From an uncultured Poribacteria bacterium (GTDB taxonomy: Bacteria; Poribacteria; WGA-4E; WGA-3G): a stretch of 64,000 bases of DNA. The position numbers and the translations under genes were made by a program. This document shows, in pieces, positions 1 through 64,000 of the stretch. Where the stretch lies: assembly GCA_951812525.1 (NCBI GenBank), contig OX638316.1, positions 372,001-436,000 on the forward strand, given 5' to 3'. Within the stretch, counting starts at the first letter, position 1. Each line of letters begins with the position of its first letter. Under the pieces are notes generated by a model. The model was given only the letters and a program-made list of their open reading frames with translations, had not been told where the DNA came from and searched no databases.

Positions 1-1882
1 CGCCACGTATAAATGCTGCATTACCAAACACCGACCAAGCGGGTTGAATTGGGACGAGTCCGGCTAATTCAACGCCTTGAAATTGTGCTTCATCGACGTT
101 ATCAAATACGAGCACGTCAATACCCTCGTATTCTTTAATTAGGTCTTGATGGAGTTGGGGAAGCGTTCCACCGGCGTATGCCTCTTGGACAGGTCTGCGT
201 GCAACTAAGCCATTGACCCGACTGTGGAACAACGTCAGGGCACCACTGAAGTAAGAATGTCGCACCTTGAGCCCACTCTCAAGCGTCCAAGAAGTCTCCG
301 CCTCAAGACCGGGACTCGGTGCTGTGACACCCTCATTGGTGACCTCTACGGCTGTTGTATCATTCAAAGACGGAGCACGGAAGGCTGTTCCAAAGCTGCT
401 AACAAAGTTCAGCGAATCTGTCAAACTGATAACCATCCCTGCACTTCCTGTCACACTACTGTCGTATTCATTGAACACATCAAAACTCTGATCGCGAAGA
501 GAGAGGTCAGCATTGGTTTGATACAGCGTTGCGCGACCGCCGAGTGTGAACTCTACGCGCTCGTGCACCATAATTTCATCTTGAAGATACAGACTCGCAT
601 CCCAGAACTGAGAACCGTTGATAAAGCGTCCCAAGTTTTCGTTAATATCTTCCTTGCCTGTCGTGATATCCGTATTGACGGTGTGACTCTGCAACATATC
701 CAAGTAGAATTCTCCGCCACCAACCAAACGTTGCCGAGGAAGGATTGAACTGACCGCTTGCGCGCTGAAGCCGATGGTATTAACTGTATCATATCGCTGC
801 CGCCGAGATGTCGCACCAATCTTCAATTCGTTGCGTCCCTCTTTTTGGCGGTGATAAGAGGCTGTCAGGCGGACTCTGTCAATATTTCCCCCTACAGGAT
901 TTACGACATAGTTTGCATAAACGAGGTCGCGATTTTGCGGCTCAAAATAGAATTCGTCAAACTCTCTGGGTGCGATTTTATCATAGCGCGGTGTTTGGGG
1001 CTGTCGCCACATCTGGTAGGCGACGTTTATAGTGCTGGTATCACTGAGTTGATACGCAATTTTCGCATCCGCATCGTAGGCTTTCCAACTCAGCGGTCCT
1101 TCGTTGTCAATAAGCCACCTGTCAGGAGGCGCAGCTGGCATCTCGTCATAAAGTTCCACACCGCTCGGTTTTTGACCTACTATTTCAAATTTCCGATTCT
1201 TGTAGTGAAGATCGTATCCGGTTCCAGGGTTTATATTCCCGTAGGATCGCATGCCACCACCGGCGATAAATCCAAACCGCTCTTTGTTCCCTGTTATCTC
1301 CAACCTACCAAGCCGTTCCTGTGTAGCAGTCGCATAGCGAGCAATGAGGCGTGGCTGTATATCCCAAGTTTCCTGCGCAAGATTAATCGGCACCTCTTTT
1401 GTAAAGAAACTGGTAACACCACCCATCGCGCCGCTGCCATAGAGCATAGAGCTTGAACCGAGTAGCACTTCTGCCCGTCCCAGCATTTCTGGTGCGATGG
1501 TTGCAGTGTACTGATTTGGTCCCGAACGAAATGTTGAATTATTGAGACGGACCCAGTCGACTTGTATCAATGTTTGGTAACCTGTTAACCCCCGGAGCAA
1601 GGGAGATCCTTGTCCCACTGTCGTCTGCTGTGCGCTAACGCCAGGTACATCACGAAGCATGTTGGATGCGATGTCTGCATTGCTCTGTTCCAATTGTTTT
1701 AAATTGAGAACGGTAATAGCATTAGGCGTTTTGAAAGGATCTTTCTCGGCACGTGTGGCTGTCACCGATATCTCTCCAAGTCTGACGACTTCTTCACTAC
1801 GGGACTCGGCCTCTGCACATGCAAACCAACTCACTAACAGACTTAAACTTATGAGTAAAAAAAGATAAAATGATTTTTTCAT
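1..1882 (-). CDS. TonB-dependent outer-membrane receptor (3' end outside window)
   Basis: The minus strand is open from an ATG at 1882 to the window edge, giving 627 codons with no stop. It begins with a signal peptide (MKKSFYLFLLISLSLLVSWF), then a short region reading EISVTATRAEKDPF, typical of the TonB-receptor N-terminus. A plug domain follows (LRDVPGVSAQ, then SPLLRGLTGYQTLIQVDWVR and AEVLLGSSSMLYGSGAMGGV). After that comes a long run of alternating polar/hydrophobic strands expected of the 22-strand barrel. A GGAG lies about 11 nt upstream of the start. Such receptors import siderophores, cobalamin or glycans across the outer membrane using TonB energy; the substrate cannot be read here. 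The terminal strand with its aromatic end is missing. The gene is transcribed divergently from the oxidoreductase at 2212. Confidence 0.93.
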   Translation of the reverse strand, partial: MKKSFYLFLLISLSLLVSWFACAEAESRSEEVVRLGEISVTATRAEKDPFKTPNAITVLNLKQLEQSNADIASNMLRDVPGVSAQQTTVGQGSPLLRGLTGYQTLIQVDWVRLNNSTFRSGPNQYTATIAPEMLGRAEVLLGSSSMLYGSGAMGGVTSFFTKEVPINLAQETWDIQPRLIARYATATQERLGRLEITGNKERFGFIAGGGMRSYGNINPGTGYDLHYKNRKFEIVGQKPSGVELYDEMPAAPPDRWLIDNEGPLSWKAYDADAKIAYQLSDTSTINVAYQMWRQPQTPRYDKIAPREFDEFYFEPQNRDLVYANYVVNPVGGNIDRVRLTASYHRQKEGRNELKIGATSRRQRYDTVNTIGFSAQAVSSILPRQRLVGGGEFYLDMLQSHTVNTDITTGKEDINENLGRFINGSQFWDASLYLQDEIMVHERVEFTLGGRATLYQTNADLSLRDQSFDVFNEYDSSVTGSAGMVISLTDSLNFVSSFGTAFRAPSLNDTTAVEVTNEGVTAPSPGLEAETSWTLESGLKVRHSYFSGALTLFHSRVNGLVARRPVQEAYAGGTLPQLHQDLIKEYEGIDVLVFDNVDEAQFQGVELAGLVPIQPAWSVFGNAAFIRG

Positions 1883-2040
1883 CTCACTATTCTCCGTCGA
1901 ATCAACTTTTTGGAGGTAATACAAACATCCTAACACTATCTGCGACTTTTGTTTTACTATCCTATAGCAAATTGCGTGCCATTCGTAATTCCACCTTAAA
2001 TAGGCGAATTCCAATCCTTTTCTGTCACAATTTGTTCAAT

Positions 2041-2061
2041 AGTGTTCATTTCTTGAACACT
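2041..2061. promoter_or_regulatory. Perfect dyad, candidate operator
   Basis: AGTGTTCA, a 5-nt spacer, then TGAACACT: a perfect 8+8 dyad in the 329-nt gap between the divergent TonB receptor and Gfo/Idh genes. The position and symmetry suit a dimeric transcription factor acting on one or both genes. I see no strong sigma-70 promoter in the gap, and no cobalamin-riboswitch box. Confidence 0.45.
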
Positions 2062-2211
2062 TCTGTCCACCACTATGGTCTTTTATCAGCGAACCTACAC
2101 AAAATATCGGTCATTTAAATTCAAAAATTAGCACTTGCATTTTTGTTACAGGTTGTGATAGTTTATACACCAAGATTAAACATGAAAGCGATAATGTAGT
2201 CAGGAGTTTGT

Positions 2212-3213
2212 ATGTCAAAACAGAAATTAAACTTTGCTTTTATCGGGTGCGGCGGCAATGCCAGGGGGCACGGACGGAGTGTGTCAAGTGTTGATGGCGT
2301 GGAGATTGTCGCGCTTGCGGATCCGAGTGTCAGTTCACTCGATGCCTTCAAAGAAAACGTCGGTTTAGACGCATCTATTCCTACCTATACTGACCACACC
2401 GAGATGTTAGCCGCTGTCAAACCCGATGCCGTTGTCATTAGTTCACCGCACGGACTCCACTTCCGACATATCATGGACGCGCTTGATACCGGATGTCACG
2501 TGCACACGGAAAAACCGATGGTTTGTACAGTGGATCATGCCAAACAGGTGATAGCAAAAGTGGAAGAGACCGGCTTGCATTTGATGATAGGCTATCAAAG
2601 GCATCTGAGTCCTACCTATCAATACTGTCGTAATGTGGTCCAGAGTGGCGAACTCGGTCCTGTTAACTTCGTCTCTGCACATCAATCACAGAATTGGTAT
2701 CGAAATCAGCAAGGTAAGTGGCGACAAGATCCGTTCTTGGGCGGTGGCGGACAACTGAACGACTCAGGAAGCCATCTGATCGATATCCTCCTCTGGGTGT
2801 TGGAAGCGAGTCCCGATACCGTCTTCGCTATGATAGACAACTTGGACATCGAAGTAGATGTTCTCACGGCGATGTCAATCAAGTTTGATACCGGTGCCTT
2901 GTGCAATATCAGCATTGTTGGACACGCTTTTGGCGGCGTTCGAGAAGATTTCTCTATTTGGCTTGAGGAAGGCGCGCTTTATCTCCGCGCCGGTCAGCTT
3001 TACCGCCAAGGACGGGAAGGTAATCCAGAACTCGTTGACGCGTCTGAAATGCCTGCCTCGGGCAACAAAGATGTCGCTTTCATTGAACTCATCCGTGGTG
3101 AACGTACAGATAACCCCATCGGTGTTGAAAATGGATTGCGCGTCATCCAATTAACCGAAGCCGCATGGCAATCCGCCGAACTCGGTACACCCGTCAAGGT
3201 GGATCTAAGCTGA
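2212..3213 (+). CDS. Gfo/Idh/MocA family NAD(P)-dependent oxidoreductase
   Basis: A 333-aa protein starting with a Rossmann fold (FAFIGCGGNARGHG, residues 9-22, glycine-rich loop) and carrying the family signature E100-K101-P102 (HTEKP), whose Lys is catalytic. The C-terminal half is the alpha/beta dimerisation and substrate domain (GGGGQLNDSGSHLIDILLW). These enzymes reduce or oxidise sugars, inositols and their derivatives; the substrate is not predictable. CAGGAG sits 6 nt before the ATG. It heads a plus-strand run of catabolic genes: ABC ATPase, PhyH, a second Gfo/Idh, a CehA-like hydrolase and a dehydrogenase. Confidence 0.93.
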   Translation: MSKQKLNFAFIGCGGNARGHGRSVSSVDGVEIVALADPSVSSLDAFKENVGLDASIPTYTDHTEMLAAVKPDAVVISSPHGLHFRHIMDALDTGCHVHTEKPMVCTVDHAKQVIAKVEETGLHLMIGYQRHLSPTYQYCRNVVQSGELGPVNFVSAHQSQNWYRNQQGKWRQDPFLGGGGQLNDSGSHLIDILLWVLEASPDTVFAMIDNLDIEVDVLTAMSIKFDTGALCNISIVGHAFGGVREDFSIWLEEGALYLRAGQLYRQGREGNPELVDASEMPASGNKDVAFIELIRGERTDNPIGVENGLRVIQLTEAAWQSAELGTPVKVDLS

Positions 3214-3293
3214 ATTCACACAACGGCTTCCGTAGACTGAAAGGGTGGATTTGAAAAGAAAAACCTACGGTCTCGCATGGCAGATTGCAAAAA

Positions 3294-4058
3294 ATGCTTG
3301 ATGTCCAAAACCTATCCAAATCTTTTGACAAGAAGCCGTTTCTTACTGAACTCACGTTTCAGGTGGCAGCCGGTGAATGTCTCGTCCTACTCGGTAGAAA
3401 TGGCACGGGCAAAACGCTCCTGCTTAACATTTTGGCAACCTTGGTCGGTCCGACATCAGGTAGCGTCTCAATTGATGGTATCGACGCATTTGCGAACCTG
3501 AAGCAGGTGCGTTCGCGTATCGGGTATATCCCGGTAGCGTTCGACGGATACCCTGAGTTGTCTGTCATTGATTACCTTAACTTTTTCGCCGCTGCATATA
3601 AATTAGACAAACGCGAACGCTCTACCGCAATCGGAGCCGTGCTCGAATTAATGGACATTGAACACCTGCGCGATGTCAAAATCGACACCCTATCAACAGG
3701 AGAACGGCAGCGGCTTTTGTTGGCTAAAACCTTCTTGCATGAACCACAGTTATGGTTGCTCGACGAACCCTTTACACCGCTTGACCCAAGTGGACAGATC
3801 GAGATGACAGAGTTGCTTGAGGAGCTTCGATTGATGGGCAAAACCGTTGTAATTGCTACCAACCGTCTTGAGGATGTCTCTCGGTTGTGCAACACTGGCT
3901 CGCAAGACGGTAAATCCATCGGAATTCTGAGCGGTGGACGGTTCGTCGTATTTAAAACATTTCGCGAGTTGTACGAAAAGAGTCGCGTAGCTGATACCGA
4001 AGAAACACCTTCACAAAATTGGTTTCACAAATTCTTTCTGGAGGTTACAAAACCGTAA
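3294..4058 (+). CDS. ABC transporter ATP-binding protein
   Basis: A 254-aa nucleotide-binding domain with all main motifs: Walker A GRNGTGKT (near residue 35), Q-loop region (GYIPVAF, with Val where Gln is usual), signature LSTGERQR (near 134) and Walker B LWLLDEPFTPLD (near 152). The start is ambiguous: ATG 3294 matches the usual MLDVQNLSKSF opening, TTG 3285 would add three residues, and neither has a convincing ribosome binding site. The stop overlaps the ATG of the next gene (TAATG). No permease is next to it; the nearest ABC-2-type permease in the window is at 61520, far away. The weak Q-loop and single-domain form resemble ATPases of ABC-2 exporters. Confidence 0.9.
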   Translation: MLDVQNLSKSFDKKPFLTELTFQVAAGECLVLLGRNGTGKTLLLNILATLVGPTSGSVSIDGIDAFANLKQVRSRIGYIPVAFDGYPELSVIDYLNFFAAAYKLDKRERSTAIGAVLELMDIEHLRDVKIDTLSTGERQRLLLAKTFLHEPQLWLLDEPFTPLDPSGQIEMTELLEELRLMGKTVVIATNRLEDVSRLCNTGSQDGKSIGILSGGRFVVFKTFRELYEKSRVADTEETPSQNWFHKFFLEVTKP

Positions 4059-4828
4059 TGTCAGATATAGGCAAATTCTTTCACGAAAACGGATATTATT
4101 TCGCTAAAGGTGTCTATTCACCTAAAGAGATTAAGGCGATGGAAAACGACTTTGACCGAGTGGTGGATCAGCTCCTTAAAAGCGATGAGAACGTCAATGC
4201 GCGCTGGGGCGGTAGGTTAATGGATGCGCTTGATGGTGGCGAATCCGTTATTATCCATACCCACAATATCCAAAGCTTCTCTGCAATTTGGATGCAGGCA
4301 TTTATGCAGGAGAAGTTTATGGATATTACCGAAGACATCCTCGGACCCGACATAATGCTTCACCATTCCAAGCTTTTCTGTAAGCCGCCTGAGAAAGGCG
4401 CGCCCTTCCCGATGCACCAAGATTGGCAGTACTTCCCGACCGTCAAAGACAGCATGATCGCTGCTATGATCTATGTCTCGGAAGCTACCAATGAGATGGG
4501 TTGTGTTCGCGTCTATCCCGGTTCCCACAAGTTAGGACGCACCGACGGCATGATGGGAAGCGGTGCTAACGCTGAAGTTACGGATCAATATCCGATCGAG
4601 AACGCAACCGTTTTGGAAGCAGAACCGGGAGATGTCCTTTTCTTTAGCTACTTCACGCTGCACGGCTCAATGCCGAACTACTCAAACCAGACGCGAAAGA
4701 GCGTTCTCGTTCAGATGCATGCCGGTGACGATGAGATCGAATCCGAAAACCGTCATACCAACGTCCAATTGGTTCTTCGCGGGTGGAATCACCTCGCAAC
4801 CCGTTCTTCCGTTGGCAGAATTAAATAG
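4058..4828 (+). CDS. Phytanoyl-CoA dioxygenase (PhyH) family protein
   Basis: A 256-aa non-haem Fe(II)/2-oxoglutarate dioxygenase. The facial triad is visible as H120-x-D122 (PMHQDWQYF) and H202 (TLHGSMPNYS), with R213 as the probable 2-oxoglutarate-binding Arg. VYPGSHK is the conserved strand between them. An upstream in-frame start exists (4019), but ATG 4058 is preferred because GGAGG lies about 14 nt before it and it overlaps the ABC ATPase stop, implying translational coupling. The hydroxylated substrate is unknown; in this lineage PhyH proteins often lie beside sulfatases and Gfo/Idh enzymes, which suggests small-molecule or glycan catabolism rather than phytanic acid. Confidence 0.9.
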   Translation: MSDIGKFFHENGYYFAKGVYSPKEIKAMENDFDRVVDQLLKSDENVNARWGGRLMDALDGGESVIIHTHNIQSFSAIWMQAFMQEKFMDITEDILGPDIMLHHSKLFCKPPEKGAPFPMHQDWQYFPTVKDSMIAAMIYVSEATNEMGCVRVYPGSHKLGRTDGMMGSGANAEVTDQYPIENATVLEAEPGDVLFFSYFTLHGSMPNYSNQTRKSVLVQMHAGDDEIESENRHTNVQLVLRGWNHLATRSSVGRIK

Positions 4829-4846
4829 TAAGGAGAATTAAATTAA

Positions 4847-5842
4847 ATGATTAGAGTCGCAAAGATTAGCATGGCACACGTCCACGCTGGGGGCTATGCC
4901 CGAAAAATTAACGAAAACCCTGAAACCGAACTCGTCGCTGTCTGGGATGAAGAGGAATACGGAGGCAGAGATGCCGCCGAACAGTACGGTGTTCCGTTCT
5001 ACACCGATCTTGATGAAGTCCTCAGCCGTGACGATGTAGACGCAGTCGCTGTTGACGCGATCACATCCGACCATCCGCGTGTGATAATCGCCGCCGCTGA
5101 AGCCGGAAAACATATTTTTACCGAAAAAGCCCTTGCTATCACCGTTGCGGAGTGCGATCCAATTATCGAAGCCGTGGAGAAAGCGGGTGTAAAATTTATG
5201 ATCTCGCTCCCTTCGCGTTGTAATCCCGAAATCTTATTCGCGAAAAAAGCGATCGACGCCGGACTCCTAGGGGACATCACGTTCGGTAGGGGACGAATTG
5301 CGCACTCCGCTGCACTGGATAAATGGTTCAGTGGCTCAAGTGCTTGGTTCGCTGATCCTGAACGCGCTGGTGGTGGAGCACTCTTCGACTTGGGGTGTCA
5401 CCGTGTTGATGTTATCCGATGGCTAATGGGTGAACCCAAGAGTGCTATCGCTAAGATTAACAACTTTACCGGTAATTTCCCGATTGATGACAACAGCGTT
5501 TCAGTTGTTGAATTCGCAAACAAGGCACTCGGCGTCATCGATGTTGCGTGGACACATCGTTCCGGTCCGAACATGCTTGAGATTTTCGGCACAGAAGGTT
5601 CTTTCGCTGCCGGACACGGTGAGATGCATTTTGAAACCCGTAAACTTTCTGACGAAGAAACAGCAGCATACATCGCCAACGCACCAGCAGCACCACCTGA
5701 ACCCATACAACAGTGGATTAACGCTATTCTTCGCGATGAACCGATGACAATTACTATCCAAGACGGACGTAATCTCACAGAGTTGATGCAGGCTTTCTAC
5801 ATATCCTCTGAACACGGACAGTCCATTGACTTTCCACTTTAG
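4847..5842 (+). CDS. Gfo/Idh/MocA family oxidoreductase (EKA variant)
   Basis: A 331-aa protein with an N-terminal NAD(P)-binding fold, but the first motif reads ISMAHVHAGGYA instead of a classic GxGxxG. The signature is E93-K94-A95 (FTEKALA), keeping the catalytic Lys but replacing Pro with Ala. The C-terminal half has GGGALFDLGCHRVDVIRWLMG. AAGGAG lies 11 nt before the ATG, and the gap to the preceding PhyH is 18 nt, so they are probably co-transcribed. It is distinct in sequence from the enzyme at 2212. Substrate unknown. Confidence 0.9.
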   Translation: MIRVAKISMAHVHAGGYARKINENPETELVAVWDEEEYGGRDAAEQYGVPFYTDLDEVLSRDDVDAVAVDAITSDHPRVIIAAAEAGKHIFTEKALAITVAECDPIIEAVEKAGVKFMISLPSRCNPEILFAKKAIDAGLLGDITFGRGRIAHSAALDKWFSGSSAWFADPERAGGGALFDLGCHRVDVIRWLMGEPKSAIAKINNFTGNFPIDDNSVSVVEFANKALGVIDVAWTHRSGPNMLEIFGTEGSFAAGHGEMHFETRKLSDEETAAYIANAPAAPPEPIQQWINAILRDEPMTITIQDGRNLTELMQAFYISSEHGQSIDFPL

Positions 5843-5848
5843 AATAGC

Positions 5849-6016
5849 GGTCAGCCATCAGGGCGTTCGCTACGCTCACTTTCAGCTGTCAGTACCAGTA
5901 ATCATCAGTTAGTGGAACATGTAGCAGTTAGAAATATTTGCAACCGCTACAACGAACAACCGGCAGCTGACGACTGATGGCTAATACGCCGATAGCCGAC
6001 TGCTGACAGCTAAAAA
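5849..6016. repeat. Intergenic segment with nested inverted repeats
   Basis: The gap between the Gfo/Idh and CehA-like genes carries two nested inverted pairs: TCAGCCATCAG (5851) against CTGATGGCTAA (5974), and TTTCAGCTGTCAG (5880) against CTGACAGCTAAAA (6003). The whole stretch is rich in CTGA/TCAG words. Similar text occurs near 52500-52560 and 30270. It could fold into a long hairpin or be a decayed mobile unit; no ORF inside. Confidence 0.5.
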
Positions 6017-6028
6017 CTGAGGTCTATC

Positions 6029-8524
6029 ATGCAAGACTACCAACCTATTTCACTTGCCGCCTTGTGTAATGTCGGTCCCGAAGTTATCGGTGAGAACGCA
6101 ACGCCGAGCGTCGGGGCACAGACGTTCCACGGGCTTCCTTTCGATATTGCCGAAGGCTCGACCTGTTTCTTGGGCTTCGGCGAAGGGGTTAACACCGATG
6201 CTATCCAAGTTCCCATCAATGCAAGCCCGAAGCGGGTTATCTTTGTACATCGCCTGCTTGAGTCCCGCATCCCTGAAGGCGAACCAATCGCCAGATTAAT
6301 TGCCAATTACGTTTTCCACTACACCGATGGTGAAACAGTCAGTGTGCCGATTCGTGAACGTTTCGAGATTGGCGGCGTGCCACAGGGATGGGGACAACAG
6401 ACCTTTCTCGCTATACCTGATCGACAGGAAGGTTTATTGCCACGTTATGAAGGCGCGTGGGGATCGGCAGGCAACCGACAAACCGAGGCAACCCAAGGGA
6501 CACCGCGCGACTACTATTTATGGGTGTGGAAAAATCCGAGGGATGGTGTTGAGGTAGCCGCAATTGAAATCCAACCACAAGATCGACGTTTTATTGTTGC
6601 GGCAATCACGCTCGGTTATCTCGATGAAAGTCCGATACCGCGTCGTCCGCGCCGAGAAGTCAAAATCACGCTGCCTCAATCTGAGGATGCTGACAAACCC
6701 TTTGATATGGAAGTCGATGTTGACCGCGGTTCTGCGACTTATCCGTATCCGTTGCCAGAAGATACGCCGGAAGCTTTCATTAACGACGATTTCAAAGGGT
6801 GGGGCGAATCCCAAAACAACAGGAGCAGTCCTGCGTACGTCGAAGTATCTGCCACGCCCTCTGCCACTGTTGAAATCAAGAACCACGGCGAAACTTTGGG
6901 GAACGTCAACTGGGGCGAGGTTCAAGAGAAAGGCACTATTCAACCCAACGAACGCGTCAAGGTAGAGGTCATCGATTCTGGTAGAAATTGGGTGCATACC
7001 ACTGTGATTGATGAGGACACAAACAGACCCGTGCCGTGTCGTGTTCATTTTCGTTCCCCACACGGTGTGCCGTATGCCCCGCATGGACATCACGCTCACG
7101 TCAACTCAAACAATGGCACTTGGCACATAGATGTCGGTGGCGATGTGCGTCTCGGACAGATTAGTTACGCCTATATTGACGGCACGTGTCAGGGATGGCT
7201 GCCTCGCGGGGACGTTATCGTTGATGTTGCCCGCGGCTTTGAATACACGCCGCTGCGAACCACTGTTAACATAAAACCCGGGCAACGCGAATTGACGCTG
7301 CGGATAAAACGGTGGTGCAATATGAACGCTGAACGCTATTTCAGCGGCGATACGCACGTACATTTCTTATCCACGCAGGGAGCGCATACCGAAGCACAAG
7401 GCGAAGACCTCGGCGTGGTGAATCTTCTGCTTTCGCAGTGGGGACATCTTTTTACAAATACAGAAGAGTTCATTGGGAGACCTACAGTATCGGCTGACGG
7501 ACAGAGTATTGTCTATGCAACGCAGGAAAACCGTCAGCACGTCCTCGGCCATCTCACACTCCTCGGCTTAAAGGAACAGGTCGCACCGTGGTGTTCTGAT
7601 GGACCGGGAGAAGCCGAACTCGGTGGAAATATGGAGGTAACGCTTTCCCACTGGGCAGACGCGTGTCACGCCCAAGGCGGCACAGTCGTCCTACCGCACA
7701 TTCCGAATCCGAATTGTGAACCCGCAACACTGATTGCCACTGGACGCGTAGATGCTGTCGAGTATCTCACCAACGCTATGTATGGTCATCTTGAGTACTA
7801 TCGCTATCTCAACTGTGGCTACAAATTGCCGCTTGTCGGTGGTACAGACAAGATGAGTAGCGATGTACCGGTTGGCGTTTATCGCACTTATGTCCACATT
7901 CCCGACAACGAGGAATTCAATTACGATAACTGGTGCAAATACATGAGTGCTGGAAATACGTTCCTCAGCGGCGGTCCCATGATCCGTCTCACCGTTGATG
8001 GACAGCCCATTGGTAGCACGATTAACCTTCCAGGTAACGGCGGTACCGTCGAGGTTGAAGCTTCTGCCGATTCCATCTTCCCGATCCATACGTTGCAGAT
8101 TATTCAGGCAGGACAAGTTGTTGCCTCGACCGAAGATAAAGAGGGTAAAGCACATTTGCGCTTGAAAGCCAACCTGAAGGTGGATAAACACTCGTGGATT
8201 GCGGCGCGATGCGGTGGACCGAACTATGCAGAAGCCGTTCCGCACCATGACGGATGGGGACGCGGTATCATTGCACATACCTCACCTGTCTATATTGCCG
8301 TCGGTGGCGAATGGTGGATGTTCGATCCAGAAACGGCAAACTATATGCTGACCTTGATAGAGGGTGGGTTATCCTACATCCAGCACACAGCGCGCCACCA
8401 TGAACACGGAAGTGTAACGCACCACCACGGTGAGGATGATCATCAGGAATTTCTCTCTCGCCCGTTCCAAGAGGCACGAGAGGCAATTCACCGCCGAATG
8501 CATCAATTGGGTATTCCGCATTAG
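6029..8524 (+). CDS. CehA/McbA-type PHP-fold metallohydrolase
   Basis: An 831-aa protein. Residues 1 to about 430 form beta-rich domains, including a carboxypeptidase-regulatory-like stretch (VIDEDTNRPVPCRVHFRSP). The catalytic part begins with the PHP metal motif RYFSGDTHVHF (D441, H443, H445), followed by further likely ligands in LPHIPNPN and VGGTDK. CehA and McbA are carbaryl hydrolases of this superfamily; most environmental members have unknown ester or phosphoester substrates. No signal peptide is visible, so it appears cytoplasmic. A His-rich stretch lies near the C-terminus (ARHHEHGSVTHHHGEDDH). GAGGT lies 7 nt before the ATG. Confidence 0.82.
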   Translation: MQDYQPISLAALCNVGPEVIGENATPSVGAQTFHGLPFDIAEGSTCFLGFGEGVNTDAIQVPINASPKRVIFVHRLLESRIPEGEPIARLIANYVFHYTDGETVSVPIRERFEIGGVPQGWGQQTFLAIPDRQEGLLPRYEGAWGSAGNRQTEATQGTPRDYYLWVWKNPRDGVEVAAIEIQPQDRRFIVAAITLGYLDESPIPRRPRREVKITLPQSEDADKPFDMEVDVDRGSATYPYPLPEDTPEAFINDDFKGWGESQNNRSSPAYVEVSATPSATVEIKNHGETLGNVNWGEVQEKGTIQPNERVKVEVIDSGRNWVHTTVIDEDTNRPVPCRVHFRSPHGVPYAPHGHHAHVNSNNGTWHIDVGGDVRLGQISYAYIDGTCQGWLPRGDVIVDVARGFEYTPLRTTVNIKPGQRELTLRIKRWCNMNAERYFSGDTHVHFLSTQGAHTEAQGEDLGVVNLLLSQWGHLFTNTEEFIGRPTVSADGQSIVYATQENRQHVLGHLTLLGLKEQVAPWCSDGPGEAELGGNMEVTLSHWADACHAQGGTVVLPHIPNPNCEPATLIATGRVDAVEYLTNAMYGHLEYYRYLNCGYKLPLVGGTDKMSSDVPVGVYRTYVHIPDNEEFNYDNWCKYMSAGNTFLSGGPMIRLTVDGQPIGSTINLPGNGGTVEVEASADSIFPIHTLQIIQAGQVVASTEDKEGKAHLRLKANLKVDKHSWIAARCGGPNYAEAVPHHDGWGRGIIAHTSPVYIAVGGEWWMFDPETANYMLTLIEGGLSYIQHTARHHEHGSVTHHHGEDDHQEFLSRPFQEAREAIHRRMHQLGIPH

Positions 8525-8543
8525 TACGCTACAAAACTGTATC

Positions 8544-8567
8544 GGGGTGGGTCTCAGTGCCCACCCC
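8544..8567 (+). terminator. Hairpin, probable terminator or attenuator
   Basis: Perfect 8-bp stem GGGGTGGG/CCCACCCC around an 8-nt loop, 20 nt after the metallohydrolase stop, followed by a short TTTCT. The weak U-run suggests partial termination before the dehydrogenase gene. Confidence 0.55.
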
Positions 8568-8607
8568 TTTCTGATAAGAGCGACTCCTAAACCTGAAGGA
8601 GAAAAAA

Positions 8608-9582
8608 ATGCCAAGAGAATTAGTAGCGGTTGCCCCTCGGCAACCCGTTTTGAGAGAATATGAAGACGGACCTGTTCCAGCAGATAGCGTTCGGGTTCAA
8701 GTCGAATTCGGCGCGCCCAAACGCGGTACCGAACTGACAGCGTACTACGGATACAACAATCCAAATTTTCCATTGGGGCTTGGGAATATGTGCGTTGGAA
8801 GAATTATTGAAATCGGGGACGACGTTGAAGGTTTTGAGATTGGGGATCGCGTTACCAGTCACGGTCACCTCAAGGAGACACATACGTGGAATGCAAATCG
8901 GCTCCTCAAACTGCCCGACCAGATGACATGGAAGGATGCCGTCTGTTACGATCCAGCACACTTCGCGATGTCTGCCATTCGTGATGGAAAAGTACGCGTT
9001 GGTGAGCGGGTTGCTGTCTTTGGACTTGGTGCGATAGGGTTGATGACGGTGCAAATGGCACGGATTGCTGGGGCTGACTTCGTCGCTGCCGTAGACCCGA
9101 TTGAAAGACGGCGAAAGGTCGCTGAAAAAACTGGTGCGGAACTTGTCATTGACCCAACTGCCTGCAATGCCGGAGAAGTGCTCAAAGAAGCCACCGGTGG
9201 ACTCGGCGTTGATGTAGCCGTAGAAACCAGTGCAATCTACGAAGCACTCGACGAAGCCCTCCGTGCCGTCACCTTTGAGGGAACAATCGTCTACGCCGGA
9301 CGAGCGAAAGCCTGTACAGGTGGACTTGACCTCGGGGCTGTCGCGCACGTCAATATTCCGAACATAATCTTTGCGCGCGCCAACAGCGATCCAAACCGCG
9401 ATCATCCGCGTTGGAATTTCAAACGTATCATTGACACCTGCTGGAAGTGGCTTGCTGACGGCAGATTCGAGTGTGAAGATGTCGTTGATCCAGTGGTGCC
9501 GTTTGAAGATTCAGTTGAAGCCTACATAGAGATGGACAATCATCCCGAACGGAGCGTCAAATTGGGCGTGTCCTTTGGTTAA
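8608..9582 (+). CDS. MDR-superfamily zinc-type alcohol dehydrogenase-like protein
   Basis: A 324-aa medium-chain dehydrogenase/reductase. The GroES-like N-terminal half has GNMCVGRIIEIGDDVEGFEIGD and the Rossmann half has VAVFGLGAIGLMTVQMARIAGA (near residues 133-154). The catalytic-zinc Cys-His-Glu pattern is not obvious: the usual Cys near residue 40 reads PKRGTELT, and the four-Cys structural zinc loop is absent, so zinc-dependence is uncertain. GAAGGAG lies 8 nt before the ATG. It closes the plus-strand cluster and converges on the EamA gene. Likely a polyol or sugar-alcohol oxidoreductase. Confidence 0.87.
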   Translation: MPRELVAVAPRQPVLREYEDGPVPADSVRVQVEFGAPKRGTELTAYYGYNNPNFPLGLGNMCVGRIIEIGDDVEGFEIGDRVTSHGHLKETHTWNANRLLKLPDQMTWKDAVCYDPAHFAMSAIRDGKVRVGERVAVFGLGAIGLMTVQMARIAGADFVAAVDPIERRRKVAEKTGAELVIDPTACNAGEVLKEATGGLGVDVAVETSAIYEALDEALRAVTFEGTIVYAGRAKACTGGLDLGAVAHVNIPNIIFARANSDPNRDHPRWNFKRIIDTCWKWLADGRFECEDVVDPVVPFEDSVEAYIEMDNHPERSVKLGVSFG

Positions 9583-9626
9583 GAAACCTATAATGGCTAT
9601 ACAGAAACAGATCGGCTGCTGGTGGG

Positions 9627-10517
9627 CTACTGATTTGCAATTAAAAAAATGCCGAATACCATCACAACAGCAGCGATAAATCGGCGTTTTGTATAGGTCT
9701 CTTTCAAGGCGTACCCGCCGAGCACAACAACGAAAATGACTGAACATTGCCGAACCGCAGTCACATAACTAACTTTTTCTATCATCAAGACGTAGAGGAT
9801 GAGCGAATAGGAAATCAACATCAGTCCTACAACAGCGAGTGCCCGCTTCCATTCCGTTCGTCCAATCTGTGCAATCTGTTGGCGTGGAAACCTGATGAGA
9901 CAGGACAACCCATAAAAGACTTTCGAGATACTGTTCTCCATTAAATAGTAGGTCACGGCTCGCCATAAGGGGGGATCCGTCGAATAGCGATGAAATTCAG
10001 ACATCCCTTGCTTGTCTATCAGCGAGTAAGCAATAACGCTCCCCAAGGTTGCAAAAGCCCATACGGAATCCGGTTGGCGAATGTAACGAAGAAGCGTCTT
10101 GAACTGAATACGTGCCTCGCGTTGTTGATAGAGCATCATGGAGATCATGACACACAAGATACCTCCCATGCCTTGCACCGAAATTCGTTCCTTTAGGAAA
10201 AGAAAGGCAAACAGTGGCAAGAAAGCAGGTGCAGCACGGGCAATTGGATATACAAACGAAATCTCGCCAACCGTATAGGCGTGTGTCAAAAACAGAAGGT
10301 ATAACAGATGAACCAGCCCGGAGCTAATAATATAGATCCATACAGGCTTCGGAATCACCGGTTGCTTGATACCAAAGGCAATGAACGCTATTGCTAAGGT
10401 GTAAAACCCACACCAAAAAAAGAGGATTCGTGTATCTCTGCTGGATTTACTGTAGAAATTCCATAAGGCGTGACAAAATGCTGAAAGCAGAATTAAAGCG
10501 ATTGCAGTAAGAGCCAT
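9627..10517 (-). CDS. EamA/DMT-family transporter
   Basis: A 296-aa inner-membrane protein, almost entirely hydrophobic, with about ten predicted helices arranged as two EamA repeats. The start of the first reads LLSAFCHALWNFYSK, a typical DMT opening. The second repeat ends in VVVLGGYALKETYTKRRFIAAVVMVFG, with the conserved (K/R)E turn. The family exports amino acids, metabolites or sugars; substrate unknown. The gene is antisense to its neighbours, convergent with the dehydrogenase and divergent from the cyclase-family gene. GAGAGG lies close upstream of the start. Confidence 0.88.
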   Translation of the reverse strand: MALTAIALILLSAFCHALWNFYSKSSRDTRILFFWCGFYTLAIAFIAFGIKQPVIPKPVWIYIISSGLVHLLYLLFLTHAYTVGEISFVYPIARAAPAFLPLFAFLFLKERISVQGMGGILCVMISMMLYQQREARIQFKTLLRYIRQPDSVWAFATLGSVIAYSLIDKQGMSEFHRYSTDPPLWRAVTYYLMENSISKVFYGLSCLIRFPRQQIAQIGRTEWKRALAVVGLMLISYSLILYVLMIEKVSYVTAVRQCSVIFVVVLGGYALKETYTKRRFIAAVVMVFGIFLIANQ

Positions 10518-10580
10518 AGGACCTCTCGTCGCTGTAGGTGCGGGGTTTGTGTCTGTTCGTTTAATCTCTCGGATTTGATT

Positions 10581-10604
10581 GTAGCCAACGATCTTGGGTC
10601 GTTC
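10581..10604 (+). repeat. GTAG-headed palindrome (REP-like)
   Basis: GTAG at 10581-10584, then the stem AACGATC (10587-10593) with GGTCGTT (10597-10603), followed by a T-run. It lies in the 114-nt gap between the divergent EamA and cyclase genes. A degenerate GTAG-GTGCGGGG unit occurs at 10533. Confidence 0.5.
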
Positions 10605-10631
10605 TTTTTTTAACGCTCATAGGAGGTAATT

Positions 10632-11588
10632 ATGTACATAAAATCGAAAAAACACAAACTTTTTATTTTATTTAGTCTTGTCTTTGGCGTGCTTGCCCTC
10701 ACAGCAACGGTTACCCTCACACAAGAATCTTGGTTTCCTTCCGAGTGGGGTGCTGATGATCGGCGCGGTGCTGCAAACCGTCTAACACCGGAGAAAGTAT
10801 TGGAAGCGGCGAGCTTAATTAAAACCGGTGAAGTCTATCAACTCGGCAGAGTCTATGAAAGTGGTATCCCTGTCTTCGGGACGCGGCACTATAGCCTGAG
10901 GATTCCAGCGATGTCAGGTCCGCTCGGTGAAAACAAAACGACGTGGTTTGAAGAAATCTTCAGCGGTGAGATCGGTCAGATCGGCACGCAATTCGATGGT
11001 CTCGGTCACATCGGTATCGGCGATCTCTATTACAACGGATTGCACCAGCGAGACTTTGCCAAAGCCGAAGGACTTTCTGAACTCGGTGTCGAGAATGTGG
11101 GACCGATTGTGACGCGCGGTGTCCTAATTGATGTTGCTGGCTATAAAGGCGTTGAACACCTCAGCGATAGTTATGAAATTACCCGCGCTGATCTTGAGGG
11201 TGCCTTGGAAAAGCAGGGCGTTCAGATTACTCCCGGCGATGTCGTTATCATTCACACGGGTTGGGGTAAATTCTGGATGACAGACAACGATCGTTATAAT
11301 GCCACGCAACCTGGCATCGGACTGGAGGCGGGTCAATATCTCGTCGATCAGAAAATTGTAATGCTATGCAGCGATAACTGGGGGATTGAAGTTGTCCCGA
11401 ACCCCGACGAATCATTAGCGTTTCCAGTGCATCAGCTGTTTATCGTCAAACACGGCATTTACAACCTTGAGAACATTATTACAGAGGAATTAGCAGCAGC
11501 GAAGGTTTACGAATTCGCCTTCTGTTTCGCACCACTTCGTCTCAAGGGCGCGACAGGTTCCCCCGGCAACCCGATTGCGATCCGATAG
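10632..11588 (+). CDS. Exported cyclase-family protein (kynurenine formamidase-like fold)
   Basis: A 318-aa protein with an N-terminal signal segment (residues 7-30), then the Cyclase fold of PF04199. The family metal motif usually reads HxGTHxDxxxH; here it is IGTQFDGLGHIG, with Gln for the first motif His, as in a known subfamily that keeps the D and the second H. GDVVIIHTGW and FPVHQLFIVKHGIYNLENI are also conserved in the family. Members hydrolyse N-formylkynurenine or related amides, or cyclise polyketides; the exported location here argues against a tryptophan role. AGGAGGT lies 5 nt before the ATG. Confidence 0.85.
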   Translation: MYIKSKKHKLFILFSLVFGVLALTATVTLTQESWFPSEWGADDRRGAANRLTPEKVLEAASLIKTGEVYQLGRVYESGIPVFGTRHYSLRIPAMSGPLGENKTTWFEEIFSGEIGQIGTQFDGLGHIGIGDLYYNGLHQRDFAKAEGLSELGVENVGPIVTRGVLIDVAGYKGVEHLSDSYEITRADLEGALEKQGVQITPGDVVIIHTGWGKFWMTDNDRYNATQPGIGLEAGQYLVDQKIVMLCSDNWGIEVVPNPDESLAFPVHQLFIVKHGIYNLENIITEELAAAKVYEFAFCFAPLRLKGATGSPGNPIAIR

Positions 11589-11593
11589 TTTCT

Positions 11594-11621
11594 TATGGGA
11601 CAGCAGCACTGCTGTCCCATA
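11594..11621 (+). terminator. Strong hairpin terminator of the cyclase gene
   Basis: Perfect 13-bp dyad (TATGGGACAGCAG and its complement, 2-nt centre) starting 6 nt after the cyclase stop, followed after CACCTCC by CTTTTTCCC. Confidence 0.8.
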
Positions 11622-11639
11622 CACCTCCCTTTTTCCCAT

Positions 11640-11687
11640 CTGCACAAATCCGTGCAGCTATATCCGCCTTTGCCCTATTCCGTGCAG
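11640..11687 (+). promoter_or_regulatory. Tandem dyads, candidate enhancer sites for a sigma-54 activator
   Basis: CTGCAC-N6-GTGCAG (11640-11657) is a perfect dyad. A second, imperfect copy, TTGCCC-N6-GTGCAG (11670-11687), lies exactly 30 bp downstream, about three helical turns, so both would face the same side. They are 64-111 bp upstream of the sigma-54 promoter at 11751, the usual place for enhancer-binding-protein sites. Confidence 0.5.
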
Positions 11688-11750
11688 CCAATACCCACGT
11701 TAAACCCACTAAATCCGCAATATCTCTCTATTTCCTCCCTTATTTTCCAT

Positions 11751-11765
11751 TGGCACAGAAATTGC
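11751..11765 (+). promoter_or_regulatory. Sigma-54 (-24/-12) promoter
   Basis: TGGCAC-A-GAAA-TTGC: a full match to the RpoN consensus TGGCAC(R)N4TTGC, with GG and GC separated by exactly 10 nt. The expected start is near 11777. The next large gene on this strand begins at 11991. Confidence 0.72.
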
Positions 11766-11811
11766 TTATCAATATAGAGTACCCATTATTCTAGCCCAAG
11801 TTTCCACCTTT

Positions 11812-11836
11812 GTAGCATAATCTGTCAGATTGTGCC
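11812..11836 (+). repeat. GTAG-headed palindrome (REP-like)
   Basis: GTAG followed by stem GCATAATCT, 3-nt loop, AGATTGTGC (one T-G wobble). It lies in the leader between the sigma-54 promoter and 11991. Confidence 0.55.
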
Positions 11837-11844
11837 TGTGGGGG

Positions 11845-11870
11845 ACGCAAACTAAAAGTTTGCGCTACAA
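11845..11870 (-). repeat. GTAG-headed palindrome (REP-like), inverted
   Basis: Read on the minus strand: TTTGTAG followed by stem CGCAAACT, loop TTT, AGTTTGCG. The 8-bp stem is perfect. It forms a head-to-head pair with the unit at 11812. Confidence 0.6.
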
Positions 11871-11990
11871 AATCTTTTGAAAATGAACAAACTCGCACCA
11901 ACGGATATAAAAAAGACTTACAACCCAGCAAGCGAACTCAAGTGGAAGTAGAGCGAATTTTCTTACTGAAGACAGGACTCACAAAACAAT

Positions 11991-12905
11991 ATGACAAAAC
12001 TACCGACAATTTCCATCGCATCACATCGCGTCACGCGACTCATCATCGGCGGTAATCCGTATAGTGGTATCTCGCATCGTTCTGCAGATGCATCGAAAGC
12101 CATGGAGGACTACTATACGACGATCCAAATTATGATGGATCTCCGACAAGCAGAGCGAAATGGAATTAATACCGTACTCGCTCGCGCCGATAAGCATATC
12201 ATGCGCGTCCTGAATGAATACTGGAACGCAGGTGGCACAATCCAGTGGATAGCCCAGACTCCCAAAGATACAGAATACGCCGATCTCGACGAATACGTAC
12301 AGATTATTGAGCGTTATAAACCCATTGCTATCTACCATCACGGTGGGACGACCGATAAATTGTACGCAGAGGGACGACTCGATTCATTGCGCGAGAGCCT
12401 CAAATACATCCGCGATCTCGGTTGTGCAGTCGGAATCGGTACACACGATCCGCAGGTCCTCAAGTATTGCTATTCCGAAGGATATGATGTTGACTTTTAT
12501 GTCTGTGCGTTATATAATCATACAACACATAGAGAGCTGTATCTGCCGAACGATCGATATGCAGCGTTCGCAACGATACAAGCAATACCGATGCCGATAA
12601 TCGCCATAAAGGTATTAGCCGCTGGCAGAAATGAGCCGCGCGAAGCCTTTCGGCTTGCGGTTGAGAATATCAAACCGATGGACGCGATGGCGGTTGGTAT
12701 GTATACCCAATTTCAACCCGATCAGATCCGCCAAAATGCCCTGACTGTTGCGAAATTATTGTCTGAATCAGGATTAGAGAGTTTACAAAATTCAAAAAAT
12801 ATCACCGGGAAGGCAAAACAGCATGCAGAGGATTACAGAACCAGAAGTCATGGATACAGCGGAAGCCGCCGAAGCTTACGATGCGATGGAGCACGGCGAG
12901 GTTGA
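11991..12905 (+). CDS. TIM-barrel protein of unknown function (aldo/keto-reductase-like)
   Basis: A 304-aa protein I do not recognise with confidence. It starts TISIASHRVTRLIIGGNPYSGISH and has alternating beta strands and helices suggesting a (beta/alpha)8 barrel: INTVLARAD, IAIYHHGGTTD, CAVGIGTHDP, VDFYVCALYNHT, MPIIAIKVLAAG, AMAVGMYTQF. The placement of strand 7 (IAIKVLAAG) and the closing VGMYTQFQPDQI resembles aldo/keto-reductase-like proteins, but no clear Asp-Tyr-Lys-His tetrad is visible. Its last 83 nt overlap the methyltransferase start, so the two are translationally linked. Likely expressed from the sigma-54 promoter 214 nt upstream. Confidence 0.75.
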   Translation: MTKLPTISIASHRVTRLIIGGNPYSGISHRSADASKAMEDYYTTIQIMMDLRQAERNGINTVLARADKHIMRVLNEYWNAGGTIQWIAQTPKDTEYADLDEYVQIIERYKPIAIYHHGGTTDKLYAEGRLDSLRESLKYIRDLGCAVGIGTHDPQVLKYCYSEGYDVDFYVCALYNHTTHRELYLPNDRYAAFATIQAIPMPIIAIKVLAAGRNEPREAFRLAVENIKPMDAMAVGMYTQFQPDQIRQNALTVAKLLSESGLESLQNSKNITGKAKQHAEDYRTRSHGYSGSRRSLRCDGARRG

Positions 12906-13476
12906 CCGCGCTTTTGTAGACCGCGTTGTCGCACTCGGTGCGAATACCGGTCATTTTCTTGATGTCGGCACCGGTCCGGCGCAAATTCCCATCCTACTCG
13001 CGCAACGCTGTCCCAATATACACATCATCGCCATTGACCTATCCGAGGAGATGTTGAAAATAGCGAAACGCCACGTCGCAGATGCCGGTCTCACCGACCG
13101 AATAACCCTCGAACACGTTGATGCCAAAACCTTACCCTACCCCGATAACACTTTTGATGGACTCATCTCCAACAGCATTGTCCACCATATCCACGATGCA
13201 ATGAGTGCGCTCAAAGAGATGGGCAGAGTTGCCCGCCCCAAAGGTACTATCCTCATCCGTGACCTCATCCGTCCCGAAACGCTGGCAGATGCGCAAACCT
13301 TTGTGGATCTGTATGCTGCGGATGACACCCCTTACCAACAGAAATTGTACTATGACTCCTTTCTTGCGGCGTTCACCATTGCCGAAGTCAACGAAATGCT
13401 CATGCAGATGGATATGCCGGGTGCCGTTGTCGTCCAAAGCACCGATCGCCACTGGTCGATTGAACGCGCTGTTTAA
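12823..13476 (+). CDS. Class I SAM-dependent methyltransferase
   Basis: A 217-aa Rossmann-type methyltransferase. Motif I is FLDVGTGPAQIPILLA (near residues 46-61), the acidic residue after strand 2 is in IIAIDLSEEML, motif post-I is HVDAKTLPYPDNTFDGLISNSIVHHI, and RVARPKGTILIRDLIRP follows. This matches the Methyltransf_11/25 type. It starts inside the end of the TIM-barrel gene (83-nt overlap), with GGGAAGG about 9 nt before ATG 12823; the start fits the MQRITEPEVMDT opening. Methyl acceptor unknown. Confidence 0.9.
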   Translation: MQRITEPEVMDTAEAAEAYDAMEHGEVDRAFVDRVVALGANTGHFLDVGTGPAQIPILLAQRCPNIHIIAIDLSEEMLKIAKRHVADAGLTDRITLEHVDAKTLPYPDNTFDGLISNSIVHHIHDAMSALKEMGRVARPKGTILIRDLIRPETLADAQTFVDLYAADDTPYQQKLYYDSFLAAFTIAEVNEMLMQMDMPGAVVVQSTDRHWSIERAV

Positions 13477-13624
13477 TCTGCTGCCATGGACATCCTAAAG
13501 CCCCAACTGGACAAAATGTAGACCTCAGCGGTCAGAAATGAAGTATCCTATTTTATCAACGATTACTTTAATGACTGAAAACGAAACGCCCGCCATTTTT
13601 TCCTACACTTTATGTTCACAAATA

Positions 13625-13633
13625 TGTTATAAT
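13625..13633 (+). promoter_or_regulatory. Extended -10 promoter (TGn-TATAAT)
   Basis: TG-T-TATAAT about 58 nt before the LamG start at 13692, with no good -35, as is usual for extended -10 promoters. Confidence 0.5.
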
Positions 13634-13691
13634 ATTTACAAATCCTCAAGTCGTAAATCCAAGATTTTGCGCTTCTATAGGAGAAATTGCC

Positions 13692-14441
13692 ATGTCCAAA
13701 GTTATCTTTGTTTTCTCGCTCTGCTTACTCCTCGTTATCGCCAACCTCAGTATCGCCAACGTCGCGGAAGACGGACTCGTCGCTTACTGGCCCTTTGATG
13801 AAGGCAAGGGTAAAGAAGCTATAGATATCACAGGGAACGGACACGACGGAGAGTTTAACGATGATCCCGAGTGGGTTGAGGGAAAATTTGGCACCGCACT
13901 CGAATTTGACGGTCAGGACGACCATGTGATTGTCGCAGATGATCCCGCCTTCGCAATCGAGGAAAATATTACCCTCATGGCGTGGTTCAGTCCAAACGAT
14001 GTCCTCACCAGTCACCGCTTAATGAGCAAAAATAACTCCATCTTCGTCATTTTTGATTTCGGTAACCCCAGCAGCATCGATTTTCTCGTCAAACCGAACA
14101 ATACTTTCGCTGAATCTACAACGACCGATTGGAAAGTTGGCGAGTGGTACCACTTCGCAGGAACCTTCGATGGAAAGACGATGAAGGTTTACATAAACGG
14201 CAAACTTGAAGGTGACGCTGACAACAATGTGCCAATCGCACCCTCCGGCTTAGAGCTCTGGATTGGCGGCGATGATCTCGGCAATGCCACCGACCACTTC
14301 CCCGGTAAAATTGATGAAGTACGACTCTATGAGAAAACCCTGAGCGAAGCCGACATCCAAAAAGTCATGGAGACACCGCAGGATGTAGAGGCACGTGGAA
14401 GACTCACCACAAGGTGGGGAAAATTGAAGGTAGGACTTTAA
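13692..14441 (+). CDS. Secreted LamG-domain (concanavalin A-like) protein
   Basis: A 249-aa protein: signal peptide (1-22, ending SIA), then one LamG/LamG_3 jelly-roll domain. It begins LVAYWPFDEGKGKEAIDITGNGHDG and includes FGTALEFDGQDDHV, the WYHFAGTFDGKTMKVYINGK strand pair and the closing IDEVRLYEKTLSEADIQKVM. These domains bind glycans or act as adhesion modules. The C-terminus ends GRLTTRWGKLK, a tail shared with the other four LamG proteins of this window. AGGAG lies 9 nt before the ATG. Confidence 0.9.
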   Translation: MSKVIFVFSLCLLLVIANLSIANVAEDGLVAYWPFDEGKGKEAIDITGNGHDGEFNDDPEWVEGKFGTALEFDGQDDHVIVADDPAFAIEENITLMAWFSPNDVLTSHRLMSKNNSIFVIFDFGNPSSIDFLVKPNNTFAESTTTDWKVGEWYHFAGTFDGKTMKVYINGKLEGDADNNVPIAPSGLELWIGGDDLGNATDHFPGKIDEVRLYEKTLSEADIQKVMETPQDVEARGRLTTRWGKLKVGL

Positions 14442-14444
14442 AAA

Positions 14445-14761
14445 ATGTCCCTCGTTCAAATAGTGAGGATGATACGTTTGACACACTCCTCAATCCGATT
14501 CTTGTCGTAGAAGTCCTGTCGTCCTCCACTGCAGCGTATGATCGGGGTGAAAAATTTGAACACTATAAACAACTCGCGTCCTTGGAAGAATACATCCTCA
14601 TTTCACAAGATAGGGTACACATTGAACACTACCGTCGTCAAGACGCGCGATGGTTCCACAACACCTTTCAGCACCTTGAGGATCTACTACCACTTGCTTC
14701 AATTGAATGCGAGGTGCCCTTGCGTGCCATCTACAGGCGTGTCGTGCGCAATGCATCATAA
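14445..14761 (+). pseudogene. Uma2-family endonuclease (DUF820), 5'-truncated remnant
   Basis: The frame encodes the C-terminal half of a Uma2 protein: EDDTFDTLLNPILVVEVL, then STAAYDRGEKFEHYKQLASL, EEYILISQDRVHIEHYRRQDARW. Intact family members are about 190 aa with an N-terminal half containing further active-site residues. Here the reading frame is open upstream only into the last codons of the LamG gene, with no N-terminal homology. It looks like a fragment left after a deletion or insertion that joined it to the LamG gene. Probably not functional. Confidence 0.7.
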
Positions 14762-14824
14762 GAATAGTGTATACCATGCTTAAAACAGAATTTCATGTAC
14801 ATTACGCAATAGGAAGGAATTTGC

Positions 14825-16450
14825 ATGGCGACCCAGCAGAAACGCCCCGTCGTTCTCATCATTCGAGACGGTTGGGGCAATAATCCGTATCCTGAATTTC
14901 AGCACGCGAACGCCGTTCATCTCGCAAAAACACCTACAGATGACTGGCTTCGTCAGAACTATCCATACGTCCAAATCCATACCTCCGGCGAAGATGTCGG
15001 TTTACCTCCTGACGTCATCGGTAACAGCGAAGTCGGACATCAGAACATCGGTGCAGGACGCGTTGTGAATCAAGAACTCCTGCGCATCAGCACCATGATC
15101 CACTCCGGTGAGTTTACACAGAACAAAGTCCTCTTAAATGCGATTGACCACGTTAAAGCGAACGGAACACATCTGCACCTCATGGGATTAGCAAGCGATG
15201 CTGGTGTTCACAGTTCACTTGAACATCTGTATGGGCTTCTTAGACTCGCCAAGGCAAATGGACTCAAGCCTAATCAGGTCTTGATTCACAATTTCAGCGA
15301 TGGGCGTGACTGTCAACCCGACCTCGGTATCCAATTCTGTGAGCAAATTGAAGCGAAGTTGAAAGAGATCGGCATCGGGCAGATCGCATCTGTTATCGGT
15401 CGCTACTATGCGATGGATCGGGATGATCGGTGGGAACGTGTTGCAGTGGCGTATCGCCTCTTAACTGAAGGAGTTGACAATTACGTCACTACCGCTACAG
15501 ATGCCTATCGCGATTATTATGACAATCCCGATGACACCAACCGCAAAGGCGATGAGTTTGTCCGTCCGGCTGTGGTTGTTGGAAGCGATGGCAAACCGCT
15601 CCCGCGGATCACTGACGGAGATGCCGTTGTTTTCTATAACTTCCGAGGGGATCGTCCCAGAGAACTCACCAAAGCCTTTTGTCTTGATGAATTCCCGTTT
15701 GAAGCAGAAGGAAAAGACGGGGTCGTTCGACAAATGGGTTTTAAACGGAATTGCAAACTTGACGTTAAATTTGTTACGATGACCGAGTATGAGCAAGGAA
15801 TGCCTGTTGAAGCGGCTGTCAAAAAACCGCCCAAAATGCAGAATACGCTCGGTGCTTATGTCAGTCAGTCAGGATTAACACAATTCCGATGTGCAGAGAC
15901 CGAAAAATTTCCACACGTTACCTTCTTTTTTAATGACTACCGAGATGAACCATACGAAGGCGAAGATCGACAAATCATCGCTTCCCCGCGCGACGTGACG
16001 ACCTACGACCAGAAACCGGAGATGTCCGCACCCGGCGTGACTGGAGAGATGTTGCGTCGGATCGGCTCTGACAAATACGACTTGATGGTTCTCAATTACG
16101 CCAACGGCGACATGGTAGGACATACGGGTTCACTACCAGCCGCTATTAAGGCAGTTGAAACAGTTGATATCGGTGTCGGAAAAATCGTTGACGCTGTGCT
16201 TAGAAAAGATGGGGCACTCATTGTTACCGCTGACCACGGTAACTGTGAGCAGATGATCGATCCCGAAACCGGTGGTATCCACACCGCACATACTACCTAC
16301 GACGTGGATCTTATTCTTGTCGATAACGATCACAAGGGTCAACAACTCCGTACAGGTGGACGACTTGCCGATATTGCGCCGACAGTGCTCCACCTACTCG
16401 GTTTAGAACAACCTTCTGAGATGTGTGGTGAATCGTTAATTTTCCAATAG
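14825..16450 (+). CDS. gpmI: 2,3-bisphosphoglycerate-independent phosphoglycerate mutase
   Basis: A 541-aa protein of the alkaline-phosphatase superfamily that interconverts 3- and 2-phosphoglycerate in glycolysis. It opens with LIIRDGWGNN (metal-binding D15). The phosphoserine nucleophile is S68 in VIGNSEVGHQNIGAGR. Other family blocks are ASDAGVHSSLEHLYGLL, FSDGRD, RYYAMDRDDRWERV, FYNFRGDRPRELT and, near the end, VTADHGNCEQM and GIHTAHTT. The length matches the family. AGGAAGG lies 8 nt before the ATG. The only central-metabolism gene here apart from prs. Confidence 0.97.
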   Translation: MATQQKRPVVLIIRDGWGNNPYPEFQHANAVHLAKTPTDDWLRQNYPYVQIHTSGEDVGLPPDVIGNSEVGHQNIGAGRVVNQELLRISTMIHSGEFTQNKVLLNAIDHVKANGTHLHLMGLASDAGVHSSLEHLYGLLRLAKANGLKPNQVLIHNFSDGRDCQPDLGIQFCEQIEAKLKEIGIGQIASVIGRYYAMDRDDRWERVAVAYRLLTEGVDNYVTTATDAYRDYYDNPDDTNRKGDEFVRPAVVVGSDGKPLPRITDGDAVVFYNFRGDRPRELTKAFCLDEFPFEAEGKDGVVRQMGFKRNCKLDVKFVTMTEYEQGMPVEAAVKKPPKMQNTLGAYVSQSGLTQFRCAETEKFPHVTFFFNDYRDEPYEGEDRQIIASPRDVTTYDQKPEMSAPGVTGEMLRRIGSDKYDLMVLNYANGDMVGHTGSLPAAIKAVETVDIGVGKIVDAVLRKDGALIVTADHGNCEQMIDPETGGIHTAHTTYDVDLILVDNDHKGQQLRTGGRLADIAPTVLHLLGLEQPSEMCGESLIFQ

Positions 16451-16492
16451 TCCTCGTTAAAAATTAAATCGGAGTATGCAAAGAATCCTGAA

Positions 16493-16801
16493 ATGAACGA
16501 TCACCAACAACATCCGGCTATAACAGAAGTACAACTGATAGCTGAACAAGACGCGGAAGCCGACGCCAGAAAGACTCGCTGGGTTTTCATCGGTGTCTTT
16601 GGCAACATCCTCGGAACCCTTATCGCTTCTATATATGAACCAACACCACCTGCCTTACGGCTGCTTGAGAAATCACCTGAGTATGCGGCTATGTATACAG
16701 ACTGTTACAAAGCAAAAAGCCGAAGCATTCAAGTACGGTATTCCCTAATTGGTATTGGACTCTTTTTCGCTTTAGCTTTTGCGTGGTCGGCTCTTGGTTA
16801 A
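16493..16801 (+). CDS. Small two-helix membrane protein, unknown
   Basis: A 102-aa protein with an acidic N-terminus and two hydrophobic segments (about residues 30-46 and 84-101) separated by a charged loop with two Tyr-rich stretches. No family recognised. It starts 42 nt after gpmI and may share its transcript. No clear ribosome binding site; CDS status rests on length and coherent membrane topology. Confidence 0.6.
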   Translation: MNDHQQHPAITEVQLIAEQDAEADARKTRWVFIGVFGNILGTLIASIYEPTPPALRLLEKSPEYAAMYTDCYKAKSRSIQVRYSLIGIGLFFALAFAWSALG

Positions 16802-16898
16802 CCACAGTGCTACTTCCAAGATTTTAGGCATGCAGACACTATTTTTAATTGAATGTGTTGATTATCCACAGAAGTTTTGTAACGTAAAATGTCAGTTT

Positions 16899-16926
16899 AC
16901 ACAATCTAGCAGATTGTCCCACAAAG
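16899..16926 (-). repeat. Degenerate palindrome of the REP-like family
   Basis: ACAATCT-AGC-AGATTGT with a trailing CCCACAAAGG (TTTGTGGG on the minus strand). A further decayed copy, ACAATCTAACAGAATGT, lies near 16956. These are the recognisable content of the 243-nt gap before prs. Confidence 0.4.
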
Positions 16927-17044
16927 GTTAGGATTTGGTTATTAGTAAACCCATACAATCTAACAGAATGTACAGGATTTATAATTTCCGTTCCAGCAAG
17001 TAGTTTATATGAACAAAATTAACTTAACATAAGGAGATTTCAGC

Positions 17045-18040
17045 ATGTCCACACCGATTGCCCAGCAAGTGCGCAGGGATTTCAGGCTATTCGCCGGAAG
17101 CGCGAATCCGGCATTGGCGAAGGAAATTGCTGCGATTTTAGGCGTTGAACTCGGTAAAATTACAATCGGTCCATTTCCCAATCTTGAAACTCGCATTCAG
17201 ATTGAGGAAAGTATCCGAGGCACGGATATTTACGTTGTGCAGCCAACAAGCCAACCTGCCAACGAAAACCTGATGGAACTGCTTATCACGATTGACGCGA
17301 TGAAACGTGCGTCAGCCCGTCAGATTACCGCTATTATTCCGTATTTTGGGTATTCCCGTCAAGATCATAAAACAACAGGGCGCGAACCGATTAGCGCGAA
17401 ACTCGTAGCCAATCTCCTGACCACTGCTGGCGCAAGTCGGGTCATGGCTATGGATCTACACGTTCCACAGATACAGGGTTTCTTCGATATTCCTATGGAT
17501 CACTTGACTGCCGTGACGACTTTGGCAAATTACTTCCACGAGAAGCAGGTCGAAAACGGCGTAATCGTTGCACCGGATGCAGGACGCGCTAAGTTAGCAG
17601 AGAAATATGCCGATATTCTCGGGCTTCCGTTAGCCATTATGCACAAACGGCGAACTGGCATTGATGGACAGAGCGTTAAATTCGTCGAACTTGTTGGGGA
17701 TGTCAAAGGTAAAACCCCAATTATCACTGACGATGAAATACAAACAGGTGGAACTATCCGCCAACAAGCCATAGCACTAGCAGAGGCTGGCGCAGAACCT
17801 GCTTATGTGAGCATCGCACACCCTATATTGGTTGGTCCAGCGTTGGAACGACTCAGCCATCCAGCGATTCGCGAGGTGGTCACCACCAACACAATTCCTG
17901 TCCCTGCTGAAAAGCAGTTGGATGGAAAAGTTAAAGTGCTTTCTATCGCACCGCTACTCTCTGAAGCCATCTTGAGAGTCCACCAGCACCGATCGGTCAG
18001 CCAAGTTTTCCGGGATCAGCACCTCGACTTCCCAGTTTAA
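17045..18040 (+). CDS. prs: Ribose-phosphate pyrophosphokinase (PRPP synthetase)
   Basis: A 331-aa enzyme making PRPP from ribose 5-phosphate and ATP for nucleotide, His and Trp synthesis. It opens RLFAGSANPALAKEIAAILG. The flexible loop carries IIPYFGYSRQDHKTTGREPI, followed by MDLHVPQIQGFFDIPMDHL. The PRPP-binding loop is ITDDEIQTGGTIRQ, where classical enzymes read VDDMIDTGGT. VAPDAGRAKLAEKYA is also conserved. AAGGAGA lies 7 nt before the ATG. Confidence 0.96.
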   Translation: MSTPIAQQVRRDFRLFAGSANPALAKEIAAILGVELGKITIGPFPNLETRIQIEESIRGTDIYVVQPTSQPANENLMELLITIDAMKRASARQITAIIPYFGYSRQDHKTTGREPISAKLVANLLTTAGASRVMAMDLHVPQIQGFFDIPMDHLTAVTTLANYFHEKQVENGVIVAPDAGRAKLAEKYADILGLPLAIMHKRRTGIDGQSVKFVELVGDVKGKTPIITDDEIQTGGTIRQQAIALAEAGAEPAYVSIAHPILVGPALERLSHPAIREVVTTNTIPVPAEKQLDGKVKVLSIAPLLSEAILRVHQHRSVSQVFRDQHLDFPV

Positions 18041-18070
18041 TCTCGGAAAGTCGTTCCTACTATAAAACAG

Positions 18071-19162
18071 ATGATTCCGATCCTCTACCTCAGCCATTGC
18101 GGTTCGAGCATTGGCGGGGGTGAACAGCAACTCGCTTATCTTGTTACCAATATCGATCAAGAAGACTATCAACCGCTTGTCGTTTGTCCTGATGACGGCG
18201 TTTTCGCTGAGCATTTAAGGCGTGCCGATATTCCCACGGTGATTCTCGAACTTCCGCAGTGGCGTAAAGCGATATCCTTGATAGCGAGGTACAGTGCCGC
18301 GAAAAAATTAGTTAATCTTGCTAAGGCACACAACGCGCAGCTAATCCACACCTCTGATTCATGGTTTAACCCATATCTGTTGTATGTTAGAAAGCAGTTG
18401 AAAACGCCAGTCATTTCACACGTACGGACGCTGCTCACACCTTCGCAAGTGCGAAAATACAGGTTCGACCAGATGGACAGAATCATCGCTATCTCGGAGC
18501 AGAGCAGCACTTCGCTGATTCAAGCTGGAATTGACACCCAAAAAATTAATGTTATACTGAATTGCGTCGATTTATCGACTTTTCATCCGGCTTCTGTAAC
18601 AGTGCCTTCAAAAAAATATGTCGTCGGCATTGTAGGCAGAATTGAACCCTTCAAGCGTCAAAAAGCGTTTGTTGAGATAGCTGCTAAGGTCGCTGCACAG
18701 GACAAAAGTGTTGAATTTCACATCATTGGCGCAGCACTAGACACACCAGAACATCGCGCTTATGCGCGGGAAGTCCACCAATTGGTAGTCAAATATCAGT
18801 TGCAAGAAGTCGTTCATTTCATGGGACACCGCACCGACATGCCCAAGGCAATGCAGGAACTGGATTTGCTTATAACGCTTTCAGCGGGGAGTGTCATTGC
18901 GGAGGCAATGGCGGCTGGCAAACCCGTCATCGGGACCCCGATTGGCAGTACCACAGAAATGATTGTTCACGGCGTGACGGGATACATTATGCCGTCGGAA
19001 TCTACCGAGGAAATCGCGAATAAGATTGTCGAACTCGCTAAAGATCCGACGCAAGGCACACGTATAGGACAACGCGCAAGAAAACACGCTGAGGAAACAT
19101 TTGGTATCGAAACACACGTCCAAAAGGTAGAACACATTTACGAAGAATTGTTAAAAGGTTGA
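18071..19162 (+). CDS. GT4-type glycosyltransferase
   Basis: A 363-aa GT-B-fold enzyme. The acceptor-side domain opens ILYLSHCGSSIGGGEQQLAYL (glycine-rich loop). The donor-side domain begins near residue 185 (KKYVVGIVGRIEPFKRQKAFVEIAAKV) and carries the family E-x7-E region in SVIAEAMAAGKPVIGTPIGSTTEMI (near 270-295). It likely adds a sugar from a nucleotide donor to a cell-surface glycan or lipid. It begins 31 nt after prs with no strong ribosome binding site. Confidence 0.9.
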   Translation: MIPILYLSHCGSSIGGGEQQLAYLVTNIDQEDYQPLVVCPDDGVFAEHLRRADIPTVILELPQWRKAISLIARYSAAKKLVNLAKAHNAQLIHTSDSWFNPYLLYVRKQLKTPVISHVRTLLTPSQVRKYRFDQMDRIIAISEQSSTSLIQAGIDTQKINVILNCVDLSTFHPASVTVPSKKYVVGIVGRIEPFKRQKAFVEIAAKVAAQDKSVEFHIIGAALDTPEHRAYAREVHQLVVKYQLQEVVHFMGHRTDMPKAMQELDLLITLSAGSVIAEAMAAGKPVIGTPIGSTTEMIVHGVTGYIMPSESTEEIANKIVELAKDPTQGTRIGQRARKHAEETFGIETHVQKVEHIYEELLKG

Positions 19163-19188
19163 AATTTTTAACGGATTTGACGTATAAT
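19159..19188 (+). promoter_or_regulatory. Sigma-70 promoter
   Basis: TTGAAA (19159) and TATAAT (19183) with an 18-nt spacer, overlapping the glycosyltransferase stop and 37 nt before the PhyH start at 19225. Confidence 0.6.
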
Positions 19189-19224
19189 AGCAGCATCATT
19201 TCGCTAAGAGGAGTTGACGAAACA

Positions 19225-20085
19225 ATGCTCACGCAAGAACAACGTGATTTTTACCACGAAAACGGCTACATCGGCGTTGAGGCAGTGCTAACAGCAGAAG
19301 AGGTGGCGGATCTTCAACGCGTCACCGAGGAATTCGTCGAAAAATCAAGAGAAGTCTCCGAACATACTGATATCTTTGACTTAGAGCCAGGACACACTCC
19401 CGCTAACCCGCGTGTACGCCGCATCAAAAATCCAGGGCTACACCACGTCGTTTATGATTACGCCTTACGGCATCCGAGGATTTTGGATATTGTGGAACAA
19501 CTCATCGGGCCCGGCGTTCGGTATAATGGACACAAATTGAACATGAAATATCCGGAGTTCGGGAGCCCGGTTGAATGGCATCAAGACTGGTCATTCTACC
19601 CACACACCAACGACGATCTGCTCGCAGTCGGAGTTGTTATTGACGACATGACAGTCGAAAATGGGGCGTTGATGATACTCCCCGGCTCTCATAAGGGACC
19701 GACTTTAGATCACCACCAAGATGGAGCATTCGTTGGGGCAGTAACAGATCCAGATTTCACGCCAGAGGGTGCTGTGCCTGTTGAGTTGAAAGCAGGTGGG
19801 ATCACTATCCATCATGTCCGGGCGTTGCACGGTTCTGCGCCGAATACTTCGGATAAACCGCGCCGCTTAATGCTTGCCCAGTACTGTGCTGTAGACGCTT
19901 GGCCCCTGAAGGGCATTCCAGATTGGGAGACTTTCAACAGCTTCATCATCCGTGGTGAGCCGACGAACGAACCACGTATCGTACCAGCACCAGTGCGTAT
20001 GCCGGAACCGCACGCAGAACGGAAAGGATCCATCTACGAAGTACAATCCCTGCTTGATAATCCACTTTACGCAAAGAATCAGTAG
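19225..20085 (+). CDS. Phytanoyl-CoA dioxygenase (PhyH) family protein
   Basis: A 286-aa dioxygenase beginning MLTQEQRDFYHENGYIGVE, a typical family start. The iron motif HxD is in VEWHQDWSFYPH, the strand MILPGSHKGPT follows, and the distal His is in VRALHGSAPNTSDKPRR, whose Arg residues include the likely 2-oxoglutarate ligand. An upstream in-frame extension to 19159 is rejected because GAGGAG sits 10 nt before ATG 19225 and the promoter lies within the extension. Substrate unknown. Confidence 0.92.
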   Translation: MLTQEQRDFYHENGYIGVEAVLTAEEVADLQRVTEEFVEKSREVSEHTDIFDLEPGHTPANPRVRRIKNPGLHHVVYDYALRHPRILDIVEQLIGPGVRYNGHKLNMKYPEFGSPVEWHQDWSFYPHTNDDLLAVGVVIDDMTVENGALMILPGSHKGPTLDHHQDGAFVGAVTDPDFTPEGAVPVELKAGGITIHHVRALHGSAPNTSDKPRRLMLAQYCAVDAWPLKGIPDWETFNSFIIRGEPTNEPRIVPAPVRMPEPHAERKGSIYEVQSLLDNPLYAKNQ

Positions 20086-20115
20086 GTCAGAAATCAGGTG
20101 TCTATACCTTCTGTA

Positions 20116-20150
20116 GAAAATAGAAAATGCGAGGTCCGCGGACCTCGCAT
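20116..20150 (-). terminator. Terminator for the first HMA lipoprotein gene
   Basis: Perfect 24-nt palindrome at 20127-20150 (ATGCGAGGTCCG and complement). On the minus strand it is followed by TTTTCTATTTT. It lies between two convergent genes and may also act on the PhyH transcript. Confidence 0.7.
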
Positions 20151-20214
20151 TGCAATATGAATTCACTTACTCTGATACACAAAGGGCGAGTTAATTTCGT
20201 CTGCCGATTCAGGC

Positions 20215-20574
20215 TTAGTTGGCAACTTCCGCGCTAAATCCGACATCTGTAACAGCCTTCACGAGCGCGTCTTTTTCAACTTTACCCGTCTCAATCTTCA
20301 CGACAGCCTTATTCTCATCCATAGAAACGCTGACAACTTCAGAGACACCGGTAACCTGTGTGAGTGCATCCTGCACCTTACTGGTACACGCGCCTCATGT
20401 CATGCCGGTCACAGTCAGTGTCACTTCCTCAACGCTTGCTTCAGTCGTTTGGCTTGGTGTTTCTGCCGTTTGACTTGGGGTCTCTGCTTGCTTCTTCTGC
20501 GTGTCTGCACACGCTACCACAAACAGAAGTGCCGCAAAGCAGATAAATATTACTCTCGCGTTTAAGTGACGCAT
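20215..20574 (-). CDS. HMA-domain lipoprotein selenoprotein (UGA = Sec60)
   Basis: Reading through one in-frame TGA (20397-20395) gives a 119-aa protein. Residues 1-22 are a lipoprotein signal with lipobox VVAC (C22). A Thr/Gln/Glu-rich linker follows (23-50), then one heavy-metal-associated (HMA) ferredoxin-like domain: VTLTVTGMT-U60-GAC63-TSKVQDALTQVTGV. In normal HMA domains this motif is GMxCxxC, so UGA sits exactly at the first metal-binding Cys. The post-TGA sequence keeps full HMA homology to TDVGFSAEVAN. A hairpin with a GGA loop lies 23 nt after the UGA. AAGAGG precedes the ATG. Probably a surface- or periplasm-anchored metal-binding or redox protein. A paralogue lies at 20691. Confidence 0.88.
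20364..20376 (-). promoter_or_regulatory. Candidate bacterial SECIS hairpin
   Basis: On the minus strand GTGCA-GGA-TGCAC: 5-bp stem, GGA triloop, loop 23 nt after the UGA at 20395-20397. Bacterial SECIS apical loops carry G in the first two positions at about 16-37 nt from the UGA. Confidence 0.7.
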
Positions 20575-20593
20575 GCGTCTATACCTCTTATTT

Positions 20594-20619
20594 GTAGCAA
20601 CGATCTTCGGATCGTCACT
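20594..20619 (+). repeat. GTAG-headed palindrome (REP-like) with UUCG loop
   Basis: TTTGTAG, then stem ACGATC, TTCG tetraloop, GATCGT. It sits in the leader of the first HMA gene, between the two lipoprotein genes. Confidence 0.6.
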
Positions 20620-20650
20620 CCTTATATTATGAATTACAACCTATTGGTAT

Positions 20651-20677
20651 AAAAAGAAAGGGTGGGAAAACCCACCC
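20651..20677 (-). terminator. Intrinsic terminator of the second HMA lipoprotein gene
   Basis: On the minus strand GGGTGGG-TTTT-CCCACCC followed by TTTCTTTTT, 14 nt after the stop at 20691. It indicates that the two HMA genes can be transcribed separately. Confidence 0.8.
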
Positions 20678-20690
20678 CTCTAATCAAGCC

Positions 20691-21083
20691 TTATTGAGCA
20701 GCTTCGGCACTAAAGCCAGCACCTTCAACTGCAGAAGTGAGAGCGTCAGTCGTAACTTTGCCCTTCTCGACCTTCACAGTAGCCGTATTTGTGTCTGAAG
20801 AGACGCTCACCACTTCAGAAACGCCTGTGACCTTGCTAAGTGCATCCTGCACTTTACTGGTACACGCGCCTCATGTCATACCCGTGACATTCAGTGTTAT
20901 CTCTTCAACAGCGGCTCCCTCCATGGATTCTGCCATATCAGCTTTCGATTCGGATTCCATTGTGGCTCCGTCCATGGGAGTCGCGGCAGTTTCGGTCATT
21001 TCAGCTTTCTTTCCGAGCATACCACACCCTACCATGAATACGAATGCGATAAGGCAAATCAGCGATAATCTCGCAATATGCAT
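20691..21083 (-). CDS. HMA-domain lipoprotein selenoprotein (UGA = Sec71)
   Basis: A 130-aa product if TGA (20873-20871) is read as Sec. The lipoprotein signal ends in lipobox MVGC (C20). A Met/Glu/Ala-rich linker (21-60) is rich in Met (MTETAATPMDGATMESES), possibly a metal-binding tether. The HMA domain reads ITLNVTGMT-U71-GAC74-TSKVQDALSKVTGV and continues to VEGAGFSAEAAQ. It is paralogous to the gene at 20215: identical around the UGA, divergent elsewhere, and the wobble pattern keeps protein and hairpin. AAGGAGG lies 7 nt before the ATG. Function inferred: thiol/selenol metal or metalloid capture outside the inner membrane. Confidence 0.9.
20838..20854 (-). promoter_or_regulatory. Candidate bacterial SECIS hairpin
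   Basis: On the minus strand AAGTGCA-GGA-TGCACTT: perfect 7-bp stem with GGA triloop, 23 nt after the UGA at 20871-20873. Same place and same loop as in the paralogue, with a longer stem. Confidence 0.78.
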
Positions 21084-21190
21084 GGGTTAACCTCCTTGAA
21101 TAATATTTGTCTATAGTATTTTAACGGATATGCTTTTTTTAAGCAACATATTTTTTTGCAAACTCTAAATTGCCGCCAAATATACGGAAA

Positions 21191-21520
21191 CTACCGACGA
21201 CGATAGCCTACCTGCTCTGATAACGCATACAATTGTGCATTCTTCATGAAGCGGATGTCCTGTCCTCGGAATTGTGTCCCATACCGTTTTTCCAAGAATC
21301 GGATCCGCTCCTGTCGGTCTGACAATGGCATCGGTTTTGAAGCCTGCATCTTCAGGAGTTCGGCGCGTGACAATTTCTTTGGCTTTGAAGACGCTTGAGG
21401 TTTTGCATAATAGCACTTCGGACACAACAAATAACGCGGATAGCGGAGCCGACCACAGCGACAACGCGCCGTCCCATCGTGTCCACCGAGCACCTCTTTT
21501 GTGTCTTTTTGTGTTGTCAT
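21191..21520 (-). CDS. Small zinc-ribbon protein, unknown
   Basis: A 109-aa basic protein with a four-Cys zinc ribbon, CRCGRLRYPRYLLCPKCYY (CxC and CxxC, near residues 20-38), and a charged helical C-terminal half. An alternative start at 21541 would overlap the GIY-YIG gene; ATG 21520 leaves a 4-nt gap and has GGATGTGAG upstream. No family recognised. Its coupling to the GIY-YIG gene suggests a nucleic-acid role. Confidence 0.65.
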   Translation of the reverse strand: MTTQKDTKEVLGGHDGTARCRCGRLRYPRYLLCPKCYYAKPQASSKPKKLSRAELLKMQASKPMPLSDRQERIRFLEKRYGTQFRGQDIRFMKNAQLYALSEQVGYRRR

Positions 21521-21524
21521 TGGC

Positions 21525-22265
21525 TCACATCCGATGTACATCTAAGAAAGTAAAAACTTTCTGAATCCGCTGGAGCTGCTTTTGAAACTTTGCAGCCCGC
21601 TCAAATTGCAGTGTTTCCGACGCGCTATCGCGTTTTGCGACCAGACTCTCCTGCACTTTTTCATATTCGCCATCCAATAAATTAACAATATCCGTTATCG
21701 TTTCCTTATAGAGTTCGCTCGTAATGAGTGCTGCGCAAGGTGCGTTGCAACGCTTCAAATCGTACTCAAAACAGGCACGGAACCCTGGCGTCGGTATAAT
21801 CTCTCCTTCACACGTACGTACCGGAAAAATCCGTTGTAGGACATCAATCGCCTCATCCGTCCATCTCCGACTCGACAGCGGACCGAAATACCGGGCACCA
21901 TCGGGTTGTGTTTCAACTACACGTTCAAGACGCGGAAAAGCCTCACCAACATCTATCCGAATATACCAAGATGCGCGCCCAGACTTCATAGCAGTATTGT
22001 AGGACGGCTGATGTTCTTGAATTAACCGCGATTCTAAGAAGAGTGCTTCCTGTTCTGAACGACACACCTGATACCGAACATCTGTCGTCCATCGAATAAG
22101 CCGTTTGATTTTGGTTGGGCGTTTTTTTACCTTATGGGTATAAGAGCGTACACGTTTCCGTAGAGATTTTGCCTTACCTATATAGAGGATCGTGCCTGTA
22201 ACCCCGCGAAAAAAGTAAACTCCTGGATCTGATGGAACATCGGCTACCATTTTTCGTGTCAGCAT
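21525..22265 (-). CDS. GIY-YIG nuclease, UvrC N-terminal-half (Cho-like) protein
   Basis: A 246-aa protein matching the N-terminal part of UvrC: GIY-YIG nuclease (PGVYFFRGVTGTILYIGKAK, residues 14-33, then SLRKRVRSYTH), catalytic Glu region (SEQEALFLESRLIQEHQPSYN), a Cys-bearing linker (TPGFRACFEYDLKRCNAPC, also seen in UvrC) and a UVR helical hairpin at the C-terminus (near 200-236). The RNase H-like endonuclease half and HhH domains of full UvrC (about 600 aa) are absent. In E. coli Cho, a similar half protein makes the 3' incision in nucleotide excision repair. No clear ribosome binding site. Confidence 0.88.
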   Translation of the reverse strand: MLTRKMVADVPSDPGVYFFRGVTGTILYIGKAKSLRKRVRSYTHKVKKRPTKIKRLIRWTTDVRYQVCRSEQEALFLESRLIQEHQPSYNTAMKSGRASWYIRIDVGEAFPRLERVVETQPDGARYFGPLSSRRWTDEAIDVLQRIFPVRTCEGEIIPTPGFRACFEYDLKRCNAPCAALITSELYKETITDIVNLLDGEYEKVQESLVAKRDSASETLQFERAAKFQKQLQRIQKVFTFLDVHRM

Positions 22266-22469
22266 TGCTCAATTCATATAGGTTAGATTCTGGAATTATT
22301 TGGACATTGTGAATAGCGAGCTTAGAACCTCGCCGACGGAAGCTGCATGCCTTGGGTTTACTAACATGTCTACTTATTCCTATAATTCAACATAGTTAGT
22401 AAATGTGTGTTTCTATAAATTTACCATATTTTTCCAAACAACTCAACTAAAAAACACGCAGCCAAGTCC

Positions 22470-22498
22470 TTGACATATTTCCCGTTTCATGCTAAACT
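22470..22498 (+). promoter_or_regulatory. Sigma-70 promoter
   Basis: TTGACA (22470), 17-nt spacer, TAAACT (22493). The predicted transcript begins near 22505, supporting the LamG start at 22523. Confidence 0.7.
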
Positions 22499-22522
22499 CG
22501 TACCCAAATGGAGGAGAGAACT

Positions 22523-23266
22523 ATGAGATGGATATTTTGGTTTGTCATTGTTGGTGGTTTGTGCATAGGCGCACATCCTCTTTCTGCAGAACTGTTAGAC
22601 GATGCTGTTGGCATCTGGCTTTTTGATGAAGGCAAAGGCGGTGTCGCCGAAGACACATCGGGTAACGGGAACGATGGTGCAATTACGGGTGCCAAGTGGG
22701 TAGAAGGCAAATTCGGCGGTGCCTTGGAATTTGAACCTCCTCACGTTGTGGCAGTCGAACCCTCTGATAGCATTAATTTCAAGGATCAGATGACTATCGC
22801 AACTTGGGTCTACATGAATAAAGGGGTTTCCGACACCGCCATTCGACGGAACGGCTCTTATCTATTGGAAGTCCAGTCAGCAACAGAACAAGTCCCCGGA
22901 GGCTACGTCTTTGGTATCTGGTCAGGCGGTGGATTTACCGGTGGCGTGTGGGGAACATCCGTCCTTGACCCTGAAAAGTGGTATCATATCGTCGGGCTTT
23001 ACGATGGAAACGAGATGAAACTTTATGTAGACGGCACGCTTGAATCCGCTACCAAACAAGGCGGTGATGTAGATCAAGCCGGTGAACTGCTGTTCGGCAC
23101 TTTCGGTGGTGAGAAATTCATCGGTAGATTGGATGAAGTTATCTTCTTTAATCGTGGGATTACAGAAGCAGAGGTTGGAGAGTTGATGAAAGGTGTGGAG
23201 GCAGTTTTACCTGTTTCCCCAAACGGGTTACTCACGACAACTTGGGGACGACTCAAGACAAGATGA
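22523..23266 (+). CDS. Secreted LamG-domain protein
   Basis: A 247-aa protein. ATG 22523 is chosen over the in-frame ATG 22508 because GGAGGAGAG lies between them as a ribosome binding site and the promoter leaves almost no leader for 22508. Signal peptide ends near HPLSA. The LamG domain runs from AVGIWLFDEGKGGVAEDTSG to LDEVIFFNRGITEAEVGELM, with the usual WYHIVGLYDGNEMKLYVDG strand pair. The C-terminus is GLLTTTWGRLK, the tail shared by all LamG proteins in this window. Function probably glycan binding or adhesion. Confidence 0.9.
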   Translation: MRWIFWFVIVGGLCIGAHPLSAELLDDAVGIWLFDEGKGGVAEDTSGNGNDGAITGAKWVEGKFGGALEFEPPHVVAVEPSDSINFKDQMTIATWVYMNKGVSDTAIRRNGSYLLEVQSATEQVPGGYVFGIWSGGGFTGGVWGTSVLDPEKWYHIVGLYDGNEMKLYVDGTLESATKQGGDVDQAGELLFGTFGGEKFIGRLDEVIFFNRGITEAEVGELMKGVEAVLPVSPNGLLTTTWGRLKTR

Positions 23267-23332
23267 TGAGTCGTAACGGACTCACACCATAACTGAAACT
23301 ATGGTAAAACCTACAAATAAATGGACATTTTT

Positions 23333-23355
23333 GTAGCATAACTTTTAGTTTGTGA
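23333..23355 (+). repeat. Degenerate GTAG-headed palindrome (REP-like)
   Basis: TTTTTGTAG followed by CATAACT, short loop, AGTTTGTG. The stem is imperfect but closely resembles the units at 11845 and 28304. Confidence 0.45.
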
Positions 23356-23499
23356 CAGTGTGAATGCGCATTAGTGGCATTTACACTGTTTAAGAATGTT
23401 CAATTAATTCTAATATCCACCATATTTTTTGCGAGTGTGTTTTGTAAGCCCACCCTTGGCAAATTCTTGCTTCACACAAAAACGAAGGAAAATACCGTT

Positions 23500-24354
23500 A
23501 TGCAAGACTGGCAACCTACACCTGCACAAAAAGCACAATACGAGAATCAAGGCTATTTTATCGAGCACAATGTTATCTCAGAAGACTTGGCAGCACAACT
23601 CCGCGGGGTCATTCGGAACGTCCTGATGTTGCCCAACGCTGGAGAGTTCGCCGATTACGACCCGATGGATCCGATGAACGACTCACCACAAGGACGCATC
23701 GCACGCTTTCGGAAACTCGCTAACTTCTGTGTCGAATCTCCACTGATATGGCACAACATTCATACCGGTCCCACAGTACTCAACATCGCACGCCATTTTC
23801 TCGGCGATGACATCATTGTGAAGTTCAATAGCTGCTTTTTGAAACCGGCACACACAGGTGCAGCAACGCCGTGGCACCAAGACAATGGACTCTGGCGCGA
23901 TGGTGATACTGAGTCTTTCAATATCTGGATACCGCTTGAACCCGCAACGCGAGAAAATGGATGTATGCAGTTCATTCCCAGTAGCCATAAAACTAAGGTT
24001 GTTGAACACGTCTTATATTCCGATAGCATCCACGGTGAAATTCCGCGCAAAGTCGTTCCTGAAATGATCGAAAAGCATGGTGTACACCATATTGAGTTAG
24101 ATACTGGAGATGCCGTTATTTGGCACAGCAATATGTGGCATTATAGCCCTCCAAATCCGAGTGAGAAGAGCCGTATTGCAATTGCTGGTGTCCTGACAAA
24201 TCCAGAGATCACCAAGAAGAACAAACGCCACTTTCCTAACGCCAAATGGGCGATGAAGAATGGTGTAGTATGTACACAATTTCCACCGGAACCCATTCCA
24301 AAGTGGATCGAAACTAACGCACCATTTCAACCGTTTCCACCCGCTAAGGACTAA
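23500..24354 (+). CDS. Phytanoyl-CoA dioxygenase (PhyH) family protein
   Basis: A 284-aa dioxygenase beginning MQDWQPTPAQKAQYENQGYFIE. Iron ligands: HxD in TPWHQDNGLW and the distal His in WHSNMWHYSPPNPSEKSR, with the following Arg as candidate 2-oxoglutarate ligand; MQFIPSSHKT is the conserved strand. The frame stays open to a GTG at 23374 whose extension resembles a signal peptide, but GGA precedes ATG 23500 and this family is cytoplasmic. The sulfatase begins 4 nt after its stop, so it heads a five-gene operon. Confidence 0.9.
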   Translation: MQDWQPTPAQKAQYENQGYFIEHNVISEDLAAQLRGVIRNVLMLPNAGEFADYDPMDPMNDSPQGRIARFRKLANFCVESPLIWHNIHTGPTVLNIARHFLGDDIIVKFNSCFLKPAHTGAATPWHQDNGLWRDGDTESFNIWIPLEPATRENGCMQFIPSSHKTKVVEHVLYSDSIHGEIPRKVVPEMIEKHGVHHIELDTGDAVIWHSNMWHYSPPNPSEKSRIAIAGVLTNPEITKKNKRHFPNAKWAMKNGVVCTQFPPEPIPKWIETNAPFQPFPPAKD

Positions 24355-24358
24355 TACA

Positions 24359-25678
24359 ATGTCATCGAAGAAACCGAATATCGTTGTCTATCTGTCCGAT
24401 GACCACGGCTGGGAATACCTCGGTTGTTATGGGAACGAACATATCCAAACACCGCACTTAGATCGCCTCGCAGAAGAAGGGATCCGTTTTACACACGCTT
24501 TCACACCGACACCGACGTGTGCTCCGTCTCGTTCTACCCTCTACACGGGACTTTATCCGGCTCGGCACGGGGCAATGGGCAATCATACGGAGTGCTATTC
24601 CCACCTCAAAGCCCTACCTAATACGCTCCGAGAACTCGGCTATCGGGTAGCCATCGCTGGCAAGACACATGTGAAACCGGAAACGCTTTTCGACTTTGAA
24701 TATATCGGTGGGTTCCTTCCAAAGCACCCCGAGCACAATCGGAAATATCGGCAAGAAGGACTTGATACCGAACCTGTTGAGCGTTTTCTTTCAACACATC
24801 GACAGGAAAATCCGGAGCAACCGATCTGTCTCATTCTGGGTGATAGTAATCCACACGTTACATGGGAACCAAACAAAATTTATGATCCGAACGCCTTGCC
24901 CCTACCACCCTATATTGCCAACACACCGATTGCTCGCAAGGCACTTGCCAACTATTATCAGGACATTACCACAATGGACACCCGCATCGGTGAAGTGAAT
25001 AAAATGCTGGACACACACGGGTATTCCGATAATACGCTTTTCATCTATACGACCGATCACGGTGCCGAGTGGCCCCACTGCAAATGGACGCTGTATGATA
25101 CCGGTACGCGTCTGCCGTTCCTCGCGAAATGGCACGGCGAGATTCCAACCACTACGGTCTCTGACGCAATGATTTCGCACATTGACTTCTTACCAACACT
25201 CATAGACATCGCAGGCGGCGAACCACCAGATAGTTTAGACGGTAGAAGTTTTAAAAATGTCCTGCTCGGACAGCAGCAAACTTTCCGAGACAAAATCTAC
25301 GGCACGCACACTCGAGACGGAAATATGAACGTTTTTCCGCAGCGTTGCGTCCGTGATCGTCGCTACAAATACATCTTGAATCTGATGCCCGAAAACAGCT
25401 GGACGACCCATTTTACTGAAGTTGAGGGCATTCCAGAGAGCCACGCAGAAGTCTGGAAGAGTTGGGTGGAAAAAGCACAGACCGATCCGGAAACAGCACA
25501 ACTCGTATACCTCACACAACACCACCCAGTAGAGGAATTATACGATGTGGCAGAAGACCCATACGAATTCAACAACTTAGCCTTCAATATAGATATGCGT
25601 TCAACACTCGAAAGGATGCGTGCCGATGTCCGAGACTGGATGCACTCACAAAACGACGAAGGGAAACGTGAATCATGA
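24359..25678 (+). CDS. Sulfatase (type I, formylglycine-dependent)
   Basis: A 439-aa alkaline-phosphatase-superfamily sulfatase. N-terminal metal site PNIVVYLSDDHGWEYLGCYG; formylglycine motif C54-A-P-S-R in TPTCAPSRSTLYTGLYP (CxPSR); distal metal and catalytic motifs YTTDHGAEWPHCKWTLYDTGTRLPF. The C-terminal subdomain ends with EELYDVAEDPYEFNNLAF. No signal peptide, so it appears cytoplasmic and would act on imported sulfated sugars or small sulfate esters. A maturation enzyme is not in the window. Its stop overlaps the start of the selenoprotein by 4 nt. Confidence 0.95.
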   Translation: MSSKKPNIVVYLSDDHGWEYLGCYGNEHIQTPHLDRLAEEGIRFTHAFTPTPTCAPSRSTLYTGLYPARHGAMGNHTECYSHLKALPNTLRELGYRVAIAGKTHVKPETLFDFEYIGGFLPKHPEHNRKYRQEGLDTEPVERFLSTHRQENPEQPICLILGDSNPHVTWEPNKIYDPNALPLPPYIANTPIARKALANYYQDITTMDTRIGEVNKMLDTHGYSDNTLFIYTTDHGAEWPHCKWTLYDTGTRLPFLAKWHGEIPTTTVSDAMISHIDFLPTLIDIAGGEPPDSLDGRSFKNVLLGQQQTFRDKIYGTHTRDGNMNVFPQRCVRDRRYKYILNLMPENSWTTHFTEVEGIPESHAEVWKSWVEKAQTDPETAQLVYLTQHHPVEELYDVAEDPYEFNNLAFNIDMRSTLERMRADVRDWMHSQNDEGKRES

Positions 25679-26322
25679 AATCGAAAATAATGAGGAATTA
25701 TCTCATAAATCTAAAACGATACGCGCCGTTCGTGAGCAATGTCAGTTCAGCAGGCTTCTTAGTTCTACTGACGGCAGTCATTACCTTATGCTTCGCTTGC
25801 GAGGGTCCCGAGCGGGCAACACCAGTCATAACTTCACCAGAGGAAGGCGCACAAGAACTGCCTTTGGGTGAAGGATTAGACCGTGGTGCACTGGCTCCCG
25901 ATTTTTCGCTGCCTGATAGCACGGGAAATACCCATAACCTTTCACAGTATCGCGGACAAAATCTCGTCATCGTCTTCTACCGCACTGGCACATGAGGCAA
26001 TTGTCGCGCGCAGCTCGGTGAGTTGCAAGAAGGTTATGAAGACATCCAAGCCGCAGGCGCAGAACTGATCGCTATCAGTGCAGATCCACTGACGCTTGTT
26101 GACTCAACACGAAAGACACTTGAAATCATGTACCCGCTGCTTGTGGATACAAATAAGGCGGCAATCACTGCCTACAATGTCATTGATCCGAGCGATACGG
26201 ATCTTGCGCGTGCAGCGACCTATATTATAAATCAGGAAGGTCGAGTCGCATCGAAATTCCTAGATACGTTTGAAAGTCGCGTCGGTGCTGACCAAATTCT
26301 CGCGGCACTGAAAAATTTATAA
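25675..26322 (+). CDS. Peroxiredoxin/thioredoxin-like selenoprotein (UGA = Sec107)
   Basis: Two open stretches in the same frame are separated only by TGA 25993-25995; together they give 215 aa. Residues 25-45 form a membrane or signal segment ending CFACEG (possible but non-canonical lipobox). The redoxin domain starts LAPDFSLPDSTGNTHNLSQY, then IVFYRTGT-U107-GNC110-RAQLGELQ. Homologues of the AhpC/TSA type read WCPxCRAQLxELQ here, so UGA replaces the first Cys of CxxC. Homology continues to AATYIINQEGRVASKF. A 7-bp hairpin with GGU loop lies 21 nt after the UGA. ATG overlaps the sulfatase stop (ATGA), implying coupling. Likely an extracytoplasmic peroxide or disulfide reductase. Confidence 0.9.
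26010..26026 (+). promoter_or_regulatory. Candidate bacterial SECIS hairpin
   Basis: GCAGCTC-GGT-GAGTTGC: 7-bp stem with one G-U pair, GGU triloop beginning 21 nt after the UGA. Confidence 0.75.
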
Positions 26323-26344
26323 ATTGCAAAAGGAGTTATTTGAA

Positions 26345-27157
26345 ATGATTGATGTCTGCTATTTTGCTGACGAAGTTTCTAAAACTGATTTTGAGGAAGC
26401 CATCAAACTCGGCGTTGAAGCCGGTGCCAATACCGTTGAAATACGCGGTGGTGTTTGGGGCAAACACGTAACCGAAATTGACGATGACGACATCCGGCGC
26501 GTCCAAGATGTGCTCAGCACTTACAACGTCCGAGTTGCCAGCGTTGGATCGCCTTTTGGGAAATGCTCAATCGACGACTCGGAAGAATACGATCAGCACC
26601 GAAAACACTTTGATCGGATGGTGACGCTGGCACACGCCTTTGATACCCAAGTCATTCGCGGGTTTACGTTTTGGAACCCGAATCGCCGGATTAAAGACGC
26701 ACCACGTCCAGACATCAACGACTATATGGAACGCATCGTCGAGAAGCTCGCACTTGTTGTTCCGGTTGCAGAGAGTGGCGATGTTACGCTCTGCTTTGAA
26801 AACGAAAGTGCCTGTCTCGCTGGAACCTGTGAAGAGACGCGCGCTGTCATCAATGCCCTCGGAAATAGCCCAGCACTCACCTCTTGTTGGGACATCAATA
26901 ACGGATTACACTGCGGAGAAAATCCTTTACCGGAGGGGTACGCGCATATTAAGGGACTCGTACGGCATGTGCATGTAAAACCAAACAGTGAGAAAAACCT
27001 TAATCCGATTGGCGATACGGATTTACACTATGAGCAGATCTTGGAGACATTAGCCGCTGACGGGTTCACAGGCTCGGCGAGCATCGAACACTGGGGACAA
27101 CCAGAAGATATGTTAAAGGGTGTGCGGCAACTACGCGCCGTTGTTGACGCTATGTAA
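26345..27157 (+). CDS. Xylose isomerase-like TIM-barrel (sugar epimerase/isomerase)
   Basis: A 270-aa AP-endonuclease-2-type TIM barrel. AAAGGAG sits 9 nt before ATG 26345; an upstream in-frame start at 26324 is less likely. Typical metal-site strands are visible: NTVEIRGGVWG, VTLCFENESACLAG (Glu ligand), LTSCWDINNGLHCGE (Asp/His), VRHVHVKPNSE (His), and FTGSASIEHWGQPE (Glu). Such enzymes isomerise or epimerise sugars or keto-acids. Fourth gene of the PhyH-sulfatase operon; the second such operon at 54189 also ends in one. Confidence 0.9.
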   Translation: MIDVCYFADEVSKTDFEEAIKLGVEAGANTVEIRGGVWGKHVTEIDDDDIRRVQDVLSTYNVRVASVGSPFGKCSIDDSEEYDQHRKHFDRMVTLAHAFDTQVIRGFTFWNPNRRIKDAPRPDINDYMERIVEKLALVVPVAESGDVTLCFENESACLAGTCEETRAVINALGNSPALTSCWDINNGLHCGENPLPEGYAHIKGLVRHVHVKPNSEKNLNPIGDTDLHYEQILETLAADGFTGSASIEHWGQPEDMLKGVRQLRAVVDAM

Positions 27158-27186
27158 CAGCCACTTACGGACGAAGGAGAGACACA

Positions 27187-28173
27187 ATGCAACTAAAGCC
27201 AGACGCACCGCAGTTGACGTGGCAGGGAGCTATCTCCCTACAGAAAACCGAAGACTGGGTGATGCCGTGGCGCACGCCACACCCGAAGCATGTTCTATTT
27301 CCAGAGCCACTACTTGAACGATCCGCAATGCCTGCGGGTGTTCGTATCAGTTTTCGGAGCAATACCACAAGAGTTTCAGGTAATATCGTCCCCCAAAACG
27401 AAAGCGGGATACTTGACCTCTGTTGCGACAGCGAAGTCGTAGCATCGCTCGACCTGACGCAAAAAGACAGTTTTGCCTTTGAAAACCTGTCCAATGCAGA
27501 CAAACTGATTGAGTTGTGGCTGCCACAATTCGGAAACTTTCAAATCCGCAGCTTGGAGATAGATGATGGGGCAACTTTGGAGGGGTTCACTGACGAACGC
27601 CCTCGGTGGGTGACTTACGGTAGTTCCATCACGCAGTGCCGGACAGCAGCATCGTCAACACAGACGTGGCCAGCGATTGTTGCCCGTGAACGTGGGTTGA
27701 ATTTAACCTGTCTCGGTTACGGTGGGCAGTGCCATCTCGACGCAATGGTGGCGCGGATGATTCGCGATTTACCTGCTGATTATATCTCAATGTGTCTCGG
27801 TATTAATATCCAAGGCGCATCTAGTTTGGGACCGCGGGCGTTCCGTCCTGCGATCATAGGTGCAGTCCAGATTGTCCGTGAGAAGCACCCAGATATACCG
27901 CTCGTGTTGATGTCGCCTATCTGCTCGCCACCGCGAGAAGAGACCCCGAACACAGTCGGATTCCATTTGAAAGGAATGCGTGAAGAGGTGCAAGCCGCCG
28001 CTGAAGCCCTTCAAGCGCACGACGATAAGCATGTCCATTATGTTGATGGGTTAAGTGTATTTGGTGATGCGTACGTGCATTTACTTCCAGATGAGTTACA
28101 TCCGGATGCGGAAGGCTATCGAGTTATGGGTAAAAATTTCATCACCCAAGTTGCCGAGAAATTTTTCGTATAA
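27187..28173 (+). CDS. SGNH/GDSL-type hydrolase
   Basis: A 328-aa protein: an N-terminal beta-sandwich (1-130) followed by an SGNH fold. Block I is WVTYGSSITQC (nucleophile Ser near 146), block II has the Gly in CLGYGGQ, block III is YISMCLGINIQG (Asn), and block V is LLPDELHPDAEGYRVMG (Asp-x-x-His). This arrangement with an N-terminal sandwich occurs in carbohydrate esterases. GAAGGAG lies 8 nt before the ATG. Last gene of the operon; might remove acyl groups from the same sulfated substrate. No signal peptide. Confidence 0.88.
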   Translation: MQLKPDAPQLTWQGAISLQKTEDWVMPWRTPHPKHVLFPEPLLERSAMPAGVRISFRSNTTRVSGNIVPQNESGILDLCCDSEVVASLDLTQKDSFAFENLSNADKLIELWLPQFGNFQIRSLEIDDGATLEGFTDERPRWVTYGSSITQCRTAASSTQTWPAIVARERGLNLTCLGYGGQCHLDAMVARMIRDLPADYISMCLGINIQGASSLGPRAFRPAIIGAVQIVREKHPDIPLVLMSPICSPPREETPNTVGFHLKGMREEVQAAAEALQAHDDKHVHYVDGLSVFGDAYVHLLPDELHPDAEGYRVMGKNFITQVAEKFFV

Positions 28174-28193
28174 CGTAAGTTCGGTAAAAAGGA

Positions 28194-28224
28194 TTTGTAC
28201 CGTAAACTGTTAGTTTGCGATACC
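28194..28224 (+). repeat. 31-nt palindromic repeat, copy A (REP-like)
   Basis: TTTGTACC then GTAAACT-GTT-AGTTTGC and GATACC. Differs from copy B (28260) at one base. GTAC replaces the usual GTAG head. Confidence 0.6.
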
Positions 28225-28259
28225 TCTGGCTGTCCCTGTCGTCCAGGGATGGGTATCAA

Positions 28260-28290
28260 TTTGTACCGTAAATTGTTAGTTTGCGATACC
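28260..28290 (+). repeat. 31-nt palindromic repeat, copy B (REP-like)
   Basis: Direct repeat of copy A, 66 nt downstream, differing only by C to T in the stem (GTAAATT). Between them lies a short hairpin CCCTG-tcgtc-CAGGG. Confidence 0.6.
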
Positions 28291-28303
28291 TCGAATTCAC
28301 TTA

Positions 28304-28334
28304 CACGGCACAAACTAACAGTTTGTGCTACAAA
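28304..28334 (-). repeat. 31-nt palindromic repeat, inverted copy C (REP-like)
   Basis: On the minus strand TTTGTAG then CACAAACT-GTT-AGTTTGTG. The stem is perfect and both arms differ from copies A and B at matching positions. Confidence 0.65.
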
Positions 28335-28370
28335 CACTAGCAAAGCACCGTTTTGTACACATCAGTCTCT

Positions 28371-28395
28371 GTAGGCGCGCTATGTAAAGCGCGCC
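28371..28395 (+). repeat. GTAG-headed GC-rich palindrome (REP-like)
   Basis: GTAG overlapping stem GGCGCGC, loop TATGTAAA, GCGCGCC. It lies 19 nt beyond the stop of the minus-strand LamG gene and could terminate it. Confidence 0.7.
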
Positions 28396-28413
28396 TTGAG
28401 TTATAGATGCCAC

Positions 28414-29172
28414 CTATTGGGTTTTCAGCCTTGCCCACGTAGTTGCCATTTTCCCTTTTGCGGAAACATCTAACGCAACTTCCCAACCTTCCTCGGCGAG
28501 GAGTTGGATATCTTCCTCCTCTAACGCTACACCCTTCTTAGTAACAAATACCTCATCCAATCCGCCAATGAGATTCTCACTTCCCCAGCCACCGAATTTC
28601 AGGATAGCCGGACTATCCATATTCGCGCCGACGTTTCGCTCTGTCTCCTTTTCGCCATCTACATACAGGGAAATAACGCCTCCTTTGCGAACAGCGACAG
28701 TGTGATGCCAACCTTTACCAACTATATCGGTTTTTCCATCATCAATGTGTTGTCCACCACCTTCAAAGATAAAGAATCCGGTATCTCTATCGATACTTGA
28801 ACTCATCGCCCAAAATCCGGCACCGCCGTTCCGTTTGATAACGACATACGCATCTTTATTTTCCGAATTCATCCAGCATCCGACCGTAAAATCATCATCC
28901 TCAAAGTTGAAAAGGTCATTATGTTCAATAACGACATATTTGGGGCTGCCATCGAATTCTAGTGCTTTGCCGAACTTTCCATTTATCCATTTAGGTCCGT
29001 CAAATTCACCATCATTCCCATTTTCGGTGAAATCTTTAGCGACTTGACCTTTACCCTCATCAAAGAGCCATATACCAGCAAAATCGTCAAGATTAATTTC
29101 AGCACTGCCTAACGAGACGGTAATGAGGCTAAGGCACATACTGCATAGTACTGCGAATCCACGGAATTTCAC
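28414..29172 (-). CDS. Secreted LamG-domain protein
   Basis: A 252-aa protein with a signal peptide (to about residue 24, LGSA) and a LamG domain from AGIWLFDEGKGQVAKDFTENGNDG to LDEVFVTKKGVALEEEDIQLL. The C-terminus GKMATTWARLK is the shared tail. It starts with GTG at 29172; AGGAGG lies 8 nt upstream inside the end of the Gfo/Idh gene, whose stop is 2 nt before, so the two are translationally coupled. Probable glycan-binding surface protein. Confidence 0.9.
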   Translation of the reverse strand: MKFRGFAVLCSMCLSLITVSLGSAEINLDDFAGIWLFDEGKGQVAKDFTENGNDGEFDGPKWINGKFGKALEFDGSPKYVVIEHNDLFNFEDDDFTVGCWMNSENKDAYVVIKRNGGAGFWAMSSSIDRDTGFFIFEGGGQHIDDGKTDIVGKGWHHTVAVRKGGVISLYVDGEKETERNVGANMDSPAILKFGGWGSENLIGGLDEVFVTKKGVALEEEDIQLLAEEGWEVALDVSAKGKMATTWARLKTQ

Positions 29173-29174
29173 GA

Positions 29175-30230
29175 CTATCCTCCTATCTCCACAGCATCTC
29201 CTGTCTCTGCGGAAGCGTAAATAGCATCGGTTATTTTCTGAACAACAAGGGCTTTTTCCAAACTCGTCGAAGGTTGTCGGTTCTCCCGAATAGCGGCAGC
29301 GAAATCAGACAATGGCGTGCCGTGTTGCACCTCAGATATTTCATCTGCCTCAGAGAGGGCCATAGACGCCACACCGCCTTCTGTTGTTGTGCGATTGTGG
29401 ATAATGCTGTCCGGTTTGTCATCCTGCATATTCAGTTTAAGAGAGCCTTCTGTACCGATAATTTCCCAGTCTGCATGCGAATGCATTGTCATAAACTCAC
29501 CGCGTTCCACGCTTAGAACAATATCACCTTCACACCGAATCAAGGCAGTGTAGTGCGTTTCAGCATCGGAACCGGGAGCGATGTGTGACGCAAACACCTG
29601 GGGCACCGTCCATGTCTGGGCAAACACGGTTTGTGGCTTGAGCTGCCACCCTGTAATGCCGAGTAGATAGTCAAGATCGTAACATCCCCAGTTAACGAGG
29701 ATTCCGCCACCGTTGAGTGACTTGGTCAGCCGCCAAACAGGACGCGGCGTATCCGGCTTTTCCCTTGCTCCGATGATAGCGCGGCAGTGGACAGTCCTGA
29801 GTTTCCCCAAATCTCCATTCGTGATAAGGTGCGTCGCAATCTGAGCAGAAGCCGTGAATCGCTTTCGGGATGAACAACATCCTGAGACCAAATCGCCTCG
29901 CCCAGCGATGAGTCGTTCAACTTCAGCAGTGTTCATCGCTATCGGCTTTTCAATCAGAACGTGCTTACCTCTTTCAAATGCCCGCAAGGCTATCTCAGTC
30001 CGGTATTGTGTCGGAAATGCGAGAACAACAGCCTCAACCTCATCGTCGTCAAGCATGTCAGTGTCGTTGCTATAGATTTTAGGTGGATTGAAGCGCTCAG
30101 CAGCTGTTCTGTTCGCCTCGATCAGGTCTGCTGCCGCGACCAACTCAATGTGCGGAGCCTCCGACGCGATGCTGAGATGCCTGCTCCCGATTACACCACA
30201 CCCAATCACACCCACTTTCACTGGTTTCAT
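29175..30230 (-). CDS. Gfo/Idh/MocA family oxidoreductase
   Basis: A 351-aa protein. Rossmann loop VGVIGCGVIGSRH (near residue 6), signature IEKPIA with E94-K95-P96, and the C-terminal domain with GGGILVNWGCYDLDYLLG. ATG 30230 is preferred over an in-frame GTG at 30236 because AGGGAA lies 9 nt before it. Co-transcribed with the LamG gene at 28414. Substrate unknown; likely a sugar or inositol derivative. Confidence 0.92.
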   Translation of the reverse strand: MKPVKVGVIGCGVIGSRHLSIASEAPHIELVAAADLIEANRTAAERFNPPKIYSNDTDMLDDDEVEAVVLAFPTQYRTEIALRAFERGKHVLIEKPIAMNTAEVERLIAGRGDLVSGCCSSRKRFTASAQIATHLITNGDLGKLRTVHCRAIIGAREKPDTPRPVWRLTKSLNGGGILVNWGCYDLDYLLGITGWQLKPQTVFAQTWTVPQVFASHIAPGSDAETHYTALIRCEGDIVLSVERGEFMTMHSHADWEIIGTEGSLKLNMQDDKPDSIIHNRTTTEGGVASMALSEADEISEVQHGTPLSDFAAAIRENRQPSTSLEKALVVQKITDAIYASAETGDAVEIGG

Positions 30231-30377
30231 AAGCACAAATTCCCTTTCTCAAGACGAAGATTTGGTAAGCTGCTGACTGATGCCAACAATTGGAATCACC
30301 CGAACGCTGTGTTTATAGTGAATCATAAAAATACATAGACATCCTGTCCTCATCACGAAGCACCTACGACCACACCT

Positions 30378-30402
30378 GTAGGAGCGGTTTCTAACCCCGA
30401 CA
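30378..30402 (+). repeat. Degenerate GTAG-headed palindrome (REP-like)
   Basis: GTAGGAGCGGTTTCTAACCCCG: CGGTT pairs with AACC-CG around a short loop. It lies in the 337-nt gap 30231-30567, which otherwise holds CTGACTGATG-type words near 30272 and a terminator at 30517. Confidence 0.4.
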
Positions 30403-30516
30403 CGTTACGATGTCTAAGTAATGCTAAAATCCACCATAGTATGGCATAGCGGTGAATTGATGTCAAGGAAATTCAGATGTCTAAGGAGAGAAAAGATAGG
30501 CGAGATTATGGTGCTG

Positions 30517-30546
30517 AAAAATGGGCGGATATATGGAAATCCGCCC
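30517..30546 (-). terminator. Terminator of the LamG gene at 30568
   Basis: On the minus strand GGGCGGAT, 8-nt loop, ATCCGCCC, then ATTTTTC. The 8-bp stem is perfect and lies 21 nt after the stop. Confidence 0.75.
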
Positions 30547-30567
30547 TATGAAACGGAGGTAATAGTT

Positions 30568-31356
30568 TTAAAATGTGGATTTAATTTGACCCCAGCGGGT
30601 TGCGAGTTTTCCCTGTGGTTGTACAGGAAGACCTTCTGCTTCAAAAATCTGTTCGACTTCATCTGCTGAAAGGGCTTTTTCGTAAATCATGACCTCGTCA
30701 ATTATCCCTACAAAGCCACCATCGCCTGCTTTACCGATCTCAGTTTCTGAACCGCCCGTTGTCATTGGACCGATGTAATTCATCTCCTTTTCTAATTCAC
30801 CATCAACGTAGAGCTGCAGATTTTTCTTGTTGACGACCCCTACCATATGATGCCATTCGCCTTTTTTAAAAGATGCAGCACCAAAACCGCCATCACCTTG
30901 CCATCCGGGTGTAACAATGAATTCCATTTCTTGTCCGGCATTCCTACCATCAAAACGCAACGCCCAACCATTGACATCGCGTTGGGCAACAATCGTTCCA
31001 CAACATCCAGCGACGACCCCTTTCACAGGACTGTCACTGTCAGGATTCACCCAAGCGACAACGCTCATCTCATCCGCACCAGCAAATTCTAAAGAAGCAG
31101 TCCCCGGAATGTGAACGAAATTCTCGCCGTTAAATTCAAGGGCATTTCCCACTTTACCAGGCACCACCTTCGGATTCCCTTCAAATTCTCCATCGTTATC
31201 TCCTAAAACGTCGTCAACGACCCCACCAGCGATAGTATCTGGCTCAAAGGACCAATAACTCACCACCCCCTCTAACGGGAGTTGTGCCTGCACTAAAGGA
31301 ATTCCTACAAAAAAAGAAGCAATAAATAACATCAACAGCGATATTCTTAACGACAT
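30568..31356 (-). CDS. Secreted LamG-domain protein
   Basis: A 262-aa protein starting MSLRISLLMLFIASF; an upstream in-frame start (31413) is rejected because GGAG precedes ATG 31356. Signal peptide ends LVQAQ. The LamG domain begins VVSYWSFEPDTIAGGVVDDVLGDNDG and ends IIDEVMIYEKALSADEVEQIFE; GCCGTIVAQRD may carry a disulfide. C-terminus GKLATRWGQIK is the shared tail. A separate terminator upstream (31395) isolates it from the next LamG gene. Confidence 0.9.
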   Translation of the reverse strand: MSLRISLLMLFIASFFVGIPLVQAQLPLEGVVSYWSFEPDTIAGGVVDDVLGDNDGEFEGNPKVVPGKVGNALEFNGENFVHIPGTASLEFAGADEMSVVAWVNPDSDSPVKGVVAGCCGTIVAQRDVNGWALRFDGRNAGQEMEFIVTPGWQGDGGFGAASFKKGEWHHMVGVVNKKNLQLYVDGELEKEMNYIGPMTTGGSETEIGKAGDGGFVGIIDEVMIYEKALSADEVEQIFEAEGLPVQPQGKLATRWGQIKSTF

Positions 31357-31394
31357 ATTATTTTCTCCGTTATGTTTAGATTTAAGAAAAGTAA

Positions 31395-31420
31395 GTGGGT
31401 ATGTAGTAAGCACTACCCAC
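31395..31420 (-). terminator. Terminator of the LamG gene at 31434
   Basis: On the minus strand GTGGGTA, 12-nt loop, TACCCAC, then TTACTTTTCTT. Confidence 0.6.
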
Positions 31421-31433
31421 CCACCGAATGTGA

Positions 31434-32237
31434 TTAATATTGTTGTTTAACATTCGCCCAAGTCGTAGAAAGTTTGCCTTCGGGTTCAACTGGCGTCAGC
31501 AGCAGTGCGGAGAGTCCTTTTTCCATCATCATCTGGATCTCACCCTCGCTCAAGGCAACGCTGAAGATAGCGACTTCGTCGATAACTGCATCGCCAAATC
31601 TGCCATCACAACAGGTATCCCGACCGATAAACACAGGACCATCGTCGGCATCAAGTGGGTTGGTATCAATTGTCATCGTACTCTCTGCAACACCATCAAT
31701 GTAGATGTTCCACTCACCGCTTGCGCTGTCAAAAGTAGCGGTATAGAGATGCCAATCGGTGATATCAGCAGGTCCGGTTTCGCCATCGCGCCAGCCACCG
31801 GGCTTGTTCCAACAGCCACCGTTACAAATGGGCCATGAGACGTTTTTTGTTCCTTGGTTGGGATGGATAATATACGCATCCCGCTTTTCAACCATCCAAC
31901 CGTGCTGATTCCAGTCAGCAGTCATACTCTTAACCCAGATCGAGACGGTGATTGCATCCGTTGGATTCACGTGTGCAGGCACTTCAACGTAGGCACCTGA
32001 ACCATCAAGTTCCAACCCCGCACCAAATACACCACTAACCCATGTCGGGTTCCCCATCAATGCCGCATCAAGCCCACTGTTGGAAGAATCCGCAGCAACG
32101 TCGCCACTCCCATCATCGAACAGCCAAAGTCCTACCAAGGTATCCATCTCAAGTTGTGCGAGTGCAGGCGTGATAAGTAGGCATACGCTTACAAAAAGAA
32201 CGAACCCTACACAGACTAATTGTGTCATATATTTCAT
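31434..32237 (-). CDS. Secreted LamG-domain protein
   Basis: A 267-aa protein with a signal peptide ending near PALAQ. LamG domain from LVGLWLFDDGSGDVAADSSNSGLD to IDEVAIFSVALSEGEIQMMM; several Cys (ICNGGCWNK, GRDTCCDGRF) suggest disulfides in the exported form. The C-terminus GKLSTTWANVK is the shared tail. AGGAG lies 7 nt before the ATG. Third of three LamG genes on this strand. Confidence 0.9.
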   Translation of the reverse strand: MKYMTQLVCVGFVLFVSVCLLITPALAQLEMDTLVGLWLFDDGSGDVAADSSNSGLDAALMGNPTWVSGVFGAGLELDGSGAYVEVPAHVNPTDAITVSIWVKSMTADWNQHGWMVEKRDAYIIHPNQGTKNVSWPICNGGCWNKPGGWRDGETGPADITDWHLYTATFDSASGEWNIYIDGVAESTMTIDTNPLDADDGPVFIGRDTCCDGRFGDAVIDEVAIFSVALSEGEIQMMMEKGLSALLLTPVEPEGKLSTTWANVKQQY

Positions 32238-32435
32238 GGAAATCTCCTAATGTATTAGATATTGTCCGTCTCCACAAGCTAAATTCAACAAGTTTACGCG
32301 ACTTTTTTGACCCCAACTTTATTATTATTATGCCATAAACTGAGGCACATGTCAATCCAATTCTTAAATCGTTCGGCACCTTCTCATTGATGACTGATAA
32401 CGGGAAACCGAGAACACAATACGCCTACTTTTCGG

Positions 32436-32465
32436 TTGACATAAACTTCCAAGAAGTAGTATTAT
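32436..32465 (+). promoter_or_regulatory. Sigma-70 promoter
   Basis: TTGACA (32436), 18-nt spacer, TATTAT (32460). It would give a leader of about 155 nt before the YCF48-type gene. The rest of the gap 32238-32628 holds no ORF that I can support. Confidence 0.65.
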
Positions 32466-32569
32466 ATAAAACAGTAATGAAGTACATAGACTTTAACGCA
32501 TAGTCCTTGGGCAATATAATGCACTATCTAAAACGAAGGGCGTTGCTCACAAGCCCATCTCTAAGAAGT

Positions 32570-32628
32570 AAGGAGGTCGGCGTTCACTCCACACGCAAAA
32601 GGCGTGGGTTTCAACGCTGTGAAATTTG
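32570..32628 (+). promoter_or_regulatory. Shine-Dalgarno separated from start by a hairpin
   Basis: AAGGAGG (32570-32576) has no start codon at normal distance. A two-part hairpin follows: GCGTT (32580) with AACGC (32613), CC with GG (32607), and CACGC (32592) with GCGTG (32602). If folded, it leaves 3 nt after the SD and 11 nt before ATG 32629, restoring a workable spacing. Confidence 0.5.
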
Positions 32629-34515
32629 ATGAAACCGAGAAAACAGATATTATCTATTCTGGTAGTCCTGATTTTGCTTTGCACAGTGCAATTCGCGCTT
32701 GCACAAAAAGCGTGGATGAAAGTCAGCGAATCCGAGTGGCAGGCACATTTTTCAGACATCTTTTTTGTAGACGCACAACACGGATGGATTGTAGGTAGCA
32801 ATTCAACAATTCTACATACCACCGATGGCGGTATGACCTGGAACAAACAACCGAGTCAACCGCTGCCATTTGACATCGTGCTAAAGAAAGTCCGATTTAT
32901 CGACACACAAACCGGCTGGGTTGTCGGAGACGATGGCATGGTCCTGAAAACCACCGATGGCGGACAAACCTGGATGAAAAAGAATACCGGTACCTTCACG
33001 GCACTGTTAGGTGTTTCATTCGCTGATGAACAACATGGATGGGCAAGTGGAGATGGCGGTCTCATCATCAGCACCAAAAACGGTGGAACAACATGGACAA
33101 AACAGGAAATTGATACCAACAATACGATTGAAGGCATTGACTTTGTGAGTTCAACAGTTGGTTGGGCAGCAGGCGGCGGCGGAACCCTTCTCCACACTAA
33201 AGATGGTGGAGAGACATGGGAATTCCAGACCAGTGCAACAGTCAATACCCTTGATGCTATTTCCATGCTAAGTGACACAGTAGGATGGGCAGTCGGTGCG
33301 GGTGGTGCTATCGTTGCGACAGTTGACGGTAGCAATTGGGCAGTTCAAGAGAGTAGTGTCCCGAATTCTAACGGTATGCCTGAACCTGTCTGGGATGTCC
33401 ATTTCGCTGATCAAAAGGTAGGTATTGCCGCCGCCGAATTCGGGGTAATCCTTCGTACAACAGATGGCGGCGCGAGTTGGGCTCCTCTTGACCCGCGACC
33501 CGTTGCGTCTCGTTTACAAGGCATTCACATGCTCAGTCCAACTGAAGCATGGATGGTCGGAAACGACGCAACTATCTTACACTCAACCGATGGCGGAGAC
33601 ACCTGGGATGTAGTTTCCAGTTCAAGCCATTTACGGAGTGTTTATTTTCACGACGATAAACTCGGTTGGGCGGTCGGTTTGTCTGGAAGCGTTATACACA
33701 CCAACGATAGCGGTGAAACATGGAACCCGCAAATTAGTGGGAACGTCTTTGAACTCTTCGGCGTTGGATTCGTAGATGCCAATAAAGGGTATATCGTCGG
33801 CAGCAATGCTGCTTTAGCAGAAACGCTTGATGGTGGAAAAACGTGGCACGGGGTTAGTGATCCCGGTGATGAGGGCCACGGCACAGCCAAACGTATCCAG
33901 TTTGAAGGCATGATGAGTTGGCGCAGCGCAATGGGATCCTACGGACTCAATTTCGGCACCCCAACACATGCCTGGGCTGTCGGAGAAACGGGGAGACTTA
34001 TGGCTACCACCGATGCCGGAGAAACTTGGATTGGACAAGACATGGATCCAATGATGACAGGCGCTGGTTTTAATAACCTCTACGGTGTCCACTTCGTCAA
34101 TGACAAAGTTGGTTGGATCGTTGGTGATGCCGGGACCATCGCACAGACCATGGATGGCGGACAAACTTGGAGTTCCATCTTGCAGGGACCGAAATTGAAC
34201 GATGTCTATGCAATCAACGAGCAGACCGCCTGGATTGCTGGCGAACAGGGTGCTATCATGGCAACAACTGACGGAGGCGCAACATGGATTGAGCAGACAG
34301 TCCCAACGCAAGCCAACCTCAATGCTATTCTGTTCCGTGATGCCAACGAAGGTTGGGCAGCTGGACAATACGGCACGATTCTCCATACAACCGACGGAGG
34401 CGTCACCTGGCTGATGCAGGAATCGCCCACGAACAGCGATCTGTGGGATCTCGTCCAAACACCAAGTGGCACAGTCTGGGCAATTGGCGATTCTACGACT
34501 ATCATCCGTTATTAA
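32629..34515 (+). CDS. Exported YCF48/BNR-type beta-propeller protein
   Basis: A 628-aa protein with a signal peptide (to about residue 26, FALAQ) and about a dozen repeats of the YCF48/BNR type, each with a GW(I/V/A)VG turn and a TTDGG-x-TW Asp-box (for example HTTDGGMTW, KTTDGGQTW, HTKDGGETW). Ycf48/HCF136 assist photosystem assembly, but in non-photosynthetic bacteria the fold is a generic extracellular propeller. ATG 32629 follows an in-frame TTG; translation may depend on the structured leader. A hairpin terminator follows its stop. Confidence 0.87.
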   Translation: MKPRKQILSILVVLILLCTVQFALAQKAWMKVSESEWQAHFSDIFFVDAQHGWIVGSNSTILHTTDGGMTWNKQPSQPLPFDIVLKKVRFIDTQTGWVVGDDGMVLKTTDGGQTWMKKNTGTFTALLGVSFADEQHGWASGDGGLIISTKNGGTTWTKQEIDTNNTIEGIDFVSSTVGWAAGGGGTLLHTKDGGETWEFQTSATVNTLDAISMLSDTVGWAVGAGGAIVATVDGSNWAVQESSVPNSNGMPEPVWDVHFADQKVGIAAAEFGVILRTTDGGASWAPLDPRPVASRLQGIHMLSPTEAWMVGNDATILHSTDGGDTWDVVSSSSHLRSVYFHDDKLGWAVGLSGSVIHTNDSGETWNPQISGNVFELFGVGFVDANKGYIVGSNAALAETLDGGKTWHGVSDPGDEGHGTAKRIQFEGMMSWRSAMGSYGLNFGTPTHAWAVGETGRLMATTDAGETWIGQDMDPMMTGAGFNNLYGVHFVNDKVGWIVGDAGTIAQTMDGGQTWSSILQGPKLNDVYAINEQTAWIAGEQGAIMATTDGGATWIEQTVPTQANLNAILFRDANEGWAAGQYGTILHTTDGGVTWLMQESPTNSDLWDLVQTPSGTVWAIGDSTTIIRY

Positions 34516-34547
34516 ACCTTGCTTGCTAACCGAGGTAGGCAAGGTTT
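34514..34547 (+). terminator. Terminator of the YCF48-type gene
   Basis: AAACCTTGC (34514) and GCAAGGTTT (34539), 9 bp, overlapping the stop codon, followed by ATT. Confidence 0.65.
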
Positions 34548-34634
34548 ATTGTCCACCTACCTTCACAAGCTCGTTCGCAAAGGTGAATTTTCGTAAAAAT
34601 CTGTTTTGACCCAACCTTGGAGGACATAAGCACA

Positions 34635-36038
34635 ATGCACCGATTACGGTTCCACTATCTCATCTGTGCTAGTGGAACCTTACTATTATTTCTAATAAAC
34701 TTCTCTACTATAGCGCAAGAATCGAAGGTTTTGACATTAGAAGAGAGTATTGAAATTGCCAAACAGAGCAATCTGACCGTTCAGACTGCCGAGCAGAACC
34801 TGAATGCCGCCGAGGCACAAGTTCGTGCCGCGCTCGGAGGACTCCTACCACGAATTACAGCGAGCGGTAATTACACCTACTTTAAAGACATCCAAAAATC
34901 AGTAATTCGAGCCGACGGCGGATTCGGATTCCCTATGCCGGGTGGAGAAATGAATGAGATGCAACCACCCAGTGCTGATAACGAAGCAGACTTGATTGAA
35001 TTGGAATTTGGGGCACATCACAACGCTCAAGGCACCGTCAATTTAACACAACCAGTCTTTGCTTGGGGACGCTATTATTATGGCTACCAAGCCGCAAAAC
35101 TCAACTATCAGGCAACACAACGTGATGTCGATACTACCTACAACGAACTTCGTTTAGACGTATCCGAAGCCTTTTACGGTGCTTTGGTCGCACAGGAGTT
35201 CGTAAGGGTAGCACAACAGAGTGTTTCCCTCGTTGAAGAACAACTCTCAATTGCGGAGGCATCACTTGACGCAGGCGCAGCAACCAATTTTGATGTACTA
35301 CGGGCGAAGGTTCAACTCGCAAACGCCAAATCAACGCTCATTCGAGCCGAAAATGGAGTTCGTACTGCTAAAAATGCCTACAAAACAGTGCTTAACATAC
35401 CACTTGTCGAGGATGTAACGGTCAAAGGCACACTCGAAATACCTGAAAACCATCAAATGTCGCTGCCAAAACTTGAGGGATTGATCCAACAAGCACTTGA
35501 AAATCGCCCCGAGGTAGGTCGCACACAATTTAGTGAACAAGCCGCCTATAAACAGATTGAGATCGCCAAAACGCGGCGGCTACCTGACCTCGGTCTGTTC
35601 TCAAACTATCAAGTCTCACAGAATGAAAGACTGACGGAAATGAATAGGATCTGGAGCGTCGGTTTCCAAATTAACATCCCAATTTTCGATGGGTTCGCAA
35701 CAAGTGCAGCCGTGCAACAGACTGAATCTGTTCTAAAACAGGTCCAGTTGGGAGGAGACCAAGTCAAAGTTGGAGTCGAATTTGAGGTCCGCACCGCCTA
35801 TCTCAATCTTCTTGGTGCCCAAACCATTATTGATGTCCAGCGCGAAGCCGTCGCCCAAGCGCGGGAGAGTGTCCGCATTGCCAACCTACAATTTCAAAAC
35901 GGCATCATCACGACTGTCGCTTTAACTGACACACAACTCGCACTCGCACAAGCAGAAGTCAATCGCCTTCAAGCACATCACGATTACGTCGTCGGTTTAT
36001 CAAGGTTGGAAAAAGCGGTAGGACAAACACTACAATAG
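34635..36038 (+). CDS. TolC-family outer-membrane efflux protein
   Basis: A 467-aa outer-membrane factor: signal peptide (to about residue 28), then two OEP repeats. Family text includes LTLEESIEIAKQSNLTVQTAEQNL near the N-terminus, ARLPRITASGNY-like LGGLLPRITASGNYTY, and in the second repeat ALENRPEVGRTQ, IFDGFATSAAVQQTE and LQFQNGIITTVALTDTQLAL. ATG 34635 has TTGGAGGAC 9 nt upstream. It forms a trimeric channel through the outer membrane and periplasm. Followed after 86 nt by the adaptor gene. Confidence 0.93.
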   Translation: MHRLRFHYLICASGTLLLFLINFSTIAQESKVLTLEESIEIAKQSNLTVQTAEQNLNAAEAQVRAALGGLLPRITASGNYTYFKDIQKSVIRADGGFGFPMPGGEMNEMQPPSADNEADLIELEFGAHHNAQGTVNLTQPVFAWGRYYYGYQAAKLNYQATQRDVDTTYNELRLDVSEAFYGALVAQEFVRVAQQSVSLVEEQLSIAEASLDAGAATNFDVLRAKVQLANAKSTLIRAENGVRTAKNAYKTVLNIPLVEDVTVKGTLEIPENHQMSLPKLEGLIQQALENRPEVGRTQFSEQAAYKQIEIAKTRRLPDLGLFSNYQVSQNERLTEMNRIWSVGFQINIPIFDGFATSAAVQQTESVLKQVQLGGDQVKVGVEFEVRTAYLNLLGAQTIIDVQREAVAQARESVRIANLQFQNGIITTVALTDTQLALAQAEVNRLQAHHDYVVGLSRLEKAVGQTLQ

Positions 36039-36124
36039 AAAACAGAATACACAGCATACAACAATCTGGCAACCCATAAAACAGATACTATTTCCAACAA
36101 GGTCGGTTAAAAGGAGAAAACAAA

Positions 36125-37732
36125 TTGAAGAAAGTACTGATTGGTATCGGTATATTATTAGTGATTATCGTGATTTTAGCCGTGCCAAGATTTATGAAAC
36201 GTGAAAGCTCGGCACCTCAACAAGCGGAAGCCGTTGTGTTGAAACCGGTAGAGGTCACAAAAGCAAAACGCGGTGAGATCCGTTTAGAACACCAGCTGTC
36301 AGGTACGATTCAAGCCGAATCACAAGTCAGCGTTTATCCTAAGATAGCTGGACAGCTTATCATCTTAAACGTAGATGAGGGTGCCCGTGTTGAAAAAGAC
36401 ACACCACTCGCTACTGTGGAGTATGAGGAGTTACAACTCGCAGTGCAACAAGCAGAAGCAGCACTGGAATCGGTAGAAACCGCCTATTCTCAGGCTAAGC
36501 AGCTTGCGGAAGTACGCGTGCTTTCACAAATCGCACAAGCCAAGGCACAACTCCGCGCTGCAGAGATAGCACTACAACAGGTAATAGACCTTTCTGAAAT
36601 CCGAACAGTCACGCAAATAGAACAGGCGCAAGCAGGATTAGAATCCCTTGTCGCAAATCTGCAGAAAATTAAAAGTGGTGCCCGCGCTGAAGATCGGCGG
36701 CAAGCAGAAGCAGGTTTAAACCAAGCCGATGCGAATCTTGCCAACGCTAAAAGCAACCACGAGCGAATGACAGAACTCTTCCAAAACGGCGCAATCAGCG
36801 AACAATCCCTTGAAAGTGCGAAGACCCAGTTAGATATTGCCATTGCGCAGCACAAGATTACCACAGAACAGCTCCAGCTCATTGACAACGGTGCCCGTGT
36901 TGAAGACATCCAAGCGATGGAAGCACAGGTCGAACAAGCAGAAGCCTCTTTACGGTTGGTAGAAACACAAGCTGCGACTAAAACGTGGGAAAAAGACATT
37001 GACCTCGCACGTTCGCAAGTCGAAACGGCACGTGCAGGACTCACCACTGCCCAAGCTTTAGCAACTGCGAAAAGTTGGGAAGCAGAGATTACATCGGCAA
37101 AAACAGCACGCACACAAACGCAAGTGTCTCTTAAACTTGCCCAAAAGCGTCTGAAAGATGCCACGATTTACGCACCGATTTCAGGGATTATCTCTAAACG
37201 CTACTTAGATTTAGGTGGAATGGCACTGCCAGCTGCACCGCTTTTTGAAATTGTTAATATCGATACCGTCATAGCCACCGTTGACGTAATTGAAACACAA
37301 CTGAGCCAAATGACACTCAAGCAGCAGGCGACAATAGAAATTGATGGTATAGATACACCTTTGTCGGGCATAATCACTTTCATTAGTCCTACGTTACAAG
37401 CGACTCGGCGAACGGCAACCGTTGAGGTGCGTATTGACAATCCTAATGGCACTCTCAAACCAGGTATGTTTGCGAAAGTCACCGTGCCTATCAAAGTACA
37501 CACAGATGCCCTCCTGATCCCGCGGGCTTCACTCATTGAAAATGTCAACACAAAAACACAAAACGTCTTCATCATAGAAGATAACGTAAGCCGACGCCGG
37601 GCAGTGGAGATAGGGCTTTTACGAGGCAGTCAGGCTGAAGTTATCAGCGGACTCATGGAAGGAGATGCCGTCGTGACTGCCGGACAACACTCTCTGAAAG
37701 AAGGGGAAGACGTTAGAGTTGTTAACCCTTAG
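36125..37732 (+). CDS. HlyD/RND-type periplasmic adaptor with long coiled coil
   Basis: A 535-aa membrane-fusion protein starting at TTG 36125 with GGAG 8 nt upstream. An N-terminal membrane anchor (1-22) is followed by the split lipoyl half-motif (YPKIAGQLIILNVDEGARVEKDTPLA, near 72), a coiled-coil region of about 240 residues, the second lipoyl half (DATIYAPISGIISKRYLDLG, near 348), and beta-barrel and membrane-proximal domains. Typical RND adaptors are 350-400 aa; the excess is in the hairpin, which has internal repeats (GARAED and GARVED; TKTWEKDI and AKSWEAEI). No inner-membrane pump follows. Confidence 0.9.
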   Translation: MKKVLIGIGILLVIIVILAVPRFMKRESSAPQQAEAVVLKPVEVTKAKRGEIRLEHQLSGTIQAESQVSVYPKIAGQLIILNVDEGARVEKDTPLATVEYEELQLAVQQAEAALESVETAYSQAKQLAEVRVLSQIAQAKAQLRAAEIALQQVIDLSEIRTVTQIEQAQAGLESLVANLQKIKSGARAEDRRQAEAGLNQADANLANAKSNHERMTELFQNGAISEQSLESAKTQLDIAIAQHKITTEQLQLIDNGARVEDIQAMEAQVEQAEASLRLVETQAATKTWEKDIDLARSQVETARAGLTTAQALATAKSWEAEITSAKTARTQTQVSLKLAQKRLKDATIYAPISGIISKRYLDLGGMALPAAPLFEIVNIDTVIATVDVIETQLSQMTLKQQATIEIDGIDTPLSGIITFISPTLQATRRTATVEVRIDNPNGTLKPGMFAKVTVPIKVHTDALLIPRASLIENVNTKTQNVFIIEDNVSRRRAVEIGLLRGSQAEVISGLMEGDAVVTAGQHSLKEGEDVRVVNP

Positions 37733-37867
37733 CTGTCCATTTCGCAACACGACACTGGTGTGGATCGATCCCATAAGCCCTGTGGAGAAAAAAGGCAGGG
37801 TCATTTAGTTTATATATTTAGTTTATATCTGTGAATATTTTTCGTCCTTTTTTACCCGTCCAACCCA

Positions 37868-37892
37868 GTAGGCACGGTTTCCTAACCGTGCC
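37868..37892 (+). repeat. GTAG-headed palindrome (REP-like)
   Basis: GTAG overlapping stem GGCACGGTT, loop TCCT, AACCGTGCC: 9-bp perfect stem. It is the main structure in the 414-nt gap 37733-38146; a weak TTGATA-N17-TAACAT (37958-37986) may be the promoter of the GHMP kinase. Confidence 0.75.
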
Positions 37893-38146
37893 GGAAACGA
37901 GAAAAAAGTGTCAAACTCCATATATTCTTAAAACTAAATGCCCCTAAGAAAAAAGGCTTGATAAATTAAGTCAATTGGCATAACATGGTATAGTAAGTGC
38001 TTAATCTCCCACGAACACTCGGAGCGTGTTTAAAGCGATGGTTAGAAAGACTGAAACCAAATCCGTTCAACTGGATTTTCTGTCCCGCACTTAAGAAAGG
38101 CGTTGCCCGCAACACCATTACAAAGACATCCTAACTGGAAAGACAG

Positions 38147-39673
38147 ATGAAAGTCGAACAACTCCACGACCCCAAAGTAAAACCCTTTCAGGTCTCTGAG
38201 TTGGAATATCTCTTACAGGATGACTCTCCTGATCTCTTCTTTTCCTTTGGCTTACAAAAAAGAGGACAGGTGATTGTGACCTGCGCGCCGGCAAGGCTCG
38301 ACATTATGGGTGGCATCGCTGATTACTGCGGCGCGAATGTCTTTGAAATGACGCTCAACCGAATCGCAATCGCCGCATGCCAAGCCAGAGAAGATAGAAA
38401 CCTGTGTGCTATCACACTCGGCGTTGGGAACCAGCTGAAACCTAACTTTCATCTCTCGCTCGATAATTTCTATACCGATGGGACCCTTAAAACGTATCCA
38501 CAGATTCGGGAATTCTTCAACAAAGAACCGACGACGGCGTGGGCAGGTTACATACTCGGCGCATTTTATGTGCTCCTTAAGGAAGGAAAAATAGATCAAT
38601 TCCCATACGGGGCCACAATTGTTATCAACAGTAATATTCCCATGGGTGGCGGCATGGCTTCCTCTGCAGCCGTTGAGGTAGCAACGTTAACAGCCATCAA
38701 TCAACTCTACAATTTAGAGTTAGAAATGATAGATATAGCGCGGCTTGCACAAATCGTTGAAAACCAGATTGTTGGTGCACCTTGCGGTATTATGGATCAA
38801 GTGACTTCTGTCGCAGGCATGTCGACAAAAATTGTCTCAATCCTTTGTCAACCAGACAAAATCTTGGAATTTGTTTCATGCCCATCGAATGTGAGTTTTG
38901 TCGGTATCTACACGACAGTACGCAGAAGCACAAGCAGTACCGCTTACATTGACACGCGCACCGGCACTTTTATGGGACTGACTATTCTCAAAGCTGCTTT
39001 TACATCGGATACCGATACTACAGATATGCCCAATGCTGTAGGGAACGATCGCGCTCGAAAAATATCAGAGGCATTAGCGGATAACTACTTGTGTAATCTC
39101 TCTGTGCAGGAATACCACGAACAGTGTGAACACCTATTGCCTGAACAGATGCACGGGGAAGATTTCCTCAATAGGTACGGTGAAACCGTTGACACCGTCA
39201 CGCAAGTAGAACCCGAAAAATTGTACGTCGTGAAAGACCGAGTGGTACACGCTATCTACGAAAACGCACGCGTTAGGCAATTCATAACCGCAATAAAAAA
39301 TGCTGATAACGATCCAGATCGCACTCCCGATTACCTTAGAGAGGCAGGGGACCTCATGTACGAATCCAACGCGAGTTATCGCGACTTGGCAGGTCTCGGT
39401 TCACCCGAAATCGATGGACTGGTGAACATCGCTCGAAAAATTGGGAGGCAGGGCGGTATCTACGGTGCCAAAATCACAGGCGGTGGCGGCGGTGGCACTG
39501 TCGCTCTGCTTTGTCACGGCAACGTGGAGAGCTCGTTGACACAAATCCTCGCCGCCTACAAACTCGCTTGGGGCATCGACGCTGAACTGATCAGAGGTAA
39601 TGCAGCAGGCGCGTTTGAATTCGGACACATCCTGTGGGAATTGAAAGAACTCGAACCTCCCACACACTTTTGA
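38147..39673 (+). CDS. GHMP-family sugar kinase (galactokinase/arabinokinase-like)
   Basis: A 508-aa kinase. The substrate signature APARLDIMGGIADYCGANVFEMT (near residues 46-68) resembles plant L-arabinokinase more than bacterial GalK (which reads GRVNLIGEHTDY). ATP loop P165-MGGGMASSAA174. The C-terminal GHMP motif is GAKITGGGGGGTVALL (near 442). Also IMDQVTSVAG, typical of galactokinases. It phosphorylates a sugar at C1, probably a pentose or galactose type; the residue that selects the substrate cannot be read by eye. Confidence 0.88.
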   Translation: MKVEQLHDPKVKPFQVSELEYLLQDDSPDLFFSFGLQKRGQVIVTCAPARLDIMGGIADYCGANVFEMTLNRIAIAACQAREDRNLCAITLGVGNQLKPNFHLSLDNFYTDGTLKTYPQIREFFNKEPTTAWAGYILGAFYVLLKEGKIDQFPYGATIVINSNIPMGGGMASSAAVEVATLTAINQLYNLELEMIDIARLAQIVENQIVGAPCGIMDQVTSVAGMSTKIVSILCQPDKILEFVSCPSNVSFVGIYTTVRRSTSSTAYIDTRTGTFMGLTILKAAFTSDTDTTDMPNAVGNDRARKISEALADNYLCNLSVQEYHEQCEHLLPEQMHGEDFLNRYGETVDTVTQVEPEKLYVVKDRVVHAIYENARVRQFITAIKNADNDPDRTPDYLREAGDLMYESNASYRDLAGLGSPEIDGLVNIARKIGRQGGIYGAKITGGGGGGTVALLCHGNVESSLTQILAAYKLAWGIDAELIRGNAAGAFEFGHILWELKELEPPTHF

Positions 39674-39794
39674 CTTCAAGATACTAATTCCGAAAGTAGG
39701 GCTTTAACCGTATATTTTTATGAAGAAGCACACCCGTAAACAACTCATATACAATATAAGTGTTATAACATCTACAATCACTTTCGGATTTTAC

Positions 39795-39800
39795 TATAAT
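39795..39800 (+). promoter_or_regulatory. Probable -10 element
   Basis: TATAAT, 24 nt before the GTG of the DUF6785 gene. The -35 region is poor, so the leader would be very short. Confidence 0.35.
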
Positions 39801-39823
39801 CGGCAGGAAGCGAAAACGAAACT

Positions 39824-41785
39824 GTGCAAAACTTAGACCAACAGGACCAACGCCGGGCATCCGGTGTCACATGGCGCGCTATACTCATTGCCATCTTTTT
39901 AATCCCACCCAACGTCTTCTGGGTCATCGAAGTTGAGTGTGTTTGGCACTCTGGGCATCCAACCACCATCTCCCTATTTTGGAATGTCGTTCTCAACATC
40001 TTCTTCCTGATATTGATTAACCTCATCCTAAAACGTGTTGCGCCGCGATCGGCACTGACGCAGGGAGAGATGATTACCATCTACGCCATGCTCTCCATCG
40101 CATCCGGCTTGGCGGGGCACGATACGTTAGCCCTCACAATCCCAGCACTCCCGCACGCATTCTGGTTCGCAACAATTGAGAACGATTGGGCGGACATGTT
40201 CCATAGCTACATTCCACAACACCTCGTTGTCTCGGACAGGGAGCTTATCCGCGGATTTTACGAAGGCAACACGCCTTTTTACAACGCTAAAATTGGCGGC
40301 GCATGGATCATGCCGACTTTATGGTGGACATCGCTCATTATTGCCCTCGGGACCATCATGATTTGCGTAAATGTGCTTATTCGGAAACAATGGACAGAAC
40401 ACGAAAAATTAGCGTATCCGATCATCCAACTCCCAATGGCAATTACAGAAAGAGGTGGTGCCGCCCAACTCTTCCGAAGCCGTATTCTATGGTATGGGTT
40501 CATCATCGCCGCAGCCGTGAATATCTGGCACGGTTTAGCACATTTCTTCCCAGTACTTCCGGATTTCAGTGTCCGTCATAACGCCCGGAATTGGGGCACA
40601 TTTTTCACCGAAAAACCGTGGAACGCTGTCGGCAATATCCCTGTTCCACTCTACCCATTTGTCATCGGTTTGGGGTTCCTTTTACCGCTCGACCTTTCCT
40701 TCTCCATGTGGTTTTTCTATATATTTGAGAAGATCCAGCGAGTTGCCGGCAGCGCGTTCGCAATCCCAGCACCTTTCCCGTATGGAAGTGAACAGTCAAT
40801 TGGCGGCTGGATGGCAATTTTTGTCATCGCAATCCTCGTAACGCGCAAACACATTGTAAACGTCGTGCGCACAATCTTGGGAATGCCCGGTGGTATTGAC
40901 GACTCAGAAGAACCAATTCGTTATCGGACAGCACTCCTGCTCATCGTTCTCGGCAGCCTCTATATTATCTGGTTCTGTCTGAAGGCAGGAATGACACTCG
41001 CAATTATTCTCCCTTTCTTTGCCTTTTTCTCTGCCATTTCAATCGCTATTACGCGCGTTCGTGCCGAGCTTGGTCCCCCTGCCCATGAGATGGCAGGAAT
41101 GTGCAATGGACAACAGTTCTTAATCAATATCTTGGGGACGCGCCGCATCGGACCGAACAACTTGACAGTTTTTCCCTACTTTTGGTTCTTTAGCGGGCGC
41201 GGCTATCGCGAACACATCATGCCGCATCAACTCGAAGCCTTCAAGATGGCTGAGCGCGCAAATATGAACACGAAACGGTTGGTGCTTGCCATGGTTATCT
41301 CCGTCATTTTAGGGTCTCTTGCATCATTTTGGGCAACACTCAGCGAACTCTATCGCCTCGGTGGCACAATCACAGGCGCAGGCGGCGGCATTGGACCATC
41401 AGTCGGACACATCGGTCAATTCGGATGGCTCGCTGGTCTGTTTGCCTTCCCGCGCGATCCGGATATACCTGCAATAACCTTCATGGCAGGCGGCATGGGC
41501 TTTACCTTCTTTCTGATGATCATGCGGATGCGTTTCATCTGGTGGCCCCTCCACCCAGCCGGCTATCCTATCTCCATGACAGGTGGCGTCGGCTATTTTT
41601 GGAGTTGCCTCGTTATCAGTAGTTTTCTCAAATGGATGGCACTCCGATTCGGGGGACCAGGAACCTATCGAACAATGGTCTTCTTCTTTTTCGGTGTTAT
41701 CCTCGGTGAATACTGCGTTGGTGCCTTCTGGAGTGTTCTAAGCGTTATTATTCGTGAACCAATATACGACTTCGCGCCGGGTTAG
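39824..41785 (+). CDS. Large polytopic membrane protein, DUF6785/DUF6784 type
   Basis: A 653-aa protein with about 12-14 transmembrane helices, starting at GTG 39824 with AGGAAG upstream. Conserved blocks: SGVTWRAILIAIFLIPPNVFW, ALTQGEMITIYAMLSIASGLAGHD, NDWADMFHSYIPQHL, RVRAELGPPAHEM and RRIGPNNLT. Paralogous throughout to the protein at 59500. The fold recalls oligopeptide-type secondary transporters (OPT) in size and helix number, but function is unknown. The two paralogues lie near a sugar kinase and a PhyH-sulfatase operon respectively, so a role in uptake is plausible. Confidence 0.85.
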   Translation: MQNLDQQDQRRASGVTWRAILIAIFLIPPNVFWVIEVECVWHSGHPTTISLFWNVVLNIFFLILINLILKRVAPRSALTQGEMITIYAMLSIASGLAGHDTLALTIPALPHAFWFATIENDWADMFHSYIPQHLVVSDRELIRGFYEGNTPFYNAKIGGAWIMPTLWWTSLIIALGTIMICVNVLIRKQWTEHEKLAYPIIQLPMAITERGGAAQLFRSRILWYGFIIAAAVNIWHGLAHFFPVLPDFSVRHNARNWGTFFTEKPWNAVGNIPVPLYPFVIGLGFLLPLDLSFSMWFFYIFEKIQRVAGSAFAIPAPFPYGSEQSIGGWMAIFVIAILVTRKHIVNVVRTILGMPGGIDDSEEPIRYRTALLLIVLGSLYIIWFCLKAGMTLAIILPFFAFFSAISIAITRVRAELGPPAHEMAGMCNGQQFLINILGTRRIGPNNLTVFPYFWFFSGRGYREHIMPHQLEAFKMAERANMNTKRLVLAMVISVILGSLASFWATLSELYRLGGTITGAGGGIGPSVGHIGQFGWLAGLFAFPRDPDIPAITFMAGGMGFTFFLMIMRMRFIWWPLHPAGYPISMTGGVGYFWSCLVISSFLKWMALRFGGPGTYRTMVFFFFGVILGEYCVGAFWSVLSVIIREPIYDFAPG

Positions 41786-41847
41786 AACATTTCTTGAGTA
41801 TATTTCTTTTTCACTTCAGGCGCGACGTTTAAAACCTTCTAACCACA

Positions 41848-41876
41848 GCAGGCGCGTTTTGTAAGCGCGCCGTTTT
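41848..41876 (+). repeat. REP-like palindrome doubling as terminator
   Basis: GCAG head, stem GGCGCG, loop TTTTGTAAG, CGCGCC, then GTTTTT. It follows the DUF6785 gene and precedes the PorV-like gene by a few nt. Confidence 0.65.
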
Positions 41877-41883
41877 TAAGGTC

Positions 41884-42942
41884 ATGTTGAAAATCCGATT
41901 CATTTACTTCTATATTTTGATAGCATGCGTCATTCCAGTTACAACTGCTATTGCAGCCGATGAAGGGGCACACGCCGCTGAGTTTCTCAGTCACGGTGTA
42001 GGCGCGCGCGCTTTGGGAATGGGTGGTGCGTTCGTCGCCATCGCTGACGATGCAACTGCTACCTACTGGAACCCCGCCGGGCTAACCAAAGTGAAAAAAC
42101 ACAGTTTTTCCGCCATGTACTCCGATACCTTCAGCACCGGAGATGGCAGCTGGCTAAGCAGAGGCTTGGTCACCTACAATTTCATCAATTACGTCTATCA
42201 AATCGAGGACATCGGCAGCCTCGGTCTGAGTTGGATCCGACTCGGTATTGACGATATACCGCGGACCACCTTCATCGACGTCAACAATAACGGTTTCTTG
42301 GGCGATTTTCAGGACAAAAACGGTAACGGTATTAAAGAAGATGGCGAACCCTATATCGACAAGCCAGAAATCGCCGAGTATTTCAGCAACACCGATAACG
42401 CTTTACTTATCTCTTATGCGCGTCAGGTTCACCCCATGGTAGCCGTTGGTGGCAACCTCAAACTCCTAAATCAATCCATCTTTGAAAACAGCGGAAACGG
42501 TTTCGGTATCGACATCGGACTGATTGCAGAACCCTACAAGGGTCTACGGGTAGGGGCAATGCTATTAGATGCAACAGGCACCCAGATCCGCTGGGACACC
42601 GCCGACAGACCAACGTTCACCCGTACGCGTCGATTCCGATTCGGCGCGGCTTACCACTTTACTGTGCCACGTCTCGGCAAAGGTGCTATCGGCGCAGACC
42701 TTGAAACCGATCAAGCCGATCTTGAGGTAGGTGGCAGCGGTGCTGGGCTCGCCCCACGTATAGGTGCCGAATATTGGCTCTTCAACACCGTTGCACTCCG
42801 CGGCGGCTGGAACGGACATGGACTTTCGGCAGGTGCGGGACTCCGCTTGCGGGTAAATGCCATGTCGTTCTTCATCAATTACGCTTTCAACACCCACACC
42901 CTCGGCGGTTCACAACGCATCTCTGTCTCCGGAGAATTCTAG
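41884..42942 (+). CDS. PorV/PorQ-family outer-membrane protein
   Basis: A 352-aa protein with a signal peptide (ending IAA) and the FadL-like PorV/UPF0164 barrel: HAAEFLSHGVGARALGMGGAFVAIADDATATYWNPAGL is the diagnostic N-terminal block, followed by beta strands to a C-terminal Phe. A Ca-binding-like loop (DVNNNGF, DKNGNGIKEDGEP) lies near residue 138. PorV carries type IX secretion substrates to their attachment complex; the three downstream proteins have or had matching C-terminal domains, which supports a linked role. Confidence 0.85.
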   Translation: MLKIRFIYFYILIACVIPVTTAIAADEGAHAAEFLSHGVGARALGMGGAFVAIADDATATYWNPAGLTKVKKHSFSAMYSDTFSTGDGSWLSRGLVTYNFINYVYQIEDIGSLGLSWIRLGIDDIPRTTFIDVNNNGFLGDFQDKNGNGIKEDGEPYIDKPEIAEYFSNTDNALLISYARQVHPMVAVGGNLKLLNQSIFENSGNGFGIDIGLIAEPYKGLRVGAMLLDATGTQIRWDTADRPTFTRTRRFRFGAAYHFTVPRLGKGAIGADLETDQADLEVGGSGAGLAPRIGAEYWLFNTVALRGGWNGHGLSAGAGLRLRVNAMSFFINYAFNTHTLGGSQRISVSGEF

Positions 42943-43205
42943 CTCAGCCTAATATCTCACGACGCTAATAGAAACCTACCAAGACAGAACTTCACATTTC
43001 AAAGTGGACCGACAATCATAAAATCCACTATATTTATGAAGTCCGCCCTACAGATTTAATTTGGTCTCTAAGCGAAAATAAATCTATTACTGATTGATAT
43101 GTTTTAACATATTTGAATGGGTAATTTTGTTACGTAGAGACTCAGGCTAACTATAGCATGACACTTTGAGGTGCTCAACCAAAACCGATCAAAAGGAACT
43201 TTAGA

Positions 43206-45662
43206 ATGCGATTCACACGTTTTTTTGTCGTGGCAATTGTTTTGCTGCAGTTTGTCCCCTTCACTTTTGCCCAAAATGTCACTATCCTTGACCATGGCGG
43301 TGCCATTCAATCGGTAGCGTTCTCGCCAGTGGATAACTCTCTTATTGCCAGCGCAGGTGGGCATAACACCATCAAACTGTGGGACTTGCGGGATAATACT
43401 GTGAAAGACCTCACGGGTCACAGGGACAAAGTAAATTCGGTGGCATTCTCTCCAGATGGCAAGTTGCTTATGAGTGGGAGTGAAGACAGCACCATTAAAA
43501 TATGGAATGTTTCACAGTGGCAAAATATTGAGACGCATGAACCTATAACAATCCGAATGCCTTTCCCAGTCCACACAGTAGCATTTCACCCCGATGGGCA
43601 ACTGCTCGCTACCTCTGGTGGACATGTAAAGATCCTGGATATCACCAGTCAGACTGAGATTGCCATGCTTCAACACGACGACTGGGTGTGGACACTCGCT
43701 TTTTCAATCGATGGCAGTTACCTCGCCACAGATGACGGCGTAGGAACCACCGTGAAAGTCTGGGACATCCAAGAAAAACAAATTACCAAGACCTTAGAAG
43801 GGCATACTTCAGACATCAACTTTGTTAAGTTTTCCCCGGACGACCAGACCTTAGCGAGTTCCTCGTGGGGTGGAGAAATCAAGTTGTGGGATGTCTCAAA
43901 TTGGGAACTCCTTGGCACTCTTCATACCAATGGAACCGTTGCCATCGATTTCTCCTCTGATGGAAAAACGCTCGCCAGTGGTGGATTGGAAGAAGTAACG
44001 CTCTGGTCTGTTGCCAGTGGTGAAAAGATAGCCACGTTGCAAGGACACACAGGTTGGATTAGAGGCGTTGCGTTTTCCTCCGACGGTACAACTCTCGCCA
44101 GCGGCGGTGAAGGTGGCATGGTCCGCGTCCAGGACATAAACGCACATTTAGAATCAACACACCCACGAAACATTGTACGCCTCATCTACTTTCTACCAAG
44201 CGACCGCTCGCCTCAACCCGATATAGACGAAAAATTCGATAAGTTGATAAAAGAAGCGCAACAGATTTTCGCTGGACAGATGGACTACTATGGGTTCGGT
44301 AGAAAAACTTTTCAGTTTGAAACCGATGCAACCGGTAGGGCAGTTGTCCATCATGTGAGAGGTAAGTTCAAAGACGAATATTATCATAATCAAGCTGGAA
44401 AGGTCTGGGAAGAAACTGACGAATATTTCGACAGATCTACCAACATCTATCTCGCTGCCTTAGATACCAGCACTGAAATTCTTGATGGTTTCGCGTGTGG
44501 TTACGGTGGTCCAGATGGTGCTTTCGGCGGAACAGTCCTCATTCCTGCCTCAGGTTGGTGCTTTGAAGAACCTGATGTGACTATTCATGAACTCGGACAT
44601 GCTTTTGGATTGGGACACGACTTTCGTAACAATTTGAAGCCTTGGATAGATTTATACAGTACTGAACCCATGACTACCTCTCCGTGTGCTGCCGAATGGT
44701 TAGATGCACATCGCTACTTCAACACCCATCAGACCTATTTCAATAAACCAACAACGATTGAAATGGGCGTACCTGGCTCAGATGATATGCGTCTCCGCTT
44801 TAAAATAACCGACGCTGATGGTCTCCATCAAGCGCAATTATTTACAACAGTTGAGTACTTAAACGGTCATGATTTAAGCATACTTGATTGCCAATCCTTA
44901 GAAGGAAGCAGCAACATTGTCGAATTTGTCCCTGCCCCATTGACACTGAGAGCTGATTCTGTCCCTCTTCAAGTTGTAGAAGGCTCTGTAACCCTTCGCG
45001 TTATAGATGTGCATGGAAACTTCACATACAAGGAATTCGTAATCACTGCGCCGGAGGATATAAATGGAGATAGTAGAGTTAATATTCAGGATTTGGTATT
45101 AGTTGCCTCTAATTTCGGACAAACTGGACTTAATCGTTCAGATGTGAACGGAGACGATGTTGTAAATATCACAGACCTCGTTTTAGTTGCCAGTGCTTTG
45201 GGTAATGCTGCGGCAGCACCTTCTGCATGGCATCGCGATCTGGGAATCACGCCTACACGGGCAGATGTGCAACAGTGGCTACGTGAAGCGCGACAAATGA
45301 ACCTGGCAGATGCCACATTTCAGCGCGGCATCTTGGTCTTAGAACAACTCCTTATGGCATTGACGCCAAAAGAAACGGCTCTGCTTCCTAACTATCCGAA
45401 TCCATTTAACCCAGAGACATGGATACCCTATCAGTTAGCGGAGTCTACAAATGTCAGCATTTCTGTTTATACTTCTGACGGAAAGTTAGTTCGGACACTT
45501 GCATTGGGACATCAGCCGACGGGCATCTATGAATCTCGGAGCCGCGCGGCGCATTGGGACGGACGGAATGCAGTCGGTGAACCCGTTGCGAGCGGTGTTT
45601 ATTTCTATACACTCACGGCAGGTGATTTCACAGCAACACGGAAAATGCTGATTCGGAAGTGA
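43206..45662 (+). CDS. WD40 - metzincin protease - dockerin - T9SS-type CTD fusion, copy 1
   Basis: An 818-aa secreted protein: signal peptide (1-22), WD40 propeller (about 27-320; repeats such as VNSVAFSPDGKLLMSGSEDS), a metalloprotease with zinc site H461-ELGHAFGLGHD (HExxHxxGxxH/D) and a Met-turn candidate EPMTT, a type I dockerin pair (DINGDSRVNIQDLVLVASNF at 618 and DVNGDDVVNITDLVLVASAL at 646), then the FlgD-like C-terminal domain (LLPNYPNPFNPETWIPYQL at 726) ending TRKMLIRK. AAGGAA lies 6 nt before the ATG. First of three tandem paralogues; WD40 propellers are unusual in exported proteases. Confidence 0.93.
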   Translation: MRFTRFFVVAIVLLQFVPFTFAQNVTILDHGGAIQSVAFSPVDNSLIASAGGHNTIKLWDLRDNTVKDLTGHRDKVNSVAFSPDGKLLMSGSEDSTIKIWNVSQWQNIETHEPITIRMPFPVHTVAFHPDGQLLATSGGHVKILDITSQTEIAMLQHDDWVWTLAFSIDGSYLATDDGVGTTVKVWDIQEKQITKTLEGHTSDINFVKFSPDDQTLASSSWGGEIKLWDVSNWELLGTLHTNGTVAIDFSSDGKTLASGGLEEVTLWSVASGEKIATLQGHTGWIRGVAFSSDGTTLASGGEGGMVRVQDINAHLESTHPRNIVRLIYFLPSDRSPQPDIDEKFDKLIKEAQQIFAGQMDYYGFGRKTFQFETDATGRAVVHHVRGKFKDEYYHNQAGKVWEETDEYFDRSTNIYLAALDTSTEILDGFACGYGGPDGAFGGTVLIPASGWCFEEPDVTIHELGHAFGLGHDFRNNLKPWIDLYSTEPMTTSPCAAEWLDAHRYFNTHQTYFNKPTTIEMGVPGSDDMRLRFKITDADGLHQAQLFTTVEYLNGHDLSILDCQSLEGSSNIVEFVPAPLTLRADSVPLQVVEGSVTLRVIDVHGNFTYKEFVITAPEDINGDSRVNIQDLVLVASNFGQTGLNRSDVNGDDVVNITDLVLVASALGNAAAAPSAWHRDLGITPTRADVQQWLREARQMNLADATFQRGILVLEQLLMALTPKETALLPNYPNPFNPETWIPYQLAESTNVSISVYTSDGKLVRTLALGHQPTGIYESRSRAAHWDGRNAVGEPVASGVYFYTLTAGDFTATRKMLIRK

Positions 45663-45702
45663 CGTTTTCACATCACAGACACCCGTTTTCGTATTTTTGT
45701 TT

Positions 45703-45744
45703 AGTGGCGACTTAGGCTAACAACTGTATAACTAAGTCGCCACT
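45703..45744 (+). terminator. Terminator of WD40-protease copy 1
   Basis: AGTGGCGACTTAG (45703) and its exact complement (45732-45744), 13 bp, 16-nt loop, then TTCTATTT. The rest of the 415-nt gap 45663-46077 shows no ORF or repeat that I can support. Confidence 0.75.
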
Positions 45745-46077
45745 TTCTATTTAAATGGCATAGTCTTCACCGTGAAACCATACCAAAACATACTCTTCAT
45801 ATCTTTAGAAAGTCTGATATGAAATAATAACTTGTGTGAACACGGATCACTTCAAGCAAATTGGGAATTGTTGTCTGAGATTCCATTTGATCTACAAACC
45901 AAATTACGATATAATTAGCTATATCAAGATGCCTAATTCACATTTACTACGATTAGCAACATACTGTCTTTCAACAACAGATTTTTAAGAGTAATTGCAC
46001 CTTGTCTCAGTAGCAACTTAGAAGACAACATAATACTTTGTGATACAAACCAGAATTTATCCAAAAGAAACTTCAGC

Positions 46078-47904
46078 ATGCGACTCACACCTTTATTTTT
46101 CGTTGCAGTTACCTTATGGCATTTTTCCTCCTTCATTCTCGCACAAGATGTCACGGTCCTTGACCATGGCGGTGCTATTCAATCGGTAGCGTTCTCTCCA
46201 GTGGATAATTCCGTTCTTGCAAGTGCCGGCGGACACAACATTATCAAACTGCGGAATTTGCGAGAGAATACTGTGAAAGATCTCAACGCCCATAAGGATA
46301 AAGCCAATTCGGTGGCATTCTCTCCAGATGGCAAATTGCTCGTGAGTGGAAGTGAAGATAGCACCATTAAAATATGGGATGTTTCACAGTGGCAAAATAT
46401 TGAGGCGCATGAACCTATAACAATCCGAATGCCTTTTCCAGTCCATACAGTAACATTTCACCCCGATGGGCAACTGCTCGCTACCTCCGGTAGACATGCA
46501 AAGTTATTGGATATCGCCAATCTGGCTGAGATTGCTACACTTCAACACGATAACTGGGTGTGGACAGTCGATTTTTCAACCGATGGCAGTTACCTCGCCA
46601 CAGATGACGGCGTAGGAACCACGGTGAAAGTCTGGGACATCGAAGAAAAACAAATTACCACAATCTTAGAAGGGCATACTTCAGACATCAACTTTGTCAA
46701 GTTTTCGCCCGACGATCAGACGTTAGCGAGTTCCTCGTGGGGTGGAGAAATCAAGTTGTGGGATGTCTCAAGTTGGGAACGCCTCGGCACACTACATACC
46801 GATGGCACCATTGCCATCGATTTCTCTCCTGATGGGCAAACGCTCGCCAGTGGAGGATCGGAAGCGGTAACACTCTGGTCTGTTGCCAGTGGTGAAAAGA
46901 TAGCAACCTTGCAAGGACATACGGGGTGGATTAGAGGCGTTGCGTTTTCCTCCGACGGCTCACTCTTCGCCAGTGGCGGTGAAGGTGGCACGGTCCGCGT
47001 CCAGGACATAAACGCATATTTAGAATCAACACATCCACGAAACATTGTACGCCTCATCTACTTTTTTCCAAGCGACCGCTTCCCTCAACCCGATATAGAC
47101 GAAAAATTCGATAAGTTGATAAAAGAAGCGCAACAGATTTTCGCTGGACAGATGGACTACTATGGGTTCGGTAGAAAAACATTTACTTTTGAAACCGATG
47201 CAACCGGTAGGGCAGTTGTCCATCATGTGAGAGGTAAGTTCAAAGACGAATATTATCATAATCAAGCCGGAAAGGTCTGGGAAGAAACTGACGAGTATTT
47301 CGACAGATCTACCAACATCTATCTCGCTGCCTTAGATACCAGCACTGAAATTCTTGATGGTTTCGCGTGTGGTTACGGTGGCCCAGATGGTGCTTTCGGC
47401 GGAACAGTACTCATTCCTGCCTCAGGTCCGTGCTTTGAAGAAATTGATGTAACTGTCCATGAACTCGGACATGCTTTTGGATTAGGACACGATTTTCGCA
47501 ATGAATTGAAACCGTGGATAGATTTATACAGTACCGAACCGATGACGACTTCTCCATGTGCTGCCGAATGGTTAGATGCACATCGCTACTTCAACACCCA
47601 TCAGACCTACTTCAATGAAACGACAACCATTGAAATGTTGCCGCCTGACTTAAATAGTCCTCTGGGGGTCCACCTCCACTTTAAAATAGACGACTTCGAT
47701 GGCCTCCATCAAGCACAACTATTCTCTAAAGTTGAATACGAGAACTACTCAGAACCCGGAATACTCGATTGTAAATCCTTAGATGACAGCAGCAACACTA
47801 TTGAATTTGTCACAGACCAATTAACATCAAAAACTGATTCCGTAACCCTTCGGGTTATAGACGTGTATGGAAACTTCACAGAGAAGGTATTCCCAATCAA
47901 CTAA
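46078..47904 (+). CDS. WD40 - metzincin protease, copy 2, lacking dockerin and CTD
   Basis: A 608-aa paralogue nearly identical to copy 1 in the WD40 and protease parts, including H461-ELGHAFGLGHD. It stops right after VTLRVIDVYGNFTEKVFPIN, where copy 1 continues into dockerin and CTD. The leader has AAGAAAC where copy 1 has AAGGAAC, so the Shine-Dalgarno is damaged. A remnant of the CTD persists after the stop. With no sorting domain it should not be handled by type IX secretion, so it is probably decaying or retained in the periplasm. Confidence 0.88.
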   Translation: MRLTPLFFVAVTLWHFSSFILAQDVTVLDHGGAIQSVAFSPVDNSVLASAGGHNIIKLRNLRENTVKDLNAHKDKANSVAFSPDGKLLVSGSEDSTIKIWDVSQWQNIEAHEPITIRMPFPVHTVTFHPDGQLLATSGRHAKLLDIANLAEIATLQHDNWVWTVDFSTDGSYLATDDGVGTTVKVWDIEEKQITTILEGHTSDINFVKFSPDDQTLASSSWGGEIKLWDVSSWERLGTLHTDGTIAIDFSPDGQTLASGGSEAVTLWSVASGEKIATLQGHTGWIRGVAFSSDGSLFASGGEGGTVRVQDINAYLESTHPRNIVRLIYFFPSDRFPQPDIDEKFDKLIKEAQQIFAGQMDYYGFGRKTFTFETDATGRAVVHHVRGKFKDEYYHNQAGKVWEETDEYFDRSTNIYLAALDTSTEILDGFACGYGGPDGAFGGTVLIPASGPCFEEIDVTVHELGHAFGLGHDFRNELKPWIDLYSTEPMTTSPCAAEWLDAHRYFNTHQTYFNETTTIEMLPPDLNSPLGVHLHFKIDDFDGLHQAQLFSKVEYENYSEPGILDCKSLDDSSNTIEFVTDQLTSKTDSVTLRVIDVYGNFTEKVFPIN

Positions 47905-47914
47905 CCACCACAGG

Positions 47915-47994
47915 AAATTTGGTGGCGGTGCCTATTGCTACACACTCACAGCAGAAGATTTCGCTGCCACGCCATAGATGGGCATTCAGAAATA
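47915..47994 (+). pseudogene. Remnant of the lost C-terminal domain of copy 2
   Basis: In one frame this reads GGAYCYTLTAEDFAATP, stop, MGIQK, stop, matching the end of copies 1 and 3 (SGVYFYTLTAGDFTATRKMLIRK). A deletion of about 600 nt joined the protease end to this fragment. Confidence 0.75.
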
Positions 47995-48059
47995 ATAGTT
48001 CTCCAGAAAAGTAGATCAATCTACCCGCTGCCGTTCGTCAATTGAGAGGAGACGCTGAC

Positions 48060-50540
48060 GTGCAATTCAGGTGCGTATTTTTTGCCATAATTGCCACACT
48101 AAATTTTCTACCTGCAAGTTTCGCCCAAGATCCCATTGTTCTTGAGCACGGTGGTGCTGTTCAAGCGGTCGAATTTTCTCCTGTGAATGCATCGCTTTTT
48201 GCCAGTGCAGGTGGAGATAACACCATTAAACTATGGAATTTAGAAGACGACACCGTAACAACGTTCAGAGGACACGCCGGACAAATCAATGCTGTAGCAT
48301 TTTCCCCGAATGGACAGCTCCTCGCAAGCGGTGGTGATGATTGGACTTTCAAATTGTGGAATATCCCGCAGCAACAACACATCGCGACCTTAGAACATAT
48401 TACGAACCGAAATCGATCACAAGTCAAAGGCGTTGCATTTTCTCCCGATGGACAGTTGCTTGCGAGTGCCGGACATCTGGGTGTTAAATTATGGGATGTC
48501 AATAACCAGACAGAGATAGCAAACCTTCACCACGACGGTTGGGTGTTTACATCAGCCTTTTCGCCTAATGGGAAAACCCTTGCTACTGGAGACAATGCGG
48601 GTACAGTAAGGATTTGGGATGTTCAGACTCGGCAAGTCATCGCACAACTTGAAGGCGATACGGTTACGGTGTATGCTGTCAAATTTTCATCGGATGGCAG
48701 AACTTTCGCAACAGCGGGTTATCACGGTACAATCAAGATATGGTCTGTCTCAGATTGGGGACTTCTTGGCACACTTGAGAATAGAGGCACGGTTCACACC
48801 CTCGATTTCTCACCCGATGGAAAAGCACTTGCCAGCACAGGACATTCGGTGGTAACCCTCTGGTCTGTCGAAAGTGGCACAGAGATCGCTTCGCTCACTG
48901 GACACTCCGACTGGGTCCGCGGGGTCGCATTCGCACCGAACGGAAACACCGTCGTCAGTGGTGGCGATGATGGCACAGTCCGCCTCCAGAACACAGAATC
49001 CTACTTACAGACACTACAACAACGAGAGATGGTTCGAATTATCTACTTCCTTCCACGGAACCGTCTACCGCAATCAAATATCAACACAAAACTCGATACA
49101 TTAATAAAGGATACACAAGCGTTTTATGCCGATCAGATGCAAAACCGTGGATTCGGCAGAAAAACTTTTACCTTTGAAACAGGTACAACCGGTAAAGCAG
49201 CGGTATATCGTATGAACGGAAAATTCACCGACCGCTACTATCACACTGAAACCATTAGCAAAATTATGGAAGAGGTCAATGAAGAATTTGATATATCAAA
49301 GAACATTTATCTCATCGTCGCAGATATTAGTAATGAAGTGATTGAGGGTGAAAATACGTGCGGAATAGGCGGCGGCAGTTGGGAAGGCATTGAAGCGGGA
49401 ATGCAGCGGAGAGACCTTGGTGGACATGCAATCATTCCTGCCTCTGGTATGTGTTTTAGCATTAATGTCACTGCCCATGAGTTGGGGCACACGTTCGGAT
49501 TGGAACACGATTTCCGAAGCGACACCTACCTTATGTCTTACGGCACGACCTCTGACCAGTTGTCCCACTGTGCTACTGAATGGTTAAATGCCCACCGTTA
49601 CTTTAACGCAAGCCAAACCTCATTTAATGAACCTACAACGATTGAAATGCTTACACCCTTCGCGCTGCCACCAAACGTAATCCGTTTTCGTTTTGAAGTT
49701 ACCGATGCCGATGGTCCCCACCAAGCCCAACTACTTATCCCAACCACTATTCGCGACTTAGCTACCGGGTCTAAGCTGCACAGATGCAAATCCTTAAACG
49801 GTGAGTCTCAGCGGATTGAATTCACGACCACCGAATTAAAAAGCGGCACCGCAACGCAAGTAGTGCTTCAGGTTATCGATGTGCATGGAAACATCACACG
49901 GCAAACATATCCGCTCGGCGCAAACGACATAGCAAATGTGGATGTCAACAATGATGGTAATATCGATATAACTGACTTGGTCCTGGTTGCATCCCATTTC
50001 CACACAGCTGCTGTCCGCGGTGCAAAACCAAACCCGGATGTCAATAAAGATGGCTTCGTAGATCGTGAAGACTTACTATTGGTTGTCGATGCCCTCGAGT
50101 CTGAGGAAAATATCTCTGCTGCACCTGTCTTAGCAACAGAAAACCTACAACATTGGATCTTTGCAGCAAAACAATATGATCTTGGAGATCCCACCTTTCA
50201 AAGAGGCATCGCCGTGTTAGAGCAACTTCTAATGCCGTCCCACCCAACAGAAACAGCGTTACTACCCAACTATCCGAATCCCTTCAACCCAGAAACATGG
50301 ATACCCTATCATCTGGCAAAATCTACCGATGTTAGCATCTCTATCTATGCGGCGGATGGGAAATTAGTTCGGTCGATGCACTTGGGATATCAGGCGGTGG
50401 GCACTTATGAATCCCGTAGCCGTGCGGCGTATTGGGATGGTAGAAATGAATTTGGTGAACCTGTGGCGAGTGGGATCTATTTCTATACACTTTCTGCAGG
50501 AAACTTTGTAGCAACTCGGAAAATGCTGATTCGGAAGTAA
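48060..50540 (+). CDS. WD40 - metzincin protease - dockerin - T9SS-type CTD fusion, copy 3
   Basis: An 826-aa protein starting at GTG 48060 (GAGAGGAG 9 nt upstream; a TTG at 48042 is in frame but unlikely). Signal peptide ends SFAQ. WD40 propeller (about 28-330), protease with H473-ELGHTFGLEHD and a clear Met-turn YLMSYG, dockerin pair (DVNNDGNIDITDLVLVASHF at 628; DVNKDGFVDREDLLLVV at 660) and CTD from LLPNYPNPFNPETWIPYHL (734) to TRKMLIRK. More divergent than copies 1 and 2, so the older duplicate. Confidence 0.93.
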   Translation: MQFRCVFFAIIATLNFLPASFAQDPIVLEHGGAVQAVEFSPVNASLFASAGGDNTIKLWNLEDDTVTTFRGHAGQINAVAFSPNGQLLASGGDDWTFKLWNIPQQQHIATLEHITNRNRSQVKGVAFSPDGQLLASAGHLGVKLWDVNNQTEIANLHHDGWVFTSAFSPNGKTLATGDNAGTVRIWDVQTRQVIAQLEGDTVTVYAVKFSSDGRTFATAGYHGTIKIWSVSDWGLLGTLENRGTVHTLDFSPDGKALASTGHSVVTLWSVESGTEIASLTGHSDWVRGVAFAPNGNTVVSGGDDGTVRLQNTESYLQTLQQREMVRIIYFLPRNRLPQSNINTKLDTLIKDTQAFYADQMQNRGFGRKTFTFETGTTGKAAVYRMNGKFTDRYYHTETISKIMEEVNEEFDISKNIYLIVADISNEVIEGENTCGIGGGSWEGIEAGMQRRDLGGHAIIPASGMCFSINVTAHELGHTFGLEHDFRSDTYLMSYGTTSDQLSHCATEWLNAHRYFNASQTSFNEPTTIEMLTPFALPPNVIRFRFEVTDADGPHQAQLLIPTTIRDLATGSKLHRCKSLNGESQRIEFTTTELKSGTATQVVLQVIDVHGNITRQTYPLGANDIANVDVNNDGNIDITDLVLVASHFHTAAVRGAKPNPDVNKDGFVDREDLLLVVDALESEENISAAPVLATENLQHWIFAAKQYDLGDPTFQRGIAVLEQLLMPSHPTETALLPNYPNPFNPETWIPYHLAKSTDVSISIYAADGKLVRSMHLGYQAVGTYESRSRAAYWDGRNEFGEPVASGIYFYTLSAGNFVATRKMLIRK

Positions 50541-50549
50541 TCTTTTTTT

Positions 50550-51743
50550 CTACAAACTCCCCTGTTCAAAAACCGCATCTGTCCCTACTTCAATCCGAAC
50601 TGGGGCTAAGTAGGGTCGGATAGCTTCGGTATCCACACACACACCAAGTCCTGGAAGATCCTTCACTCGAACCATCCCGTCTGATTCGACTGGAAACGGG
50701 TCTGCTATCAAACGTTGTGATAACTCCGATCCCGCTGCCGGATACTCCAACAGGTTAAAATCAGAGTTCGTTGCAAAGACGTGAAGTGAAGCAGCAAGAC
50801 TCAGGTGGCTCTTAAACGTGTGGTTGACGTACTGAATACCGCGCTGTTCTGCGAGTTGACGGACCTTAAAAGAAGGCATAATCCCACCGATGCGTCCGGC
50901 ATCAATCTGCACAAACTGGATACCGCCATGCACAATGAGGTCTTCCGCCATTCGATAGATGTTTGATCCTTCACCAGCGGCGATTGGAACGCTCGGACGC
51001 TTTTGTGTAAGCGCGCCGTAGGCATCGACAGCATCGGGAGCAAGCGGCTCTTCCAACCACGTCGGAGAAAATTGTGCAAACGCCTCGGCACGCTGATAAG
51101 CCGTTTCATGGTCGGTTCCCCAGACCACACCGGCATCAATCATAATCTGCGCCTCAGCTCCCATACCTTCGCGCGCCGCACGCACAAGCGCAATATCGTT
51201 CGCTTCGTCGAATTTGCCCATCGGTCCCCAACCGAACTTCGCAGCACGATACCCTCGTTCGCGCAACCCCACAGCGATATGGTAAGTTTCTTCCGGTGTG
51301 TCACCGAAAAGGACAGACGCATACGGCAATTTAGGGTGTGGGACATCAGAAGTTCCCGACATCTCGGCGAGGAGGCGGTAAACAGGTTTTCCCAATTTCT
51401 GTCCGACAAGATCCCACAAAGCGATCTCAGCACCGCTATAGGCGTGCTCTATCTGCTGAATGTCCAGTCCATTTCGTAGCACCTTCTCGCTTAGCCGCAC
51501 CACATCATCAGGGCCATCAAGCGTCTCGCCAATTAACGAAGTACGGATATTGATGATATTTCCATGCGACATCGGGCAGCAATAGACAGTCAGACTTACC
51601 AAAGGTGAGGCATCGCATTCTCCCCAACCTTCAAGCCCGGCATCAGTGCGAACTCGCACCAAGAGCGTATCCTGCGTCCCATCAGCCGCTGTTGTGATGT
51701 CAGGCATCCGCAGATAAAACGGATCAACCGCTGTAATTTTCAT
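50550..51743 (-). CDS. Enolase-superfamily (mandelate racemase/muconate lactonizing) enzyme
   Basis: A 397-aa protein. The N-terminal capping domain opens MKITAVDPFYLRMPD. Barrel motifs: GYRAAKFGWG (catalytic Lys), IMIDAGVVWG (Asp ligand), PTWLEEPLAPD (Glu ligand), IAAGEGSNIYR (Glu ligand), VQIDAGRIGG and VNHTFKSHLSLAAS with a His at the position used as general base in mandelate-racemase and glucarate-type members. Likely dehydrates or racemises a sugar acid. ATG is 2 nt after the stop of the upstream membrane-protein gene, suggesting coupling. Confidence 0.93.
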   Translation of the reverse strand: MKITAVDPFYLRMPDITTAADGTQDTLLVRVRTDAGLEGWGECDASPLVSLTVYCCPMSHGNIINIRTSLIGETLDGPDDVVRLSEKVLRNGLDIQQIEHAYSGAEIALWDLVGQKLGKPVYRLLAEMSGTSDVPHPKLPYASVLFGDTPEETYHIAVGLRERGYRAAKFGWGPMGKFDEANDIALVRAAREGMGAEAQIMIDAGVVWGTDHETAYQRAEAFAQFSPTWLEEPLAPDAVDAYGALTQKRPSVPIAAGEGSNIYRMAEDLIVHGGIQFVQIDAGRIGGIMPSFKVRQLAEQRGIQYVNHTFKSHLSLAASLHVFATNSDFNLLEYPAAGSELSQRLIADPFPVESDGMVRVKDLPGLGVCVDTEAIRPYLAPVRIEVGTDAVFEQGSL

Positions 51744-51745
51744 GC

Positions 51746-52249
51746 CTATTCACTCGTAGGATCTGTCGATTGACCGTTATCTGCTTCGGAAACAATTTGG
51801 GGAATCGTGTCGTCGGCTTGCCTATCTCGAGCGACTGCCAGAGAGCGCATCACCGAAATGAGAAACCAGCCTAACAACCCGACACCCGCACCAATCCCCA
51901 TCGCAAGACCTGCGCCTCTGGGTGTGGCAATCTTGTCCAACGTTTCTTCGTCTAACTCACACGAGAGACCCTCGATATGTCTGATGGCAATTGTCCGTCT
52001 TTCACCATCTTCTACATATTCAACAGTCGGTGCCGTATCACTCTCTATTTTGATATCAGCACTTCCCGAAGGTGTACGAAGTTCCACCGAGTTATCACCT
52101 TGTTCACTAACCCAACGGGCTTTTAATCCTTTTTTTCCATCCGCATCGCGAATCGACTCTATCCGCGTCCGAAATAGCACACCCCCTAATAGATTAATGG
52201 TGATGTCTTTAGACTTTACTAAAGCGTTTCTCAAATTTTCTGAATTCAC
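51746..52249 (-). CDS. Membrane-anchored protein of unknown function
   Basis: A 167-aa protein. GTG 52249 is preferred, with GGAG 6 nt upstream; an in-frame TTG at 52261 overlaps that site. A soluble beta-rich N-terminal region (ITINLLGGVLFRTRIESIRDADG) is followed by one helix (GAGLAMGIGAGVGLLGWFLI, near 112-132) and a polar tail. The N-terminal part may be an SH3-like barrel, but I do not recognise a family. Coupled to the downstream enolase-superfamily gene. Confidence 0.65.
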   Translation of the reverse strand: MNSENLRNALVKSKDITINLLGGVLFRTRIESIRDADGKKGLKARWVSEQGDNSVELRTPSGSADIKIESDTAPTVEYVEDGERRTIAIRHIEGLSCELDEETLDKIATPRGAGLAMGIGAGVGLLGWFLISVMRSLAVARDRQADDTIPQIVSEADNGQSTDPTSE

Positions 52250-52419
52250 GGTCTTCTCCAATTGTTATGATATACACAGCATCGCAAGACCCCTGCGAAC
52301 AACTGTTTCAGTTAAATGCTATAATGCCCTGTTCAAATAGTTCCTTTGATGAATTATAGCCGAAATTCTACTGAAAGTCAAGGCATCACGATTGAAGCAT
52401 TAAACTATTCAGTCTGCCT

Positions 52420-52445
52420 GTAGGAGGGATCTCCCGATCCCCACC
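52420..52445 (+). repeat. Degenerate GTAG-headed palindrome (REP-like)
   Basis: GTAG then AGGGAT-CTCCCG-ATCCCC. A second GTAG unit follows at 52453 (GTAGGAGCGAACGCTAGC). The 490-nt gap 52250-52739 also has CTGACC/CTGATTGCTG words (52500-52560) and the palindrome at 52629. Confidence 0.45.
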
Positions 52446-52628
52446 CTTCCCTGTAGGAGCGAACGCTAGCTTGCGACTTCATCTAAATCTTGCTGCTAAC
52501 AATCTACTGCCGACCTCCGACTACTGACCGTTGATCCCCGATGGCTACTGCTGATTGCTGGAAAGAAATTAAAAAACCTTGACGAATCACACATTATGTG
52601 CAAAAATATATACAGGTTTGTGGCTATA

Positions 52629-52649
52629 AAGTCATCTATTAGATGACTT
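52629..52649. promoter_or_regulatory. Perfect 9-bp palindrome upstream of the Lon-substrate-binding gene
   Basis: AAGTCATCT-ATT-AGATGACTT, about 90 nt before ATG 52740. It could be an operator or a leader hairpin; no T-run follows. Confidence 0.4.
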
Positions 52650-52739
52650 GCAAACAGAGGCACGTGCGTTGAAAGCCGTTCCTTGCGCAAAATTAATGCC
52701 ACTTACTACACCAAATATCCTGCGAAGAGGAGTTCTCAC

Positions 52740-53408
52740 ATGCAGAGCGACCACGTCTCATCGAAAAGTCAAACATCTCGCGAACGTCAAATTCCGCTCT
52801 TCCCATTACAGGTAGTCTTGTTCCCAGGTGGACTTTTACCACTCCATATCTTTGAGCAGCGTTATCGTACTATGGTCAAATTCTGTTTGGAGCATGAGTC
52901 TGAATTCGGCATCGTCCTGATTAAAGAAGGCGAGGAGGTGGGTGAAGCTGCCACCCCCTATGAAATCGGTACAGCCGTTCGTATTCTTCACGTTGAACAC
53001 TTAGACGATGGTCGCATGAATATTATTACCGCTGGTGAATACCGGTTTCAGATTTTAGAAGTTCAAGAACACCTCTCCTATCTTACCGGTCGCATACAGA
53101 TGTTAGACGACCCAGATACCGAAACTGAAGCGGTATCAAAATCGCTCACGACAGAAATCGAAGAGTTGTACAAAGCGTATGAGGCATTATCCAGCCGATT
53201 AATTTTCGGATGGCAACCGCCAGAGGAACAACCAAACGACCCAAGGGAACTCGCCTATCAGGTCGGGATACGACTGCGCATCTCGCTCGAAGAAAAACAA
53301 AATTTACTGGAGATAATTCCGTTAGAGAAACTCCTGACACGCGAAATCGAAATTCTGACAAATCAGAATCAACGGATCGCCTTTCAATTGGCAGCCAAAA
53401 ACAATTAA
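52740..53408 (+). CDS. Lon substrate-binding-domain (LON_substr_bdg) protein
   Basis: A 222-aa stand-alone version of the Lon N-terminal domain: RQIPLFPLQVVLFPGGLLPLHIFEQRYRTMV (near 17-48) is the family hallmark, then EFGIVLIKEGEEVG and GRMNIITAGEYRFQILE, with a helical C-terminal part. No AAA or protease domain, as is normal for this small family. GAGGAG lies 8 nt before ATG 52740; an in-frame start at 52683 lacks such a site. Cellular role unclear. Confidence 0.9.
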   Translation: MQSDHVSSKSQTSRERQIPLFPLQVVLFPGGLLPLHIFEQRYRTMVKFCLEHESEFGIVLIKEGEEVGEAATPYEIGTAVRILHVEHLDDGRMNIITAGEYRFQILEVQEHLSYLTGRIQMLDDPDTETEAVSKSLTTEIEELYKAYEALSSRLIFGWQPPEEQPNDPRELAYQVGIRLRISLEEKQNLLEIIPLEKLLTREIEILTNQNQRIAFQLAAKNN

Positions 53409-53503
53409 CATTGTCGCGATAATGTAAAGCGCAGTCATCAGGTTTTTCATAATCAGACAATCACTTCTACAGCATAAGCACCTATCTGCGACACGATAAC
53501 ATA

Positions 53504-54115
53504 ATGGCACTAAAGGCTCCTATTCATCAATTCACCGAAACCCAGTCGATCCAGATCGCATCTCGGGATTTCTTCTACATCAGCAATATCCTGTCGGTGT
53601 CTCGGCTTATCACGGTGCCTTTCATCTTTTATTTTATCTACCGTGAGCAGTGGATACACGCAATCGTTTGTGGTGCTATAGCCGTTATCACAGATTTATT
53701 AGACGGCTTCTGCGCTCGGCGTTTAGAACAGCACACCGAACTCGGTTACATATTAGATCCGGTGGCAGACAAACTTGCACTTTTTGCTGCAGCTTCCGCA
53801 CTGGTTTTATTAAAATCCAGCTTTCCGGTATGGGCGTTTCTTGTGATTGTCACCCGCGATGTCTCAATCCTGATTGGCAATGGCATCTTAGCGTATAAAG
53901 CAAAAATGATTACTCGCTCCAATTTATGGGGTAAATGCACCAGTTTCTTTTTGTCAATCGCTATCATGCTTTACTTACTCCGCCCAATAACGCCGCTCTT
54001 ACCGGAGAATATTGAATTTTACGGTCTCTGTCTCGCACTGGTATTTGTTGTTATCTCAACAGTGAGTTACGCTCGACACATGTTTCGTATGTTAAAAGCC
54101 CACAGTCAGCGATAA
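53504..54115 (+). CDS. CDP-alcohol phosphatidyltransferase (PgsA-like)
   Basis: A 203-aa inner-membrane enzyme with the complete CDP-OH-P signature: D67-G-x2-A71-R72-x8-G81-x3-D85-x3-D89 (DGFCARRLEQHTELGYILD region). About six hydrophobic helices follow. The N-terminus (ISNILSVSRLITVPF) matches phosphatidylglycerophosphate synthases, which join CDP-diacylglycerol and glycerol 3-phosphate, but cardiolipin-synthase-type members look alike. Confidence 0.9.
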   Translation: MALKAPIHQFTETQSIQIASRDFFYISNILSVSRLITVPFIFYFIYREQWIHAIVCGAIAVITDLLDGFCARRLEQHTELGYILDPVADKLALFAAASALVLLKSSFPVWAFLVIVTRDVSILIGNGILAYKAKMITRSNLWGKCTSFFLSIAIMLYLLRPITPLLPENIEFYGLCLALVFVVISTVSYARHMFRMLKAHSQR

Positions 54116-54188
54116 CATTGGAAAACCAAATATCTGAATGAGGAAAACGTAGTTACAGTTTCCAAATCCATATACAAGGAAAACCCTG

Positions 54189-55109
54189 ATGGCTTACAAA
54201 GAACTTGTAACGAAGAAACCGTTTATCGTCAACAAAAACTTGGGAAGTGCCGTTGAGGTTGAGCCTGAAGAATTAACGCTAACCAATTCCGACGGCCTAC
54301 CCGTCAGTCCACCAACGCAGAAACAGAAATATGACTTCGATCGGAACGGTTGGCTTTTAATCCCAAGCGTTCTATCGGACGCTGACATCTCGGAGATGCA
54401 CGACTTCTGTCAACATCTTCAGGCATCACCCGAACGGATTCCTGAACCAGAGCGTTGCACACTCGGCGGCCCGTTACAGAAACTTGCCGACCATCCGGTT
54501 GTTGTCGGATTCCTCAACGAATTTTTGGCATACCCACCCGCCGCGAGCGAGGATTGCTACGGCTTTCGACTGGAGGAAACGACCGCATTTTTCGGAGATA
54601 CGATGCCGTCCTCCGAAGCCGAATCCGTCCTTCAGAAGGGAAACGGTTTATTCCGCTTACCCGGCAATTCCCACCTCTATCGATGCGTGCCGGGGCGCGG
54701 CTGGAGCGGTCTAACACGTGTTCTATGGGAACTCACCGAAGTCACTGCCCATACAAACAGCACCCGCTTCATCGCGGGAAGCCACAAAGCCGCATATCCC
54801 ATACCAACGTCGGCGCAGAACCCGAATTCATCGCTTTGGGAGACTTACGAATGTCCGCCCGGCTCCGTTATCTTTTTCACAGAATCCTTGACACAAACGC
54901 AAGTCCAACCCAGTGTCGCCGAGCGGATCTGCGTCTCAAATCTATATAACACCGTAGCGAGCCGCTGGTCCAACTGGCTACCACACCCACACCTTCTCGA
55001 AGCAATGCCTCCGAAACGCCAGACCCTTTTCCGGGGAGCTTACGCAGGAGGCAATGTTATCAATGGCGATTTTAACCAGCGTACATCCGCCTACCCCGCG
55101 GAAATCTAA
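54189..55109 (+). CDS. PhyH-like protein with both presumed iron His replaced by Gln
   Basis: A 306-aa paralogue of the next gene, with the same blocks (LGGPLQKLADHPVVVGFLNEF, RVLWELTEV, IAGSHK, GSVIFFTESLT). Where the neighbour has H141 (PHNGNG) this protein has Q149 (LQKGNG), and where it has H228 (EALTHSA) this has Q236 (ESLTQTQ). Both are the positions expected for iron ligands. No HxD motif is present elsewhere. It may be a non-catalytic partner of the paralogue 23 nt downstream. AAGGA precedes the ATG. First gene of a five-gene operon. Confidence 0.82.
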   Translation: MAYKELVTKKPFIVNKNLGSAVEVEPEELTLTNSDGLPVSPPTQKQKYDFDRNGWLLIPSVLSDADISEMHDFCQHLQASPERIPEPERCTLGGPLQKLADHPVVVGFLNEFLAYPPAASEDCYGFRLEETTAFFGDTMPSSEAESVLQKGNGLFRLPGNSHLYRCVPGRGWSGLTRVLWELTEVTAHTNSTRFIAGSHKAAYPIPTSAQNPNSSLWETYECPPGSVIFFTESLTQTQVQPSVAERICVSNLYNTVASRWSNWLPHPHLLEAMPPKRQTLFRGAYAGGNVINGDFNQRTSAYPAEI

Positions 55110-55132
55110 ACAGTGCAAGGAGAAAATACCAG

Positions 55133-56002
55133 ATGGAAGAACAGACGAACAGAAATCTGCAACCTTGGCTCGGCGCATTATTGCCACCCGATACGTGTGA
55201 GCTGCCTACCCGAAACGCTGACGGTTTAGCTGTCCCTGAGTTAACCGAGGAACAACGTTACGCTTTTGATACCCACGGCTGGTTTCTGGTCCCAGAAGTG
55301 TTTACGGGGTCGGAACTCAAAGAGATGCGCGATTTCGGATACCGTCTCCACCACGATCCTGAATCTATTCCAGAAAAGGAACGGAACCCTCTTGGTGGTC
55401 CACTTCAGAAGCTGATCGACCATCCGCTCGTAGTCTCGTTTCTCAACGAATTCACGGCACATCCGGCTGTGACAAGTCCAGAGTGCTACGGCTTTGCTGT
55501 TGAAAGCGCAAGTCTCTTTTACCGCACCCCCGGTATGGGAAGGTTCGGTCCTCATAACGGGAACGGATTACTCCGTTTTCCCGGTGATGTCCACTACTAC
55601 AACGCCTTCCCGGGCAAAGGCTATAGCCCACACACCCGCGTTGTATGGGAACTCACCGAAGTGAAAAAAGGACAAGGTGGAACGCTCTTAGTAACCGGCA
55701 GCCACAAGTCAGTTTACACTGCACCCTCTGACATTCAAAATCCTGATTCCGACATCTGGACGACTTACGGATGCCCAGCAGGTTCACTCCTCTTCTTCAC
55801 AGAGGCACTCACCCACAGCGCAACGACATGGACAAATACAGATAATGACAGGATCGCCATGTTCAATCTGTATAGTCCCGTCGACAGCGGTTTCGCGAAG
55901 GTTTACGAACCACATCCAAAACTCCTCGTCGAAATGCCCCCGCTGCGACGCACTCTGTTCCGAAATCGGTATGTCGTTGACAAGGTCAACGGAACAGAAT
56001 AG
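55133..56002 (+). CDS. PhyH-like dioxygenase
   Basis: A 289-aa protein. Likely iron ligands H141 (GPHNGNGLL) and H228 (EALTHSATTW), with R244 region (NDRIAMFNLYSP) for 2-oxoglutarate. The usual HxD reads HNG, lacking the acidic ligand, as happens in 2-oxoglutarate halogenases and some environmental PhyH clades; whether that changes chemistry is open. GAGAAA lies close before the ATG. Sits between its Gln-substituted paralogue and a sulfatase. Confidence 0.85.
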   Translation: MEEQTNRNLQPWLGALLPPDTCELPTRNADGLAVPELTEEQRYAFDTHGWFLVPEVFTGSELKEMRDFGYRLHHDPESIPEKERNPLGGPLQKLIDHPLVVSFLNEFTAHPAVTSPECYGFAVESASLFYRTPGMGRFGPHNGNGLLRFPGDVHYYNAFPGKGYSPHTRVVWELTEVKKGQGGTLLVTGSHKSVYTAPSDIQNPDSDIWTTYGCPAGSLLFFTEALTHSATTWTNTDNDRIAMFNLYSPVDSGFAKVYEPHPKLLVEMPPLRRTLFRNRYVVDKVNGTE

Positions 56003-56029
56003 TTCTATAATCGCTGAAAGGAGGCAGTC

Positions 56030-57409
56030 GTGTCTACTAAACAACCAAACGTTCTCTGGATTTACGGCGAGGATCTCTCGCCAGATCTCGGCTGTTACGG
56101 CACGCCTGCCGTGAAAACACCCAACGTTGACCGAATTGCATCGGAAGGCACCCGTTATACCAACGCTTTCGTTACGTGTCCAGTCTGTTCGCCGAGCCGT
56201 TCCGCCCTGATTACCGGCACATATCAGACGCACTTTGATGCCCACAATCACCGTAGCAATCGCGATAAGCCGTTGCGGGCGGATATGAAACTCATCACCG
56301 ACTGTTTCCGGGAGGCTGGTTATTTCACATGCAATAGCCCAGGACCTCCCTACGATCGTCCTGGAAAGACCGATTTTAACTTTGAACGGGAACAACCTTT
56401 TGACGGCATCGACTGGAGCGAACGACCCGAAGGACAACCCTTTTACGCCCAAATCAACATTCCAGACACGCACCGCGTCTTCAAGCCTGATCCAGAACGC
56501 CCCATTTCCCCAGAGGACGTTGAATTACCACCTTACTATCCCGACCACCCGCTCACCCGAAAGGACTGGGCACTCTATCTCGAAAGCATTCAGATTTTAG
56601 ATAGAAAGGTAGGACAAATCCTTGATCGCTTAGACGCTGAAGGACTCACGGACAACACTATTATCTTTTTCATGAGCGATCACGGGCGTGCCCATATACG
56701 CTGTAAACAGTTCCTTTATGACGGCGGTATCCATATTCCGCTCATTGTTCGATGGCCTGGAAACGTTGAACCTAGTGCTGTCAGTGATGAACTCATCAGT
56801 GGCGTTGATTTCGCGCCGACTACCCTCGCACTTGCCGGTGTTGAAATTCCCGATTTTATGCAAGGACAGATCTTTCTCGGTCCAGATGCAACCTCGCGCG
56901 ATGCGATCTTCGCGGCGCGAGACCGATGCGACGGAACGGACGACAGAATCCGGTGCATTCGGACACATCGTTATAAACTGATTCGTAACTATCATCCTGA
57001 GCGTCCATACATGCAATTCAACGGTTACAAGAAGCAACAGTATCCGCTCTGGAGCCTGATGCCGCTGCTCTCAGAAAACGGCAAATTGACCCCGTCCCAA
57101 CAGCACTTTATGCGACAGACGCGTCCCACTGAGGAATTGTATGACTTGGAAGCAGATCCGTATGAGATTAATAACCTCGCCACAGATCCACACTACGACA
57201 CCGTGCGAAGTGAACTTATGGCGCAACTCGATACATGGATGACAGAAACCGGGGATATGGGCGAAATATCTGAGTCCTTAGAGGTTACCACTTACTGGGA
57301 CGACAACATGGCGGAAAGATTCAAGCAGGACATGGAAAAACGAGGTCTCTCGCACGATATAAGCGATGCGGATTATGTCGCATGGTGGGAAAACCACTTG
57401 CTAACATGA
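56030..57409 (+). CDS. Sulfatase (type I, formylglycine-dependent)
   Basis: A 459-aa sulfatase starting at GTG 56030 with AAAGGAGG 6 nt upstream. PNVLWIYGEDLSPDLGCYG is the first metal site (Glu-Asp in place of the usual Asp-Asp), C53-S-P-S-R in CPVCSPSRSALITGTYQ is the formylglycine motif, and IIFFMSDHGRAHIRCKQFLYDGGIHIPL the distal site. Ends with ELYDLEADPYEINNLA and a charged tail. No signal peptide. Distinct from the sulfatase at 24359, in a parallel operon. Confidence 0.95.
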   Translation: MSTKQPNVLWIYGEDLSPDLGCYGTPAVKTPNVDRIASEGTRYTNAFVTCPVCSPSRSALITGTYQTHFDAHNHRSNRDKPLRADMKLITDCFREAGYFTCNSPGPPYDRPGKTDFNFEREQPFDGIDWSERPEGQPFYAQINIPDTHRVFKPDPERPISPEDVELPPYYPDHPLTRKDWALYLESIQILDRKVGQILDRLDAEGLTDNTIIFFMSDHGRAHIRCKQFLYDGGIHIPLIVRWPGNVEPSAVSDELISGVDFAPTTLALAGVEIPDFMQGQIFLGPDATSRDAIFAARDRCDGTDDRIRCIRTHRYKLIRNYHPERPYMQFNGYKKQQYPLWSLMPLLSENGKLTPSQQHFMRQTRPTEELYDLEADPYEINNLATDPHYDTVRSELMAQLDTWMTETGDMGEISESLEVTTYWDDNMAERFKQDMEKRGLSHDISDADYVAWWENHLLT

Positions 57410-57445
57410 AGAGATCCGAAACCTTATGCAAAACGGAGGCTCCCG

Positions 57446-58681
57446 ATGAACGACATCGTCCATGGACACGGCGATGGGTTTTTAACACAAGGTGAACGTC
57501 GGCTCTTCCCAATCGGTTTCTATGAACTTCCAGCCGAAGACGATGGGCTTAAAGATATGGCAGCGGCAGGCGTTAACCTTCTCCGATGTGGCAACGCCGA
57601 TACCCTTGACCGAGTGCACGCACACGGAATGATGGGATGGGTACCGCTATCGCTTCAATCTGGCGCGACACCTGAATTTCAGGAGCACATCCGCACGCTT
57701 ACCGAACATCCAGCACTCGCCGTGTGGGAGGGTCCTGACGAGGTAGTGTGGAATTTCACGGCATACAGCGGTCTCTGGCGACAAGATCGGATAGGCGTGT
57801 TTCCAAATAAGGGTGAATGGTGGATGCAAACACCCCTCGCTATTCAATACTCCGAAGAACGGGCGGCAGAGATTATGCCGAATATGCGGGAAGCCGTTGA
57901 ATTCATCCGCAGTGTTGACCCTTACAATCGACAGGTTTGGATTAACGAAGCACGCGACAGCGACCTAAAATTCGTTCGACAATATATCGACTTCGTAGAT
58001 ATCACTGGGTGTGACGATTATCCGATTCGGGCGGATGGTCGTCCCGCTATACGGGTCGCCGCTGCAACGGATAGATGGCGACAAGTTGGCAAGGGTAGAC
58101 CTGTCTGGATGGTGCTTCAGGCATTTTCATGGAACGACTTGGACGATGAACACGGCGACATCGCTGCATTTCCAACCTTTAACGAATCACGGCTCATGGC
58201 GTATGTTTGCATTACGCACGGCGCCAGAGGCATCTTGTATTGGGGATCTAACTACCTTAAATCTCCAGGACATGAAGCGTTTCGGAAATCGCTTTATGCA
58301 CTAACAAGCGAACTCGCCGCGCTCCAACCTTTTCTCTCAGCACCCGTCGAGCAATACGTCAGAGTGCAAGTGACTGACGACGGACGCACCGATATACCGG
58401 AACCCGTTTCGATACGCGGTGTGAGTATCACGGCGCGAAGAACCGGACGAGAGTGGCTCATTATCCTCGTCAATGAGGATCCGCATTCCTACATGGGGGT
58501 TGAAGTCATTGGATTGGATGCCCTAAACGGCTCTGAGTTTGTGGAACTCTACGGAGATGAGAAAACGGCTGTATCTGAAGGAACATTCGTGACGCGGATG
58601 CATCCCTATGAAGTTAAAGTCTACGCGACACATCGAAAATGGGAGACCAACCAGCGGGAGGGCAGAGAATTTGCAGAATAA
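57446..58681 (+). CDS. Glycoside-hydrolase-like TIM-barrel protein
   Basis: A 411-aa protein with features of a GH-A-type barrel: AGVNLLRCGN, ALAVWEGPDEVVWNF (a Glu near residue 95 at a strand-4-like position), FVDITGCDDYPI, PVWMVLQAFSW, and HGARGILYWGSNYL, then a C-terminal beta domain (REWLIILVNEDPHS). No signal peptide. I cannot assign a GH family; activity on a glycan is inferred from fold and from the sulfatase beside it. GGAGG lies 8 nt before the ATG. Confidence 0.75.
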   Translation: MNDIVHGHGDGFLTQGERRLFPIGFYELPAEDDGLKDMAAAGVNLLRCGNADTLDRVHAHGMMGWVPLSLQSGATPEFQEHIRTLTEHPALAVWEGPDEVVWNFTAYSGLWRQDRIGVFPNKGEWWMQTPLAIQYSEERAAEIMPNMREAVEFIRSVDPYNRQVWINEARDSDLKFVRQYIDFVDITGCDDYPIRADGRPAIRVAAATDRWRQVGKGRPVWMVLQAFSWNDLDDEHGDIAAFPTFNESRLMAYVCITHGARGILYWGSNYLKSPGHEAFRKSLYALTSELAALQPFLSAPVEQYVRVQVTDDGRTDIPEPVSIRGVSITARRTGREWLIILVNEDPHSYMGVEVIGLDALNGSEFVELYGDEKTAVSEGTFVTRMHPYEVKVYATHRKWETNQREGREFAE

Positions 58682-58682
58682 C

Positions 58683-59480
58683 ATGAAAGAACGATTTGGG
58701 TTTGACGCACCAAAGAATAGACCGATTGAAGAATCAATCCGATGGGCTGCCGAAAATGGATTCGGATATATCGATTTCCAAGCCGATGTCCCGCCGAACA
58801 ACATCGCTTCGTTTGACACTGCGCGCGTCCGCACAGTGCGAGAATTGTGTGAAACACACGACATTGCTATGGGCATCCATCCATCTTCAGCAATCAACAA
58901 CGCCGAGTACACGCCTATTATGTCTGAAGCCGTTGACGACTATCTCTTTGCGAATTTAGAACTGGCACAACAACTCGGTTGTGGGTGGCTTATTGGGCAC
59001 GGCGGGTATCACTTTGGCGATGTTGCCCAACGTCGCGACACCGCCATTGAACGCATTCAACGATTGGTAGCACGCGCAGAAGAGGCAGAGATTGTTATCT
59101 TCTTTGAAAACCATAACCGAGAACCAGAGCACGCCGAAATTCACTACATTCCACATAATGTCGAAGAAACACGCTGGTTTTTCGACACACTGCACTCCCC
59201 CAACCTCAAGTGGGCATTTAACGTAGCACATGGACATCTCGTCCCTGAAGGGTGGCGAGGGTTCCTAGATACATTCGGTGCGGAAAATATAGGTCAAGTC
59301 CGACTTAATGATAATACCGGAGAGTACGAAATCCACCTCGTTCCTGGCGAAGGAACAATTGACTTTGCGGACCTGTTTGGGCAACTGAAGGGACGTGGCT
59401 ATAATGGGTGGTTTAGCCTCGGTTTCGGTGACGACGAGGATAAGGTGCGAATACGGAATGAATTTGCTGCGTATTTATAG
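58683..59480 (+). CDS. Xylose isomerase-like TIM-barrel (sugar epimerase/isomerase)
   Basis: A 265-aa AP-endonuclease-2-type barrel starting MKERFGFDAPKNRP, 1 nt after the preceding stop; an in-frame start at 58608 would lie within the upstream gene. Metal-site blocks: GCGWLIGHGGYHF, IVIFFENHNREPEH (Glu), LKWAFNVAHGHLV (His), IGQVRLNDNTGEYE, WFSLGFGDDED. The usual last Glu reads Gly-Phe here. Last gene of the second PhyH-sulfatase operon, as in the first. Confidence 0.87.
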   Translation: MKERFGFDAPKNRPIEESIRWAAENGFGYIDFQADVPPNNIASFDTARVRTVRELCETHDIAMGIHPSSAINNAEYTPIMSEAVDDYLFANLELAQQLGCGWLIGHGGYHFGDVAQRRDTAIERIQRLVARAEEAEIVIFFENHNREPEHAEIHYIPHNVEETRWFFDTLHSPNLKWAFNVAHGHLVPEGWRGFLDTFGAENIGQVRLNDNTGEYEIHLVPGEGTIDFADLFGQLKGRGYNGWFSLGFGDDEDKVRIRNEFAAYL

Positions 59481-59499
59481 ACATGAGAGGATTCCCTTT

Positions 59500-61446
59500 T
59501 TAACGATAAAAGGAATAAACAGAAATCCGCCAAATCAGTCGGATAAGTACCCATGTGCCACCGACAATGAATTGTCCAAGTATTAGTCCTAAAAAGAGCG
59601 GTAGTACCTTGTGATAAAGGCGGATGCCACCAAACCGTAAAACAAGGTTCTTGATTGCCCAACTAATCAACACGGAGAACCAAAGCCAGCCGAATGTCCA
59701 CATACTACTCGCCACCGCATAACCTGTAGGATGAAACGGAAACATCGGAAAACGGGTGCGCAACCACCATAAAAACCCTGTAAACAGAAACCCAACACCC
59801 ATAAATGCCACCGCAGGCACGTTCGTTTCTGTCGGATAATAGAGCCACGATCGGAGTAGGTTGTAGCCGCCGGTTCCCAATCCCGGATTCGCGCCGATAT
59901 TGTAGGAAACTACCAGATATGCCCAGAACGAGGCGAGGATGCCAAAAAAGACACCACACATGAGTGCCACGACCATCCGTCTAGCTCGCATATTTGCCAC
60001 CTCTACCAGCTTAAATGCCTCCAGCGTATGCGGCATTGGATGTGCCCGATACCCGCGGTTGAACGCGAAATAGAGCGACATCATCGTTAGGTTCGAGGGT
60101 GAAATCATGCGTGAGCCGAGCGAGTCGATAATAAATTGTCGTGGGTTCGCCACAAACATCTCGTGCGTCGGCGGACCAACCTCAGCACGTACCCGTGTAA
60201 TCCCAAGCGCAAGAAGATAATAGATAGCAAAATACAACGCTATCATCCAAACTGCCATCCCACCACGGTTTGAAAAAATGAACAGAAAAAGGAGACCGCC
60301 TATTAATCCTGCAACCGGCCATCGATAGTTTGTAGAATCCTGCATCTCTGATGGAAGGTTCTCACCCCTCTTTCCAATCAGGTTCCTGAACACTCCATAA
60401 AAATGTTTACGTCCGCCGTAGAGTCCAAAACAGGCGATAGCCAAATAGGCACCCACGCCTTGCGGTCCATCATAAGGAAATTCAGGTAATACCTGCAGTC
60501 CCATCGCGCTACCCAAAACACGCTCGCCCTTCCAAAATAGATAGAAAAACCAGAGCGAAAACGACATTTCCAACGGCATCAAAAAGGCAAGTCCCACACC
60601 GAACGAGAGAATATAGACGGGGGTCCAACCGATCGCGCTCCACGGTTTCTCAGTGAAGTAGATCCCTAGATCTGCCTTACGCACGGGTATCTCAGGAAAC
60701 GTTGGGACGAACGCATGGATACCGTTAATCAGGTCGATACCTCCCGCAATCGCGAAGCCTGCCCAGAGCATTCTGTTTTTAAAAAGTCGTCCGTCCGTGT
60801 AGGTTAACTCTATCGGTAGACGAACAATCGGGTAGGTGAGTCGCTCCCGATCGATCCACTGCTTCCTGAGAATTAGATCGATGCAAATCATTACCCAAAT
60901 CAGGACGGAGAGAAAAATAGTCCACCATAAAATCGGCTCCCACCACGCCAACAGATACCTTTGCCTATAAAAGGACGTATCACCATCATAAAAATCTTGT
61001 AACACGGACAGATCGTCGAGAGTCATCCAACTCGGGAGATACCGCCAGAAGAGTTGTTGCCATTCATTTTCAGGCGTTGCGAACCAAAAGCCGTTCGGTA
61101 TAACAGGCACCACAGTCTGCATCATGTCGTGCCCGGCGATCGCCGAGGAAATTGAAAGAATGACGTAAATAGTGAGCAATTCTCCCTGTCGGAGCGCGAA
61201 ACGGGGTAGCAATAATTTGAGCAAGAAATTCAGGCAGGTCAACACCACCAAAGTTACCACGACGTTGTAAATTAAAGACATCGTCGTAGGCAAAGTACTC
61301 CAGAACCGGAGGTGGTTCGCCATGATAAAATAGGTGTTCGGCGGAATGAGTATAACGCCAAGCAGAATCGCGCGAAACGTCACGCCAGGGTGTCCTGATT
61401 GCGATGCTTCTCGATGATCTGCTACGTATTTTGGTGTGTTTGCCAT
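59500..61446 (-). CDS. Large polytopic membrane protein, DUF6785/DUF6784 type
   Basis: A 648-aa paralogue of the protein at 39824, with the same blocks: PGVTFRAILLGVILIPPNTYF, ALRQGELLTIYVILSISSAIAGHD, NEWQQLFWRYLPSW, RVRAEVGPPTHEM and RMISPSNLT. About 12-14 helices. No strong ribosome binding site. It converges with the PhyH-sulfatase operon (19-nt gap). Function unknown; possible uptake system. Confidence 0.85.
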   Translation of the reverse strand: MANTPKYVADHREASQSGHPGVTFRAILLGVILIPPNTYFIMANHLRFWSTLPTTMSLIYNVVVTLVVLTCLNFLLKLLLPRFALRQGELLTIYVILSISSAIAGHDMMQTVVPVIPNGFWFATPENEWQQLFWRYLPSWMTLDDLSVLQDFYDGDTSFYRQRYLLAWWEPILWWTIFLSVLIWVMICIDLILRKQWIDRERLTYPIVRLPIELTYTDGRLFKNRMLWAGFAIAGGIDLINGIHAFVPTFPEIPVRKADLGIYFTEKPWSAIGWTPVYILSFGVGLAFLMPLEMSFSLWFFYLFWKGERVLGSAMGLQVLPEFPYDGPQGVGAYLAIACFGLYGGRKHFYGVFRNLIGKRGENLPSEMQDSTNYRWPVAGLIGGLLFLFIFSNRGGMAVWMIALYFAIYYLLALGITRVRAEVGPPTHEMFVANPRQFIIDSLGSRMISPSNLTMMSLYFAFNRGYRAHPMPHTLEAFKLVEVANMRARRMVVALMCGVFFGILASFWAYLVVSYNIGANPGLGTGGYNLLRSWLYYPTETNVPAVAFMGVGFLFTGFLWWLRTRFPMFPFHPTGYAVASSMWTFGWLWFSVLISWAIKNLVLRFGGIRLYHKVLPLFLGLILGQFIVGGTWVLIRLIWRISVYSFYR

Positions 61447-61519
61447 AAACTGATTTTTAGGATTTAGGAATTAGCGGAACCCCATAACACAAACTGTAAG
61501 TTATGGATTATTGGTGTCA

Positions 61520-62272
61520 TTAGATTCTGGCAAGTGTATTGTACCACTTAACCAAAACAGAAAAGATAAGTACAGATAGAGCACAAAACAGTCCTATATT
61601 CCACACCCATAAGTGCGTTGGATCTGCCTTAAGGATTGACAAGAGTGCGTACAAAGGACTCATCGCTGCCAACATCGGTATCGCCTCAAATAGTGGGATA
61701 GGAATGAAAGGCAAGAAGGTCAAGAGCAGCACAAGCCCGTAGCTTACTCCTTTTGCCTGATTCGGAGCAGTCCATAACGCCATACCGATGCCGACGAGCG
61801 CAAAAAAGACGCAGCTCATCAACAATACCACACCGCACTTCATCCACTGCAACAGTGCTAAACCGCCGATGTAACTTGAGAGTGCAATCAACGGAGCCGT
61901 TAGCAAAATTCCCCACATTGCCCAAAACACAACAGCAATCAATTTGCCTGCCAAGATTTTCCAATCCGCCAAAGGCACTAACGCGAGCAGCGCGCCATTC
62001 TGTCCATCGGCTTTCAGATATCCACGTTCCATATACAACGCCTCAACCGCATGTCTCGGCACCAAAAATTGGAAAACAAAAAGAGCGATAATGAAGAGCG
62101 TATAAGTCTGCTTCCCGACATCTATTGTCCCTACTGTCCGACGATGTGCATAGAATTCAAATGTCGCTACAAAAAGGATAAACGCGAGCGCACATAAAAC
62201 GATGAATTGAACACGTCGATATCTGCGGGAATTGGCATAGCAGCGAAGGTCTTTAAGGATAACGGCTAACAT
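61520..62272 (-). CDS. ABC-2-type transporter permease
   Basis: A 250-aa inner-membrane protein opening MLAVILKDLRCYANSRRYRR, the amphipathic coupling-helix start typical of ABC-2 permeases, followed by six hydrophobic segments. RHAVEALYMERGYLKAD and NGALLALVPLADWKILAGKL match the ABC-2 pattern around the first loop. The partner ATPase is not adjacent; the gene at 3294 is the only ABC ATPase here and is distant. Confidence 0.8.
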   Translation of the reverse strand: MLAVILKDLRCYANSRRYRRVQFIVLCALAFILFVATFEFYAHRRTVGTIDVGKQTYTLFIIALFVFQFLVPRHAVEALYMERGYLKADGQNGALLALVPLADWKILAGKLIAVVFWAMWGILLTAPLIALSSYIGGLALLQWMKCGVVLLMSCVFFALVGIGMALWTAPNQAKGVSYGLVLLLTFLPFIPIPLFEAIPMLAAMSPLYALLSILKADPTHLWVWNIGLFCALSVLIFSVLVKWYNTLARI

Positions 62273-62470
62273 GATTTTTATGCTGAATTATGAAAATAAA
62301 TAGACCTCTCAACTTTCCAAGGGTTTCCAATAACCAATTACCAATAGCCCACCACCAATGTATTTTCCGTTGACACATTTCAATAAAACTGCTATCTTCA
62401 GTACCAGCAAAATACACGTGATACCATATCCCACAAGAGGCGAAAGGTTTTATAGGTCAGGAGGTTTTCT

Positions 62471-63661
62471 ATGTCCAAACTTAACCTCGCTTTGGTTGGC
62501 GCAGGACGACGTGGCACAGGTGCCCATCTACCGGTTATTGCGAAACTCAAAGATGTCTACAATCTCGTTGCAATCTGCGACATAGACGAAGCAGTCGCAA
62601 CGCGCTACGCCAAAGAATACGGCGCAACGCCATACACCAACGTTCGAGATCTCGTTGCGCACGAAAAACTTGACGTTGTTGATATTACCGCCCCGGCTCC
62701 TGCACATCACGCAATCAGTTGCTTCATGGCAGATGAGGGTGTTCACATTCTCTGCGAAACGCCCATAGCCCTTACGCGCCCCACAACCGATCTGATGATT
62801 GAACACGCCAGAGCCAATAACGTCAAACTTGAGATAGCTGAAAACTACTACCGCGTGCCACGCGAACGGTTCTTGTCAAAGGTTATCGAAGCAGATATTA
62901 TCGGAGAAGTGGCCCGTATTTACCGTATCTTTCACGAGGGCGGTCATCACGGAATGAGTATGCTCCGTCTCCGTGCTGGTGGTGAACCGAAATCTGTGCT
63001 CGGCATCACACAGACGACCCCTGTAATTCCTATTATTGACCGGATGAAACGACATCACACCACCGACAAGTGGAGTCTCGGTTTCATCGAATTCGACAAC
63101 AACGCAACCGCTATCATGGTATACTCCAACGTTATCCACGCCCGTTCCTTGGGACGCGGACAGACAGGCATCTCGCAGATTGATGGTAGCAAAGGCACCA
63201 TCGTCGGTGAAGACATCTACGTTACACCCGCAGATGAACTGGAATCTGGTGCACAAGGCATTGCCTACCGTTCCAAGTCCACCATCATTGATGTCGATGG
63301 CGTTGACGTAATCGAGACGATTGAACTGGAACTTCCAGACCAAATCGTTACGTGGGAAAATCCGTTGAAGAACTATCCAATCTCCGAGAGGCAGATTGCG
63401 GTCGCCGATGAACTTCTCAGCATTGCTACGGCTGTTCTTAATGATGCAGAACCTGAATACGGTGCAGCACGCGCCAGACAAGACCAAGAAATGTACGTCG
63501 CGATGAATGAATCCGGCAATCGTAGTCGAGAAACGGTCACATTCCCTTTAACTGCGTTGACAGCGATGGAACAAGACTTCCACGACAACTACCAGCAACA
63601 GTATGGACATCCAATCGAAGACATTGAAGCGGGGATTGATACATTTTTTGCACGTACTTGA
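62471..63661 (+). CDS. Gfo/Idh/MocA-family protein lacking the catalytic Lys
   Basis: A 396-aa protein with a good Rossmann loop (LALVGAGRRGTGAH, near 6-19) and acidic CDIDEAVATRYAKEYG. The signature reads C-E96-T97-P98, with Thr in place of the catalytic Lys of EKP. The C-terminal domain is longer than usual. It may bind NAD(P) and a sugar without classical hydride chemistry, or use another residue. AGGAGG lies 5 nt before the ATG. Confidence 0.88.
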   Translation: MSKLNLALVGAGRRGTGAHLPVIAKLKDVYNLVAICDIDEAVATRYAKEYGATPYTNVRDLVAHEKLDVVDITAPAPAHHAISCFMADEGVHILCETPIALTRPTTDLMIEHARANNVKLEIAENYYRVPRERFLSKVIEADIIGEVARIYRIFHEGGHHGMSMLRLRAGGEPKSVLGITQTTPVIPIIDRMKRHHTTDKWSLGFIEFDNNATAIMVYSNVIHARSLGRGQTGISQIDGSKGTIVGEDIYVTPADELESGAQGIAYRSKSTIIDVDGVDVIETIELELPDQIVTWENPLKNYPISERQIAVADELLSIATAVLNDAEPEYGAARARQDQEMYVAMNESGNRSRETVTFPLTALTAMEQDFHDNYQQQYGHPIEDIEAGIDTFFART

Positions 63662-63722
63662 CATCATAGCATATTCGGTGAAAGAACTCAAACGTTTTCA
63701 CTAAGCATCTGGCTCCCATTCA

Positions 63723-63747
63723 GTAGGCGAGGTATCCTAACCTCGCC
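63723..63747 (+). repeat. GTAG-headed palindrome (REP-like)
   Basis: GTAG overlapping stem GGCGAGG, loop TATCCTAA, CCTCGCC: 7-bp perfect stem, 62 nt after the Gfo/Idh stop. Confidence 0.75.
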
Positions 63748-63849
63748 GAGGTTTCCGCTTGAAACCTTTTCGTTGTAGAGCGATTTCGGCATCGTGATTT
63801 TTTAACCAAACGGTTTAAAAGTCAAAAAACTGAGTAACCCTATTTTCAC

Positions 63850-63878
63850 TTGACCTATGTTAATATAAATAGTATAAT
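63850..63878 (+). promoter_or_regulatory. Strong sigma-70 promoter
   Basis: TTGACC (63850), 17-nt spacer, TATAAT (63873), in a very AT-rich stretch. Start expected near 63886, reading out of the window. Confidence 0.75.
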
Positions 63879-63912
63879 ATATTATAGTGTAACATTTTTA
63901 ACGAGAATTTCC

Positions 63913-63996
63913 GTGAAACCGATAAGAACACAAAGAACTTGGAATCAAGAAAGATATTACACGTTCCCTCAAAAATTTTTCGCAACGAAAAATTAA
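63913..63996 (+). other. Possible 27-codon leader ORF with terminal hairpin
   Basis: GTG 63913 opens a frame of 27 codons (MKPIRTQRTWNQERYYTF, then PQKFFATKN) ending at TAA 63996. Its last third forms AATTTTTCG-CAA-CGAAAAATT (63974-63994), a perfect 9-bp hairpin. No good ribosome binding site. It could be a leader peptide or simply the 5' end of a gene beyond the window. Confidence 0.3.
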
Positions 63997-64000
63997 CGTA

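Follow-up and report, generated by a model that had tools for sequence, protein, structure and literature searches.

Tandem HMA-domain lipoprotein genes of Candidatus Poribacteria with UGA at the first metal-site ligand: probable selenoproteins with a likely role in soft-metal capture

Two adjacent genes, here called A and B, lie on the minus strand of the window, that is, the whole stretch of 64,000 nucleotides analyzed in this study. The window belongs to a genome of Candidatus Poribacteria (a single contig of 5,062,467 bases, 5.06 Mb), most members of which are sponge symbionts. Each gene carries one in-frame TGA, and the features of the two genes are listed below, with selenocysteine (Sec) as the predicted reading of the UGA.

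20691..21083, minus strand: gene A, predicted HMA selenolipoprotein of 130 aa, UGA read as Sec71 (G-M-T-U-G-A-C)
20871..20873, minus strand: in-frame UGA of gene A (Sec71), first ligand of the HMA metal site, aligning to Cys of the Cys homologues
20712..20897, minus strand: HMA domain of gene A (Pfam residues 63-124; AlphaFold model)
21091..21097, minus strand: Shine-Dalgarno sequence of gene A, AAGGAGG (by sequence)
20657..20680, minus strand: intrinsic terminator between genes A and B, 10-pair stem and T run
20215..20574, minus strand: gene B, predicted HMA selenolipoprotein of 119 aa, UGA read as Sec60
20395..20397, minus strand: in-frame UGA of gene B (Sec60; by sequence)
20236..20421, minus strand: HMA domain of gene B (Pfam residues 52-113)
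20584..20589, minus strand: weaker Shine-Dalgarno sequence of gene B, AAGAGG (by sequence)
20126..20151, minus strand: intrinsic terminator 3' of gene B, 11-pair stem and T-rich tail

Both frames agree with an earlier sequence-only reading, which had placed one TGA per gene at the first Cys of the motif GMxCxxC (GMT-U-GAC) and had seen HMA homology resume past the TGA and run to a proper stop. The frame of gene A is open only when the TGA is read through, and orthologues with the same TGA occur across Poribacteria. The Pfam HMA model (PF00403) matched genes A and B with 44.3 and 39.6 bits, respectively, above its gathering cut-off of 24.8. The two proteins share one layout, in which a lipoprotein signal is followed by a low-complexity linker and a single HMA domain. 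Their lipoboxes, judged by eye, are MVGC in gene A and VVAC in gene B, the M at -3 being slightly off consensus, and the lipobox Cys (C20) is invariant among relatives in alignments of 19 and 22; as that reading also held, both are predicted to be exported, lipid-anchored bacterial lipoproteins. Of the Shine-Dalgarno sites that it had called good, that of gene A is excellent and that of gene B moderate. A small correction concerns the arrangement: the genes stand in tandem, yet each is followed by its own terminator, so that they are probably two separate transcription units.

Matches were found in 57 of 60 relatives and in 77 of the 85 genomes of the phylum, the named relatives being almost all Candidatus Poribacteria. 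Nearly all of the lipoprotein matches listed contain exactly one TGA. The fetched loci yielded a total of 159 distinct domain matches, among which 133 have UxxC, 2 have UxxxC, 18 have CxxC and 6 are without the motif. TGA thus stands at one and the same codon in 135 HMA domains from many Poribacteria genomes and Cys stands there in 18; no frameshift was seen downstream, and conservation at the protein level continues beyond the TGA to the C-terminus. Tandem pairs were seen throughout the bacterium's own genus and also in a sister genus. Matches outside the Poribacteria (Planctomycetota, Brocadiaceae and Nitrospirae) were Cys forms only, in a scan with a single peptide pattern, and because of that single pattern the limitation of the Sec form to Poribacteria is provisional. 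A viral or plasmid origin was considered and rejected, since a search of IMG/VR returned no relative of genes A and B and plasmids gave weak HMA matches only. Two kinds of related genes were noted in passing. At two loci (L081:107-1573, minus strand, and L087:1898-3427, plus strand) a Sec-HMA lipoprotein continues in frame with about 390 more residues that have no Pfam match. A lipoprotein of 164-167 aa with weak HMA similarity and no CxxC, bearing the motif GMTRFTSTF or GMPRFTSTF, adjoins HMA genes at L059:5756-6250 (minus strand) and at L044, L045, L048 and L049.

The family also includes larger proteins. Five genomes encode secreted arrays that consist of 4-5 HMA domains, 3-4 of them Sec domains and the terminal one or two Cys domains: four Sec and one Cys domain in G021, three Sec and one Cys in each of G006, G032 and G063, and three Sec and two Cys in G064. 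Every UGA of the arrays has its own perfect hairpin. Known prokaryotic selenoprotein families contain one Sec per protein, and a small subset 2-3 (PMC13188914). In the genome that contains the window, near positions 1110709-1110942 of its contig, a long frame encodes a protein of the WD40 propeller type, with a CxxCH-type segment in its N-terminal part and a Sec-HMA domain at the C-terminal end. This TGA-bearing ORF of 560 aa had been considered as a MerA with an N-terminal Sec-HMA domain, an assignment that was rejected in favor of the WD40 beta-propeller. Related long frames in other genomes have either Sec or Cys at the HMA site.

L059:7149-8573, L060:7847-8839, L061:7565-8599, L071:1511-2662, L072:1822-3018: secreted multi-Sec arrays
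L062:6704-8542, minus strand: WD40 protein with N-terminal CxxCH segment and C-terminal Sec-HMA

The hairpin with a GGA loop that had been proposed 23 nt past the UGA is present in both genes of the pair.

20838..20854, minus strand: gene A, candidate bSECIS hairpin AAGTGCA-GGA-TGCACTT, loop beginning 23 nt past the UGA, z -4.68 against shuffles
20362..20378, minus strand: gene B, candidate bSECIS hairpin AGGTGCA-GGA-TGCACTC, outermost A-C open, loop 23 nt past the UGA

By the published rules for the bSECIS, the loop may have 3-9 nt and the stem 4-16 bp, with a G among the first two loop positions and a spacing of 16-37 nt (PMC13188914). The hairpins of genes A and B, with a 3-nt GGA loop, a stem of 6-7 bp and a spacing of 23 nt, lie within all of these bounds. 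The general form across the family is GTGCA-Gnn-TGCAC, with the loop starting 23 nt past the UGA and a stem of 6-7 bp. Of 134 Sec domains, 125 have the hairpin intact, as against none of the 18 Cys domains; the Fisher value for this contrast takes no account of relatedness among the sequences. Among 52 non-redundant sequences, 98.1% of cells were paired, against 6-55% with slid partners, and two stem pairs showed double changes: for instance, a Gln codon turned Arg codon (CAG to CGG), combined with a change in the third position of codon +9, converted A-U to G-C, while GTG to GTA together with GCA to GTA converted G-C to A-U. On a tree of 128 sequences, third positions changed once at Val+7 and never at Gln+8 or Ala+10, whereas in other columns of Val, Gly, Thr and Ala they changed 16-34 times; at codon +9 the third position changed 5 times, against 14 and 19 changes of the first two positions. 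Conservation of the peptide KVQDAL accounts for part of the hairpin conservation, but not for the silent sites. The cleanest control is offered by the five arrays, in which Sec and Cys domains share one protein; four of the five encode SKVQDAL in their Cys domains as well, but with GTT, GTA or GAC codons, which break the stem. In the two genomes with UxxxC, which has a one-codon insertion, the hairpin is intact and moved by 3 nt.

When single sequences were folded by minimum free energy (MFE) and compared with synonymous shuffles, the mean z was -1.7, with 39% at p<=0.05, and in a 55-nt fold of the gene B copy a competing structure was preferred. The MFE signal is only modest because such competing structures exist, and the argument is carried by the comparative tests. 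An Rfam scan of the window gave nothing at gathering scores. Pairing, silent sites and the contrast between Sec and Cys domains together indicate that selection acts on the RNA of this hairpin and that it is a bSECIS element.

The machinery for Sec insertion, which the sequence-only reading had named as a means of checking its claim, is complete in the genome that contains the window. A tRNA-Sec with a UCA anticodon (78.1 bits) directly adjoins selB, and selB, selA and selD scored 336, 594 and 358 bits, all four genes exceeding their curated cut-offs. Across the phylum, selA exceeded its cut-off in 72 of 85 genomes. The selD gene of this genome (L020, contig positions 3914052-3914975) itself has one in-frame TGA, and the same was observed in nine other Poribacteria genomes checked. 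One genome, G030, comes near to a natural control: selA was not found there, the tRNA-Sec lies without its 3' end behind an intact selB (L168, about 2680-2785), and an in-frame deletion of 30 nt takes exactly the Sec site out of gene B (L066:3800-5000). Gene A and selD of this genome have kept their UGA. G030 looks like a lineage that is losing Sec decoding, and an assembly error in this MAG is a possible cause of the losses.

Two other ways of reading the UGA must be weighed against Sec insertion. If it were a true stop, the genes would encode short lipoproteins of about 60-70 residues, with the remainder decayed or produced by an assembly error. Other frames of the window do end normally at TGA, but a TGA shared at one codon by 135 domains, conservation that extends to the C-terminus, a hairpin under RNA selection and a full set of Sec genes make this reading very improbable. 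A reassignment of UGA to another amino acid would agree with the alignment of UGA to the Cys of relatives; it is contradicted by the use of TGA as an ordinary stop, which ends 9 of the 43 open frames of at least 250 codons in the window, together with the presence of tRNA-Sec (UCA anticodon), selA, selB and selD. Recoding is, moreover, tied to a local hairpin, and a change of code is the least credible explanation of all. Given the conserved UGA, the selected hairpin and the four Sec genes, genes A and B are almost certainly selenoprotein genes with Sec at the UGA, in line with what had been proposed from the letters of the locus.

As to function, AlphaFold modeled gene A with a linker of low confidence followed by an HMA domain whose blocks reach a pLDDT of about 95. 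Among solved structures MerP (1osd) matches this fold best, with a TM score of 0.93 by target length and 41% identity, which places the domain with MerP and CopZ. A selenolate/thiolate pair in an HMA loop should favor soft metals such as Hg(II) and Cu(I), and the ligand loop makes metal binding by the HMA domains of genes A and B plausible. The neighbors of the pair are PhyH, UvrC-like, LamG-like and glycosyltransferase genes, and in many relatives similar genes accompany the pair. Metal transporters, regulators and reductases are absent next to the pair and in the one array neighborhood read. A mercury operon was also considered: MerA-like flavoproteins occurred in all 16 genomes searched and every one scored below the curated MerA cut-off, so that no mer system was demonstrated. 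With no metal genes nearby and no MerA above the cut-off in those 16 genomes, capture of metal outside the inner membrane stands as the best guess and a redox role as its main rival. About 5 kb from the pair, an ORF at 25726-26322 on the plus strand encodes an AhpC/TSA-redoxin protein resembling a lipoprotein, with a TGA at 25993-25995 in the context GT-U-GNC (UxxC) and a hairpin downstream; it is probably a selenoprotein of the known Prx-like thiol:disulfide oxidoreductase type.

Under the redox explanation, U-x-x-C on the HMA fold would be a site of selenol/thiol exchange or peroxide reduction on an outer lipoprotein. Sec thiol oxidoreductases usually have the motif U-x-x-C (as tabulated in a review), the Prx-like UxxC selenoprotein is encoded nearby, and no metal genes adjoin the pair. 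On the other hand, the fold and its GMT-x-x-C loop are of the metal-carrier type and not thioredoxin-like, and the neighborhood is not specific to redox functions either; we consider the redox role unlikely, though it deserves to be kept in mind. The arrays, and perhaps the pair, might instead store or carry selenium in the manner of animal selenoprotein P, with metal binding secondary. Secreted chains with 3-4 Sec in five genomes would fit such a store, but Sec occupies the metal-ligand position only, once per HMA domain, the last domain or domains have Cys, the HMA fold would be needless and each lipoprotein of the pair has a single Sec, so that a selenium store appears distinctly improbable. 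Binding of a soft metal outside the inner membrane is favored on the grounds of fold and chemistry, and we regard it as likely.

HMA-type selenoproteins as such are already known, comprising MerP-like proteins, the UxxU family NF041115, P-type ATPases with UxxC and the MerT/CopZ family NF045683; prior art on NF041115 and NF045683 was judged from NCBIfam names and two reviews. The CopZ family metallochaperones (NF047957 and others) gave the best NCBIfam match of both proteins, with 62.2 and 57.6 bits, below the cut-off of 85. CopZ proper is cytoplasmic and has CxxC. NF041115, a UxxU metal-binding (seleno)protein, likewise has Sec within the ligand motif of an HMA-type domain and was aligned to residues 47-118 of gene B and 57-128 of gene A (58.8 and 50.8 bits, below the cut-off of 95), but this family is listed with two Sec and its model has 74 positions, whereas genes A and B encode UxxC lipoproteins. 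Proteins of this type appear in reviews as 'putative mercuric reductase' with UxxU (PMC13188914, PMC9312934). MerP is, like the products of genes A and B, an extracytoplasmic HMA protein, and its Sec form was listed in 2008 from two GOS metagenome sequences (PMC2398784). It is soluble and periplasmic, whereas the tandem genes encode lipid-anchored proteins and lie outside any mer operon, with no mer genes beside them, and the two proteins scored 45.2 and 49.5 bits against the MerP model TIGR02052, below its cut-off of 92.55. NF045683, a MerT/CopZ fusion-like heavy metal transport selenoprotein, shares with the pair a CopZ-like HMA part, which alone was aligned (44.3 and 42.0 bits, cut-off 375); genes A and B are without the MerT part. 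Finally, cation-transporting P-type ATPases with UxxC are on record (PMC2398784, PMC13188914) and have U-x-x-C in a heavy-metal protein, but they are membrane pumps and not lipoproteins.

The papers found to name both Poribacteria and selenocysteine deal with other subjects than this family, to judge by their titles and abstracts. The earlier statement that an HMA selenolipoprotein pair is not a standard family needs narrowing, since HMA-type selenoproteins are known, although neither this lipoprotein pair nor the arrays were found on record. As far as found, the new forms are the tandem lipoprotein pair, the WD40 protein with a C-terminal Sec-HMA domain and the secreted arrays of 4-5 domains with 3-4 Sec.

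Taken as a whole, genes A and B are best read as Sec-HMA selenolipoproteins that capture soft metal outside the inner membrane, with a probability of roughly 0.72. According to this model, SelB with Sec-tRNA-Sec would recognize the hairpin downstream of the UGA and insert Sec, as conservation and the gene set suggest. The product would be exported and anchored to lipid through the lipobox Cys, and the low-complexity linker would present an HMA domain like those of MerP and CopZ, its fold predicted with high confidence and its metal loop being GMT-Sec-x-x-Cys. The selenolate/thiolate pair would most likely bind Cu(I) or Hg(II), as a scavenger or a relay, as judged from fold and chemistry. The pair would form one branch of a wider Poribacteria Sec-HMA set that includes the secreted arrays.

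In selenoproteins of known function, Sec serves mostly for redox catalysis. Automatic annotation that halts at UGA would cut Sec-HMA proteins, and the family is thus probably on record as truncated fragments. Chances are about even that Poribacteria have turned a whole HMA family to selenium, in lipoprotein pairs, in a WD40 Sec-HMA protein and in arrays with 3-4 hairpin-equipped UGAs read per chain. In the arrays, several UGAs are apparently recoded within one bacterial message, and SECIS function can be read from a natural comparison of Sec and Cys domains. If made at full length, the four-Sec array would go beyond the 1-3 Sec of known prokaryotic families (PMC13188914), and it would, if the reading is true, trap soft metals through several selenolates at once. 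A family in which Sec takes the place of a metal-binding residue of the best-studied metal-carrier fold, and in which natural Sec and Cys domains occur together in one protein, would offer a clean test of what metal binding gains from selenium.
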